Position numbers and translations under genes: made by a program. From Ilumatobacter sp. (GTDB taxonomy: Bacteria > Actinomycetota > Acidimicrobiia > Acidimicrobiales > Ilumatobacteraceae), in contig JABDKP010000146.1 in the NCBI GenBank assembly GCA_013002175.1, positions 1 through 43,192 of the forward strand: a stretch of 43,192 bases of DNA, read 5' to 3'. A model generated the notes under the pieces. The model worked only from the letters and a program-made list of their open reading frames with translations. It made no database searches and was not told the origin of the DNA. Every line of letters begins with the position of its first letter. The stretch's first letter is position 1. Positions 1 through 43,192 of this stretch are shown here, piece after piece.

Positions 1-1
1 G

Positions 2-74
2 CGCCCCTGGCAGGGATCGAACCTGCGACGCACGGTTTAGGAAACCGACGCTCTATCCACTGAGCTACAGAGGC
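2..74 (-). tRNA. tRNA-Arg (anticodon CCU)
   Basis: Read on the minus strand, this 73-base sequence folds as a full cloverleaf. The acceptor stem is GCCTCTG/CAGGGGC with one G-U pair, the D stem is GCTC/GAGC, and the T arm is GCAGG-TTCGATC-CCTGC. The anticodon loop is TTCCTAA, giving anticodon CCU, which decodes AGG. The top pair of the anticodon stem is a T-T mismatch. The window begins just past the discriminator base, so whether CCA is encoded cannot be judged. Confidence 0.96.
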
Positions 75-160
75 TGGTACCGCCGGACCATTGCGGGTCC
101 CGCGGCTCACCGCAGTGCAGGTTAGACAAGGGCGCTGACGATTCCGTCGAGCCGCCGGAC

Positions 161-189
161 GACAAAGTTGTGCCTGGCACAACTTTGTC
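161..189. repeat. perfect odd palindrome, 14-bp arms
   Basis: Arms GACAAAGTTGTGCC and its exact reverse complement flank a single central T (175). The element abuts the stop codon of the rhodanese gene (190-192) on its 3' side. As RNA it would form a very stable hairpin, but no T run follows on either strand, so it is not a classical intrinsic terminator. It may be a REP-like element, a 3'-end stabiliser or a protein-binding site. See findings. Confidence 0.85.
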
Positions 190-639
190 TCAGTCGGTGG
201 TGAGGGGGAGGCCGGCTTGCTGCCAGGCGAGGATGCCGCCGTCGACGTCCTGCACCGACTCAAAGCCGAGCTGATCCATCATCGCTGCGGTCTGGCCGCT
301 GCGGTTGCCGGAGCGGCAGTAGAGGACGTAGGGCACGTCAGGGTCGAGCTTGGCGAGTTCGTCCGCGAAATCAGCGCGATAGAAGTCGATCATCACGGCA
401 CCGTCGATGTGACCCTCGGCGAACTCCTCAGGTGTGCGGACGTCCAGGATGACGAGGTCGTCAAGCGGCGCCGCAATCGTCGACGCGGCATCCGCGGGAG
501 ACACGAGCACGATGCCGGCCGGGCTGGACACGACCGAAGCTGATCCAACGGGCTCGGCCGGCGCGGCATCGCTGCCACCACACGCGGCGATCGCGAGCGC
601 GATGCCGAAGACGATTGTGAAGCGACGTGAGCCGTGCAT
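190..639 (-). CDS. rhodanese-domain lipoprotein
   Basis: A 149-residue secreted protein with a single rhodanese domain. The N-terminus (MHGSRRF, then a hydrophobic stretch ending ALAIAACGG) is a lipoprotein signal with the lipid-anchored Cys at about residue 20. The domain follows with LDVRTPEEFAEGHIDGA and the active-site loop CRSGNRS, whose first Cys is the expected sulfur carrier. Single-domain PspE/GlpE-type rhodaneses move sulfur from thiosulfate or persulfides. The substrate here is unknown. The ORF is open upstream to 795, but the ATG at 639 fits both the signal peptide and a TACGCT hexamer 7 bases upstream, so I chose it. It is divergent from the lipoprotein gene at 835. Confidence 0.9.
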   Translation of the reverse strand: MHGSRRFTIVFGIALAIAACGGSDAAPAEPVGSASVVSSPAGIVLVSPADAASTIAAPLDDLVILDVRTPEEFAEGHIDGAVMIDFYRADFADELAKLDPDVPYVLYCRSGNRSGQTAAMMDQLGFESVQDVDGGILAWQQAGLPLTTD

Positions 640-646
640 TCTCCAC

Positions 647-652
647 AGCGTA
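647..652 (-). promoter_or_regulatory. putative -10 (TACGCT) for rhodanese lipoprotein, leaderless
   Basis: TACGCT ends 7 bases before the ATG at 639, so transcription would start at or next to the start codon. The GGAG just before the ATG is too close to act as a ribosome-binding site. No clear -35 is seen. Confidence 0.5.
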
Positions 653-775
653 CGGTTCGATGACCGCTCCGCCATCGCCACGTGGCGCACCGTTCCGGCC
701 GCGATCCCGCAGCACCGAGAACGCCGAAAGTGGCGGGATCGGGTGACACCGTGGGGGGCGATGTTGCCGGTTCTC

Positions 776-804
776 TTGAGTCGCCAGCGCTCCATCGGTA
801 CCCT
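776..804 (+). promoter_or_regulatory. candidate promoter for lipoprotein gene at 835
   Basis: TTGAGT (776-781) and TACCCT (799-804) are separated by 17 bases. A Shine-Dalgarno GGAGGG (822-827) sits 7 bases before the GTG at 835, so this gene has a conventional leader. The rest of the 640-834 divergent region shows nothing else clear. Confidence 0.4.
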
Positions 805-834
805 CCGAATACGGGCGACAGGGAGGGAAACACC

Positions 835-1476
835 GTGCGTAAGGTCACTATTCGACGCTCAACACTGACAGTTCTCGCACTGCTCGCACTGGCTGCGTGC
901 GGCGGAAGCGACGGCGCCGGATCCGATGACGCGGTGGAAGCGGCGAACACGTCCGGTGCCGGTCAAGCCGACGCTCCATCGTCGGAGCCGTCGTCGACCG
1001 ACCCGATCGACGCCGGAGCGTGGGTCGGGAACCTGGACGGCGCGCCGACGACGGTCGAAGTCGGCGTCGATCCGAACGGCATCCCCGAGCTGGAGGCAAC
1101 CGAGGCCTACCGCGAGCTGGTCGGCGGCTCACCGCTGCGGTACGTGCGGGTCACCATCGACAACACCGGCGGCTCCGCGGCCGTGCCGTCCGCGTACGCG
1201 GACATCAACGGCGGAACCGGCGCCAACCCCGACCTCGTACTGGACTTCGTGTGTGCCTGGGTCAACAGCTACTGGTCGATCTCGCCGGACGTCAGCGACG
1301 AAGACGCCGCAGTCGCGTTCGAGGCGGGCCGGGCGGCGAGCGACGCCCTCGCGTGCATGGGCGACCGCGCGGCCGCGCCGGGCGACGTGGCGACGTACTG
1401 GCTGGCAGCCGGGGAGGATCAGCCCCAGATCGACAGCCTGTCGATCCGGTTCAACGAGTTCGCTCACCGCGATTGA
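835..1476 (+). CDS. lipoprotein of unknown function
   Basis: A 213-residue protein that I do not recognise. It starts at GTG (VRKVTIRRSTL), chosen because GGAGGG lies 7 bases upstream and a lipoprotein signal follows at once (LALLALAACGGSDGA, lipid Cys at about residue 22). Next comes an acidic, Ser/Pro-rich linker of about 35 residues, typical of exported actinobacterial lipoproteins. A folded domain of about 150 residues contains the pattern YVRVTIDNTGGSAAVPSAYADI and two cysteines (FVCAWV and ALACMGD) that could form a disulfide. It is divergent from the rhodanese lipoprotein. No enzyme motif is visible. Confidence 0.82.
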   Translation: MRKVTIRRSTLTVLALLALAACGGSDGAGSDDAVEAANTSGAGQADAPSSEPSSTDPIDAGAWVGNLDGAPTTVEVGVDPNGIPELEATEAYRELVGGSPLRYVRVTIDNTGGSAAVPSAYADINGGTGANPDLVLDFVCAWVNSYWSISPDVSDEDAAVAFEAGRAASDALACMGDRAAAPGDVATYWLAAGEDQPQIDSLSIRFNEFAHRD

Positions 1477-1530
1477 GGCATCGCCCGGCTGCCTGGAAAC
1501 ACGGCACCGTCATCTACCGTTGTCGGCATC

Positions 1531-1926
1531 ATGAGCGTCATCCCCGAATCACACGCCGACCTGCTGACCAAGAACGTCTACTGGCACATCGCCACGATGG
1601 GCCCGGACGACGAACTCCAGTCGAGCCCGGTGTGGGGCGGCTGGGACGGCGAGCACTTCCTGTTCTCGCTCACCCGCGGCCGGCAGAAGTACGAGAACCT
1701 CGTGAAGAACCCCACGGTCGCGTTGTCCGGGATCGACCCCGACAACCCATACCGCTACCTCGAGATCCGTGGCACGGTGATCCGCGTCGACGACGACGGC
1801 AGCAACGAGTTCATCGATTCGATGGCGAAGAAATACATGGGCGTCGACGACTACCCGTTCCACCAACCGGGAGACCACCGTGTCGTGATGGTGGTGCAGC
1901 CGGTCCACACGTCGAAGATGGGCTGA
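1531..1926 (+). CDS. PPOX-class, probable F420-dependent oxidoreductase
   Basis: A 131-residue single-domain split beta-barrel protein of the pyridoxamine 5'-phosphate oxidase-like superfamily. The visible pattern is the F420-type one: an N-terminal strand [34 protein letters not shown] in which small-molecule contacts lie, then [33 protein letters not shown]. Such proteins reduce diverse substrates with F420H2 or bind flavin or haem. The substrate cannot be read from sequence. A TACCGT hexamer ends 10 bases upstream of the ATG, so the mRNA may carry almost no leader. The TRIC gene converges on it with a 28-base gap. Confidence 0.88.
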
Positions 1927-1954
1927 CTCGCCTCCCGGGTTCGGGACGCACCCG

Positions 1955-2638
1955 CTAGCCGACGCGCCGACCCGTGGAGCGGTACGGCAACGGCGCGCGC
2001 CAGCCGAAGTGCAGGGCGGCGATCCGGACGGCGAACACTGCGATCGCCACGGCGGCGGCAACCGCCCCGGAGTACACCTCGTTGAGTGTCGTGACCACCA
2101 CGACCGCTGCGCCCAACGTCGCCGGGATCGCGTACAGCGTGCTCTCGCGCTGAAAGAGGCTCGGCTGTTCGTTGGCGAGCACATCGCGGATGATGCCGCC
2201 CCCGACCGCGCTGATCACGCCGATGAGCACCGCGCCGACCGCGCTCACGCCGAACGCGACCGCCTTCACCGAGCCGGTCACGCAGAACAGCGCCAGTCCG
2301 GCCGCGTCGAACACGAGCACGGCCCGATTGAGGCGCCGATCGACGAGGAAGTGGGCGACGAACATCAGGCCGGCGGCGCTCAATGGCACGACCAGATACC
2401 ACACGTTCTGGAAGGCGGCCGGCGGGGTGTCGCCGAGCAGCAGATCGCGCACGACGCCACCACCGAGCGCCGTGACCAGTGCGAGCGACGTCACGCCGAC
2501 CAGCTCGAACCCCTTGCGCACCGCCAGCAACGCACCCGACACCGCGAACACGAACACACCGACCAGGTCGAGCGTTCGCTCCAGCGTCGGTTCGAGACCC
2601 GTTGCGGACTCGGCCTGGGCCAGCAGATGTTCCAGCAC
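1955..2638 (-). CDS. TRIC-type / UPF0126 membrane channel
   Basis: A 227-residue integral membrane protein of the YadS/UPF0126 (trimeric intracellular cation channel) family, with about seven hydrophobic segments. The two internal repeats carry the signature glycine-rich motifs [15 protein letters not shown] (about 60-74) and [15 protein letters not shown] (about 147-161), which line the pore in structurally known homologues. Bacterial members conduct monovalent cations; some have been proposed to transport glycine. The start is GTG with GAGGAT 6 bases before it. It lies 18 bases downstream of the YbaK-like gene on the same strand, so the two are probably co-transcribed. Confidence 0.9.
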
Positions 2639-2656
2639 GCGCCGATCCTCGAGCGA

Positions 2657-3154
2657 TCAGTCGCTCGGGACGTCCTTCGCCAAACCGTCGACGACGTCCG
2701 CGTTCGGGAGGGCCGTCAGCAGCGCCGGCGGGCCGACGACCTTGCAACTGCGGCTACCGCCACCGAGCAGGATCCGCTCGCGCCCGACCACCCGGCTGTC
2801 GATCCACAGCGGCATGTCCGCCGGCAGGCCGAACGGCGTGACGCCGCCGACCATCATCCCCGTCAGCTCCGTCGTCACGTCCGACGGCGCGAACGACGCC
2901 TTGCGCACGCCGAGCTTCTTGCGCACCGTCTTGTTCACATCCAGCCGGGTCGTCGCCAACACGACACACGCGGCGTAGACCGGTGGGTCGCCCTTGCCGA
3001 TCACGACGATCGTGTTCGCCGAGTCCTCCGCCTCATACCCGTATGCCTCGATGAACTGCGCCGTGTCGGCCAACTCGGGGTCGCAGTCGACGATCTCGTG
3101 CTCGATCCCCAGGCCGGCGACGATCTTGCGCACGGTGACCTCTGTCGCATCCAT
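2657..3154 (-). CDS. YbaK/EbsC (ProX-like) aminoacyl-tRNA deacylase family protein
   Basis: A 165-residue single-domain member of the YbaK/INS family, which removes wrongly attached amino acids from tRNA. Recognisable blocks are [16 protein letters not shown] (about 48-63), [19 protein letters not shown] (about 71-89) and [13 protein letters not shown] (about 97-109), the last being the family's substrate-pocket loop. The exact tRNA substrate is not readable. An ORF runs on to 3466, but the ATG at 3154 is preceded by TACGCT at exactly 7 bases and gives the normal family length. It is divergent from the gene at 3191 and upstream of the TRIC gene. Confidence 0.88.
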
Positions 3155-3161
3155 CACGCCG

Positions 3162-3167
3162 AGCGTA
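3162..3167 (-). promoter_or_regulatory. putative -10 (TACGCT) for YbaK-like gene, leaderless
   Basis: TACGCT ends exactly 7 bases before the ATG at 3154. It lies 10 bases from the opposing -10 at 3178-3183, so both promoters fit within 36 bp. Confidence 0.55.
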
Positions 3168-3177
3168 CGGGCCGCCG

Positions 3178-3183
3178 TACCCT
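3178..3183 (+). promoter_or_regulatory. putative -10 (TACCCT) for gene at 3191, leaderless
   Basis: TACCCT ends exactly 7 bases before the ATG at 3191. Polymerase on this promoter would cover the opposite start codon at 3154. Confidence 0.55.
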
Positions 3184-3190
3184 TGCGCCG

Positions 3191-3544
3191 ATGACCTGCC
3201 TCGCGGACGCCCGAGCCACGCTGACACGCACGGCGTTTCGCACACTCAACTCTGTCGTGCGGCCGGCGGTGCGCGCCGGAGCCGGCAACCCGCTGCCGGT
3301 CGGTGTCGGCGCGGTGGTGCTGGAAGTGAACGGCCGGGTCTCCGGCGAGCCCCGTCAGGTGCCGCTGCTGGCCAATCGCGTCGGCGACACGGTGACCGTC
3401 AGCACGGTCCGCGACGACTCGCAGTGGCTGGCCAACATCGAAGCCGATTCCGGTGTCGCCGTGCACCTGTTCGGCGAGCGACGCGAGGGCACCGCATCGG
3501 TGACCCGCGGGCCGCTCAGTGTCGTGTCGATCAAGCTGGACTGA
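3191..3544 (+). CDS. DUF385/Ddn-like nitroreductase family deazaflavin-dependent protein
   Basis: A 117-residue split-barrel protein resembling the F420-dependent Ddn/DUF385 family. After an N-terminal helix come [21 protein letters not shown] (matching the family pattern TxGRxSGxPRxVPL) and [20 protein letters not shown] (matching the region that packs the deazaflavin). Family members reduce nitroimidazoles, quinones or unknown substrates. The final aromatic segments of longer members are missing, so this is a short form. The start at 3191 is fixed by TACCCT 7 bases upstream. Its 3' end overlaps the convergent gene at 3531 by 14 bases. Confidence 0.78.
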
Positions 3545-3905
3545 CCGGCTCGCAGTCGTTGCCGCAGCCGGTCGCCGAGCCGGTGAACCCGGGCGGGGCC
3601 GGCCGGTGCAGCACGGCGCCCGTGGGCGCGAACATGACCGTCTGCTCGTTCACCTCTGCGGTCCCGTCGACGATCAGGCTGTGGCCGTCGGGCTCGACCG
3701 GCGGGTAGCACAGCGAGATCGCCGGACCCGACGTGGCGTTGGCCGCGGTGCCCCGGCCGACCGACATCGCGAGCACGTCGCCCTCCCACACGGGCGTCAC
3801 CGCCACGATGTGCGGTCGCAGGTCGCCGCCCACGGTGAGCAGGTAGGCCCAGTCGTACTCGGCGGTCTTCGCCCGGAGGTCGGCCAGCTCGACCGGGATG
3901 CTCAT
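3531..3905 (-). CDS. pyridoxamine 5'-phosphate oxidase-family protein
   Basis: A 124-residue split beta-barrel protein. The core reads [33 protein letters not shown], then [20 protein letters not shown] and [11 protein letters not shown], the usual strand order of PPOX-like F420, FMN or haem proteins. The cofactor is uncertain. The C-terminal tail ([17 protein letters not shown]) carries two closely spaced cysteines not typical of the family. The ATG at 3905 has TAGGAT exactly 7 bases upstream. Its stop overlaps the convergent DUF385 gene by 14 bases. Confidence 0.82.
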
Positions 3906-3912
3906 CCCCCGG

Positions 3913-3918
3913 ATCCTA
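3913..3918 (-). promoter_or_regulatory. putative -10 (TAGGAT) for PPOX-family gene, leaderless
   Basis: TAGGAT ends exactly 7 bases before the ATG at 3905, with no Shine-Dalgarno between. Confidence 0.55.
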
Positions 3919-3948
3919 CGCCAGGGCCGAACATGCGTGACCGCCGGC

Positions 3949-3983
3949 GGTGTCAGGCAGGTGTCTGACACCTGCCTGACACC
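3949..3983. repeat. perfect odd palindrome, 17-bp arms, four GGTGTC boxes
   Basis: Arms GGTGTCAGGCAGGTGTC and the exact reverse complement flank one central T (3966). GGTGTC occurs at 3949 and 3960 on the plus strand, and its complement at 3967 and 3978, so boxes on each strand are 11 bp apart. The element lies 20 bases past the stop of the nucleotidyltransferase gene (4004) and upstream of the gene ending at 3531. No T run follows. It may be a REP-type element, a terminator-like structure or a multi-site operator. Confidence 0.85.
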
Positions 3984-4003
3984 TGGCCGAGGATCGAGGG
4001 CGG

Positions 4004-4504
4004 CTACAACCAGTTCGCCTCGACCCAGGCCCGGACCGGCGGGGCGAGGCGGTGGAGATGGTCGCGTGGTGCGCTGCGGATCTCGGTCGCGCTGATCGGC
4101 ACGTTCGTCCGGGCGGCGTCGACGATCACCGGGACCGCCTCCATCCGGCGAGCGAGCTCGTCGACGTACGGATCGGACGAGAAGATCGCGTGCGGCCCCC
4201 CGTCGTGCGGCCAATGGACCCGGAAGAGTGCGATCCAGCGCTGCCACAACGCCTCGTCGCCGAAATCGGTCCGCAGCCGGTGCGGCACCTCGATCACCGT
4301 CGCCGCCGGATGCAGCTCCGCCAGCCAGGCGGCGCGCAGCACGCCGGGCGCGACGTCGCGGTCCGGCGAGCTGTTGACGTACACGACGAGCCGTCGACAC
4401 CGCGCCAGCGCCCAGTCGATCATGTACGAGTGGCCGAGATGGGGCGGGTCGAACCGCCCGACGACCAGCCCGGACTCATGCATCGCATCGTGCATCGCCG
4501 TCAC
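4004..4504 (-). CDS. nucleotidyltransferase, NadM/cytidylyltransferase-like
   Basis: A protein of about 166 residues with the HxGH-type nucleotidyltransferase fold. The nucleotide-binding signature GRFDPPHLGHSYMIDWAL is near the N-terminus, and the C-terminal ISATEIRSAPRDH matches the ISxTxxR motif. Both bind ATP phosphates in nicotinamide-nucleotide, phosphopantetheine and related adenylyltransferases. A NadM/NadR-like role, making NAD from NMN, is the closest guess, but the acceptor is not proven. The GTG at 4504 overlaps the stop of the upstream cyclase gene as GTGA and has GAAGG 10 or more bases upstream. ATGs at 4495 and 4483 are alternatives. Translation is probably coupled to the cyclase gene. 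Confidence 0.8.
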   Translation of the reverse strand: MTAMHDAMHESGLVVGRFDPPHLGHSYMIDWALARCRRLVVYVNSSPDRDVAPGVLRAAWLAELHPAATVIEVPHRLRTDFGDEALWQRWIALFRVHWPHDGGPHAIFSSDPYVDELARRMEAVPVIVDAARTNVPISATEIRSAPRDHLHRLAPPVRAWVEANWL

Positions 4505-7500
4505 GCGACGAGCGCCGCCTTCGACAGGCCGTCGAGCACCCGCCGCCACCCCGGCCTGAGGTGATGCGACATCGCCATCGTCACGCCGCCGCCGAGCAAC
4601 GTCTGCGTCGCGCCGCCCGCAAGCGCACGCGCGACGACATCACCTGCCGCGTCCGCCGTCGCCGTCGCCCGATCGAGCCGCTCGCGTGCCTCGTCGTGCC
4701 GGCCGCCCCGCAGCGCCGCCGCTGCGGCCGCGACATCGGCGATCACCCGGTCGAGATAGGACGACCCTTCGACGGCCCACACTGCGTCGGCGTCGGCCGC
4801 CGGATGCTCGTCATCACCGGTCATCGCGGCCGCCACGGCACGCACCGCAAGGGCGTACGGGAAGTCGACCTCGGCTTCGGCCAGCAGTGTCAGTGCCCGC
4901 TCCGGATCGCCGACCTGGCAGAACGCAAGCGCCAACGTCGTGGCCGTCTCGTCGCCGTCGGCGCCCATTTTCGCGACCCGCTCGGACGCCACTTCGCCCA
5001 GCACGACCGCCCGCTCCCCCAGCCCCAGGTGCACCGCCGTCCCCGCGGCCGCCATCACCGGGAACGCGAGATTGCCGAACGAGTCGCCGATCGCGAGCAC
5101 CTCCTCGAGACCGCGCGCGGCTTCGTGATCCCGTCCGAGCGCCACGAGTGCCCGGGTGCGGGGCACCAGCGCCTGCACCAACCCGAAGCGGTCGTCGATC
5201 GCCCGGAATGACGCGACCGCGCGGCGCGACAGCTCCTCCGCCTCGCCGAAATCGCCACTCCACAGCCGGATCGACGCCAGCAGCGAATCCATCATCGCCG
5301 ACCCCCATCGCTCGCCGGCCTCCAGCCCCTCGGCGCGCACTGCCACCGCGAGTGCCTCCGCCTCCTCGAAGCGGAAGGCATAGAACCGCACGTACGCCAA
5401 CAGGCCGGTTGCCCAGTTGCTCCCCGAACGGTCGCCGAGTTCGGAGAACTCGCGAGACGCCAGCAGGAGACGCTGCTCGGCCAACTCGATGTTTCCCGCC
5501 AGGAACGCGACCCATGCCTGGTGCTGACGCACCCAGGCCATCCCCCGCCGGTCGTCCAGCGACTCGGACAGCCCCTCGGCCTCGCCCAGCAGCCACTCCG
5601 CGTCGTCCAGCGAGCCGCCGAAGACCTCGGCGAACCCCCGCTCACGCAACGAGGCCGCCAGCTCGATGTCGTCGTGCAGCTCCCGGAAGATGTCGACGCT
5701 GCGACTGAGCTGCCGGCGGGCGACATCCAGGTCGCCCGCCATCTGCGCGATCTGGCCCAGGTAGCGGCGGGCCCTGCCCTCGTGTCGGAGGTCGCCGGCC
5801 TCGTGCGCGGCCGCCAGCGCCGCCTCGGCATCGACTCGGGCCCGCTCGCGCTCGCGCTGACCGACCGCGGCCTCGGCGCGCAGCAGCCTGAGCTCGCGAA
5901 CGTCGGCCGGGTCGTCTGGACCGAGGTCGATCGCCCGCGTCGCGTGTATGCCGGACTGGTGGAAGCCACCGACGTCGAGGGAGCGGCGGACGGCTCGCAA
6001 CAGCAGCCGCACCGCCTCCGCCTTGATGTCGGACCTGACCCGCTCGACCGGGCCGATCTCGCCGACGAGCTCGGCAGCCGTCGCCGAGTGGTGGGCGACG
6101 AGGTCGGTCGGGATCATCGGGATCTCGCCCATCACCGCGGCGACGCCGGCGTGACGCTGTGCCCGCACCATCTTCGTCAGCATCTGGTACGACACCTCGC
6201 GCACGACGTCACTGCGGAAGCGCCAGATCGGCCCGTCGATGTCGAGCAGGCCGTCCCGCTCGAGCCGGGCGACGTCGTCAGGCGTGAACGACTGCCCCAA
6301 CTCGACTGCGAACCGTTCGAGCGACGAGACCGGGCCGGACGTGCCCAGCACCGCGGCGTTGTCGAGCACCGCTCGCGCCGCTGGGTCGAGCCGGTCGAGG
6401 CGCGCCGCGATCAGCGCCCGCAGCGAGCCCGGCAACTGCGTACTCTCCGGGTTCGACCGTGCCAGCTCCGCCAGCTCCGTGAGGAAGAACGGGTTGCCGC
6501 CGCTGCGCTCGTAGAGCTGGTCGGCGAGAGGCGAGCCGCCGTTGCCGCCGAGCAGGAGGTCCAGGAGCATGCCCGCTTCGTCGCGCGTGAACGGCTCGAG
6601 CGGCATCCGGATCGTCATCGGATGGTCGGTGGACGGCGGCCAGTCGACGACGACGTCGTCGCGCTGTGCGGTGACGACGAGCACCGGCCGGTCGACGAGC
6701 GAGCGCGACAACCGGTGCAGCAGATCGATCAGCAGCGGGTCGGCCCACTGCAGGTCGTCGAGCCACAGCACGATCGGCCCCCAGCGGGATCGCATCCGGA
6801 ACCCCTCGACGATCAGCCGGACGAGCATCTCCCGCGCCTCGGTCGGCGTGACGTCGTCGAGGTCCGACGGATGCCCGACGAGGTGCAGCACCGCCTCGAC
6901 CAGCCGGTCGAGCGTCGGGTCCTCCGCGACGAACCCGAGTCTCGCGGAGGCTTGTTCGCGCACGATCGCACGCAGCTCCGCGGGTGTCACCGATGTGTCG
7001 AGCTCGAGCTGACGGAACAGCGCCGACGCGATCGGCGCCCACGCGTTGTTCTCTCCGTACGGTGCGCAGACACCGGCAAAGATCGTCACCCGCCGGCTGG
7101 GGAAGTCGGCGAGCGCCTCGGTGACGAGGCGGGTCTTGCCGGCGCCGGCCTCGCCGCTGACCGAAACGACGGCGCTGCGGCCGTTGGCGACCATCGTCAT
7201 CACCGACTGCAGCAGTTCACGCTGCGTGGCCCGGCCGACGAACGGCGCCTGCGCACGGCCACCCGACATCGGCTGCAGCCGCTCGCGGCCGGTGACGTGC
7301 CACACCCGCTCGGTTTGGACCCTCCCGCGCACCTCGACGTCCTCGATCGGCTCACGCCGGATCTCGTCGCTTGCGAGCTGCGCCGTCGCGTCGCCGATGT
7401 ACACCGCACCGGGCGGTGCCAACACCTGCAATCTCGACGCGACGTTGACGACATCGCCCATCGCCGTGTAGTCGTCCGTGCCGACCATCGACCCGACCAG

Positions 7501-7920
7501 CACCTCGCCCGTGTTGACGCCGACGCGCAATTGCAGCGGAGCGTCGAGGTCGAGCTGGCCGGTGGAGAACTGGGCGATCGACTGATGCATCTGGAGCGCG
7601 GCGCGGATCGCCCGATCCGGGTCGTCCTCGTGGGCGACCGGTGCGCCGAACATCGCGAGGATGCCGTCGCCGACGATCTTGTCGACCCGGCCGCCGAATG
7701 CATTGATGTCGGCGACGAGTCGCTGGAACGCGCCGTCGACCAGGCGCTTGACGCGCTCGGGGTCGAGGTGCTCGCTCAGGGTCGAGTAGCCGACGATGTC
7801 GGCGAACAACACCGTGACAACCCGCCGCTCCTCGGTTGCCGCGCCGATCACCTCATGCCCGCAGAACGGGCAGAATCGCGCCCCCTCCGGGAGGGGCCGC
7901 GAGCACGAACGGCAGGCCAT
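4501..7920 (-). CDS. zinc-ribbon / class III nucleotidyl cyclase / AAA ATPase / TPR protein
   Basis: A large (1139-residue) cytoplasmic signalling protein. Order of parts: zinc ribbon (C3, C6, C17, C20); cyclase homology domain (about 36-190) with both metal aspartates (FADIVGYS D41, VGDG D85), purine-specifying K81 with T152, and transition-state N159 and R163, all consistent with an active adenylate cyclase; AAA-type ATPase (Walker A GEAGAGKT 256-263, Walker B region IVLWLDDLQWAD); then a long alpha-helical TPR-like C-terminal half. No DNA-binding domain is seen. This layout is common in actinobacteria and is thought to couple protein-protein sensing to cAMP output. I preferred ATG 7920 to GTG 7938 because TACGAT lies 6 bases upstream. 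It is coupled to the nucleotidyltransferase gene. Confidence 0.92.
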   Translation of the reverse strand: MACRSCSRPLPEGARFCPFCGHEVIGAATEERRVVTVLFADIVGYSTLSEHLDPERVKRLVDGAFQRLVADINAFGGRVDKIVGDGILAMFGAPVAHEDDPDRAIRAALQMHQSIAQFSTGQLDLDAPLQLRVGVNTGEVLVGSMVGTDDYTAMGDVVNVASRLQVLAPPGAVYIGDATAQLASDEIRREPIEDVEVRGRVQTERVWHVTGRERLQPMSGGRAQAPFVGRATQRELLQSVMTMVANGRSAVVSVSGEAGAGKTRLVTEALADFPSRRVTIFAGVCAPYGENNAWAPIASALFRQLELDTSVTPAELRAIVREQASARLGFVAEDPTLDRLVEAVLHLVGHPSDLDDVTPTEAREMLVRLIVEGFRMRSRWGPIVLWLDDLQWADPLLIDLLHRLSRSLVDRPVLVVTAQRDDVVVDWPPSTDHPMTIRMPLEPFTRDEAGMLLDLLLGGNGGSPLADQLYERSGGNPFFLTELAELARSNPESTQLPGSLRALIAARLDRLDPAARAVLDNAAVLGTSGPVSSLERFAVELGQSFTPDDVARLERDGLLDIDGPIWRFRSDVVREVSYQMLTKMVRAQRHAGVAAVMGEIPMIPTDLVAHHSATAAELVGEIGPVERVRSDIKAEAVRLLLRAVRRSLDVGGFHQSGIHATRAIDLGPDDPADVRELRLLRAEAAVGQRERERARVDAEAALAAAHEAGDLRHEGRARRYLGQIAQMAGDLDVARRQLSRSVDIFRELHDDIELAASLRERGFAEVFGGSLDDAEWLLGEAEGLSESLDDRRGMAWVRQHQAWVAFLAGNIELAEQRLLLASREFSELGDRSGSNWATGLLAYVRFYAFRFEEAEALAVAVRAEGLEAGERWGSAMMDSLLASIRLWSGDFGEAEELSRRAVASFRAIDDRFGLVQALVPRTRALVALGRDHEAARGLEEVLAIGDSFGNLAFPVMAAAGTAVHLGLGERAVVLGEVASERVAKMGADGDETATTLALAFCQVGDPERALTLLAEAEVDFPYALAVRAVAAAMTGDDEHPAADADAVWAVEGSSYLDRVIADVAAAAAALRGGRHDEARERLDRATATADAAGDVVARALAGGATQTLLGGGVTMAMSHHLRPGWRRVLDGLSKAALVA

Positions 7921-7926
7921 CGACCG

Positions 7927-7932
7927 ATCGTA
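7927..7932 (-). promoter_or_regulatory. putative -10 (TACGAT) for cyclase gene, leaderless
   Basis: TACGAT ends 6 bases before the ATG at 7920. This supports 7920 over the in-frame GTG at 7938, which would lie upstream of the transcription start. Confidence 0.5.
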
Positions 7933-7953
7933 CGGCACCGGCGCCCGCCGTGT

Positions 7954-7972
7954 GCCGGGGGTGACACCCGGC
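7954..7972. promoter_or_regulatory. candidate operator between cyclase and ABC exporter genes
   Basis: GCCGG-G-GGTG-A-CACC-CGGC forms a palindrome with one bulged base (inner 11 bases GGGTGACACCC are perfect). It covers the expected -35 zone of the cyclase promoter and lies 31 bases upstream of the likely -10 of the ABC gene, so a bound protein could control both divergent units. Confidence 0.35.
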
Positions 7973-8002
7973 GCACCACCAGCGCGCCCGGCCGCCAGCG
8001 TG

Positions 8003-8008
8003 CAAACT
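8003..8008 (+). promoter_or_regulatory. possible -10 (CAAACT) for ABC ATPase gene
   Basis: CAAACT ends 7 bases before the ATG at 8016. The spacing matches the other leaderless genes, but the first base departs from TAnnnT. Confidence 0.3.
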
Positions 8009-8015
8009 TGTCAGC

Positions 8016-8789
8016 ATGAACGTCACGACTCACCCTGCGGGTCCTCCGACAGCCGGCGGCGACAGCGTCCCGGCCGCCGGTGCGATCGATGCGTGCAAGT
8101 ACTACGGCGTCGGCGATGCGCAGGTGCGGGCGCTCGACGGCGTCACCGTCGCCTTCGAGACCGGCCGGTTCACGGCCATCATGGGCCCGTCCGGGTCGGG
8201 CAAGTCGACCCTGCTGCACTGCCTCGCCGGCCTCGACACCCTCACGTCCGGCGCCACCTACATCGGCGGCACCTACCTCGCCTCGCTGAGCGACCGTGAG
8301 CTCACCGAGCTGCGCCGGACCGACGTCGGCTTCGTCTTCCAGGCGTTCAACCTCATCCCCACCCTCACGGCCGACGAGAACATCCGGCTGCCGATGATGC
8401 TCGGCGGCGAGACCGGTGACCTCGCCTGGATCGACCACGTGATCGGCACGGTCGGCCTGGCCGACCGCCTGAAGCACCGCCCCAGCGAATTGTCGGGCGG
8501 CCAGCAGCAGCGAGTCGCGGTGGCGCGGGCACTCGCCTCGCAACCGAAGATCATCTTCGCCGACGAGCCGACCGGCAACCTCGACTCCACGACCGGCACG
8601 GAGATCCTGACGTTCATGGGCGATGCCGTGCGCGAGTTCGGCCAGACGATCGTGATGGTCACCCACGACCCGGTCGCCGCGGCGAACGCCGATCGCGTCG
8701 TGTTCGTCGGGGACGGAAAGATCGTCGGGGAGATGTCGGACCCGACACCGGACTCGATCCTCGACCACCTGAAGCAGTACGGCGTCTGA
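8016..8789 (+). CDS. ABC transporter ATP-binding protein, MacB/LolD type
   Basis: A 257-residue ATPase subunit. Walker A is GPSGSGKS (57-64), the signature is LSGGQQQR (159-166), and Walker B is IIFADEP (179-185), followed by the D-loop TGNLD and the switch His in VMVTHD. The QQQR signature and FVFQAFNLIPTLTADENIRLP place it in the MacB/LolD/FtsE branch that powers FtsX-like permeases rather than solute importers. It is one base from the permease gene (TGA-C-ATG), so the pair forms one exporter or mechanotransmission complex at the membrane. Confidence 0.95.
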   Translation: MNVTTHPAGPPTAGGDSVPAAGAIDACKYYGVGDAQVRALDGVTVAFETGRFTAIMGPSGSGKSTLLHCLAGLDTLTSGATYIGGTYLASLSDRELTELRRTDVGFVFQAFNLIPTLTADENIRLPMMLGGETGDLAWIDHVIGTVGLADRLKHRPSELSGGQQQRVAVARALASQPKIIFADEPTGNLDSTTGTEILTFMGDAVREFGQTIVMVTHDPVAAANADRVVFVGDGKIVGEMSDPTPDSILDHLKQYGV

Positions 8790-8790
8790 C

Positions 8791-11337
8791 ATGAGCTCCG
8801 GTTCGACCGTGCTGCTGGCACGCAAGAGCATCCGCTCCCGCCTCGGGCGCACGATCGCCATCGCCGTCGCAGTGATGGCCGGCGTCTCGTTCGTCGTCGG
8901 GTCGTTCGTCCTCGCCGACAGCCTGCGGGCGGTCTTCGACGACCTGTTCGCCGAGCTCAGCGAAGACGTCGACCTCGAGGTGCGCACCGCCCAGGAGTTC
9001 GACGGAGACAGCGCCCGCGAGCCGATCGACGTCGGACTCGCCGACGAACTACGCGCCGTCGACGGGGTGGCGGTCGTCGAGCCGACACTCACGCGGTATG
9101 CCCAGCTCGTCGACGCCGACGGCGAAGCGGTCACGCCGCAGGGCGGCCCCACGCTCGGCGTCTCGTGGGCCGGTGACAATGGGTTGCAGGGCGTGACGAT
9201 CAAAGAGGGGGCGCCACCGCAGGGCCCTGGCGAACTGGCGATCGACAAGGCGACCGCAAAGCGGGAGAAGCTCGCGGTCGGCGACACGGTGACGTACCTC
9301 ACCGACACCGGCTCGCACCAGGGAACGATCTCCGCGCTGATCGGCCTCGGATCCGGTGACAGCTTCGGCGGTGCCGCGCTCGTGGCGCTCGACGTCGACA
9401 CCGCCCTCGACCGGTTCGGTGCCGGTACGAAGGCCGACGCACTCGACATCGCCGTGGCCGACGGTGCCGACGTCGTCACCGTGCAGCGGGCGATCGAGGC
9501 GATGCTCCCGGCGCGGACCGAAGTGATCACCGGTGAACAGCTCGCTGCGGAACAGGCCGATGACGTCAACCAGTTCGTGGATCAGTTCGGCATCGGCCTG
9601 CTGGTGTTCGCGTTCATCACCGCGTTCGTCAGCGCGTTCATCATCAACAACGTGTTCCAGATCACGATTGGGCAGCGGCTGCGGGAACTCGCGCTGCTCC
9701 GCGCCGTCGGCGCGTCGGGCAGACAGGTCCGGCGGATGATCACGGTCGAGGCGCTGATCCTCGGCATCATCGCCACGCTGCTCGGAATCCTCGGCGGCGT
9801 GCTGGTGGCGAGGTTGCTCGTCGCCGGCTTCAACGCGGCGGGTGCCGGGTTCCCGTCACCGCAGACGATCATCGCGGCCCGCACCTACGTGATGGCGGCG
9901 ATCGTCGGGATCGGGATCACGATGCTGTCCGTCGTGGTGCCGGCCCGCCGCGCATCGCAGATCCCCCCGGTCGCGGCGATGCGACCCGAGCTCGGTTTCA
10001 CCGCGCTGCGCACCAAACGACTCGTGATCGGCACGATCATCACAACAATCGGGGCGATGTTGTTCGTCATCGGGCTGTTCCTCCGACCCGGCGGCACGCT
10101 CGGTCTGATCGTGCTCGCCGGGGGCGGCGGCCTGGTGCTGTTCGTCGGCGTCGCCAGCGTGTCGTCGACGATCGCCACCCCCGTGACGCGAGCCATCGGC
10201 TGGCCGGTCGAGCAGCTGTTCAGGACGCCGGGGGCGCTGGCGCGCCAGAACGTGGCGCGGTCGCCCCGGCGGACGTCGTCGAGCGCCGCCGCACTGATGA
10301 TCGGTGTCGCCCTGGTCAGCGCGGCCGCGGTGTTCGCATCGTCGCTGCGGGCGACGTTCGTCGACACGTTGGAGAATGCCGTCACCGCGGACTACATCGT
10401 CACCGACGACAGCTTCCAGGGCCTCTCCCCGATCGTCGCGGAGACCCTCGCGGCCGTGCCCGAGCTGCAAGCGGTGACGCCGGTCCGCGGCATTGCCGCC
10501 CAGGTCGACGGCGACACGAAGGCGTTCGGGGCGATCAACGCCGACGCGTTCGAGAAGCTGGTCAACCCCGATCTACGGTCGGGCCGGATCGCCGGTCTCG
10601 GCCTCGGCGAGGCGCTGATCGGGGTCGACCCGGCGAAGGACCTCGACCTCACGGTCGGCGACAGCTTCGACGTCACCTACCAGAACGGCGTGTCCGGCCA
10701 GCTGACGGTCGCGGGCATCTACGGCGACGCGACGTTCGGCAACTGGCTGATCGGGCTCGACACGCTCGAGTCGGTCAGTGATGCGCCGGCGCGGGACTTC
10801 TTCATCATCGGCAAGCTCGCCGACGACGTCGATGCCCAACGCGGCGACGTGGCGGTGAACGCGGCGATGGAGCCCTTCCCGCAGGCGAACGTGCAGACGA
10901 ATGCCGAGTTCCGCACGTCGCAGGAAGCGCAGATCAACCAGCTCCTGATCATCATCTCGATGCTGCTGTTCTTCGCGATCGCGATCGCCGTGCTCGGCAT
11001 CTCGATCACGCTCGCGCTCGGTGTCTTCGAGCGCACCCGTGAGATCGGTCTGCTGCGCGCCGTCGGGATGAGCCGCCGCCAGACCCGCCGATCGGTGCGG
11101 TGGGAAGCGGTGATCGTGTCGATGTTCGGGGCGGTGGTCGGCGTCGTGCTCGGCACGTTCCTCGGTGTCGTGTTGTCGTTGGCCGTCCCCGACGACGTGA
11201 TCTCGAAACTCGCCTTCAGCCCGCTCATCATCGTGCTGATCCTGATCGGGGCAGTGGTCGCCGGGCTGATCGCGGCGGTCTACCCGTCGCTGAAGGCGAG
11301 CAACATGGACGTCCTGGAAGCGATTGCGACCGAGTAG
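8791..11337 (+). CDS. FtsX/MacB-like ABC transporter permease
   Basis: An 848-residue membrane protein. An N-terminal membrane segment (about 18-40) is followed by a large extracytoplasmic MacB-type periplasmic core, then an FtsX unit with about three helices (LALLRAVGASGRQVRRMITVEALILG). A second extracytoplasmic domain follows, and a C-terminal FtsX unit (IGLLRAVGMSRRQTRRSVRWEAVIVS) closes the protein. The duplicated layout is typical of Gram-positive and actinobacterial members, which use ATP to drive movements of lipids, peptides or envelope proteins rather than classical transport. The cargo is unknown. Its partner ATPase is immediately upstream. Confidence 0.93.
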   Translation: MSSGSTVLLARKSIRSRLGRTIAIAVAVMAGVSFVVGSFVLADSLRAVFDDLFAELSEDVDLEVRTAQEFDGDSAREPIDVGLADELRAVDGVAVVEPTLTRYAQLVDADGEAVTPQGGPTLGVSWAGDNGLQGVTIKEGAPPQGPGELAIDKATAKREKLAVGDTVTYLTDTGSHQGTISALIGLGSGDSFGGAALVALDVDTALDRFGAGTKADALDIAVADGADVVTVQRAIEAMLPARTEVITGEQLAAEQADDVNQFVDQFGIGLLVFAFITAFVSAFIINNVFQITIGQRLRELALLRAVGASGRQVRRMITVEALILGIIATLLGILGGVLVARLLVAGFNAAGAGFPSPQTIIAARTYVMAAIVGIGITMLSVVVPARRASQIPPVAAMRPELGFTALRTKRLVIGTIITTIGAMLFVIGLFLRPGGTLGLIVLAGGGGLVLFVGVASVSSTIATPVTRAIGWPVEQLFRTPGALARQNVARSPRRTSSSAAALMIGVALVSAAAVFASSLRATFVDTLENAVTADYIVTDDSFQGLSPIVAETLAAVPELQAVTPVRGIAAQVDGDTKAFGAINADAFEKLVNPDLRSGRIAGLGLGEALIGVDPAKDLDLTVGDSFDVTYQNGVSGQLTVAGIYGDATFGNWLIGLDTLESVSDAPARDFFIIGKLADDVDAQRGDVAVNAAMEPFPQANVQTNAEFRTSQEAQINQLLIIISMLLFFAIAIAVLGISITLALGVFERTREIGLLRAVGMSRRQTRRSVRWEAVIVSMFGAVVGVVLGTFLGVVLSLAVPDDVISKLAFSPLIIVLILIGAVVAGLIAAVYPSLKASNMDVLEAIATE

Positions 11338-11363
11338 GACGACCGAGGAGGACGACCGAGGAG
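11338..11363 (+). repeat. 13-bp tandem duplication carrying a Shine-Dalgarno
   Basis: GACGACCGAGGAG occurs twice head to tail, and a related CGACCGAGTAG directly precedes it at the stop of the permease gene. The second GAGGAG is 6 bases before the ATG at 11370, so it is the likely ribosome-binding site. Confidence 0.7.
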
Positions 11364-11369
11364 AACGAC

Positions 11370-11771
11370 ATGGCGCTCGACATCAACCGGCTCGACGACG
11401 ACGTCGTCACCTTCCTCACCGAGCGGCACCTGGCCACGCTGACGACGCTGCGAGCAGACGGCTCGCCTCACGTGGTGGCGGTCGGGTTCAGCTACGACGT
11501 CGACGCGTGCATCGCCCGGGTGATCACCTGGGCGACGTCCCAGAAAGCGGTCAACGCGGGCCGGATGGAGGCGGCCGGCCAGCGCGCCGCGGTCTGCCAG
11601 GTCGACGGCGGGCGCTGGCTCAGCCTCGAAGGCCCCGTGCGGCTCGTCACCGACGCGCAGCAGGTCCAGCCGGGCATCGACGGCTACGCCGCCCGTTACC
11701 GGCAGCCGCAGCAGCGGCCGGACCGCGCCGTCGTCGAGATCGACGTCGACCGCATCCTCGGACGCGGTTGA
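11370..11771 (+). CDS. PPOX-class F420-dependent enzyme
   Basis: A 133-residue split-barrel protein. It has the common actinobacterial F420-type pattern: HLATLTTLRADGSPHVVAVGFSYD, then ARVITWATSQKAVNAGRMEAAGQRAAVCQVDGGRWLSLEGPVRLV and a C-terminal RPDRAVVEIDVDRILGRG. The family includes F420-dependent reductases of unknown substrate. The start has GAGGAG 6 bases upstream. It lies 32 bases after the permease gene on the same strand and may be in its transcript, though no functional link is obvious. The Nei-like gene converges on it with only 7 bases between stops. Confidence 0.88.
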   Translation: MALDINRLDDDVVTFLTERHLATLTTLRADGSPHVVAVGFSYDVDACIARVITWATSQKAVNAGRMEAAGQRAAVCQVDGGRWLSLEGPVRLVTDAQQVQPGIDGYAARYRQPQQRPDRAVVEIDVDRILGRG

Positions 11772-11778
11772 ATCGGGG

Positions 11779-12666
11779 TCAACCGACGTCGCGGTTCCAC
11801 GGCAGGTCGGCCAGGAACGCCTGCGCCGCCGGATGCGGGTCCATCGCTGTGCTCGCACCGACGTCCCGGTCCTGCGGTGCCAGATGGTGCTGGCAGCCGG
11901 GGCACCAGTACAGCACCCGGCGATGCGGGCCCATCGGCCGGCAGTCGACGGTCTCGCCGCACCGCTGGCAGCGCTGTCCGTTGCGGCCGTACACGGCATG
12001 GCCCGCCTTGTGATCGTGCACGGTCACCGGTCGCTCGTGATGCATGTTGGCGCGCACCATCGTGGTCGCCGTGTTGACGATGCCGATCGCGTCGCGCTCG
12101 GTCAACGAGTCGGCCCGGGCGAACGGACTGAGCCCCCGCGCCCACAGCACCTCGCAGCGCACGACGTTGCCGACGCCGCACATCACCCGCTGATCGAGCA
12201 GCACGTCGGCGAGCCGCGCCGCGCCGTCCGGGTACGACAGCAGCAGGTTGACGACGAGGCCGAGGTCGGTACCCGCTGAACTCAGGTTCGGCCCGATCCG
12301 CCCCATGCCCGGGTGACGTCGGGGGTCGGGGATCCGGTACGTCTCGGCGAGCGCGGCGTTGAAGCACACGGCGACCCAGTCGGTGACTTCGATCGAGACG
12401 CGCATCTGGTCGTACGGATTGCGCCACGTCTCACCATGGCGGTACACGTGCCACGAACCGGACCATCGCAGATTCGTGTGCAGGACGAGATTGTCGTCCC
12501 AGACCAGCTCGACGTGCCGGCCGTGGCTCTCCACCCGCTCGAGCGTCCTGCCGGCTTGCGGTGACGGGCCGACCAGGCACGTCGCATCGAAGCGGACCAG
12601 TTGCCTGCCGGCGAGCGCGGTTCGCAACGCACTGGCAGCCCGATGAGTCGTGTCGCCGTCCGGCAT
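11779..12666 (-). CDS. Fpg/Nei-family DNA glycosylase with altered catalytic residues
   Basis: A 295-residue base-excision-repair protein of the Nei/Fpg family, closest in look to actinobacterial Nei2. It begins MPDGDTTHRA, keeping the Pro that becomes the N-terminal nucleophile. The helix-two-turn-helix has LLDQRVMCGVGNVVRCEVLWARG (157-178), and the C-terminal zinc finger uses C233, C236, C255 and C258 with the arginines of HRRVLYWCPGC. Two positions differ from the family: the usual Glu3 is Asp, and the usual beta-strand Lys (GKH) is Arg50 (SHGRH). Both were confirmed at codon level. The protein could be active with shifted chemistry or be a lesion sensor. Confidence 0.85.
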   Translation of the reverse strand: MPDGDTTHRAASALRTALAGRQLVRFDATCLVGPSPQAGRTLERVESHGRHVELVWDDNLVLHTNLRWSGSWHVYRHGETWRNPYDQMRVSIEVTDWVAVCFNAALAETYRIPDPRRHPGMGRIGPNLSSAGTDLGLVVNLLLSYPDGAARLADVLLDQRVMCGVGNVVRCEVLWARGLSPFARADSLTERDAIGIVNTATTMVRANMHHERPVTVHDHKAGHAVYGRNGQRCQRCGETVDCRPMGPHRRVLYWCPGCQHHLAPQDRDVGASTAMDPHPAAQAFLADLPWNRDVG

Positions 12667-12675
12667 CTGCGGCTC

Positions 12676-12681
12676 AGAGTA
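12676..12681 (-). promoter_or_regulatory. candidate -10 (TACTCT) for Nei-like gene
   Basis: TACTCT ends 9 bases before the ATG at 12666, giving a leader of about 2-3 bases at most. Nothing else is seen in 12667-12729. Confidence 0.4.
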
Positions 12682-12729
12682 CGCGATCGCCCGAACGCGC
12701 CGTGGGCAATCCGCCAGATTCTCCCGGGG

Positions 12730-13281
12730 TCAGGGCAGCTTGCCGACGTGCGCCAGCGCGAGTCGGATCAAGCGGTCGTGACCGCTCGTCATCTCCAGCA
12801 CGACGTCGTCGCTGACCGCCTCCTGCGGTGTGAACCATGTCAGGTCCAACGCCTCCTGGGTGGGCTCGCACTCGCCGTCGACCGGCACGACGTAGGCGAG
12901 GCTGACGGCGTGGTGGCGAGGGTCGTAGAACCCCGAGATCTCAGGGTCCGGGAAGTACTCGGCGATCGTGAACGGGGTGGGGTTGGCGGGCACCCGCGGC
13001 AACGCCATCGGCCCGAGATCCTTCTCGCAGTGCCGCATCAGTGCCTCGCGGACCCGCTCGCCGTACAGCACCCGGCCGGTCACCACCATCCGGCTGATCG
13101 AGCGATCGGCACCCTGCCGCAGCAGCATCCCGACCTCCTCGACGTTGCCGAGGCCGTCGACCCGGACCGGGACTGCGTCGACATACACGAGCGGCATGTT
13201 CGCCCGGAAGATCTCCAACTGGTCGGACGACAGCCAGCCGGTCTCGGTCTGGGTGTCGGAGGAGCTGTCGATGTCGGTCAC
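12730..13281 (-). CDS. DUF4916 (Nudix-like) protein
   Basis: A protein of about 183 residues resembling actinobacterial DUF4916. Recognisable segments are TGWLSSDQLEIFRANMPLVYVDAVPVRVD near the N-terminus, then VEEVGMLLRQGADRSISRMVVTGRVLYGERVREALMRHCEKDLG, a Nudix-like fold in which GRVLYGERVREALMRHCEKDLG takes the place of the Nudix box. The catalytic REUxEE glutamates are not preserved as such, so hydrolase activity is uncertain. C-terminal YDPRHHAVSLAYVVPVDGE follows. I chose GTG 13281 because similarity begins just after it. ATG 13356 is an alternative that would add a low-complexity segment. It is divergent from the methyltransferase gene. Confidence 0.78.
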   Translation of the reverse strand: MTDIDSSSDTQTETGWLSSDQLEIFRANMPLVYVDAVPVRVDGLGNVEEVGMLLRQGADRSISRMVVTGRVLYGERVREALMRHCEKDLGPMALPRVPANPTPFTIAEYFPDPEISGFYDPRHHAVSLAYVVPVDGECEPTQEALDLTWFTPQEAVSDDVVLEMTSGHDRLIRLALAHVGKLP

Positions 13282-13362
13282 GACCCACCATGTTCGCAGG
13301 TACGCGGCCGCCGACGGAGGACCTCGAGCGCCGTCGCCCGCACCAGCTGCCAACATGTTCGG

Positions 13363-13923
13363 GTGGAACAGGACCGCACCCGCTGGGATCTCCGGTACAC
13401 CGGCCGGGCGCCTGCGAGTTCGACACCCCCCGAGGTCCTCGTCGCCGCTCCGCATCTGGTCGAACACGTGCCGACGAGCGGCCGGGCCCTCGACCTCGCC
13501 TGCGGGACCGGAGCGCAATCGCTGTGGCTCGCCGAACGCGGGCTCGACGTCGTCGCGCTCGACGTGTCGCCCGCCGCGATCGACCTGCTGTCGCAGGCGG
13601 CCGACACGGCCGGACTCGACATCGACGCGCGGGTGCACGACACCGACTGCGGCCTGCCGGCCGACCTCGACGACCTCGACGTGATCGTGTGCCAGCGGTT
13701 CCGCAGCGTCGACCTCTACGGGCAACTCGTCAGCCGGCTCGCGGAGGGCGGTGTCCTGCTGCTGACCGTCCTGTCAGCGGTGGGGTCCGAAGGTGGTCGC
13801 TTCCACGCCGCGGCCGGCGAGCTGATCGATGCCTTCGGGCGTCATGACGTCGTGCATCACGCCGAGGGCGACGGTCTCGCGTCGATCGCCGTGCGCCGGG
13901 CGAACGCCCGCGGCGTCAGCTGA
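13363..13923 (+). CDS. class I SAM-dependent methyltransferase
   Basis: A 186-residue methyltransferase. Motif I is RALDLACGTGAQSLWLAERG (about 41-60), motif II is VVALDVSPAAIDLL, and motif IV is LDVIVCQRF, where the usual DxVxxxxxL is recognisable. The overall form matches the TehB/Methyltransf_25 group acting on small molecules, including tellurite, thiols or biotin precursors. The substrate is unknown. The GTG start has CAACAT 6 bases upstream, fitting the leaderless pattern loosely. The 3' end overlaps the convergent hydrolase gene by 8 bases. Confidence 0.85.
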   Translation: MEQDRTRWDLRYTGRAPASSTPPEVLVAAPHLVEHVPTSGRALDLACGTGAQSLWLAERGLDVVALDVSPAAIDLLSQAADTAGLDIDARVHDTDCGLPADLDDLDVIVCQRFRSVDLYGQLVSRLAEGGVLLLTVLSAVGSEGGRFHAAAGELIDAFGRHDVVHHAEGDGLASIAVRRANARGVS

Positions 13924-14821
13924 CCGCGCCGAGCAGCACGTCACGCAGCGGCTCGGGGCCGACCGGTCCCGCCACGGTCGTCGTGAGGAACTCGTGCAGT
14001 ACGTCCGTGAAACGCTCCGGGTCCTCGACGTGCGGGAAGTGCCCGAGACCCTCCATGATCTCGAGGCTGCTCGATTCGATCAGGTCGTGAGCACGCCGGC
14101 CGTGTTCGACGGGGATGATCGCGTCCTGGTCGCCCCACACGATCAACGTCGGGACGCGCGCCGCGAGGTACAGCCGATCACGGGCGTCGACCGTCTGCCC
14201 GCCCGGCTCGATCACGCCGCGCATCGTGCGGACGAAGGCGCCGCGATTGGGCGCGCCCGCCAGCGAGCTGTAGGCGCGCCACATCTCACCCAACCGAGCG
14301 GAGCGCACGCCCCGCCGCCCGAAGAAGCGGCCGACCGACGTGCCGACGTCGACCATCGGTTTCGGGAACCCGAACGGCATCACGAACTCGAACCCGGGCA
14401 GCGACAACATCCGCAGCAGCCAGCTGACCTCGCGTCCCAGCCCGCCACTGCCGACCAGGACGAGCCGATCGACGAGGTGGGGATGCTGGTAGCCGAGCTG
14501 CATCGCCACGCCGCCGCCGAAGGAGTGGCCGACGATCGTGACGCTCGGGACGTCGAGCACCGCCAGGAAGTCCCGCAGGCCGCTCGCGAACGCGCCGAGC
14601 GAGTAGTCGCCGAGCGGCTTCGCCGACTCGCCGTGCCCGAGCAGGTCGGGGGCGATCACATCGTGGGACTCGCCCAGCGCCGGCATCACCGCGTCCCACG
14701 TCTTGGAGCTCCCGGCCAGCCCGTGAATCAGCAGCACGGCTTCGCCGTTGCCCTCGCCGACGCGCCGATATCGCACGTCGTGGCCGTGGATCGAGACATG
14801 TCGAAGAGGTGCCCGCTTCAC
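13916..14821 (-). CDS. alpha/beta hydrolase
   Basis: A 301-residue alpha/beta-fold hydrolase. It shows the oxyanion segment VLLIHGLAGSSKTWD, the nucleophile elbow VGHSFGGGVAMQLGY (Ser at about 97), the acid in TLIVWGDQDAIIPVEH and the catalytic His in EGLGHFPHVEDPERF. The cap domain between (about 125-210) is Arg-rich. No signal peptide is present, so it is cytoplasmic. Substrate is unknown; esterase, C-C hydrolase and lipase-like roles are all open. The start is GTG at 14821 with GATACT 6 bases upstream. Longer ORF versions reach into the sigma-factor promoter region and lack support. Confidence 0.88.
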   Translation of the reverse strand: MKRAPLRHVSIHGHDVRYRRVGEGNGEAVLLIHGLAGSSKTWDAVMPALGESHDVIAPDLLGHGESAKPLGDYSLGAFASGLRDFLAVLDVPSVTIVGHSFGGGVAMQLGYQHPHLVDRLVLVGSGGLGREVSWLLRMLSLPGFEFVMPFGFPKPMVDVGTSVGRFFGRRGVRSARLGEMWRAYSSLAGAPNRGAFVRTMRGVIEPGGQTVDARDRLYLAARVPTLIVWGDQDAIIPVEHGRRAHDLIESSSLEIMEGLGHFPHVEDPERFTDVLHEFLTTTVAGPVGPEPLRDVLLGAVS

Positions 14822-14827
14822 CAGCCC

Positions 14828-14833
14828 AGTATC
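14828..14833 (-). promoter_or_regulatory. putative -10 (GATACT) for alpha/beta hydrolase
   Basis: GATACT ends 6 bases before the GTG at 14821, at leaderless spacing. The 14822-14978 divergent region also holds an imperfect GCAGC...GCTGC inverted repeat that I could not interpret. Confidence 0.4.
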
Positions 14834-14978
14834 GCTGCGCGTTCGCGTTCCACCTCCGTTCCGGACGATCGCGATGCGCTGAACTGTGAGCAGCCGACCC
14901 CTGTGGGTGGTCGCTGCAGACGGTCGGGCCGCGCGACGTGACGTGGAGGTCCCGCGATCCAGCGGGCATGATGTGCCC

Positions 14979-15506
14979 GTGACCCTCACCGGACCCGCGG
15001 CCGCGCGCCTGTACGACGACCACGTCGACGCGATCTACGGGTACATCGCCCGGCGGATCGGCCCGGACCTGGCCGTCGACGTGGTGGGCGACGTCTTCGA
15101 GCAGGCACTCAAGGCACACGAGCGGCGGCCCGCCAAGGGCACCGACCGAGGTTGGCTGATGGCGATCGCGACGGCGCTGTTGCGCCGGCACGGGACGACC
15201 GAGTGCGCCCGTCTGGAAACGTGGTCGACCGAGTCGGCCGATGCCCTCCACGGCGCGACCGACCCGCTGCTGGCGAACCCTGCGTCCGGCCGACCGACGG
15301 CAACGGCGATGGCCGCCGCAGCCGAACTCGACCCGGTCGACCGCGACCTGCTGTTCCTCACCGCATGGGAACACTGCTCGCCCGGTGAAGCCGGTGAGGC
15401 GACCGGCCTGGCTGCCGCCGTCGTCCGCAGCCGGCTCGGCAACATCCGCAAGGAACTCAAGCGGCTCGTCGCCCACCGACCGGCGGATCCGGAGCTCGAC
15501 GGATGA
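14979..15506 (+). CDS. ECF-type RNA polymerase sigma factor
   Basis: A 175-residue sigma-70 family factor with two domains. Region 2 spans about 10-65 (LYDDHVDAIYGYIARRIGPDLAVDVVGDVFEQAL then DRGWLMAIATALLRRH). Region 4 spans about 110-165 (LDPVDRDLLFLTAWEHCSPGEAGEATGL, then VVRSRLGNIRKELKRL as the recognition helix). The linker is Ala/Thr-rich. GTG 14979 is chosen because region 2 follows closely and CATGAT lies 6 bases upstream. The gene overlaps the next by ATGA, the usual arrangement for an ECF sigma and its membrane regulator. Confidence 0.87.
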   Translation: MTLTGPAAARLYDDHVDAIYGYIARRIGPDLAVDVVGDVFEQALKAHERRPAKGTDRGWLMAIATALLRRHGTTECARLETWSTESADALHGATDPLLANPASGRPTATAMAAAAELDPVDRDLLFLTAWEHCSPGEAGEATGLAAAVVRSRLGNIRKELKRLVAHRPADPELDG

Positions 15507-16678
15507 ACCCGTATCAGACGATCGAGGCGGCGCGCCCGTCCGTGCCGCCGATGCCGCCGATCGCCCGGCGTCATCTGCGCGAGCACCTGTTCGAGATCGC
15601 CACACGATCGCAGACGTCGCTGGGCGACCCCAACGTCACCGCGCCGAACACCGCCCGCGGGAACGCCGCTCGGCTCGCGGCGCTGGCCCTCCTCGGCGTC
15701 GTCGGTGTCGGCGGGCTCGCGTATTCGGCGTCGCGGGGCGCGGAGACCAACGTTGCCGCTCCGAACGCCGCCACGACCGTGCCCGTCACCACCGGCCCCC
15801 CGACCACCCCGAACACCGTCCTCCAGCCGCCGCCTCCGACGATCGCACCGACGACGACCGAGGTGCCCGAGCCCGGCACGGAGGCGACACCGTTGCTGCT
15901 GCCGGTCGGGCGCCAGCCACTGGACGAGCTCACCGTCGTCCGTCGCTCGCTCGGCGGCGCGTCACTCCTGCTCAGGGCCCCGGACCTGTCGACGATCTCG
16001 ATCCACGAGGCGGACGGCATCCAGCCCGAGCCGCCGGCGCCACCCGGCACCGACGAAGCAGGGATCACGATCCCGGTCGTCCAGCCACAGGTCGTCGGGA
16101 CGCTGGAGGTGATCCACGACGGGACGATCTACGACGTCGCCGTGCCATGCGGGACCCTGCATGTTCGTGACCGCGATGGCTCGATCCCGTACCGGCCCGA
16201 GATCGTCTCGCTGCTCAGCTCGATCCGGCTCGATCGCGGCACGATCAACGTGGCGCTCCCTGCCGGCTGGGGCGTCATCGGTGCAGGCCCGAGCACCGAC
16301 GCATTCACGTTCGGGCTGCCCGTGGACATCGCCGAGCGCGAAGTGACCGTGTCGCTCACGCAGTATCCGGACGGCAACCTCGCGATCGCGGGCGTCGGTG
16401 GCCAGTGGTCGCCGATCACGTTCCTCGGTCAACCGGCGTGGATCAGCCGAGATGCCGACGACGCCACCGAGATCGAGGTGATCGGCTTCGTCGGGACGAC
16501 CGCCTTCCGGATCGGTGCGCGCGCGGTCGACGTCGCGGACCTCGAGGCCGTGGTCACCGGGCTGGAGCCCGGTGACGTCGACGAATGGATCACGCGGTTC
16601 GGTGAACTCCCGCCGGCCACCGATCCGGACATCCGAATCTGTCAGGCGCAGCCCGAGTTCGCCGTCACCTCAGTGTGA
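15503..16678 (+). CDS. single-pass membrane protein, probable sigma-factor partner
   Basis: A 391-residue protein. A cytoplasmic N-terminus of about 52 residues (MNPYQTIEAARPSVPPMPPIARRHLREHLFE) is followed by one membrane segment (LAALALLGVVGVGGLAYSA, about 57-75), a Thr/Pro-rich extracytoplasmic spacer (about 88-135) and a folded domain of about 250 residues with two cysteines (VAVPCGTLH, IRICQAQ). I do not recognise the outer domain. The 4-base overlap with the ECF sigma gene suggests an anti-sigma or sensor, but the HxxxCxxC zinc anti-sigma motif is absent. It converges on the LPETG gene with a 9-base overlap. Confidence 0.8.
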   Translation: MNPYQTIEAARPSVPPMPPIARRHLREHLFEIATRSQTSLGDPNVTAPNTARGNAARLAALALLGVVGVGGLAYSASRGAETNVAAPNAATTVPVTTGPPTTPNTVLQPPPPTIAPTTTEVPEPGTEATPLLLPVGRQPLDELTVVRRSLGGASLLLRAPDLSTISIHEADGIQPEPPAPPGTDEAGITIPVVQPQVVGTLEVIHDGTIYDVAVPCGTLHVRDRDGSIPYRPEIVSLLSSIRLDRGTINVALPAGWGVIGAGPSTDAFTFGLPVDIAEREVTVSLTQYPDGNLAIAGVGGQWSPITFLGQPAWISRDADDATEIEVIGFVGTTAFRIGARAVDVADLEAVVTGLEPGDVDEWITRFGELPPATDPDIRICQAQPEFAVTSV

Positions 16679-18484
16679 CAACGGAAACTGGCGCCGACGC
16701 GACGCCGACGCAAGCAACGCCAGCCCGGCGAACATCGACCCGAAACCGATCGTCAGCATCATGCCGACGTTGCGAGGGCCGGTCTCGGGCAGGTCGACGT
16801 CGAGGTCAGGTGTCGATGCCACCTCGGTCGTCTCGGCGGGGTCGCCGCACGTGCCGCTGACCGCCGAGTTGTTGGCGTCACCGCTGTAGGTCGCCACCCA
16901 GCGATAGGTGCCGGGAACCGTCGGCGTGAAGAGGCCGGACGCCACCGACCCGCCGGCGACCGGGTACGCCACGCCCAAGGACTCGAAGATCGGCGCGCCG
17001 GCGCAGCCGACGTCGTTGGGACCATAGAGCTTGAAGTCGATCGTGGCGCCCGCGACGGGGTTGACGCGGCCGGTCACCGTGGCGATGTCGGACATCGCGT
17101 TGCCGTCGCCGACGAAGACATCGGCAGACGCTGCCGTGGTGATCACCGGCGTGTTGAGCGAGACGACCGTCGTCTCGGTCGCGTCGCCACACGTGCCTGT
17201 TGCCGGCTTGTTGTTGACGTCACCGCTGTAACTCGCCACCCAGCGGTGGGTGCCGGGCGCGGTCGGGGTGTAGGTCCCCGACGACACCGCTCCGCCGGCG
17301 ATCGGGTAGGGCACCGCGAGCGATTCGAAGACCGGGGTGCCGGCGCATGTCGCGTCGCTGGGCCCGTACAACCGGAAGTCGACCGTGCCGCCCGCGTCGG
17401 GGTTGACGCGCCCGGTGACCGTGGCGCTGTCGCTGAGGTCGCCCGTCCCCAACGTCACGTTCGCCGAGGCCGTCGTGACGATCGCAGGCTGCGCCTTGCT
17501 GACATCGGTCTGTTCGGTGACATCGCCGCACGTACCGCTCACGGTGTTGTTGTTGGTGTCACCGTTGTACGTGGCGACCCAGCGGTGGGTGCCCGTCTGC
17601 GTCGGGGTGTAGGCCGCGGACGTCACCGGGCCGCCGGTGACCGGATAGGCGACATCGAGACTCTCGAACACCGGTGTGCCGGTGCACGTCGGGTCGTTCG
17701 GGCCGAAGAGCCGGAACGACACGGTCGCCGTGGGATCGGGGTTGGCGCGACCGGTGACGATCACCGTGTCGGTCAACGTACCCGCGCCGAGGGCGACGTC
17801 TGCGCTGGCCGTCGTGGCGATCACCGGGGTGGCGCGCTGCACCGTCGTCCCACTGCTCGTGCCACGTGCCGAGGCCGTGACCTGGCGGCCTGCCGGGCCG
17901 GAGCGCTGGGTGTTGTCGGTGATCTGGAGGGTCTGCACGCCCGGCGCGGCGAGCGCGTCGAGCGACGGCATCCGCAGGACGTCGAACGTGAAGTCGATCG
18001 TGCACTCGGCGTCGCGCGCGCTGAGGACGACGTTCGCCCCACCGGTGGGAGTGAACCGCACTCGTCCCGAGGCGGCGTCGCTGAGGTCGATGTCGAAGCT
18101 GATGCCCGCGCATTCGGTCCCGGCTGCACCGGTGCCCGTCGACGAGATGTCGAACACCCCCGGGTCGAACCCCGCCGTCTGGCAACCGGTGAACCCGCCC
18201 TGCTGACCGCACGACGCGATCAGGGTGATCCCCGGGTCGCCGGCCGGGCATGGTGCGGCATCACCGAAGTTGCACACCGTGTTCGCATCCGCAGTGTTGG
18301 GGGCGGTGTTCGTGTTGGTGAACATGATCGACGCCGGCACGTTCGTCTGGCCGACGGTGACGAGCGTCGGGAACGTCGGCGTCGCGCTGTTGCCGACGCC
18401 GGCTTGGGCGACGCTCGGGACGAACGTCAGCACCGACAGGACGACGGCGACGACGACACCGAGTGAACGCAACAACTTCGACAT
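16670..18484 (-). CDS. LPETG-anchored surface protein with three Ig-like repeats
   Basis: A 604-residue exported protein. A signal peptide ends at VAQA-G (about 28). A Cys-rich N-terminal domain (about 30-215) follows, then three tandem Ig-like repeats of exactly 113 residues (220-332, 333-445, 446-558), each with a Cys pair 52 residues apart. The C-terminus has LPETG (565-569), a hydrophobic helix and RRR, the full sortase-sorting signal. The product is therefore expected to be covalently fixed to the cell wall and to act in adhesion or as a surface layer. No sortase gene lies in the window. The start has AAGAGGA a few bases upstream of ATG 18484. Confidence 0.9.
   Translation of the reverse strand: MSKLLRSLGVVVAVVLSVLTFVPSVAQAGVGNSATPTFPTLVTVGQTNVPASIMFTNTNTAPNTADANTVCNFGDAAPCPAGDPGITLIASCGQQGGFTGCQTAGFDPGVFDISSTGTGAAGTECAGISFDIDLSDAASGRVRFTPTGGANVVLSARDAECTIDFTFDVLRMPSLDALAAPGVQTLQITDNTQRSGPAGRQVTASARGTSSGTTVQRATPVIATTASADVALGAGTLTDTVIVTGRANPDPTATVSFRLFGPNDPTCTGTPVFESLDVAYPVTGGPVTSAAYTPTQTGTHRWVATYNGDTNNNTVSGTCGDVTEQTDVSKAQPAIVTTASANVTLGTGDLSDSATVTGRVNPDAGGTVDFRLYGPSDATCAGTPVFESLAVPYPIAGGAVSSGTYTPTAPGTHRWVASYSGDVNNKPATGTCGDATETTVVSLNTPVITTAASADVFVGDGNAMSDIATVTGRVNPVAGATIDFKLYGPNDVGCAGAPIFESLGVAYPVAGGSVASGLFTPTVPGTYRWVATYSGDANNSAVSGTCGDPAETTEVASTPDLDVDLPETGPRNVGMMLTIGFGSMFAGLALLASASRRRQFPLSH
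16811..17827 (-). repeat. three tandem 339-bp coding repeats
   Basis: Repeats lie at 17489-17827, 17150-17488 and 16811-17149. Each encodes 113 residues with shared blocks TVTGRVNP, LYGPND, FESL, GTHRWVATYSGD and SGTCGD. The DNA has diverged enough that recombination between units is probably limited. Confidence 0.85.
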
Positions 18485-18631
18485 GGCAGATTCCTCTTGG
18501 TTCGTGGCGGGGGGACGGGCGCGACGGCACCTGACCTCCGGAGCACCATAACCCCTCGTACCCACCGGAGTTGTCATCGGCCACGACCGAACGCCGGGCG
18601 TCGCATCGCGGGTGCTGCGCCGGATCGGCCG

Positions 18632-19711
18632 TCACGTCGGCGGCTCGACGACGAGCGACCCGTCCGCGATCGCATCGATCACGGCATCGGCGCGGGCCCG
18701 AACGGCGGGATCGAGCCCGAAACCGTCGTTGAACTCGATGCCGAGCCCGCCGTTCGCGAAGGTCGCCACGAAGGCCTCGCCCCCGGTCGAACCGGTGGCG
18801 ATCCGGTCCACCATCGGCGCGAGCACCACCTCCCAGTGGTACACCTGCGAGGCGACGACGACATCGGGTCCGAGTTCCCGCTGGTCGGACTGGGTCCCGA
18901 ACCAGGGCGCCCCCGAGTCGACCGCGACGCCGATCGCCCCGGTCACCATCTGCCCTGACCCGGTCAGTACGTCGACGCCGTCCGCGACCAGGGCCTGTGC
19001 GGCCTCGGACGCCAACCGGACGTCACTGAACGAGTCGATGTAGATGACGTCGACGACGGCAGCGGCGGCCTCGGCGGTGACGCCACGCCTGAATCCGGAG
19101 ATGTAGGCCCTCGCGTCACCGGCAGGCACCGGCCCGACGACCCCGATCAGGTTCGACGACGTCAGTGCTGCTGCGATGACCCCGTTGACGTACCCGCCCT
19201 GCTCGGCGGCGGCCGAATAGGCGAACACGTTGGCCCCGGCCATCGACGACGTCCCGCTCGCGAACGCGACGTCCGGGTACTCGTCGGCGACGTCCTGGAC
19301 CACCCGGCCGAATTGCACGCCGTGCGCGATCACCAGATCGTGCCCGCCGTCGGCGAACCCACGCAGCGCCTCCTCCGCGTCGTCCGCGTCGACGAGCCCG
19401 GCCGCGACGTCGACGTCGATGTCGCGCTCGGTACCGAGACGTTCCAGTGAATCGATCATCGACTGGGTCCATGCCCGGTCGTCCTCGGCACCTGGCGCGA
19501 CGAGACCGATCCGGAACGCTGCGGAGGTGACCGGTGTCGCAGTCGTCGCCGGCGTCGATGGCGGAGCCGCGACCGTGACGGCCACGGGACCGCTCGCCGG
19601 ATCGGGCGAGTCGGAGCATGCGGTGGCCACGAACCCGCATGCGACCAGGCCCACGACCACCCACCAGGCAGGCCGCCGGTTCCGCGAGCGCGCCAGCGAG
19701 GTGTCAGCCAC
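18632..19711 (-). CDS. BMP/PnrA-like substrate-binding lipoprotein
   Basis: A 359-residue lipoprotein of the basic-membrane-protein family (PnrA/Med), the solute receptors of nucleoside ABC importers. The signal is WWVVVGLVACGFVATAC, with the lipid Cys at about 32, then a Thr/Ala/Pro linker. Core motifs are FRIGLVAPGAEDDRAWTQSM (about 66-85), GHDLVIAHGVQFG, VAFASGTSSMAGANVFAYSAAAEQGGYVNGVIAA and GVDVLTGSGQMV. PnrA proteins bind purine nucleosides, which fits the purine-type operon just upstream on the same strand. No ATPase or permease is nearby, so it may serve a distant importer or act as a sensor. The GTG start has TAGGGT exactly 7 bases upstream. Confidence 0.88.
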   Translation of the reverse strand: MADTSLARSRNRRPAWWVVVGLVACGFVATACSDSPDPASGPVAVTVAAPPSTPATTATPVTSAAFRIGLVAPGAEDDRAWTQSMIDSLERLGTERDIDVDVAAGLVDADDAEEALRGFADGGHDLVIAHGVQFGRVVQDVADEYPDVAFASGTSSMAGANVFAYSAAAEQGGYVNGVIAAALTSSNLIGVVGPVPAGDARAYISGFRRGVTAEAAAAVVDVIYIDSFSDVRLASEAAQALVADGVDVLTGSGQMVTGAIGVAVDSGAPWFGTQSDQRELGPDVVVASQVYHWEVVLAPMVDRIATGSTGGEAFVATFANGGLGIEFNDGFGLDPAVRARADAVIDAIADGSLVVEPPT

Positions 19712-19718
19712 GTGCCCG

Positions 19719-19724
19719 ACCCTA
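19719..19724 (-). promoter_or_regulatory. putative -10 (TAGGGT) for BMP-family gene, leaderless
   Basis: TAGGGT ends exactly 7 bases before the GTG at 19711. This would give the gene its own transcript although it follows the catabolic operon by only 24 bases. Confidence 0.5.
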
Positions 19725-19735
19725 CGAGAACGGAG

Positions 19736-20806
19736 TCAGGCGAGGGCGGCGTGCAGGCGGGCGGCCTGCTCGGCTGCCTTGGCGCGGACCTCGTCGGCGT
19801 CGACCCGGGTGGCCACCCCGTCACGCAGCGCCGGTGCACCGTCGATGTCGACGTCGACCGCCCGGATCGTCGGCGTGAAGGCGACATGCCACGGTTCCAG
19901 CGGTGCGTACGACCAGGTCACAGCGTCGTCGCGGACATCCGGGAAGAGATCCCGGCCGTGGAGCAGCCACGACCAGGCCTGATCCGGGCCCGAGTTGACG
20001 TCGTGCTCGCGCTGCTTGACGTAGGCGAGTTGGAACTCGGCGAGCATGTCGGCGCCGATCCCGTCGGTGCCCAGCGCGACCGGGTTGGCGAATCGGGCCG
20101 GGTCGGCGTACCCGACCGAGTTGTTCATGTTCGACCGGGGGTTGTGCACGATCGTGCCGCGCAGCCCGTGATCGTCAGGAAGGTGGACGCCGTGGATCAG
20201 CAACCAGTCGTCCGTCGTGAGGTCGCGGATCCGATCGGCCGCCCCGACGTCGTCGACGCCCTCGGCGACGTGGATGTGCACGCCGACGCCGTGCTTGGCA
20301 GCCAGCTCAGCTGCCGCGGCGAGCGACTCGTCGGTACACGTGAACGCCGCGTGCACCCCGACCATCCCCCGGCCCCCCTCGGAGAGGAAGCGGTCGTTCT
20401 CCGCCAGGCCGGCGGCGAGCCCGGCCGCGCCGTGCCGGTCGGTGACCCCGTAGCACGTGTTGACCCGCACGCCGACCTCGGCGCACGCCGCCGCGATCAC
20501 CGACAGCGACCCCTCGATCGCGTTCGGCGACTCGTGATGGTCGATGATCGCGGTGCACCCGGCCTCGAGCGCTTCGAGTGCGCCGAGCTTCGCCGACCAC
20601 TCCAGCATCTGGAGATCGAGCGCCGTGTCGAGCCGCCACCAGATGTTCTCGAGGATCTCCCGGAAGTTCGCCGGCTGCTTGGGGGGCGGGGGCATCCCCC
20701 GGGCGAGCGTGGAATAGAGGTGGTGGTGCGCACAGACCAGACCTGCCGTGACCGCCTGGCTCGCGGTGCCGGTCGGCGTGCCGGTCGACGTGTCGGTGTC
20801 GGTCAT
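19736..20806 (-). CDS. SsnA-like amidohydrolase lacking the usual N-terminal domain
   Basis: A 356-residue member of the amidohydrolase superfamily resembling SsnA and guanine/8-oxoguanine deaminases. Metal-site motifs are present: AHHHLYSTLARG (H27, H29), HIHVAEG, IHGVHL, SNMNNSVGYAD and GTDGIGADM (Asp ligand). These enzymes hydrolyse amino groups from purine-type rings. The protein starts only about 25 residues before the HxH, so the N-terminal strands of the usual beta-sandwich (about 60-80 residues) are absent, and the preceding gene ends just 7 bases upstream, leaving no room for them. In E. coli, ssnA is also next to a fused molybdenum hydroxylase gene (xdhD), as here. Confidence 0.85.
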   Translation of the reverse strand: MTDTDTSTGTPTGTASQAVTAGLVCAHHHLYSTLARGMPPPPKQPANFREILENIWWRLDTALDLQMLEWSAKLGALEALEAGCTAIIDHHESPNAIEGSLSVIAAACAEVGVRVNTCYGVTDRHGAAGLAAGLAENDRFLSEGGRGMVGVHAAFTCTDESLAAAAELAAKHGVGVHIHVAEGVDDVGAADRIRDLTTDDWLLIHGVHLPDDHGLRGTIVHNPRSNMNNSVGYADPARFANPVALGTDGIGADMLAEFQLAYVKQREHDVNSGPDQAWSWLLHGRDLFPDVRDDAVTWSYAPLEPWHVAFTPTIRAVDVDIDGAPALRDGVATRVDADEVRAKAAEQAARLHAALA

Positions 20807-20813
20807 CGGCCGG

Positions 20814-23429
20814 TCAGGTCCAGGCGGACGCCCGCTCGCGATTCGCCTCGTTGCGGATCGGCAGTTCGCTGTGCCACTCGCCGGTCTGCGCCCGGATCGC
20901 CGCCGCGACCGCGCCCGCGGTCGGCACCAGACCGATCTCGCCGACGCCCTTGATGCCGTACGGGGAGTCGGGCTGCGGCGACTCGACGAGGATCACCTCG
21001 ACGGGAGGCATGTCCTTGGGCCGGATGATGTCGAGGCTGCGCAGCGTCGTGTTCACCGGGAAGCCGGTCTCGTCGCACGGGAACCCTTCGCTCAGCGCGT
21101 AACCGAGGCCCATGTGGACGGCGCCCTCGATCTGGCCCTCACACAGCATCGGGTTGACGGCGCGGCCCACGTCATGGGCCGCGACGACGTGCTCGATGTC
21201 GCCGGATTCGGGGTCGAGCACGACGACCTGCGCGGCGTATCCGAACGTGGAATGGATGATCGGGTTCTCGATGTCCTCGCCCGCTTCCTTGGCCGCGGCG
21301 ATCTGGCCGAGCGAATTGGTCCAGTCGACGCGGTAGTCGCCCTCGTAGTCGATGCCGACCTGGCACCCGTCGGCTCGTGCCGCCTCGCACGCCGCCTTGA
21401 CCGAACCGGCGCCCATCAGTGTGCCCCGGCTGCCCGTCGTCTGTCCGGCGCCCAGTTCTCGGCTGGAGTCGACGAGCACGACGATCCGCTCCGGGTCGAC
21501 GTCGAGTTCCTCGATCACCACCTGCTGCACGACGGTGTGGACGCCCTGGCCCATCTCGGTCCAGCAGTGGCGAACTTCGACCGTGCCGTCGTCATGAAAC
21601 CGCACGACCGCCTTGGCGATCTCCTTGAAACCGTTGCCGAGGCCCGAGTTCTTGAGGCCGAGGCCCATCCCGACCGGCTTCCCGGCGGCGATCGCAGCGT
21701 CATAGACCGGCTTCACCGCGTCGAGGCACGCACGCGCGCCGAGGCAGCCGTCGTCCAACACCTGGCCGGGTCCCCACGTGGCGCCCGGCACCACCACGTT
21801 GCGGCTGCGCATCTCCCACCCGGTGATCCCGATCTGCTCGGCCAACCGGTCGAGCACGCCCTCCATCGCGAACTGCGCCTGGTTCGCACCGAACCCGCGG
21901 AACGCGCCGCACACCGAGTTGTTCGTCCGCGCGGCGATCGCCTCGACGTCGACGTTGGGCACGATGTACGGCCCGGTCGCGTGGCCGGCGGCGCGTTCGA
22001 GCACCTTCATCCCGACCGACGCGTACGGGCCGGAGTCGCCGATCATCCGGACCCTGATCGCGGTCAGCGTGCCGTCGGCCTCACAGCCGGCGTCGTACTC
22101 CATCCGGATCGGATGGCGCTTCGGATGGATCAGCAGCGATTCCTCACGCGACAGCGTGATCTTCACCGGCCGGCCCGTCAACCAGGCGGCGAGCGCCGTG
22201 TGCGCCTGGTTGGACATGTCCTCCTTGCCCCCGAAGGCACCGCCGTTCGACACGAGCTCGGTCGTGATCCGGCTGGTGTCGACCCCGAGCATCGCGGCGA
22301 TGTCGTCGCGGTCGTCCCAGATGCCCTGGCCGCCGGAGTAGACGTGCAGCCCGGGCTCGCCGTCGGCGTCGTCGGTGGGCACGGCCAGCGTCGACTCCGG
22401 CTCGAGGAAGGCGTGTTCCACGCGCTGAGTCTGGAACGTCTCGTGCACCGTGTGCGCCGACGCGGCAAGCGCTGCGTCGACGTCGCCGCGGGCGTACGTC
22501 GACGTCGACAGCACGTTGCCGTCGAGCTCCCACACCGCCGGCTCGTCGCTGTGGATGACGCGCACGGGATCGACCATCGGTTCGTGCACCTCGTACTCGA
22601 CGGCGACGAGCTCGGCCGCGGCACGCGCGACCTGCCGCGAGTCGGCGACCACGACCGCGAGCACATCGCCGAGGTACGCGGTGCGCCCGCCGACGGGGAT
22701 CATGACCGGCCAGTCCTTGTGGATGATCCCGACGCGCCGGTCGCCGGGAATGTCGTCGGCCGTGAGCACGGCCTCGACACCGTCGACCGCGAGCGCCGCA
22801 GTCGTGTCGATCGCCACGACGTCCGCCCTGGCGTGCTCGCTGAGGTGGAGGGCCCCGTGCAGCAGGCCGTCCGGATACATGTCGTCGATGAAGTCGCGCG
22901 TGCCGATCGACAGCTCGCGGCCCTCGTACTTGGTGCCGCGGGCCCCGATCCCGCCCGGCCGCACCGCGACGGGCACGCACCCCTGGGCCAGTGCCTCGAC
23001 CGCATCGAGGATCTTGACGTAGCCGGTGCACCGGCAGAGATGGGCACCGAGGTGGCGCGACGCCTGGTCGCGGGTCAGTTCGGCGCCGTTCTTGTCGATC
23101 AACGCCTTGGTCCGCACGACGATGCCCGGCGTGCAGAATCCGCACTGCAGCGCACCGCATGCGGCGAAGGCCTCGGCCATCGCCGCGACCTCGGCGGGGT
23201 CGAACCCTTCGAGCGTGACGATCTCGGCACCGGCGATCTTGTCCATCGGGGTCTGGCAGGAGATCCTGGCCTTGCCGCCCATCAGGACGGTGCAGCATCC
23301 GCACTGCCCTGACGGCGAGCAGCCGTCCTTCGCCGACGTGATCCCGAGTTCCTCACGCAAGGCTGCGAGCAGATGGGGATGATCGTCGCGGGCGGTGACC
23401 GCCTCGCCATTGAGATTGAACTCGACCAT
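20814..23429 (-). CDS. fused [2Fe-2S]/molybdopterin hydroxylase, selenium-dependent xanthine dehydrogenase type
   Basis: An 871-residue enzyme combining the iron-sulfur and molybdenum subunits. The plant-type cluster motif is C37...C43, C46 and C58; the second cluster uses C96, C99, C132 and C134. The Mo-cofactor domains run from about 165 to the end, with GGAFGGKEDMSNQ, GAFRGFGANQAQFAME and the C-terminal GVGEIGLVPT carrying the catalytic Glu. This matches the family annotated as selenium-dependent xanthine dehydrogenase (XdhD-like), which hydroxylates purines or related heterocycles. The FAD domain or subunit is not in the window. ATG 23429 has GAGGAGGA (23435-23442) 5 bases upstream. It lies in the operon between the D-carbamoylase and SsnA-like genes. 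Confidence 0.9.
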   Translation of the reverse strand: MVEFNLNGEAVTARDDHPHLLAALREELGITSAKDGCSPSGQCGCCTVLMGGKARISCQTPMDKIAGAEIVTLEGFDPAEVAAMAEAFAACGALQCGFCTPGIVVRTKALIDKNGAELTRDQASRHLGAHLCRCTGYVKILDAVEALAQGCVPVAVRPGGIGARGTKYEGRELSIGTRDFIDDMYPDGLLHGALHLSEHARADVVAIDTTAALAVDGVEAVLTADDIPGDRRVGIIHKDWPVMIPVGGRTAYLGDVLAVVVADSRQVARAAAELVAVEYEVHEPMVDPVRVIHSDEPAVWELDGNVLSTSTYARGDVDAALAASAHTVHETFQTQRVEHAFLEPESTLAVPTDDADGEPGLHVYSGGQGIWDDRDDIAAMLGVDTSRITTELVSNGGAFGGKEDMSNQAHTALAAWLTGRPVKITLSREESLLIHPKRHPIRMEYDAGCEADGTLTAIRVRMIGDSGPYASVGMKVLERAAGHATGPYIVPNVDVEAIAARTNNSVCGAFRGFGANQAQFAMEGVLDRLAEQIGITGWEMRSRNVVVPGATWGPGQVLDDGCLGARACLDAVKPVYDAAIAAGKPVGMGLGLKNSGLGNGFKEIAKAVVRFHDDGTVEVRHCWTEMGQGVHTVVQQVVIEELDVDPERIVVLVDSSRELGAGQTTGSRGTLMGAGSVKAACEAARADGCQVGIDYEGDYRVDWTNSLGQIAAAKEAGEDIENPIIHSTFGYAAQVVVLDPESGDIEHVVAAHDVGRAVNPMLCEGQIEGAVHMGLGYALSEGFPCDETGFPVNTTLRSLDIIRPKDMPPVEVILVESPQPDSPYGIKGVGEIGLVPTAGAVAAAIRAQTGEWHSELPIRNEANRERASAWT

Positions 23430-23484
23430 CAGCGTCCTCCTCGTCCGATCATCTCACGGTGCGGCCACCCGCGTCCCGCGAACT

Positions 23485-24468
23485 TCATGCGTGCTCCGCG
23501 GCGTCGGGGTCGGCCTCGACGAGCGCCTGCGGCCCGGTCGTCGACGTGAGCAGCGTGTACATCTCCGGACGCCGGTAGCGGTCGAAGTCGAACAGCGTCT
23601 TCTTGTAGCGGTCGCACATGTCGAGGTCGCAGGTCGCGGTGACGAGTTCGTCGCCGATCGTCGTCGCCTGCGCCACGATCTGGCCGGACGGGGCGATGAT
23701 CGCGGTCTGGGCGAGTGACTCGACCCCCTCCTCGACGCCGCCCTTCGCCACACCGACGACCCACGTGCCGTTCTGATACGCGCCGGCCTGCATCACGAGG
23801 TGGTTGTGGAACGCCTGCAGCGGGTTCTGCGACGGGTCGGGCGCGTAGTTCAGTGGCGTGTTGTAGCCGATCAGGATCATCTCGACGCCGAGCAGGCCCA
23901 TCACGCGGTACGTCTCGGGCCACCGCCGGTCGTTGCAGATCGCCATCCCGAACACCCCGCCGAATGCCTCGTGCACTCCGAAACCGTCGGGTGATTCCTC
24001 GAAGTAGCGGCGTTCGAGATGCTGGAACTGCCGCCACGGCTCGTGGCGCTCGTGGCCGGGGATGTGCACCTTGCGGTACGAGCCGACGACGTCGCCGTCA
24101 GGGCCGACGAGGATCGCCGTGTTGTACCGGTGGCCGTCCGGCGTCAACTCCGCGTAGCCGAGGTGGAAGCCGATCTGCAGCCGTCGCGCCTCGTCGAACA
24201 GCGGTTGCGTGGCCGGGTTCGGCATCTCGCGCTCGTAATAGCTGTCGAGTTCGGTCGTGTCACCGGCGAGACCGGACTCGTCGCCCTCGTCCAGGAGCCA
24301 CCGCGGGAAGAACGTCGTGAGCGCGAGCTCCGGGAAGACGACGAGATCGCAGCCCCTCTCAGCAGCGGAGCGCAAGAGGGTGAGCAGCCGCTCGACGACT
24401 TCCTCGCGCGATTCGGCTCGCCCGATCGGGCCGAGCTGTGCCGCGCCGACGACGACCTCGCGGGTCAT
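23485..24468 (-). CDS. nitrilase-family N-carbamoyl-D-amino-acid hydrolase-like amidase
   Basis: A 327-residue carbon-nitrogen hydrolase closely patterned on D-carbamoylase (DCase). The catalytic triad is visible: E47 in FPELALTTFFPRW, K133 in YRKVHIPGHE and C178 in AICNDRRWPETYRVMG. FQHLERRYFEE and GYNTP, also DCase hallmarks, are kept. DCase cleaves N-carbamoyl groups to give amino acid, ammonia and CO2. In this operon it may act on ureido intermediates of purine or pyrimidine breakdown instead. Its ATG overlaps the stop of the upstream amidohydrolase gene as ATGA, so the two are translationally coupled. Confidence 0.92.
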   Translation of the reverse strand: MTREVVVGAAQLGPIGRAESREEVVERLLTLLRSAAERGCDLVVFPELALTTFFPRWLLDEGDESGLAGDTTELDSYYEREMPNPATQPLFDEARRLQIGFHLGYAELTPDGHRYNTAILVGPDGDVVGSYRKVHIPGHERHEPWRQFQHLERRYFEESPDGFGVHEAFGGVFGMAICNDRRWPETYRVMGLLGVEMILIGYNTPLNYAPDPSQNPLQAFHNHLVMQAGAYQNGTWVVGVAKGGVEEGVESLAQTAIIAPSGQIVAQATTIGDELVTATCDLDMCDRYKKTLFDFDRYRRPEMYTLLTSTTGPQALVEADPDAAEHA

Positions 24469-25721
24469 CGGTCGAACTCCGTCGTCGTCAACCGCAGCAT
24501 CGTCTGCAGCAGCACGTTCGCGCCGGCTGCGAGATCTTCGGGGGCGGTGTACTCGTCGACGTTGTGGCTGATCCCGCCGACGCTCTTCGTGAAGATCATC
24601 GCGGTCGGGCAGACGCGGGCCAACATCTGCGCGTCGTGGCCTGCTCCGGACGGCAGCCGCCGCGTCGTGTGCTGCAGCTCACCGGCGCACTGCTCGACGA
24701 GGTCGATCACGCCGCCGTCGAAGGCGACCGGTTCGAATCGGGCCACCGACCGCAGCTCGACATCGACCCCTTCGCGCGCCGCCGCCTGCGCGACGAACTC
24801 GCGGAAGCGCCGCTCGGCCTCCTGCAGTGTCGCCTCATCGGTGTTGCGCAGATCGACGATCAACGTCGCCGCCGAGGGTACGACGTTGACGAGGTTCGGC
24901 GTCAGGGTCAGTGAACCGACGGTGCCGACCTGCGCGCCTCCGATCTCGCCGGTCAGTTCGCGGACGTAGGCCGCGATCTGTGCGGCGACGACGCCGGGGT
25001 CGCGGCGAAGGCGCATCGGCGTCGTCCCCGCGTGGCAGGACCGGCCGGTGAGCGTGACCTCGGTCCACGAGATCCCCTGCACGCTCTCGACGACCCCGAT
25101 CGTGACGTCCTCGTCCTCCAGCACCGGACCCTGTTCGATGTGCAGCTCGACGAACGCGTGCGGCGCCGCAGCCGGCAGCGGTGCAGCCCCGCGGTAACCG
25201 ATCCGATCGAGCTCGTCGCCGACGACGGCGCCGGCCGCGTCTTCGATCAGCAGCGCGTCCTCCAGCGCGAGCCCACCGACGTACACCAGGCTGCCGAGCA
25301 TGTCCGGCTGGAAGCGCGAGCCCTCCTCGTCGGTGAAGAACCCGACCGCCAGCGGCCGGTGCAGCTCGATTCCGGCGGTCAACACCGTCTCGATGACTTC
25401 GAGGCCCGCGAGTACCCCGAGATTGCCGTCGTACCGCCCGCCGGTGGCCACGGTGTCGATGTGCGACCCGGTCATCACCGGACTGCGCCCCGACGGGTGC
25501 GGCATCGTGGCGACGACGTTGCCGATGCCGTCGATCACGACCTCGAGCCCGAGGTCGTGCATCCAGGTCGTGACGAGGTCCCGCCCGGCGCAGTCCTCGT
25601 CGGTGAGGGCGAGGCGGGCGCAGCCTGTCGTCCCCTCGATCGCGCCGACGCGGGCCAGGTCATCGAGCCGCTGCACGAGGCGATCGGAGTCGATCGACAA
25701 CGCCAGATCGGGAGATGTCAC
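24465..25721 (-). CDS. M20-family carbamoylase / allantoate amidohydrolase-type hydrolase
   Basis: A 418-residue Zn-dependent amidase of the hydantoinase/carbamoylase group (HyuC, AllC, beta-ureidopropionase). Metal ligands appear in GSHIDTVATGGRYDGNLGVLAG, FTDEEGSRF, ELHIEQGPVLE and SGAGHDAQMLA, and the dimerisation segment SCHAGTTPMRLRRD is typical. Members hydrolyse N-carbamoyl-L-amino acids, ureidopropionate or allantoate; sequence alone does not choose between them. First gene of the operon. GTG 25721 has TACTGT exactly 7 bases upstream, which argues against the longer ORF reaching 26039. Confidence 0.92.
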   Translation of the reverse strand: MTSPDLALSIDSDRLVQRLDDLARVGAIEGTTGCARLALTDEDCAGRDLVTTWMHDLGLEVVIDGIGNVVATMPHPSGRSPVMTGSHIDTVATGGRYDGNLGVLAGLEVIETVLTAGIELHRPLAVGFFTDEEGSRFQPDMLGSLVYVGGLALEDALLIEDAAGAVVGDELDRIGYRGAAPLPAAAPHAFVELHIEQGPVLEDEDVTIGVVESVQGISWTEVTLTGRSCHAGTTPMRLRRDPGVVAAQIAAYVRELTGEIGGAQVGTVGSLTLTPNLVNVVPSAATLIVDLRNTDEATLQEAERRFREFVAQAAAREGVDVELRSVARFEPVAFDGGVIDLVEQCAGELQHTTRRLPSGAGHDAQMLARVCPTAMIFTKSVGGISHNVDEYTAPEDLAAGANVLLQTMLRLTTTEFDR

Positions 25722-25728
25722 CTGCGTG

Positions 25729-25759
25729 ACAGTAGCAGCGGCGTTTGACAAAACGTCAA
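25729..25759 (-). promoter_or_regulatory. promoter and overlapping operator of the catabolic operon
   Basis: On the minus strand TTGACG (25754-25759) and TACTGT (25729-25734) form a promoter with a 19-base spacer and a leaderless GTG start. TTGAC-N5-GTCAA (25745-25759) is a perfect inverted repeat covering the -35, a good place for a repressor. A second repeat, TGTCAC-N4-GTGACA (25716-25731), covers the start codon and part of the -10. Confidence 0.5.
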
Positions 25760-25821
25760 GCAACCGGGCTGATCGCGTCCGCCGACGTCCCCGGCTGACC
25801 GGTCGCCGAGCGCTGGCTCGG

Positions 25822-25827
25822 TACGCT
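25822..25827 (+). promoter_or_regulatory. putative -10 (TACGCT) for thiamine-binding-type gene, leaderless
   Basis: TACGCT ends 6 bases before the ATG at 25834. Confidence 0.5.
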
Positions 25828-25833
25828 CTGACC

Positions 25834-26070
25834 ATGCCAGCCGCGCGACTCGAAATGCTCGTCGAGCCGTTCCGGGAGAACGATCCGGGACCCCACGTCC
25901 TGGCGGTCGTCGATGCCGCGTCGGCAGCCGGTCTCGACGTCGACATGGGTCCGTTCGCGACGACCGTCGACGCCGACCTCGACGTGCTGCTCGATGCCGC
26001 GGGCGGACTGCTTCGCGCCGGGTTCGGCGCCGGTGCCACGTCGATCCAGCTGCGCCTCGAAGCGCGCTGA
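25834..26070 (+). CDS. small YkoF/MTH1187-like thiamine-binding-type protein
   Basis: A 78-residue protein with one ferredoxin-like domain: strand LEMLVEPF, helix HVLAVVDAASAAG, strand LDVDMGPFATTVD, helix DLDVLLDAAGGLLRAG and strand TSIQLRLEAR. The GPFATTVDADLDVLL block matches the GPxGTxVEGDLD motif of the YkoF/MTH1187 family, whose members bind thiamine or hydroxymethylpyrimidine. Function here is inferred from that pattern only. ATG 25834 follows TACGCT by 6 bases, and the long upstream ORF is a shadow of the antisense amidase gene. Eight bases separate it from the convergent methyltransferase gene. Confidence 0.75.
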   Translation: MPAARLEMLVEPFRENDPGPHVLAVVDAASAAGLDVDMGPFATTVDADLDVLLDAAGGLLRAGFGAGATSIQLRLEAR

Positions 26071-26078
26071 TCGCCGGG

Positions 26079-26726
26079 TCAGCCGACGCGTGTCAGGACG
26101 CGCAGCGAACCGGTCGACGAGCGGAGCTCGAACCGCCCCGATTCCAGCGCCGGCCGGAAGATCTGCTCGTACGGGGGCCGACCACCGTCGGCCGGATCGG
26201 GAAACACGTCGTGGATCGCGAGCGTCCCGCCGACCGCAACGTGCGGTGTCCACCCCGTGTAGTCCTGCCGCGCCGGCAGCTCGCCGTGCCCGCCGTCGAT
26301 GAACAACAGTGACAACGGCGTGTTCCAGTTGGCGGCGACGACGGGCGAGCGCCCGACGATCGCCACGACGCACCCCTCGACGCCGGCATCGTGGATGGCG
26401 GCACGGAAGAACGGCAGGGTGTCCATCATGCCGACGCGATCGTCGACGACGGTGTCGTCATGATGCTCCCAGCCCGCCTGGTTCTCCTCGGAACCGCGAT
26501 GGTGGTCGACCGCGAACAGCACGACGTCGCGCCGCTCGGCGACGTCGCCGAGCCAGATCGTCGAGCGTCCGCAGTACGAACCGACCTCGAGCATCGGCGC
26601 AGCCGGCACGGCCGCAGTCGCCTCCAGTGCCGCGGCCCACAGTGCATCGCCCTCGACCGCCGGCATGAAACCGCGGGTCGCCAGTGCCAGCGCCCGGCGG
26701 CGCGCATCGATCGCCACGTCGCTCAT
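26079..26726 (-). CDS. class I methyltransferase (Methyltransf_24 type)
   Basis: A 215-residue protein of the class I SAM-dependent fold. Motif I is MLEVGSYCGRSTIWLGDVA (about 45-63), motif II is DVVLFAVDHHRGSEENQAGWE, and PLSLLFIDGGHGELPARQDYTGWTPHVAVGG gives motifs IV-V with the IDGxH signature. Relatives methylate catechols, macrolides or sugars in biosynthetic clusters, but none is present here. The conserved HHRGSEENQAG block is typical of a widespread actinobacterial group of unknown role. The 26727-26832 divergent region towards tesB shows no convincing promoter. Confidence 0.83.
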   Translation of the reverse strand: MSDVAIDARRRALALATRGFMPAVEGDALWAAALEATAAVPAAPMLEVGSYCGRSTIWLGDVAERRDVVLFAVDHHRGSEENQAGWEHHDDTVVDDRVGMMDTLPFFRAAIHDAGVEGCVVAIVGRSPVVAANWNTPLSLLFIDGGHGELPARQDYTGWTPHVAVGGTLAIHDVFPDPADGGRPPYEQIFRPALESGRFELRSSTGSLRVLTRVG

Positions 26727-26832
26727 CGTGAACGCCCTGCGGCGGTGATCGGACCGTACGGCACGGGTCGACTCTAGGTTCGGCCACCGGAGACGACCGA
26801 TTCGGCATGGACCGTGGCAACATGACGGGAGC

Positions 26833-27732
26833 ATGAGTGCCGATGCCGCGACCGCGAACGACGCCGACTCCGGCAACCAGGCCGCGCTCGACGACCTCGT
26901 GCGCCTGCTCGACCTCGAACCGATCGAGGTCAACATCTTCCGGGGCGCGTCGACCGACGAGAACCGCCAGCGCGTCTTCGGCGGCCAGGTGGCGGGGCAG
27001 GCCCTCGTTGCCGCGGCCCGCACGATCGACGAGCCCGACCGCCTCGTTCACTCACTGCACGCCTACTTCCTCCGGCCCGGTGACCCGACGACGCCGATCC
27101 TCTACGAGGTCGACCGCATCCGTGACGGCCGCAGCTTCACGACCCGCCGGGTCGTCGCCATCCAGCACGGCCGAGCGATCTTCAACCTGCAAGCCAGCTT
27201 CCATCACGAAGAAACCGGCCCGGACCACCAGCTCTCGATGCCACAGGACCTCCCCGACCCCGAGTCGTTGCCCGACTTCCGCACCAGGATGGCGCCGCAC
27301 GCCGACCAGCTCGGCGAGTTGTACGACCGACCCCGTCCGATCGACGTCCGCTATGCGAACGGCGACCCACTGTCGCGCAAGGGCAACCCGTCGGACACGC
27401 AGCAGGTCTGGATGCGCGCCAACGGCACCCTCCCGGACGACCCCGTCCTGCATGCCTGCGTCGTCACGTACGCCAGCGACATGACGCTGCTCGACACGAC
27501 CGTGCTGCCATTCGGGCTGGCCTGGGACAGCCCCGGCATCCAGATGGCCAGCCTCGACCACGCGATGTGGTTCCACCGCTCGTTCCGCGCCGACGAGTGG
27601 CTGCTGTACGACCAGGTCGCGCTGAGCACGTCGTCGTCACGCGGACTCGCAGGCGGCAACATCTTCACGGCGGACGGACGACTCGCGATCAGCGTCGTCC
27701 AAGAGGGCCTCGCCAGGCTCGGCACGACATGA
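26833..27732 (+). CDS. tesB: acyl-CoA thioesterase II
   Basis: A 299-residue double-hotdog thioesterase that releases fatty acids from acyl-CoA. N-terminal hotdog: VNIFRGASTDENRQRVFGGQVAGQALVAAARTI and HSLHAYFLRPGD. C-terminal hotdog: ASLDHAMWFHRSFRADEWLLYDQVALSTSSSRGLAGGNIF, which holds the catalytic Asp and Ser/Thr, and VVQEGLARL, which supplies the Gln. The length is normal for TesB. It overlaps the next gene by ATGA, so it is co-translated with a sugar dehydrogenase-like lipoprotein without an obvious shared pathway. Confidence 0.95.
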   Translation: MSADAATANDADSGNQAALDDLVRLLDLEPIEVNIFRGASTDENRQRVFGGQVAGQALVAAARTIDEPDRLVHSLHAYFLRPGDPTTPILYEVDRIRDGRSFTTRRVVAIQHGRAIFNLQASFHHEETGPDHQLSMPQDLPDPESLPDFRTRMAPHADQLGELYDRPRPIDVRYANGDPLSRKGNPSDTQQVWMRANGTLPDDPVLHACVVTYASDMTLLDTTVLPFGLAWDSPGIQMASLDHAMWFHRSFRADEWLLYDQVALSTSSSRGLAGGNIFTADGRLAISVVQEGLARLGTT

Positions 27733-29066
27733 CCGGCCGCTTCGCCCGCTGGTGCGTCGCCGGGTCTGCGGTGGCCCTCGGAGCATGTGGCGGCTCAGCC
27801 GACGACACCTCGCCACCGGCTGGGGACACCGCGTCGAGCGCGTCTGTCGTGACCGACTCCGTGCCCGCGCCGATCGCCTCGGCCGACGTCGCCCCGGCCG
27901 ACGTCGCCCCGGCCGAGTCGCTGGTGCCCTCGCCCGAAGCCGACCTGCCGTCCGCACCGCCGGAATCTGCGACGACGCCGACGACGTCGGCCCCCACGGG
28001 CCCGCTGCCCCTCCCGAGCGTCGAGTTGCTCCCGATCGGCGAGTTCGACGCGCCGATCGCGATCGCCACGCGCCCGTTCGACGAGCGCATCTTCGTGATC
28101 GAGCAGGGCGGCCGCCTGATCGCCGTCGACGACCTCTCCGCGGTGACCGTCGTGGACATCACCGACCTCACCGAGGCCAGCGGCGAACGGGGGTTGCTCG
28201 GCGCAGCCTTCCACTCGGACGAGGACCTCGCGTACCTGCACTACAACGACCGAGACGGACACACCGTCGTCGACGAGTACGCCGTTGATCCGGTGACTGC
28301 GGTGTTCGACCCGGCGTCTCGGCGCGAGGTGCTCACGGTCGAGCAGCCGTTCCCCAACCACAACGGTGGCGAGATCGCGTTCGGGCCCGACGGGTACCTG
28401 TACATCGGCCTCGGTGACGGCGGCGCCGCCGACGACCCGCTCCGGAGCGCGCTCGACCTGTCGAGCCCGCTCGGCAAGCTGTTACGGATCGAGCCGCGGG
28501 CAGCCGACGGCGAGCCCTTCCGGATCCCGGCCGACAACCCGTTCCTCGACGTACCCGACGCCGACCCGCGGATCTGGTCGATCGGCCTTCGCAACCCGTG
28601 GAAGTTCTCGTTCGACCCGGCCACCGGCGACCTGTGGATCGCCGACGTCGGCCAGGGCGACGTCGAAGAGATCGATGTCGCCCGCGCCGACGGTGGACCC
28701 GCGGGCCGCGGGCTGTCCTTCGGATGGAGTGCCTTCGAGGGCACCACGCGGTTCAACGACGACCAGCCGGCGGACGGCCACACCGACCCGATCGTCACGT
28801 ACGACCACAGCGACGGCGACTGCTCGGTCAGCGGCGGGGCCGTCGCCCGGTCCACGCCGATCCCCGAACTGAACGGCTGGTACGTGTACGGCGACTTCTG
28901 TTCGGGGCGGATCTGGGGCTACGACACGACGTCCGGCCCGGGCGCACCGGTGATCGTCGACCTCGGGTTGCTGCCCAACGTCACCGCGATCGCGGCAGGC
29001 GTCGACGGCGAGCTGTATGCGGTGTCGAATGCCGGCACGGTGAACCGGTTCGTCGCCGCCGGTTAG
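27729..29066 (+). CDS. PQQ-type glucose/sorbosone dehydrogenase-like lipoprotein
   Basis: A 445-residue extracytoplasmic protein. Lipoprotein signal MTGRFARWCVAGSAVALGACGG (lipid Cys 20), an Ala/Pro/Ser spacer to about 95, then a six-bladed beta-propeller of the soluble glucose dehydrogenase/Yli-type family. Visible blocks are ERIFVIEQGGRLIAVD, SGERGLLGAAFHSD, HNGGEIAFGPDGYLYIGLGDGG, GLRNPWKFSFDPATGDLWIADVGQ and YVYGDFCSGRIWGYD. Family members oxidise aldose sugars with PQQ. The final substrate is not fixed by sequence. It ends tail to tail with the RNase gene, sharing four bases at the stops. Confidence 0.9.
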   Translation: MTGRFARWCVAGSAVALGACGGSADDTSPPAGDTASSASVVTDSVPAPIASADVAPADVAPAESLVPSPEADLPSAPPESATTPTTSAPTGPLPLPSVELLPIGEFDAPIAIATRPFDERIFVIEQGGRLIAVDDLSAVTVVDITDLTEASGERGLLGAAFHSDEDLAYLHYNDRDGHTVVDEYAVDPVTAVFDPASRREVLTVEQPFPNHNGGEIAFGPDGYLYIGLGDGGAADDPLRSALDLSSPLGKLLRIEPRAADGEPFRIPADNPFLDVPDADPRIWSIGLRNPWKFSFDPATGDLWIADVGQGDVEEIDVARADGGPAGRGLSFGWSAFEGTTRFNDDQPADGHTDPIVTYDHSDGDCSVSGGAVARSTPIPELNGWYVYGDFCSGRIWGYDTTSGPGAPVIVDLGLLPNVTAIAAGVDGELYAVSNAGTVNRFVAAG

Positions 29067-30457
29067 CCGACGCGCTCGAAGCGGATCGTGCGGGTCAGCG
29101 GGTCGGCCTCGGTCAGCTGCACGCGGACGTCGTCGCCCGGGTCGACGCGGCGGGCGACGACCCGCGCGACCACTGCCGGTTCGCAGACCTGGATCCGCGC
29201 GCCGCGGTCGTCCTCGTCGGTGACGACCGCATCGAACACGTCGCCGACGCGGCCCTCCAGTACGACCGCCTCGGCGAGGTCGATCGCGGCACGTTCGACC
29301 CGGTTGGCGCGGCTGTCACCGTCGCGCATCGCCTCCGGCAGGTCGGTGAAGGCCTGCTCGATCTCGGCCGGCACCGCCCGGCCGTTGGCGACGGCGAGCG
29401 CCGCCTCGATCACATAGCGGTCCGCCAGCCGCCGCAGCGGTGCGGTGGCGTGGCTGTACGTGGCGGCCACCGCGGCATGCCACGGCCGCTCGTTCGGGTC
29501 GTAGGGCTCGTACGACGCTCCCCCACTCGCCCGGCGAACCGCCAGCTGGAACGCCGACGTGCGGGCATCGCCCTTCGGGAGCGACCGCTCGAACTCGGCC
29601 AGCGACAGCCCCTTCGGCCAGTCGAGACCGAACGCCCGCGCCGTGTGGCGCAACCGGCCCAGCCGCCGCTCGTCGACCCGCGGCATCGTCCGGAACAGCC
29701 CGGTCTGTGCCGCGTACAGCATGTCCGCGACCGCCATGTTCGTCGCCAGTGACATCGCCGCGTTCTGGTTCTCCGCGTCATTGCGCGGCCGGAAGCGGAG
29801 CGCGAACCCCGCGTCGGTGTGCACGACCTCCTGCTCGGGAAACTGGATCCGGTCGGCACCGCGCGCCACTTCGGCCGCCTCGATCCGTCGCGACAGCTCG
29901 GGAAAGGCATCAGGGAGGTCGGCGGGCGTGACGGTCGAGTACGCGAGCTTGGCTCGGTTGCGGACGATCGCCCGTTCGACCCCGTCCAGGCGGACGCCGC
30001 CGTCCTCGGCCACCCGCACGACGAACACGACGGCCGGCTTCGGGCCACCCGGCAGCAGGCTGCCTGCGTCCTCGGCGATGCGCGGCGGGTGCAGACCGGC
30101 GCGCTCGTTCGGCAGGTACACGGTGACCCCGCGCCGCCACGCCTCCCGGTCGATCGGGTCGCCCGGGCGGACGAACCATCCGACATCGGCGATTGCGTAC
30201 CGCAACACCACGTCGGACCCGGCCATCTCGACCGCGAACGCCTGGTCGAGGTCGGTACTGCTGGCCGGGTCGAGCGTGAGGAACTCGATGTCGGTCCGGT
30301 CGACGTGCTCGGATCGGCCGGGGCCGAGCGGACGCGCGGCCGCGACCTCCGCGGCCTCGAGCACCTCGGGCGGGAACTCGTCGGGGACGTCGAAGTCGTC
30401 ACGCAGGCGCGCCAGGCCGTCGCGGAAGTCGTCGATCGTGTCAGCGGGCAGGAGCAC
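29063..30457 (-). CDS. RNase II/R-family (RNB) exoribonuclease
   Basis: A protein of about 464 residues with the RNB catalytic domain: TLDPASSTDLDQAF (61-74) gives the aspartates D63, D69 and D71 that hold Mg2+, followed by the pattern YAIADVGWFVRPGD, VYLPNERAGLHPPRIAEDAGSLLPGG, FRPRNDAENQNAAMSLATNMAVADML and the C-terminal HAAVAATYSHATAPLRRLADRYV. It degrades RNA 3' to 5'. No N-terminal cold-shock or C-terminal S1 domain is clear, so it is a short actinobacterial form. The GTG at 30457 lies 8 bases after the mreB stop. A longer ORF to 31330 is an mreB shadow. Confidence 0.9.
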   Translation of the reverse strand: MLLPADTIDDFRDGLARLRDDFDVPDEFPPEVLEAAEVAAARPLGPGRSEHVDRTDIEFLTLDPASSTDLDQAFAVEMAGSDVVLRYAIADVGWFVRPGDPIDREAWRRGVTVYLPNERAGLHPPRIAEDAGSLLPGGPKPAVVFVVRVAEDGGVRLDGVERAIVRNRAKLAYSTVTPADLPDAFPELSRRIEAAEVARGADRIQFPEQEVVHTDAGFALRFRPRNDAENQNAAMSLATNMAVADMLYAAQTGLFRTMPRVDERRLGRLRHTARAFGLDWPKGLSLAEFERSLPKGDARTSAFQLAVRRASGGASYEPYDPNERPWHAAVAATYSHATAPLRRLADRYVIEAALAVANGRAVPAEIEQAFTDLPEAMRDGDSRANRVERAAIDLAEAVVLEGRVGDVFDAVVTDEDDRGARIQVCEPAVVARVVARRVDPGDDVRVQLTEADPLTRTIRFERVG

Positions 30458-30465
30458 GGCGTTCG

Positions 30466-31470
30466 CTACCGACGGGCGCCCATGAACATTCCCTTGAGCG
30501 CCTCGTAGTGCTCGATGACATGCCCGGCGCCGAGGACGACCGCTTCGAGCGGCACGTTCGACATCCGCACCGGAACTTCGGTCTCGCGTTCGATCCGTTC
30601 GGCGAGCCCCCGCAGCAGGCCGCCACCGCCGACGAGGTACATCCCCCGCACCAGGAAGTCCTGCGACAGCTCGGGTGGCGCCTTCGACAGACAGCGGATC
30701 ACCGAGGACACGATCGACGACACCACGTCCTCGATCGCCGAACGGACCTCCTCGGGCGTGAGGATCACCGTCTTCGGCAAACCGGTCATCAGGTCGCGTC
30801 CGCGCACCTCGGCCTGGTTCTCGTCGTGGGTCGGATCGGCAGAGCCGATCGCCACCTTGATCTCCTCGGCGGTCCGCTCGCCGATCGCGATGCCGTGCTC
30901 GCGCCGGACGTAGTTCTGGATCGCGGCATCGATGTCGAACGAGCCGACGCGTACCGCTTCGAGCGCGACGATGCCTCCGAGGCTGATCACCGCGGTTTCG
31001 GACGTGCCGCCGCCGATGTCGATCACCATGTTGCCGACCGGTTCGTCGATCGGGAGATCGGCACCGATCGCGGCGGCCATCGGCTGCTCGATCAGGTTGG
31101 CGTCGGCCGCGCCGGCACGGCGCGCCGCGTCGGTCACTGCACGTCGCTCGACCTCGGTGATCGCCGACGGCACGCAGATCACGACTTTCGGCCGCGTGAA
31201 GCGGCTGACTCCGACGCGCTGGAGCAGCAACCGGATCATCCGTTCGGTGATCTCGAAGTCCGTGATCGCGCCGCCGCGGAGGGGCCGCACCGCCACGATG
31301 TAGCCCGGCGTGCGACCGATCATCTGCCACGCCTCCCGCCCGGTCGCCAGCACTTCACCGGTCTGACGGTTGAGCGCGATCACCGACGGCTCGTTGAGCA
31401 CGATGCCGCGCCCCTTCATGTAGACGAGCGTGTTCGCCGTGCCGAGGTCGATCGCGAGGTCACGTGCCAT
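30466..31470 (-). CDS. mreB: rod shape-determining protein MreB
   Basis: A 334-residue bacterial actin. Phosphate-1 loop IDLGTANTLVY (7-17), the YIVAVRPLRGGAITDFE segment, phosphate-2 loop VIDIGGGTSETAVISLGG and adenosine motif MYLVGGGGLLRGL are all intact. It forms membrane-bound filaments that guide lateral wall synthesis, so the organism may be rod-shaped. mreC, mreD, pbp2 and rodA are not adjacent. The ATG at 31470 has GGGAGC a few bases upstream and is preferred to the Met at 31485. An RNase gene follows by 8 bases. Confidence 0.95.
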   Translation of the reverse strand: MARDLAIDLGTANTLVYMKGRGIVLNEPSVIALNRQTGEVLATGREAWQMIGRTPGYIVAVRPLRGGAITDFEITERMIRLLLQRVGVSRFTRPKVVICVPSAITEVERRAVTDAARRAGAADANLIEQPMAAAIGADLPIDEPVGNMVIDIGGGTSETAVISLGGIVALEAVRVGSFDIDAAIQNYVRREHGIAIGERTAEEIKVAIGSADPTHDENQAEVRGRDLMTGLPKTVILTPEEVRSAIEDVVSSIVSSVIRCLSKAPPELSQDFLVRGMYLVGGGGLLRGLAERIERETEVPVRMSNVPLEAVVLGAGHVIEHYEALKGMFMGARR

Positions 31471-31556
31471 CGGATGCTCCCGCAACGTTCGTGTGGCGCA
31501 GATGAATCATGCGCCGCCAGTCTGGCGCAGCGCGACCGCTGCGTCACGAACCCCCG

Positions 31557-31763
31557 TCACTGATCCTCTGGTTCGTCGTCGCCCGGACGCTCCACGTTCT
31601 TGACCTGATCGACGGTCGGCCGACGCGCCTCGGGTGAGAGCGCGTCGATCTGGCGTCGGAACGAATCGACACCGTCGGAGGACGTGCGCGTCCGCAACAC
31701 CAGCCCGACGGCGACGGCGACGGCGACGATCACGACGACGGCGACGACCACGGCGACGGTCAT
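31557..31763 (-). CDS. small single-pass membrane protein
   Basis: A 68-residue protein that I do not recognise. A Val-rich membrane helix occupies residues 2-22, followed by a charged cytoplasmic tail (LRTRTSSDGVDSFRRQIDALSPEARRPTVDQ, then an acidic end EDQ). Its ATG overlaps the moaE stop as ATGA, which supports translation. The DSFRRQIDALS helix resembles tails seen in small actinobacterial proteins next to mreB or secretion genes. The 31471-31556 gap to mreB holds two short inverted repeats (31515-31527 and GCAGCG-CGAC-CGCTGC), possibly marking a transcript end. Confidence 0.75.
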   Translation of the reverse strand: MTVAVVVAVVVIVAVAVAVGLVLRTRTSSDGVDSFRRQIDALSPEARRPTVDQVKNVERPGDDEPEDQ

Positions 31764-32248
31764 TCCGCAGCCCCGATCGCGCTCGCGTCGCGGATCGGCG
31801 CAGCGCCGGTACCCCAATCGGCGCCGGTCGACCAGACCTCGTGCTTCCAGATCGGTGCCGACTCCTTCAGCGCGTCGATCGCGAATCGGGCTGCCTCGAA
31901 GGCGGCCGGCCGGTGGGGTGCCGAGACCACGACGACGACCGACGACTCCCCGACGACGAGCCGGCCCGTGCGGTGCAGCAGGGCGACTCGGCCGACGGTC
32001 GGCCACCGCATCCGCAGTTCTTCGGAAATCGCACCGAACCGCGCGACGACCTGCTCGTCGTAGGCCTCGTAGGTGAGGTGTTCGACTCCGTCACGGCCCT
32101 CGGCGTGATCGCGGATCGTGCCGCTGAACAGCACGACGGCGCCGCAGTCAGGGCGGACAGCCCACTGGTAGACGGTGCCGACGGGCAATTCCTCATCGGT
32201 CAGCTCGAGCCAATCATCGCCGACGGGGGGTGCCTCCACGTCCCGCAT
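31760..32248 (-). CDS. moaE: molybdopterin synthase large subunit MoaE
   Basis: A 162-residue MoaE, which with MoaD inserts sulfur into precursor Z to make molybdopterin. Characteristic blocks are CGAVVLFSGTIRDHAEGRDGVEHLTYEAYDE (about 35-65), VALLHRTGRLVVGESSVVVVVSAPHRPAAFEAARFAID and LKESAPIWKHEVW, containing the active-site lysine region. MoaD and other cofactor genes are not in the window, but the cofactor is needed by the molybdenum hydroxylase encoded at 20814. It is divergent from the membrane protein gene at 32376. Confidence 0.93.
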   Translation of the reverse strand: MRDVEAPPVGDDWLELTDEELPVGTVYQWAVRPDCGAVVLFSGTIRDHAEGRDGVEHLTYEAYDEQVVARFGAISEELRMRWPTVGRVALLHRTGRLVVGESSVVVVVSAPHRPAAFEAARFAIDALKESAPIWKHEVWSTGADWGTGAAPIRDASAIGAAE

Positions 32249-32360
32249 GGTACTCGTGTCGTCACTTTCGTCGGTTCGCCGCAACACATTTGACGGCACA
32301 TCGTTGCGTGACGGCCACACCGGCCGACGACGGCGCGGACCCTGCCCGCGCAAACAGCAC

Positions 32361-32366
32361 TACGAT
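32361..32366 (+). promoter_or_regulatory. candidate -10 (TACGAT) for gene at 32376
   Basis: TACGAT ends 9 bases before the GTG at 32376, giving a very short leader or none. Confidence 0.4.
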
Positions 32367-32375
32367 CGTCACGTT

Positions 32376-32951
32376 GTGGACCGAGCACCGATCCCACCGC
32401 ACGAGCGACCGTGGCGGCACCCCTCCGAGCTGGGCCCGACCGGTGTCGAACCCGGCGGGAGTGGTCGTCACCGCGCCGTACTGTTCGCCGGTGGCACGCT
32501 CGCGGTCGTGATGGTCGCGGCGCTGGTCGTGGCGATGACTCCGCAGCGCAGCGGAAGCCCACTCGCAGTCAGCGCCACCACCGGACCCGCCGTGTCCGCC
32601 GACGGACGCGGCGACGCCCCTGACGACGCCGACCGGGCGGCACGGATCGCATCGGTCAAGGCGATTCCGAATGCGATCGTCGACGTCCCGGGCACGCATG
32701 GTCGTCCCCGCCCGTCAACCGGTGTCGACCAGGACGCCACTGCTGTGCTCCCGGACCTCGACGACGAGGTGCTCGTCCTCACGGAGAACGTCGCCTATGC
32801 GCTGCCGTGGAGCGAGGTCGCGTGGCTGGAGATCGACGACGCCGTCGTCGTCAACAGCGATGGCGCGATCGTCGCCCGGTTCGAGGCGGGCCGTTTGATC
32901 GTCGCGGCCGACGCCGTCGTCGGCGCCGCGCTCACCGTCACCGACGACTGA
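32376..32951 (+). CDS. membrane protein of unknown function with PPxERPWRHPSE motif
   Basis: A 191-residue single-pass membrane protein. The cytoplasmic N-terminus PIPPHERPWRHPSELGP is a motif frequent at the start of actinobacterial trypsin-like/PDZ membrane proteins. A helix (VLFAGGTLAVVMVAALVVAM, about 41-60) follows, then an extracytoplasmic part of about 130 residues with Asp-rich stretches and no protease triad. It may be a truncated relative of those proteases or a separate regulator. The GTG start follows TACGAT. The 3' end overlaps the convergent SDR gene by 14 bases. Confidence 0.72.
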   Translation: MDRAPIPPHERPWRHPSELGPTGVEPGGSGRHRAVLFAGGTLAVVMVAALVVAMTPQRSGSPLAVSATTGPAVSADGRGDAPDDADRAARIASVKAIPNAIVDVPGTHGRPRPSTGVDQDATAVLPDLDDEVLVLTENVAYALPWSEVAWLEIDDAVVVNSDGAIVARFEAGRLIVAADAVVGAALTVTDD

Positions 32952-33978
32952 GGGCGGCGCGTCCGCGCACCCACCGTCGTCCGAGCACACCACCGACGAT
33001 CGCGGCGACCAGCACGAGTGCTGCGCCGATCCCGAGTGACAGTTCCTGGCGGCGCTTCGGCGAGATCATGGTCCACCACGGAGCCTCGGTGCCCTCGACG
33101 TACGCTTGCTCGTTGGTGACCGACGGCAACCAGCCCGCCGCGACGAGCCGACCGTTCGACACGACCCACGGCGCCAGCGTGTACGAGCGAAGCCCGGGCG
33201 GGATCGGCCCGCGCTGAAATCGCCACCGCAGCCTCCCGACCACCTCGCCGAGCCGGTCGGGCAGCGGCACGCGCCACGGTTCACCCGACAGGGCCCGGAC
33301 CCGTTCGCCCGCGACCCAGCCGTTCGGCGCGACGTTGTACACGCCGTCGAGCCTGTCCCGTACTGCGAGGACGACGGCCGAGCCGAGATCGTCGAGATGG
33401 AGAAACTGGGCGGGAGGGTCGTCCTCGGCGAAACGCGTCCCGAACCCGGCGACGAGTGCGCCCGCCAGGCGAGACGTGCCGTCGCCCGCGAGGGCAATCG
33501 CAGGTCGCAGGACGCAGGAGACGCGCCCCGCCCGGCGACGACGCCACTGGTCGACGAGTTCCTCTGCCGAGGCGAGCTGGCGGGCGAAGACGAACTCGTT
33601 GTCCGGACGCAGCACGGTCTCCTCGGTGAGCGGGAACGGATTGTTGTCGTTGGCGCCGTAGACCATCGCCGACGAGACGAAGACGACCTGATCGGCCATC
33701 AGCTCGTCGGCCAGGCCCAGGCTCGCCGCAGCACACTGTGTGGCGCTCTGCCGGTGACGGCCCAGGCGGTCGTAGTCGCTGCTGGCGAGGTCGATCACGA
33801 CGTCCGCGAGATCGATGTCGACGCCGTCGCCGTTCGCAGCGGCGACGACCACCGTCGCGCCGAGCGCGGCAAGCGCATCGACGACCCGGGTCTGGAGCGG
33901 TCCGGTCAGGCCGGTGACGACGACGGTCATCGCCTCGATCGTGCGCGTCCCTCGGGCGGCGTCGGCAAGCAGGGTCAC
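32938..33978 (-). CDS. degenerate extended SDR (NAD-dependent epimerase-like) with C-terminal membrane helix
   Basis: A protein of about 346 residues with an extended-SDR Rossmann fold (MTVVVTGLTGPLQTRVVDAL) and the pattern VVFVSSAMVYGAND, then PAIALAGDGTSRL and QFLHLDDLGSAVVLAV. The third Gly of the dinucleotide loop is Gln, and the YxxxK catalytic pair is missing where it should follow (EFVFARQLASAEEL), so classical epimerase activity is doubtful. A membrane helix lies near the C-terminus (ALVLVAAIVGGVLG). GTG 33978 is chosen because TAGCGT lies exactly 7 bases upstream. ATG 33930 is an alternative that begins right at the fold. Confidence 0.78.
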   Translation of the reverse strand: MTLLADAARGTRTIEAMTVVVTGLTGPLQTRVVDALAALGATVVVAAANGDGVDIDLADVVIDLASSDYDRLGRHRQSATQCAAASLGLADELMADQVVFVSSAMVYGANDNNPFPLTEETVLRPDNEFVFARQLASAEELVDQWRRRRAGRVSCVLRPAIALAGDGTSRLAGALVAGFGTRFAEDDPPAQFLHLDDLGSAVVLAVRDRLDGVYNVAPNGWVAGERVRALSGEPWRVPLPDRLGEVVGRLRWRFQRGPIPPGLRSYTLAPWVVSNGRLVAAGWLPSVTNEQAYVEGTEAPWWTMISPKRRQELSLGIGAALVLVAAIVGGVLGRRWVRGRAALSRR

Positions 33979-33985
33979 GTCACAG

Positions 33986-33991
33986 ACGCTA
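33986..33991 (-). promoter_or_regulatory. putative -10 (TAGCGT) for SDR-like gene
   Basis: TAGCGT ends 7 bases before the GTG at 33978. If ATG 33930 is the true start, the leader would be about 48 bases. Confidence 0.45.
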
Positions 33992-34060
33992 CTGGTGTGG
34001 CACCCGCTGAATGTGCCGTCGCTCGGGGCACCACCGGGCCGCACCGGTCCGCACGGGCCG

Positions 34061-34066
34061 TATCAT
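34061..34066 (+). promoter_or_regulatory. putative -10 (TATCAT) for zincin-like gene, leaderless
   Basis: TATCAT ends exactly 7 bases before the ATG at 34074. It is one of the clearest leaderless signals in the window. Confidence 0.6.
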
Positions 34067-34073
34067 CGGTGCC

Positions 34074-35276
34074 ATGGACGACGGCAACGACGAGAGCGTC
34101 AACCCGTTCGAGGGCCTTCCCCTGTTCGGTGACCTCTCGCGGGCGCTGTCCGGCCAGGGACCACTGAACTGGGACGCGGCGAAGCAGTTCGCGCTGCTCG
34201 CGGCGACGGGCGGGGACATGGCCTCGATGGTCGGGGGCGGCACGCCGACGCCGTCGGCGAACATCGAACCGGCGGTCCGGATCAGGTACGGCGAACTCGC
34301 CGGGATCGCACGACTGCACGTGGCCGACGTGATGCAGGTCCCGGTCACGGAGGCGGAGCCGTCGGTGGCGACGCCCGAGCAGTGGGCGCAACAGACCCTC
34401 GAGGCATACCGCCCGCTGTTCAACGACATGGCCACGTCGTTGGGGCAGAGCGATCAGCTGCCGGCCGACCTGGCGACCGACCCGATGGCCCAGATGATGG
34501 CGGGGCTGAGCAAGATGATGGCGCCGGCGATGATGGGGATGAGCGTCGGCTCGATGGTCGGCGGCCTGGCCCGGCGGGCGTTCGGCGTCTACGACCTGCC
34601 GATCCCCCGGGCCACACCGGCCCTCGTGCTCGTCGCGCCGACGATCGATGCGTTCGCGACCGACTGGGAGATCGCCACCGACGAGATGCGCCTGTGGGTG
34701 ATCGCCCACGAGCTCGCCGGGCACACACTGCTGTCGATCCCGCACATCGCCGATCACCTGCGCGGGCTCGTCCAGCGCCACGTCGGCGCGTTCCGCCCCG
34801 ACGCGTCGGCGATGACCGACAAGCTGACCGGCCTCGAGCTCGATCAGTCCGATCCGCTCGCTGCGATGCAGGCCGCGTTCGGCGATCCCGAAGTACTGCT
34901 CGGCGCGGTCCGCTCGGACGAACAGCTCGCGCTCGAGCCGGAGATCGACACCGCGGTCGCGTTGACGATCGGGGTGATCGACTGGGTCGTCGACGCGGTG
35001 GCGGTGCGGATGATCGGCGGCAACGCCCTGACCATCGCCGAAGCGGTCCGCCGGCGACGCGCCGAGGCCTCGCCCGACGACGTGTTCGTCGAACGACTGC
35101 TCGGCATCCGGCTCGGCCAGGAACAGACCGCACGCGGGAAGGCGTTCGTGCAGGGCATCGTCGACCGCGCCGGCGAGGACGGCTTGGCGCCGTTGTTCAA
35201 CGACGCCGGCGCGATGCCGACCCCGAACGAGATCGACGCGCCCGGCCTGTGGTTGGCCCGGGTGACCGACGACTGA
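34074..35276 (+). CDS. DUF2342/zincin-like protein with HELAGH motif
   Basis: A 400-residue cytoplasmic protein related to the actinobacterial zinc-metalloprotease-like family linked by annotation to F420 biosynthesis (DUF2342). The expected zinc site is WVIAHELAGHTLLSIPHI, with H212, E213 and H217. This reads HExxGH, one residue longer than the canonical HExxH (family form HELTHAWQF). The codons confirm it. HExxGH is the zinc motif of dipeptidyl peptidase III, but the rest does not resemble that enzyme. Met-rich segment MAGLSKMMAPAMMGMSVGSMVGG (142-164) precedes it. The convergent MFS gene overlaps its last 80 bases. Confidence 0.8.
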   Translation: MDDGNDESVNPFEGLPLFGDLSRALSGQGPLNWDAAKQFALLAATGGDMASMVGGGTPTPSANIEPAVRIRYGELAGIARLHVADVMQVPVTEAEPSVATPEQWAQQTLEAYRPLFNDMATSLGQSDQLPADLATDPMAQMMAGLSKMMAPAMMGMSVGSMVGGLARRAFGVYDLPIPRATPALVLVAPTIDAFATDWEIATDEMRLWVIAHELAGHTLLSIPHIADHLRGLVQRHVGAFRPDASAMTDKLTGLELDQSDPLAAMQAAFGDPEVLLGAVRSDEQLALEPEIDTAVALTIGVIDWVVDAVAVRMIGGNALTIAEAVRRRRAEASPDDVFVERLLGIRLGQEQTARGKAFVQGIVDRAGEDGLAPLFNDAGAMPTPNEIDAPGLWLARVTDD

Positions 35277-36507
35277 TCGACTGGCTGCCTCGTCGGCGAC
35301 GGGCCGGGAGCCGCCTCGGCCGCCGCCGCGGCAACTGCACCGCTGTCGGTCCGGCGATGAGCTGCACGACGGTGCCCGCGGCGGCCACGCCGACGATCAG
35401 GAACCCGATCGGCCCTGAGACCTGGATCGCCACTGCGACGAATGCGGCGAGCGCCCACGAGAGCTGGAACTGGGTCTCGAACTTGGCGAACGCCCGGCCC
35501 TGGTTGGCGCCGGGCGCATCACGCTGGACGATGCTCTCGAAGCTGAGCCGGCCGAGCGCGGCCACGAAGTTGAGGACGCCGGCGAGCACGACCGCCCCGA
35601 GCGGCCCGCCGAGCAACGCGGTCCCCACGCCCGCAGCGGCTGCGACGACGAGCGCGACGATCAGCATCGTCTCCTCACGCATCAGGCTGCGGACGCGCGG
35701 CGCGATCGCGTTGCCGACCATCGCCACGAGCGCGGACACCCCGATGACTGCACCGAACCAGACCGTGCCGGAATCCTGGGATCGGAGCCAGAACGCGAGG
35801 TGGAAGAACGTGAAGCCGACCGATCCACGCAGCACGGTCATCACCAGTGCGCCGTTGCGCAGGCTCGGTGAGTGCAACTGGGCCGACTCGTCGCTCCCGA
35901 CCGCCTCGGAGGCGACGACGTCGCGCGGGAGCCGAGTCGCGCTCATCAGCGCGGCACCGAAGATCATTGCGCCGTAGATCAGCGTCGCAGACGCCCCGAT
36001 GAGCTTCAACAGCACGGCGGCAGGGATGACCGCCACCGCTCCGGTGAGACCGGCGATCAACCCGAGTTTCGAGTTCGCCTCGACGTGCTCGGTCTCTGAT
36101 CGCACCGTCGACGGCACGAGGGCGGACTTCGAGACGATGTACGTCTTCTGCAGGACGAGGTTGGCAAACACCAATGGGAACAGGGCCAGTGCATCGATGT
36201 ACTTCGCCATCAGGACGAGCAGCGCGACCCGGATGAGCGCGATGACCTGGATGACGAACCGCCGACCGCCCGCGATGCGGTCGATCATCGGCCCGATCAG
36301 TGGCGCGACGAACAGGAACGGGGCGAAGCTCAGCGCCAGGAACAGCATCACGCGGGTCCTCGCCGCGTTGAGGTCGATGTCGAAGAACAGCGAGTCGGCG
36401 AGTGCCACGACCATCGCCGCGTCACCGCCCATCATCAGGGCGTGGGTGATCGCGAGCCGTCTGAACTTCGACGGCGGCGGTCGGTGCGCCGAGCCCGGTT
36501 GCTCCAC
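35197..36507 (-). CDS. MFS transporter with Arg-rich C-terminal tail
   Basis: A 436-residue transporter of the major facilitator type. About ten to eleven hydrophobic segments are visible, including MMGGDAAMVVALADSLFF, VMLFLALSFAPFLFVAPLIGPMIDRIAGGRR (the loop 2-3 motif) and FQLSWALAAFVAVAIQVSGPIGFLIVGV. Substrate is unknown. The last 46 residues are almost all Arg, Ser, Pro and Gly and are read from sequence antisense to the zincin gene, so they may be a fortuitous extension to the next stop. GTG 36507 has TACTAT exactly 7 bases upstream. Confidence 0.85.
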   Translation of the reverse strand: MEQPGSAHRPPPSKFRRLAITHALMMGGDAAMVVALADSLFFDIDLNAARTRVMLFLALSFAPFLFVAPLIGPMIDRIAGGRRFVIQVIALIRVALLVLMAKYIDALALFPLVFANLVLQKTYIVSKSALVPSTVRSETEHVEANSKLGLIAGLTGAVAVIPAAVLLKLIGASATLIYGAMIFGAALMSATRLPRDVVASEAVGSDESAQLHSPSLRNGALVMTVLRGSVGFTFFHLAFWLRSQDSGTVWFGAVIGVSALVAMVGNAIAPRVRSLMREETMLIVALVVAAAAGVGTALLGGPLGAVVLAGVLNFVAALGRLSFESIVQRDAPGANQGRAFAKFETQFQLSWALAAFVAVAIQVSGPIGFLIVGVAAAGTVVQLIAGPTAVQLPRRRPRRLPARRRRGSQSISRRSPGPTTGRARRSRSGSASRRRR

Positions 36508-36514
36508 CGGCCAG

Positions 36515-36520
36515 ATAGTA
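36515..36520 (-). promoter_or_regulatory. putative -10 (TACTAT) for MFS gene, leaderless
   Basis: TACTAT ends exactly 7 bases before the GTG at 36507. It faces the Na/Pi promoter with only 14 bases between the two elements. Confidence 0.55.
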
Positions 36521-36534
36521 CGTGGGCGACGGCG

Positions 36535-36563
36535 TTCAACTGCGACCGCTCGGTGCGTTAGCT
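36535..36563 (+). promoter_or_regulatory. candidate promoter for Na/Pi symporter gene
   Basis: TTCAAC (36535-36540) and TTAGCT (36558-36563) have a 17-base spacer, placing transcription start near the ATG at 36576. The GTTCAAC at 36534 is one half of the GTTCACC-type PHO-box pattern, but no second direct repeat is seen. Confidence 0.4.
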
Positions 36564-36575
36564 TGCCCTTTTTGT

Positions 36576-37733
36576 ATGGCTGGAATCGTCGGCGAGCAGG
36601 GCACCGCGGATCGCCGCGAATCCTTCTCGATCCCCACACCGGTCCGGTCGGTCCTCGTCATCGCGTTCATCTACCTCTTCCTGGTCGGCGTCTCGTCGCT
36701 GGAGAAGGGCATCAAGATCATGGGCGAGGACACCCAGGAACGGCTGTTCTCGAGCGTCAGCAACCCGATCGCGGGGCTGTGCGTCGGCATCCTCGGTACG
36801 GTGCTGGTGCAATCGTCGTCGGCGTCGACGTCGGTGATCGTCGGCCTCGTCGCGACGAAGGGCATCAGCGTCGACGCCGCCGTGCCGATGATCATGGGTG
36901 CGAACATCGGCACGACGGTGACGAACACGCTCGTCTCGCTCGGCCACGTTCGCCAATCGAACGAGTTCAAGCGGGCGTTCGCCGCGGCGACCGTCCACGA
37001 CTTCTTCAACGTGATGGCGGTCACGGTGATGCTGCCACTGGAACTGCTGACCGGCGTCGTCTCCGGCATCGCGAAGGAGATCAGTGGACGCCTCGTCGGC
37101 TCTGCCGGATCCGAGTGGAAGAGCCCGGTCAAGGAATGGGTGAAGAAACCCGTCGGCTGGATCGTCGACATCTGGGAGGCGGTCGGGCTGAATGGCAACG
37201 TGCTCGGGACGGTCGTCGTCCTGACCGGTCTGGTGGTCGTCCTCGGTGCCCTCACGATGATCACCAAGAACATGCGCACGCTGGTCGCGGACCGCGTCGA
37301 ACGATCGGTGAACAACGTCCTCGGCAAGGGTTCGGGGACGGTGGCGATGATGTTGGGCCTGGTGATCACGATCGCCGTGCAGTCGTCGAGCATCACCACG
37401 TCGATCCTGATTCCGTTGTCGGCCGCAGGCGTGCTGTCGTTGCGCAATGCGTATCCGGTCACGCTCGGTGCGAACGTCGGTACCACGATCACTGCGTTGC
37501 TCGCCGCGCTCGCGGCGTCGGTGCCCGAGGCGCTCACGATCGCGTTGACCCACACGACGTTCAACCTGATGGGCATCCTCATCCTGTACGTCCCGCCGCT
37601 CGTCCGCGACCTGCCGGTGCTGGGGGCCGAACGGCTGGCCGAGGTCGCCGTGCGGCAGCGGACCTGGGCGGTCGGTTACGTGATGGGTGTGTTCATCGTG
37701 CTGCCCCTGATCGGCGTGGCGCTGTTGCGATGA
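36576..37733 (+). CDS. Na+/phosphate symporter family protein (NptA-like)
   Basis: A 385-residue symporter of the Na/Pi-cotransporter II family. Two inverted repeat units each carry the QSSS signature: VLVQSSSASTSVIVG (about 77-91) and IAVQSSSITTSILIPL (about 267-282), accompanied by GANIGTTVTNT and GANVGTTITALL, which form the substrate site. It couples phosphate uptake or efflux to Na+. A PhoU-like protein follows 31 bases downstream on the same strand, the usual partner. ATG 36576 was preferred to an ORF start at 36522, which lies inside the promoter. Confidence 0.93.
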   Translation: MAGIVGEQGTADRRESFSIPTPVRSVLVIAFIYLFLVGVSSLEKGIKIMGEDTQERLFSSVSNPIAGLCVGILGTVLVQSSSASTSVIVGLVATKGISVDAAVPMIMGANIGTTVTNTLVSLGHVRQSNEFKRAFAAATVHDFFNVMAVTVMLPLELLTGVVSGIAKEISGRLVGSAGSEWKSPVKEWVKKPVGWIVDIWEAVGLNGNVLGTVVVLTGLVVVLGALTMITKNMRTLVADRVERSVNNVLGKGSGTVAMMLGLVITIAVQSSSITTSILIPLSAAGVLSLRNAYPVTLGANVGTTITALLAALAASVPEALTIALTHTTFNLMGILILYVPPLVRDLPVLGAERLAEVAVRQRTWAVGYVMGVFIVLPLIGVALLR

Positions 37734-37764
37734 CGCAAGAACCAGAGCAAGAGGAGACAATGAA

Positions 37765-38436
37765 GTGGTGATGTCATTCTTCCGCAAGGGTCCGACGGGC
37801 CTCGAGCACGTGGTGTCGAAGTCGGTGAGCATGCTCGGCGACGCCCGCCATTCCTTCGACCTCGCGACACTCGCACTGTTGACCGAGACGCAGCCGGCCT
37901 CGGTCGATGCGGACATCCGCGCGACGGACCAGCGCATCAACCAGACCGAGCAGGAATTGCGCGCCGAGTTGGTCGTGCACGTCGCCGTGCAGGGCAGCGC
38001 CGACATCGGTTCGGTGCTCGGGTTGATCCTGCTGCTGAAGAAGATCGAGCGGGTCGGCGACCAGGCGAAGAACGTGCTCGATCTCGCCGAGAGCGGTGTG
38101 CGGCTCGACAACGAGGACGACACGGCGGCGATGCTGGAGGAACGCGGGCTGATCTCGACGATGTTCGGCGAAGCGGCGGAACTGCTGTCCGAGCCGGACG
38201 CGGAGCAACTCGCAGAATTCGGACGCCGGGCCGACGGGCTGCTGACCGAACACCAGGCGAAGATCGAGACCTACCTCCACTCGGACCGTCCGGGGCACGA
38301 GGTCGTCCCGCGGGCGATCTACTACCGGTACCTCAAGCGGATCGTCGCGAACCTGCTCGGCATCGTCCGCACCGCCTCCGACCCGCTCCCCACACTCGAC
38401 TACCTCGACGACGGCGCCACCGACACCGACGACTGA
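37765..38436 (+). CDS. PhoU-like protein partner of the Na/Pi symporter
   Basis: A 223-residue all-helical protein of the PhoU/DUF47-like group. It has one three-helix PhoU unit, with ILLLKKIERVGDQAKNVLDLAES holding the E-R-hG-D-xxxN-h metal-binding motif (about 90-112). It is expected to regulate the Na/Pi symporter encoded just before it. GTG 37765 sits 8 bases after GAGGAG. An ATG AAG TGG TGA mini-ORF (37760-37771) overlaps it, with ATG 37771 as an alternative start. The 92-base gap to regX3 holds only a 13-base palindrome (38489-38501). Confidence 0.85.
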   Translation: MVMSFFRKGPTGLEHVVSKSVSMLGDARHSFDLATLALLTETQPASVDADIRATDQRINQTEQELRAELVVHVAVQGSADIGSVLGLILLLKKIERVGDQAKNVLDLAESGVRLDNEDDTAAMLEERGLISTMFGEAAELLSEPDAEQLAEFGRRADGLLTEHQAKIETYLHSDRPGHEVVPRAIYYRYLKRIVANLLGIVRTASDPLPTLDYLDDGATDTDD

Positions 38437-38528
38437 TCCTGCCCGGGAGGGTGGCCGCGCGCGAGACGACGACGTCGACCGAGGTCAACGAGAAGTTCTC
38501 GCAACGCAGCCATCGCCGCATCCGGGCC

Positions 38529-39227
38529 TCACCGTGTGTATTTGTAGCCGAGACCTCGGATGGTCGTGATCAGGGTGGGGTTCGACGGGTCGGCTTCGAG
38601 CTTGCCGCGCAGCCGCTTGATGTGCACGTCGAGCGTCTTGGTGTCGCCGACGTAGTCGTGGCCCCACACGCGGTCGATCAGTGTCTCGCGCGTCAACACC
38701 CGGCCGGCGTTCGCCAGCAGGAGGTGGAGCAGGTCGAACTCCTTCAACGGCAACGTCACTTCGATGCCGTCGCGGGTGACGCGATGTTCGCCGGGGTCGA
38801 GCCGGACCCCGCCGACATCGATCGCAGCTGAGTCGTGTTCGGCCGGCGCGGGCACCGCGTCCGGCCGGCGACGCATCACCGCATGCATCCGGGCGACGAG
38901 CTCGCGGATGCGGTACGGCTTGGTGACGTAGTCGTCGGCACCCACCTCGAGGCCGACGACCGTGTCGATCTCGTCGCCCTTCGCCGTGACCATGATGATC
39001 GGGACCTGGCTCCTCTTGCGGATCTGCCGGCAGACCTCGATGCCCGACAACCGGGGCAGCATCACGTCGAGCAGCACGAGGTCCGGTTCGACCTCGTCGA
39101 ACCGGGCGAGCGCTTCGACACCGTCCGCCGCGGTCTCGACGCGGAAGCCCTCTCGGCCGAGGCCGACACGCAGCGCTTCCGCGTAGCTCGGCTCGTCCTC
39201 GACGACGAGGATCCGACCGTCACTCAC
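38529..39227 (-). CDS. regX3: OmpR/PhoB-family response regulator RegX3
   Basis: A 232-residue two-domain regulator. The receiver has the acidic pocket VVEDE, phospho-acceptor D54 in LVLLDVMLP, T81 and K103 in YVTKPY. The winged-helix output domain (about 130-232) shows LPLKEFDLLHLLLANAGRVLTRETLIDRVWGHDYVGDTKTLDVHIKRLRGKLE. It resembles RegX3, which controls phosphate-starvation genes. The GTG start overlaps the end of the kinase gene by 8 bases. It is the last gene of the pst-phoU operon. Confidence 0.93.
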   Translation of the reverse strand: MSDGRILVVEDEPSYAEALRVGLGREGFRVETAADGVEALARFDEVEPDLVLLDVMLPRLSGIEVCRQIRKRSQVPIIMVTAKGDEIDTVVGLEVGADDYVTKPYRIRELVARMHAVMRRRPDAVPAPAEHDSAAIDVGGVRLDPGEHRVTRDGIEVTLPLKEFDLLHLLLANAGRVLTRETLIDRVWGHDYVGDTKTLDVHIKRLRGKLEADPSNPTLITTIRGLGYKYTR

Positions 39228-40386
39228 GGCCGTCCTCCCGCGCCGCCGCCAGCGGCTTCCGCTCCGAGTCTGCCGACGTCACGAGCAGGCGCGCCGGCAG
39301 GCGAACCACGAACGTCGAACCCTCACCCTCCGCCGACTGGACCGCGACGTCGCCGCCGTGATTGGCCGCCACATGCCGCACGATCGAGAGGCCGAGACCG
39401 GTGCCACCGGTGTCACGGGCCCGTGCTTTGTCGACGCGATAGAAGCGCTCGAACACGCGGTCGAGGTCGCGGGCCGGGATGCCGACACCCTGATCGGCCA
39501 CCATCAACTCGATCCACGGTTCGTCCACCCGCACCCGCACCTGCACCGCCCCGCCGTCGTGGCTGTACTTGACCGCGTTCTCGACGAGATTGCCCAGGGC
39601 CGACTCGAGCTGGCGGCGGTCGCCGCGGACGTGGATCGGATCGCCCGGATCGAGGGCGGTGATCTCGATGTCGCGCCCGAGCGCCGACGCCTTCCCGCGC
39701 TCGATCGCGAGATCGACGATCGTCGCCAGGTCGACGCAGTCGTCGGCGGGCACCTTCGTCTCGATCCGGGACAGTTCGAGCAGGTCGTCGATCGTGCGGA
39801 TCGCTCGGTGGGCCTCGTCGACGAGCCGTGCCGAGAGGTTCGACGTCACGGTGGGGTCACGCTCGTCGGCGATCGTCTCGGCGAGTACGGCGATCGCTCC
39901 CACCGGCGTCTTCAGCTCATGGGAGATGTTGGCGACGAAGTCCTTGCGCATCGCGTCGACGAGGGCTCGGGCGCTGACATCCTGGATCGTGGCGACGATG
40001 CCACCCCGTGGGAGTGGCTTGGCCTCGATCGCGATGATCTGTCGGGGCGGGCCGTGCAGCACGATCTCCCGGCTCCACGCACCGCCGGTACGCACCCGCT
40101 TCACGACCTGCGAGAGGTGGTCGTTGACGATCAGGCCGGCGTGCGTGCCGTTCATCACCCGCGCCGCGCTGTTGCTGAACGTGACGTCGCCTGCGCTGTC
40201 GAACATGACGACACCGATCTCCAGGCGGTCGACCGCGTCCCGCACGCTCGACCCCGTCGCCTCGCTTGCGGAAGGGCCGACGGGTGTGGCGTGTGCCGAG
40301 TCGACCGTCCGGCGGGACAGCACCGTTGCGAGAAGGCCACCCACCGTCACGCCGACGATCGTTGCAGCCAGGACGGCGAGCAGCAT
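39220..40386 (-). CDS. senX3: sensor histidine kinase SenX3
   Basis: A 388-residue kinase. A single N-terminal membrane helix (1-22) is followed by a PAS domain (about 48-140, DAVDRLEIGVVMFDSAGDVTFSNSAARVM). HisKA has FVANISHELKTPVGAIA with H156, and the ATPase domain has NLVENAVKYS (N box), VADQGVGIPARDLDRVFERFYRVD (G1/F box) and GGTGLGLSIVRHV (G2). No large extracytoplasmic sensor is present, so it probably reads phosphate status through PhoU and the Pst complex, as in PhoR. The gap to phoU is only 5 bases. Confidence 0.93.
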   Translation of the reverse strand: MLLAVLAATIVGVTVGGLLATVLSRRTVDSAHATPVGPSASEATGSSVRDAVDRLEIGVVMFDSAGDVTFSNSAARVMNGTHAGLIVNDHLSQVVKRVRTGGAWSREIVLHGPPRQIIAIEAKPLPRGGIVATIQDVSARALVDAMRKDFVANISHELKTPVGAIAVLAETIADERDPTVTSNLSARLVDEAHRAIRTIDDLLELSRIETKVPADDCVDLATIVDLAIERGKASALGRDIEITALDPGDPIHVRGDRRQLESALGNLVENAVKYSHDGGAVQVRVRVDEPWIELMVADQGVGIPARDLDRVFERFYRVDKARARDTGGTGLGLSIVRHVAANHGGDVAVQSAEGEGSTFVVRLPARLLVTSADSERKPLAAAREDGRE

Positions 40387-40391
40387 CGAAG

Positions 40392-41120
40392 TCAGTCGTC
40401 GGTGCCGAGCTCGGGCAGGGCGACGACCTCCGGCGGGTCGTTGTCGCTTTCGGGATAGGGGTGCTCGGGCACCCACGCGTCGACGATGTAGCGAACGCGC
40501 TCGCCGACGTTGACGGCATGGTCGCCGATCCGTTCGAAGAAACGGGCGACGACCGCCAGCTGCACCGCGACCTGCAGGTCGATGTGCTCGGCGGCGTGAC
40601 TCTCGAAGATCACCTGGATGAACTGGCGCTGGAGGTCGTCGAGGTACGAGTCCATGTCGTGCAGTGCGGCTGCGCGCGGGCCGTCGAGGTTGAGGTATGC
40701 CTCCGTGCACTCCTTGAACAGCGCGTGAGCCTGCTCGCCCATCTTGCGGATCACGCCGCGCAGCTCGGCGTCGAGCTCGTGGCCGTAGATCCGGCGGGTC
40801 GCCTTGCAGATGTTGACGCACAGGTCGGCAGACCGTTCGACGTCGGCGATGATCTTGATCGCCGAGACGAGCGAGCGGAGATCCTGCGCAACCGGGGCCT
40901 GCAGGGCGATGACGCGGAAGCACTGTTCTTCGAGCTCGATCGAGCGGGCGTCGTAGTCGTCGTCGCCGAGGATGACGTGCTCCGCGCCCTTCAGGTCGGC
41001 GTCGAGCAGGATCTCCGTCGCCCGGGGGACGAGTTCGGTCACGTCGGCACTCATCCGGGCGATTTCGTTGCGGATCTGGTCGAGTTGCTCGTGGAAATTG
41101 GCGCGCAGCTCGGCGGACAT
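40392..41120 (-). CDS. phoU: phosphate signalling protein PhoU
   Basis: A 242-residue protein with two three-helix PhoU repeats. The first contains SLVSAIKIIADVERSADLCVNICK (about 83-106) and the second VVARFFERIGDHAVNVGERV (about 190-209), each with the E-R-xxD/GD-xxxN metal cluster. PhoU links the Pst transporter to the sensor kinase and limits uptake when phosphate is plentiful. Its ATG shares one base with the pstB stop (TGATG), indicating coupled translation. Confidence 0.95.
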   Translation of the reverse strand: MSAELRANFHEQLDQIRNEIARMSADVTELVPRATEILLDADLKGAEHVILGDDDYDARSIELEEQCFRVIALQAPVAQDLRSLVSAIKIIADVERSADLCVNICKATRRIYGHELDAELRGVIRKMGEQAHALFKECTEAYLNLDGPRAAALHDMDSYLDDLQRQFIQVIFESHAAEHIDLQVAVQLAVVARFFERIGDHAVNVGERVRYIVDAWVPEHPYPESDNDPPEVVALPELGTDD

Positions 41121-42028
41121 CAGCCGAACCTCCCGGTGATGTACTGCTCGGTCCGCTCGTCCTCGGGCATCGAGAAGATCTTCTCGGTGCGGTCGAACTC
41201 GATCAGGCGACCGGTCCGCCGCTCGCCGTCGGGGTTGACCTCGGTGGTGAAGAACGCGGTGCGATCGCTGACCCGGCCGGCCTGCTGCATGTTGTGCGTC
41301 ACGATCACGATCGTGTAGGTCTCCTTCATCTCCTGCATCAGGTCCTCGATGCGTGCGGTGGCGATGGGGTCGAGTGCCGAGCACGGCTCGTCCATCAGGA
41401 TCACGTCCGGTTCGACGGCGACCGCCCTGGCGATGCACAGGCGCTGCTGCTGGCCGCCGGACAGGCCGAGACCCGACTCCTTCAGACGGTCCTTCACCTC
41501 GTCCCACAGCGCGGCACCACGCAGCGAACGCTCGACGACGTCGTCGAGCTCGGCGCGCTTCTTCACGCCGGCGAGACGCGGACCGTAGGCGACGTTGTCG
41601 TAGATGCTCTTCGGGAACGGGTTCGGCTTCTGGAACACCATCCCGATCCGGCGCCGCACCTCGGTGGCATTGACCTCCGGGTCGTACAGGTCGACGCCGT
41701 GGTACGTGATCGAGCCCTCGACGCGGGCGATGTCGATGAAGTCGTTCATCCGGTTGAGGCTGCGCAGCATCGTCGTCTTGCCACAGCCCGACGGCCCGAT
41801 GAACGCGGTGATCTCGTGCTCCCGCACGGACAGTTCGTCGACGGTCACCGCCCGGAAGTCGCCGTAGTAGACGCTGAGGTCCGCGATCTCGAAGACGATG
41901 GTCTCATCGGCTGGTTCGTCGTCGGCCATCGTGAGGGTCTGGGCCGTCGTGGCGTCGGTCATGCGGAATCCGTGACTGTGCGTGATGGGGAGATGGGCGC
42001 GGGCGGGGCTGGTGTCAACGTTACTCAT
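41120..42028 (-). CDS. pstB: phosphate ABC transporter ATP-binding protein PstB
   Basis: A 302-residue ATPase that energises phosphate import. Walker A is GPSGCGKT (78-85), the signature is LSGGQQQR, and Walker B is [14 protein letters not shown], the PstB form. [14 protein letters not shown] and [22 protein letters not shown] are PstB-specific. A non-conserved N-terminal extension of about 45 residues precedes the domain. ATG 42028 is chosen because AAGGAG lies 11 bases upstream; 41962 and 42064 are alternatives. Domain boundaries are otherwise normal. Confidence 0.95.
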
Positions 42029-42050
42029 CGATCTGTCGTCTCCTTGCTGC

Positions 42051-43001
42051 TCAACTTCCGACACGGGTCTTCTCGAACCGGTTCCGGAGGTAGACGGCCG
42101 ACGCGTTGAACACGAGCACGATGACCAGGAGGACGAGCCCGGCCGCCGCGGCGCTCTCGGTGAACGCGAACTCGCTGTTCGGCGGTTTCGGCCTCCCGGT
42201 CCACTGGTAGATCAGGATCGGGATGGCCGTGAACTTGCCGGTGAACGACGTCTCCGGAAGCAGACCCGTGATCGCGCCGACGATGATCAAGGGGGCCGCT
42301 TCGCCGAGTGCCCGGGCGACCGACAGGACCGTTCCGGTGAGGATGCCCGGCGCGGCGTACGGGAGCACGTGGTCGCGTGTGACCTCCCACCGCGATGCAC
42401 CGACCCCGAAGCCGGCGTCGCGCAGCGAACCCGGGACCGCACGGATCGCCTCCATCGAGGTGATCACCACGATCGGAAGCACGAGCAGCGCCATCGTCAG
42501 GCCGGCCGCGATCACCGACTGGCCGTTCGTCACCGGCTCGAGCCACTGGGTGAAGATGATGAACCCGAGGACGCCGTAGATCACGGCCGGCACGCCGGCG
42601 AGGTTGCGGATGTTGACCATGATCAGGCGCGTCAGGCGGTGTTGGGCGTTGGCGTATTCCTCGAGGTAGATCGCCGCCGCGAGACCGAGCGGAATCGCCA
42701 CGAGCACGACGAACACGCCGATGAAGATCGATCCGTAGAGCCCGGACCAGATGCCGATCTTGTCCGGGTCCGATCCGATCGGTGAGGTGACGAAGTCGAT
42801 GCCGCGTTCGCCGAGCAGACTGCTCGACTCGCCGACGACCTGGGCGATCAGCGCGACGAGGACGAGCAGTGTGACCAGGGTGGTGAACAACAGCATGCCG
42901 AGCATCGCCATGCCGGCAACGTCACGGTCGTGCCGCGTGAGCCCGGCGCGGACCGAGGCTGCAGCATGCTCGCCGGCGGTTGCAGGGGTGGTGAACATCA
43001 T
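42051..43001 (-). CDS. pstA: phosphate ABC transporter permease PstA
   Basis: A 316-residue inner-membrane permease with six helices. Recognisable are [52 protein letters not shown], the EAA loop [39 protein letters not shown] and [13 protein letters not shown]. It pairs with PstC. The last residues RNRFEKTR are usual for PstA. Start at 43001 or the next Met at 42998. The intervals are 15 bases to pstC and 22 bases to pstB. Confidence 0.95.
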
Positions 43002-43016
43002 GGCTCCGATCGTTGC

Positions 43017-43192
43017 TCAGTACTGCTGCCGGATGCGGTTGACGAAGCGGTCTCCGATGACGTTGAGCAACAACGTGATCGAGAACAGGATCAGCCCGAC
43101 GAAGAACAGCACCTGAAACGGCGCACCGCCGACATCCTGGTCGGTGCCGCCGACGGCGTTGGTCATCGCGGTGGTCATCGTGAGGCCGGAGT
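43017..43192 (-). CDS. pstC: phosphate ABC transporter permease PstC, C-terminal end
   Basis: The last 58 codons before the TGA, reading SGLTMTTAMTNAVGG and then the final membrane helix VLFFVGLILFSITLLLNVIGD, with the end RFVNRIRQQY. This tail is characteristic of PstC, and the position directly before pstA agrees. The gene is cut by the window edge; pstS probably lies beyond it. Confidence 0.88.
   Translation of the reverse strand, partial: SGLTMTTAMTNAVGGTDQDVGGAPFQVLFFVGLILFSITLLLNVIGDRFVNRIRQQY

Follow-up and report, generated by a model that had tools for sequence, protein, structure and literature searches.

What pathway is served by an operon that joins two carbamoylases of different families to a fused molybdenum hydroxylase and a relative of SsnA? 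Such an operon lies in the window analysed here, a 43,192-nucleotide stretch of an Ilumatobacter sp. assembly that is 89% complete (the window genome). The first-pass annotation had described four consecutive genes with ATGA coupling or gaps of 55 bases or less, and the ORFs, their order and their minus-strand direction bear this out (Table 1): the nitrilase start overlaps the end of the M20 gene by ATGA, and gaps of 55 nt and 7 nt separate the nitrilase from the molybdenum hydroxylase and the latter from the SsnA-like ORF, respectively. Profile matches agree with the family labels given at that stage, namely M20 amidase, D-carbamoylase-like nitrilase, fused molybdenum hydroxylase and SsnA-like protein. 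A fifth co-directional gene, for a BMP-family lipoprotein, follows the SsnA-like ORF after 24 nt and had been missed. The operon, as we read it, probably supplies the hydrolytic enzymes and the molybdenum enzyme of a modified reductive urate pathway that loses both ureido groups by hydrolysis. What we observed are the gene content, gene order, homology and co-occurrence of this set, together with an alternation of YgfK and LLM, a luciferase-like oxidoreductase, across genomes.

Table 1. Genes of the operon and its flanks, in window positions, with the principal profile match of each product.
Feature	Length	Positions	Strand	Match
BMP/PnrA-type ABC transporter substrate-binding lipoprotein		18632..19711	-	Pfam Bmp 138 bits
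Short SsnA-like amidohydrolase	356 aa	19736..20806	-	TIGR03314 positions 55-339 of 441, E 5.9e-73
Fused [2Fe-2S]/molybdopterin hydroxylase	871 aa	20814..23429	-	TIGR03311 801 bits, just below cut-off 830
Nitrilase-superfamily N-carbamoyl-D-amino-acid hydrolase-like protein	327 aa	23485..24468	-	Pfam CN_hydrolase 168 bits
M20 family N-carbamoyl amidase (GTG start)	418 aa	24465..25721	-	TIGR01879 390 bits vs cut-off 204
Small divergent Thiamine_BP-like protein	78 aa	25834..26070	+	PF01910 23 bits, below cut-off 24.9

The reductive (yanthine) urate pathway became known in 2025 from work on E. coli and clostridia, and has so far been studied in gut bacteria; its ureides are ureidomethyl-hydantoin (UMH) and 2,3-diureidopropionate (PMC12507026). 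Already in 2013, the E. coli ygeW-ssnA cluster had been noted as possibly encoding a route for purines (PMC4016543). In the variant proposed here, urate would be imported, or made from xanthine, and reduced to yanthine (2,8-dioxopurine) by the fused molybdenum hydroxylase. Yanthine would be dearomatised by a reductase, which may be the LLM enzyme encoded on contig C137 (C137:13169-14155) in the window genome and, in its closest relatives, the YgfK whose gene follows ssnA. One such cluster with YgfK, here a short one, is locus L110 of Ilumatobacter nonamiensis YM16-303. The short SsnA would open the ring to yield UMH, the dihydropyrimidinase encoded on contig C153 would convert this hydantoin to 2,3-diureidopropionate, and the nitrilase and the M20 amidase would each take off one ureido group, leaving 2,3-diaminopropionate. 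All substrates, the order of steps and the assignment of the carbamoylases to the ureido groups are as we infer them from the sequences. For import, we propose the BMP lipoprotein as a component of a purine transporter; at loci L109 and L110, genes for permease, permease, BMP and ATPase stand in this order behind the same operon.

The remark in the first-pass annotation that E. coli keeps ssnA close to xdhD is correct, as K-12 has ssnA, ygfM and xdhD one after the other; the reductive urate genes of E. coli are xdhD, ygfM, ygfK, ssnA, hyuA, ygeW, yqeA, ygeY and ygeX. As in E. coli, an SsnA-type amidohydrolase adjoins a fused [2Fe-2S]/Mo-hydroxylase, a HyuA-type enzyme is encoded in the genome, and YgfK lies directly behind SsnA in relatives of the window. 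Unlike E. coli, the operon carries two hydrolytic carbamoylases and no FAD-subunit gene, SsnA is devoid of the N-terminal strands, and an LLM oxidoreductase may take the place of YgfK; YqeA was not found within the window, nor were YgeX (L062 protein as query, E 1e-30) and a YgeW-like protein (at E 1e-40) in the window genome. The variant of Clostridioides difficile and Clostridium sporogenes, composed of XdhD/XdhAC, UacX and UacY, shares with our operon a fused molybdenum enzyme that is distant from E. coli XdhD and has no YgfM-type FAD subunit, and, as we propose for our operon, loss of the 2-ureido group by hydrolysis. The enzymes differ: UacY is a D-aminoacylase (PF07969) where we found a nitrilase-type D-carbamoylase, and UacX is a PydA homologue where we found LLM or YgfK. 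A D-aminoacylase-like amidohydrolase was noticed near the cluster in genomes G027 and G254, by eye and tblastn only.

The molybdenum hydroxylase, for which we propose the reduction of urate to yanthine on the ground of its sequence, is 26% identical to E. coli XdhD. Its residues E403, R479, F513 and E831 align with the substrate residues E802, R880, F914 and E1261 of bovine xanthine oxidoreductase, which speaks for the urate reading. Glu606 of E. coli XdhD has been proposed to orient urate (PMC12507026); we discarded it as a marker of urate reductases, as it aligns with Asp here but in a stretch too weakly aligned. Selenium-dependent xanthine dehydrogenase was likewise given up as a firm label, since the TIGR03311 score is below its cut-off and a search of the window genome did not reveal YqeB, without which C. 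difficile does not use urate (PMC11448449). A SelD with an in-frame TGA is encoded there (376 bits).

The SsnA-like protein also scores below curated cut-offs (246 bits vs 455.5 for TIGR03314; 261 vs 444 for NF005540). Its barrel starts at the HxH motif, so that roughly the first 50 residues of E. coli SsnA have no counterpart, and we call it a short SsnA-like enzyme because these strands are missing. The metal-ligand motifs are kept in 34 aligned sequences and in comparison with E. coli SsnA. The AlphaFold model is complete (pLDDT 94), and its closest folds are amidohydrolase deaminases. 'Deaminase', the word used in the first-pass annotation, is probably wrong, as E. coli SsnA together with YgfK turns yanthine into UMH (PMC12507026); the short SsnA is proposed to open the ring of dihydroyanthine. 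The same paper reports SsnA in Actinomycetota and Chloroflexota, so that its presence in the former phylum is not new.

Is urate the most plausible substrate of this enzyme pair? XDH-type molybdenum enzymes accept many purines, and similar chemistry might act on another N-heterocycle (another purine, or a pterin- or pyrimidine-like ring), with the carbamoylases cleaning up the products. The Asp that aligns, weakly, with Glu606 (role according to PMC12507026), the sub-threshold score of the short SsnA and the failure to find YgeX in the window genome all lean towards such a substrate, which we nevertheless regard as unlikely, because (i) the same SsnA family occurs with a YgfK above its curated cut-off (893 bits, locus L038), and (ii) at locus L063 SsnA is accompanied by HyuA- and YgeX-like genes, a combination known from urate degradation.

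A survey of 296 genomes of the class Acidimicrobiia also speaks for the urate reading. The short SsnA was found in 123 of them. The N-terminal half of YgfK was detected in 69 genomes among the matches listed, and an LLM orthologue (at least 68% identity; matches of 45-53% were left out) in 54, all within the SsnA-bearing set; among the matches listed, none of the 173 genomes without SsnA carried either. We excluded YgfK matches confined to the GltD-like region (beginning near model position 430), and since YgfK matches were listed down to about E 1e-73, small fragments of the N-half may have been missed. With YgfK counted in this way, 65 of the SsnA-bearing genomes had YgfK only, 50 LLM only, four both and four neither. 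Among loci with sufficient flanks, we found LLM directly behind SsnA at 18 and YgfK at 20 of 50 class loci, and at 21 and 24, respectively, of 74 named loci (from the best 80 of 586), never both. When mapped on a 51-row tree of SsnA, the reductase state changed at least 8 times with the three 'both' rows set aside, and 11 times when 'both' was treated as a separate state. Six independent pairs (starred branches) showed opposite directions in most pairings and the same direction never (sign test, median p 0.031, range 0.031-0.125; one of the two G196 loci, L097, was left out). There is a known precedent for an LLM-class enzyme that accompanies SsnA in the absence of YgfK; our data go beyond it in showing the alternation within one class and one genus, alongside nitrilase and M20 carbamoylases. 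In the window genome, the LLM orthologue (76% identity) is unlinked to the operon, and the N-half of YgfK was not found among the matches listed for this 89% complete assembly. CofH, the sole F420-synthesis gene searched for, was present in 9 of 12 LLM-bearing, 6 of 7 YgfK-bearing and 5 of 5 SsnA-free genomes, without association with LLM. Because it was not found in three genomes with LLM (G051, G157 and the incomplete window genome), the use of F420 by the LLM enzyme is unproven.

The neighbourhood comparison over related genomes suggested by the first-pass annotation supported the operon as a unit. Counting only loci with enough flanking sequence, the molybdenum hydroxylase gene was directly upstream of SsnA at 29 of 48 class loci and at 46 of 67 named loci, and the complete M20, nitrilase, hydroxylase and SsnA set was on one strand at 14 of 47 and 28 of 62, respectively. 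The class loci were hand-picked from SsnA-bearing genomes, some for their LLM neighbourhoods, and the named loci, drawn from the best 80 of 586, partly coincide with the class survey; the clustering exceeds chance. At locus L063, genes for M20, nitrilase, hydroxylase, SsnA, LLM, YgeX-like and HyuA-like proteins stand in a row. The conserved adjacency of hydroxylase and SsnA over the class speaks against mere scavenging of hydantoins and N-carbamoyl amino acids, in which D- and L-carbamoylases would split both enantiomers beside unrelated neighbours, as does the near confinement of the nitrilase to genomes with SsnA (81 of 123 vs 1 of 173 without). We judge this explanation improbable, even though the nitrilase is strongly D-carbamoylase-like, the M20 enzyme resembles L-carbamoylases and the genome encodes a dihydropyrimidinase.

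That dihydropyrimidinase/HyuA relative (C153:6727-8112, 44% identity to the L063 enzyme, unlinked to the operon) qualifies an earlier claim: no hydantoinase is present in the operon, but one of this kind is in the genome. In a hand-picked sample of 80 genomes, mostly of high completeness (55 of the 123 with SsnA and 25 of the 173 without), HyuA relatives were found in 48 of 55 and 3 of 25, respectively, and YgeX relatives in 12 of the 55. YgeX was not found in the near relatives G027, G254, G002 and G157 either, of which G027, G002 and G157 are single-contig assemblies. Several observations count against the urate reading as a whole: YgeX and YqeB were not found in the window genome, nor CofH in three genomes with LLM; the TIGR03311 and TIGR03314 scores are under the cut-offs; and LLM and the dihydropyrimidinase are unlinked in the window genome.

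The nitrilase resembles N-carbamoyl-D-amino-acid hydrolases (PDB 8i99 and 1erz) over its full length (E 6.6e-119 and 400 bits to 8i99), and keeps their catalytic E, K and CNDRRW motifs. Unlike those enzymes, it sits in an operon of purine enzymes, with 2,3-diureidopropionate as the proposed substrate; we propose that it strips the 2-ureido group of the (R)-form. Among the 123 SsnA-bearing genomes, 74 carried the nitrilase only, 31 a YgeW-like protein only, seven both and 11 neither. Replacement of YgeW by the nitrilase was nonetheless dropped as strong evidence, because the alternation is largely clade-wise and shrinks to three changes on the tree, with one informative pair of three. YgeW-like proteins turned up in 40 genomes, in none of which they reached the YgeW cut-off, and the two examined scored better as ornithine carbamoyltransferases. 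The M20 protein of the operon belongs to the carbamoylase branch (20 bits to the YgeY model NF009555), and its relatives in the PDB are L-carbamoylases, beta-ureidopropionases and allantoate/ureidoglycolate hydrolases. We propose that it removes the other ureido group, most likely the 3-ureido (beta-ureido) one. The enzyme also passes the allantoate amidohydrolase-type model NF006771 (415 bits vs 399), as would be expected if it acted in an oxidative route from xanthine through urate, allantoin and allantoate to ureidoglycolate. We regard that route as very improbable: uricase (PF01014; other urate oxidases and allantoinase were outside the search) was not found in any of the 22 genomes searched, and neither SsnA nor YgfK/LLM is known to take part in it. 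The purine route via ureido intermediates suggested in the first-pass annotation is supported, whereas ureides of the allantoin type are not, because the accompanying genes are those of the reductive urate route and uricase was not found in those 22 genomes.

Divergently from the operon lies the Thiamine_BP-like gene, which is kept beside it at L035, L036, L106 and L108-L110 (62-85% identity). At locus L067, a single 217-aa ORF joins a Thiamine_BP-like part to an HTH_22 domain, and the small protein is possibly an effector-binding partner of an operon regulator. The stretch separating the M20 gene from the Thiamine_BP-like one holds TTGACAAAACGTCAA; we rejected it as a conserved operator, since of 14 loci the window was the one that had it.

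Among the titles and abstract beginnings returned by our literature queries (for broad queries, among the matches listed), the operon was not described in Acidimicrobiia, and 'nitrilase', 'carbamoylase' and 'Acidimicrobi' are absent from the main text of PMC12507026. The balance tips slightly in favour of a broader proposal: a uricase-free reductive urate pathway may be widespread in Acidimicrobiia outside the gut, with the ring reductase exchanged many times among NAD(P)H-type YgfK, a short YgfK without the NAD(P)H-binding part and the unrelated LLM flavoenzyme, and with the ureido groups removed by a matched pair of D-carbamoylase and M20 enzyme. Marker genes of the pathway were found in 123 of 296 genomes of this one actinobacterial class, with enzyme replacements, and the operon adds hydrolytic enzymes as alternatives for breaking down urate. 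A commentary on the reductive urate pathway names two open points, the configuration (R, hence D, being proposed) and the order in which the ureido groups are cleaved. The matched pair would bear on both, and both are directly testable in vitro because the cluster holds a D-carbamoylase-type enzyme.

The four tightly spaced genes named in the first-pass annotation were all recovered in the proposed order and on the proposed strand, and the operon appeared to be one gene longer, extending to a BMP/PnrA-type lipoprotein gene. The window is a complete contig of a 3.33 Mb assembly (191 contigs, 89.2% complete). The next gene downstream of BMP, also on the minus strand, encodes a repeat protein (16670-18577) that by eye looks secreted, with a sorting-signal-like C-terminal end. 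Among the best 80 of 586 named loci, the closest SsnA was that of an Ilumatobacteraceae MAG (L106, 86%), and that of the isolate Ilumatobacter nonamiensis YM16-303 was 81% identical. In L106 a short YgfK gene separates ssnA from the BMP gene, a place occupied by 24 nt in the window.

Genes of the operon (first four, 25721-19736, minus strand, with the fifth) and its divergent neighbour
Feature	Position	Strand	Evidence
M20 carbamoylase-type amidase	operon 5' end, from 25721	-	TIGR01879 390 bits, cut-off 204
Nitrilase-superfamily enzyme	second gene, ATGA overlap with M20 gene	-	profile and PDB matches
Fused [2Fe-2S]/molybdopterin hydroxylase	third gene, 55-nt gap after nitrilase	-	TIGR03311 match
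SsnA-like amidohydrolase	fourth gene, ends 19736, 7-nt gap after Mo-hydroxylase	-	profile match
BMP/PnrA-type lipoprotein	19711-18632, fifth gene, 24 nt after ssnA	-	profile match
Small Thiamine_BP-like gene	25834-26070	divergent, upstream of operon	

The operon had been read as perhaps serving breakdown of purine rings through ureido intermediates; the purine part holds, and the relatives' neighbourhoods and a survey of the class recast the route as a modified reductive urate pathway. In the scheme of Li et al. 2025 (PMC12507026), reduction of urate gives yanthine, which YgfK dearomatises; SsnA then opens the ring to give ureidomethyl-hydantoin, HyuA opens this in turn to 2,3-diureidopropionate, and both ureido groups are removed before cleavage by YgeX. 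Genes of this pathway were present around the relatives' ssnA, including YgfK (L038, TIGR03315 893 bits, above the cut-off of 835; L036, 627 aa long and with no match to Pyr_redox), a dihydropyrimidinase exceeding the TIGR02033 cut-off and a diaminopropionate ammonia-lyase exceeding that of NF006058 but not TIGR03528 (both in L063), YgeY above its cut-off (L070), and YgeW-like carbamoyltransferases and YqeA-like kinases.

Aligned with E. coli SsnA, the window protein begins its barrel at the HxH motif and is missing some 50 residues at the N-terminus along with several further stretches, but its HxH, H, HxH, H and D motifs are conserved. Short SsnA forms a family, with a median length of 341 aa over 52 copies (window included, one genome counted twice, start codons picked by script), and occurs in 123 of 296 Acidimicrobiia genomes. 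The high-confidence predicted model (pLDDT 94.1) was nearest to amidohydrolase deaminases (query TM ~0.8). SsnA in Actinomycetota and Chloroflexota is already known from Li et al. 2025 (PMC12507026).

The partner of SsnA appeared to be exchangeable. The YgfK N-terminal half occurred in at least 69 genomes among the matches listed (to about E 1e-73), and a luciferase-like oxidoreductase (LLM), initially noticed in L042, in 54 of 296 at 68-100% identity, all within the 123 SsnA-positive genomes. With YgfK counted among the matches listed, these carried YgfK only (65), LLM only (50), both (4) or neither (4), and none of the 173 SsnA-negative genomes carried either. On the SsnA tree (51 rows) the reductase state changed at least 8 times with the three 'both' rows set aside, and 11 times with 'both' as its own state. 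Over 200 random pairings of six independent pairs (starred branches), LLM was opposite to YgfK in 5.6 on average, did not differ in 0.4 and never went in the same direction (two-sided p, median 0.031, range 0.031-0.125). The best 80 of 586 named loci, a set overlapping the class survey, gave LLM 35, YgfK 33, both 0 and neither 12. Even within the window's genus, YgfK occurs in G027 and G254 and LLM in the window genome. An LLM-type reductase was proposed for Chloroflexota by Li et al. (PMC12507026), and the alternation of YgfK and LLM within one class, even within one genus, supports the same role for LLM in Acidimicrobiia. F420 should not be assumed as its donor, because CofH was not found in three LLM-positive genomes (the window genome, G051 and G157) and was not associated with LLM (9/12 LLM-positive, 6/7 YgfK-positive and 5/5 SsnA-negative genomes).

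The window genome carries the LLM gene at C137:13169-14155 (76%), a dihydropyrimidinase relative at C153:6727-8112 (44%) and SelD at C113:2836-3759, with one in-frame TGA and resembling selenocysteine-containing SelD. Such a SelD was also found in 10 other genomes of the 26 tested, all SsnA-positive, and SelD exceeded its cut-off in 18/21 SsnA-positive vs 0/5 SsnA-negative genomes. By eye, the LLM gene (locus L084, 13166-14374) lies near a 2-oxoacid:ferredoxin oxidoreductase-like pair and a GltD-like protein, away from the operon. Searches of this genome did not find the YgfK N-half (among the matches listed), YqeB (genome search) or uricase (PF01014). In hand-picked genomes, HyuA relatives occurred in 48/55 SsnA-positive vs 3/25 SsnA-negative genomes, and YgeX relatives in 12/55 vs 0/25.

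The Mo-enzyme matched TIGR03311 best (801 bits, slightly below the cut-off of 830). Its E403, R479, F513 and E831 align with E802, R880, F914 and E1261 of bovine xanthine oxidoreductase. It shares only 26% identity with E. coli XdhD; for C. difficile XdhD, Li et al. (PMC12507026) give 25.63% to the E. coli protein. An E. coli-type xdhD-ygfM-yqeB-yqeC set lies on the opposite strand beside the short SsnA in L040, L044 and L047, in the first two in addition to a TIGR03311-type XDH. In L042, L052, L055, L064, L094, L098 and L103 the cluster is flanked by co-directional genes resembling those of a three-subunit xanthine dehydrogenase, which perhaps feed urate into it.

Along its length the nitrilase resembles N-carbamoyl-D-amino-acid hydrolases of known structure (8i99, E 6.6e-119, 400 bits) and retains the E, K and CNDRRW motifs. 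By its TIGR01879 match the M20 protein is one of the hydantoinase/carbamoylase amidases; among its relatives with solved structures are L-carbamoylases, beta-ureidopropionases and allantoate hydrolases. A commentary (PMC12990295) gives an R, hence D, configuration as proposed for the ureido intermediates and leaves the cleavage order open. We infer that the nitrilase would take the 2-ureido group, since a D-carbamoylase fits an R intermediate, and the M20 amidase the 3-ureido group, since its family includes beta-ureidopropionases. The nitrilase was found in 81/123 SsnA-positive vs 1/173 SsnA-negative genomes, and a YgeW-like protein in 38/123 vs 2/173; the SsnA-positive genomes carried nitrilase only (74), YgeW-like only (31), both (7) or neither (11). 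The sole nitrilase-positive SsnA-negative genome is G131 (C162:785-1693, 68% identity). The alternation of nitrilase and YgeW-like protein is suggestive but not strong, because the state changed only 3 times on the SsnA tree, with one informative pair. None of the YgeW-like matches reached the YgeW cut-off, and two that were examined scored better as ornithine carbamoyltransferases.

A perfect palindrome, TTGACAAAACGTCAA (25745-25759), separates the M20 gene from the divergent Thiamine_BP-like gene; it was absent from the equivalent position in 13 other loci. In many loci HTH_22 proteins are divergent from the operon (L067 14090-14743, L056 6034-6402, L063 15790-16164), one of them fused to a Thiamine_BP-like domain, and these may be a purine-responsive regulator family.

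Full membership in the E. coli pathway was rejected, because neither YgeW (E 1e-40) nor YgeX (E 1e-30) was found in the window genome; YgeX was not found in the single-contig relatives G027, G002 and G157 either. Known Ilumatobacter strains are aerobes; the habitats of MAGs were judged from record titles. The operon is best read as an Acidimicrobiia variant of reductive urate breakdown, with a short SsnA and exchange of YgfK and LLM, in which both ureido groups are probably removed hydrolytically.
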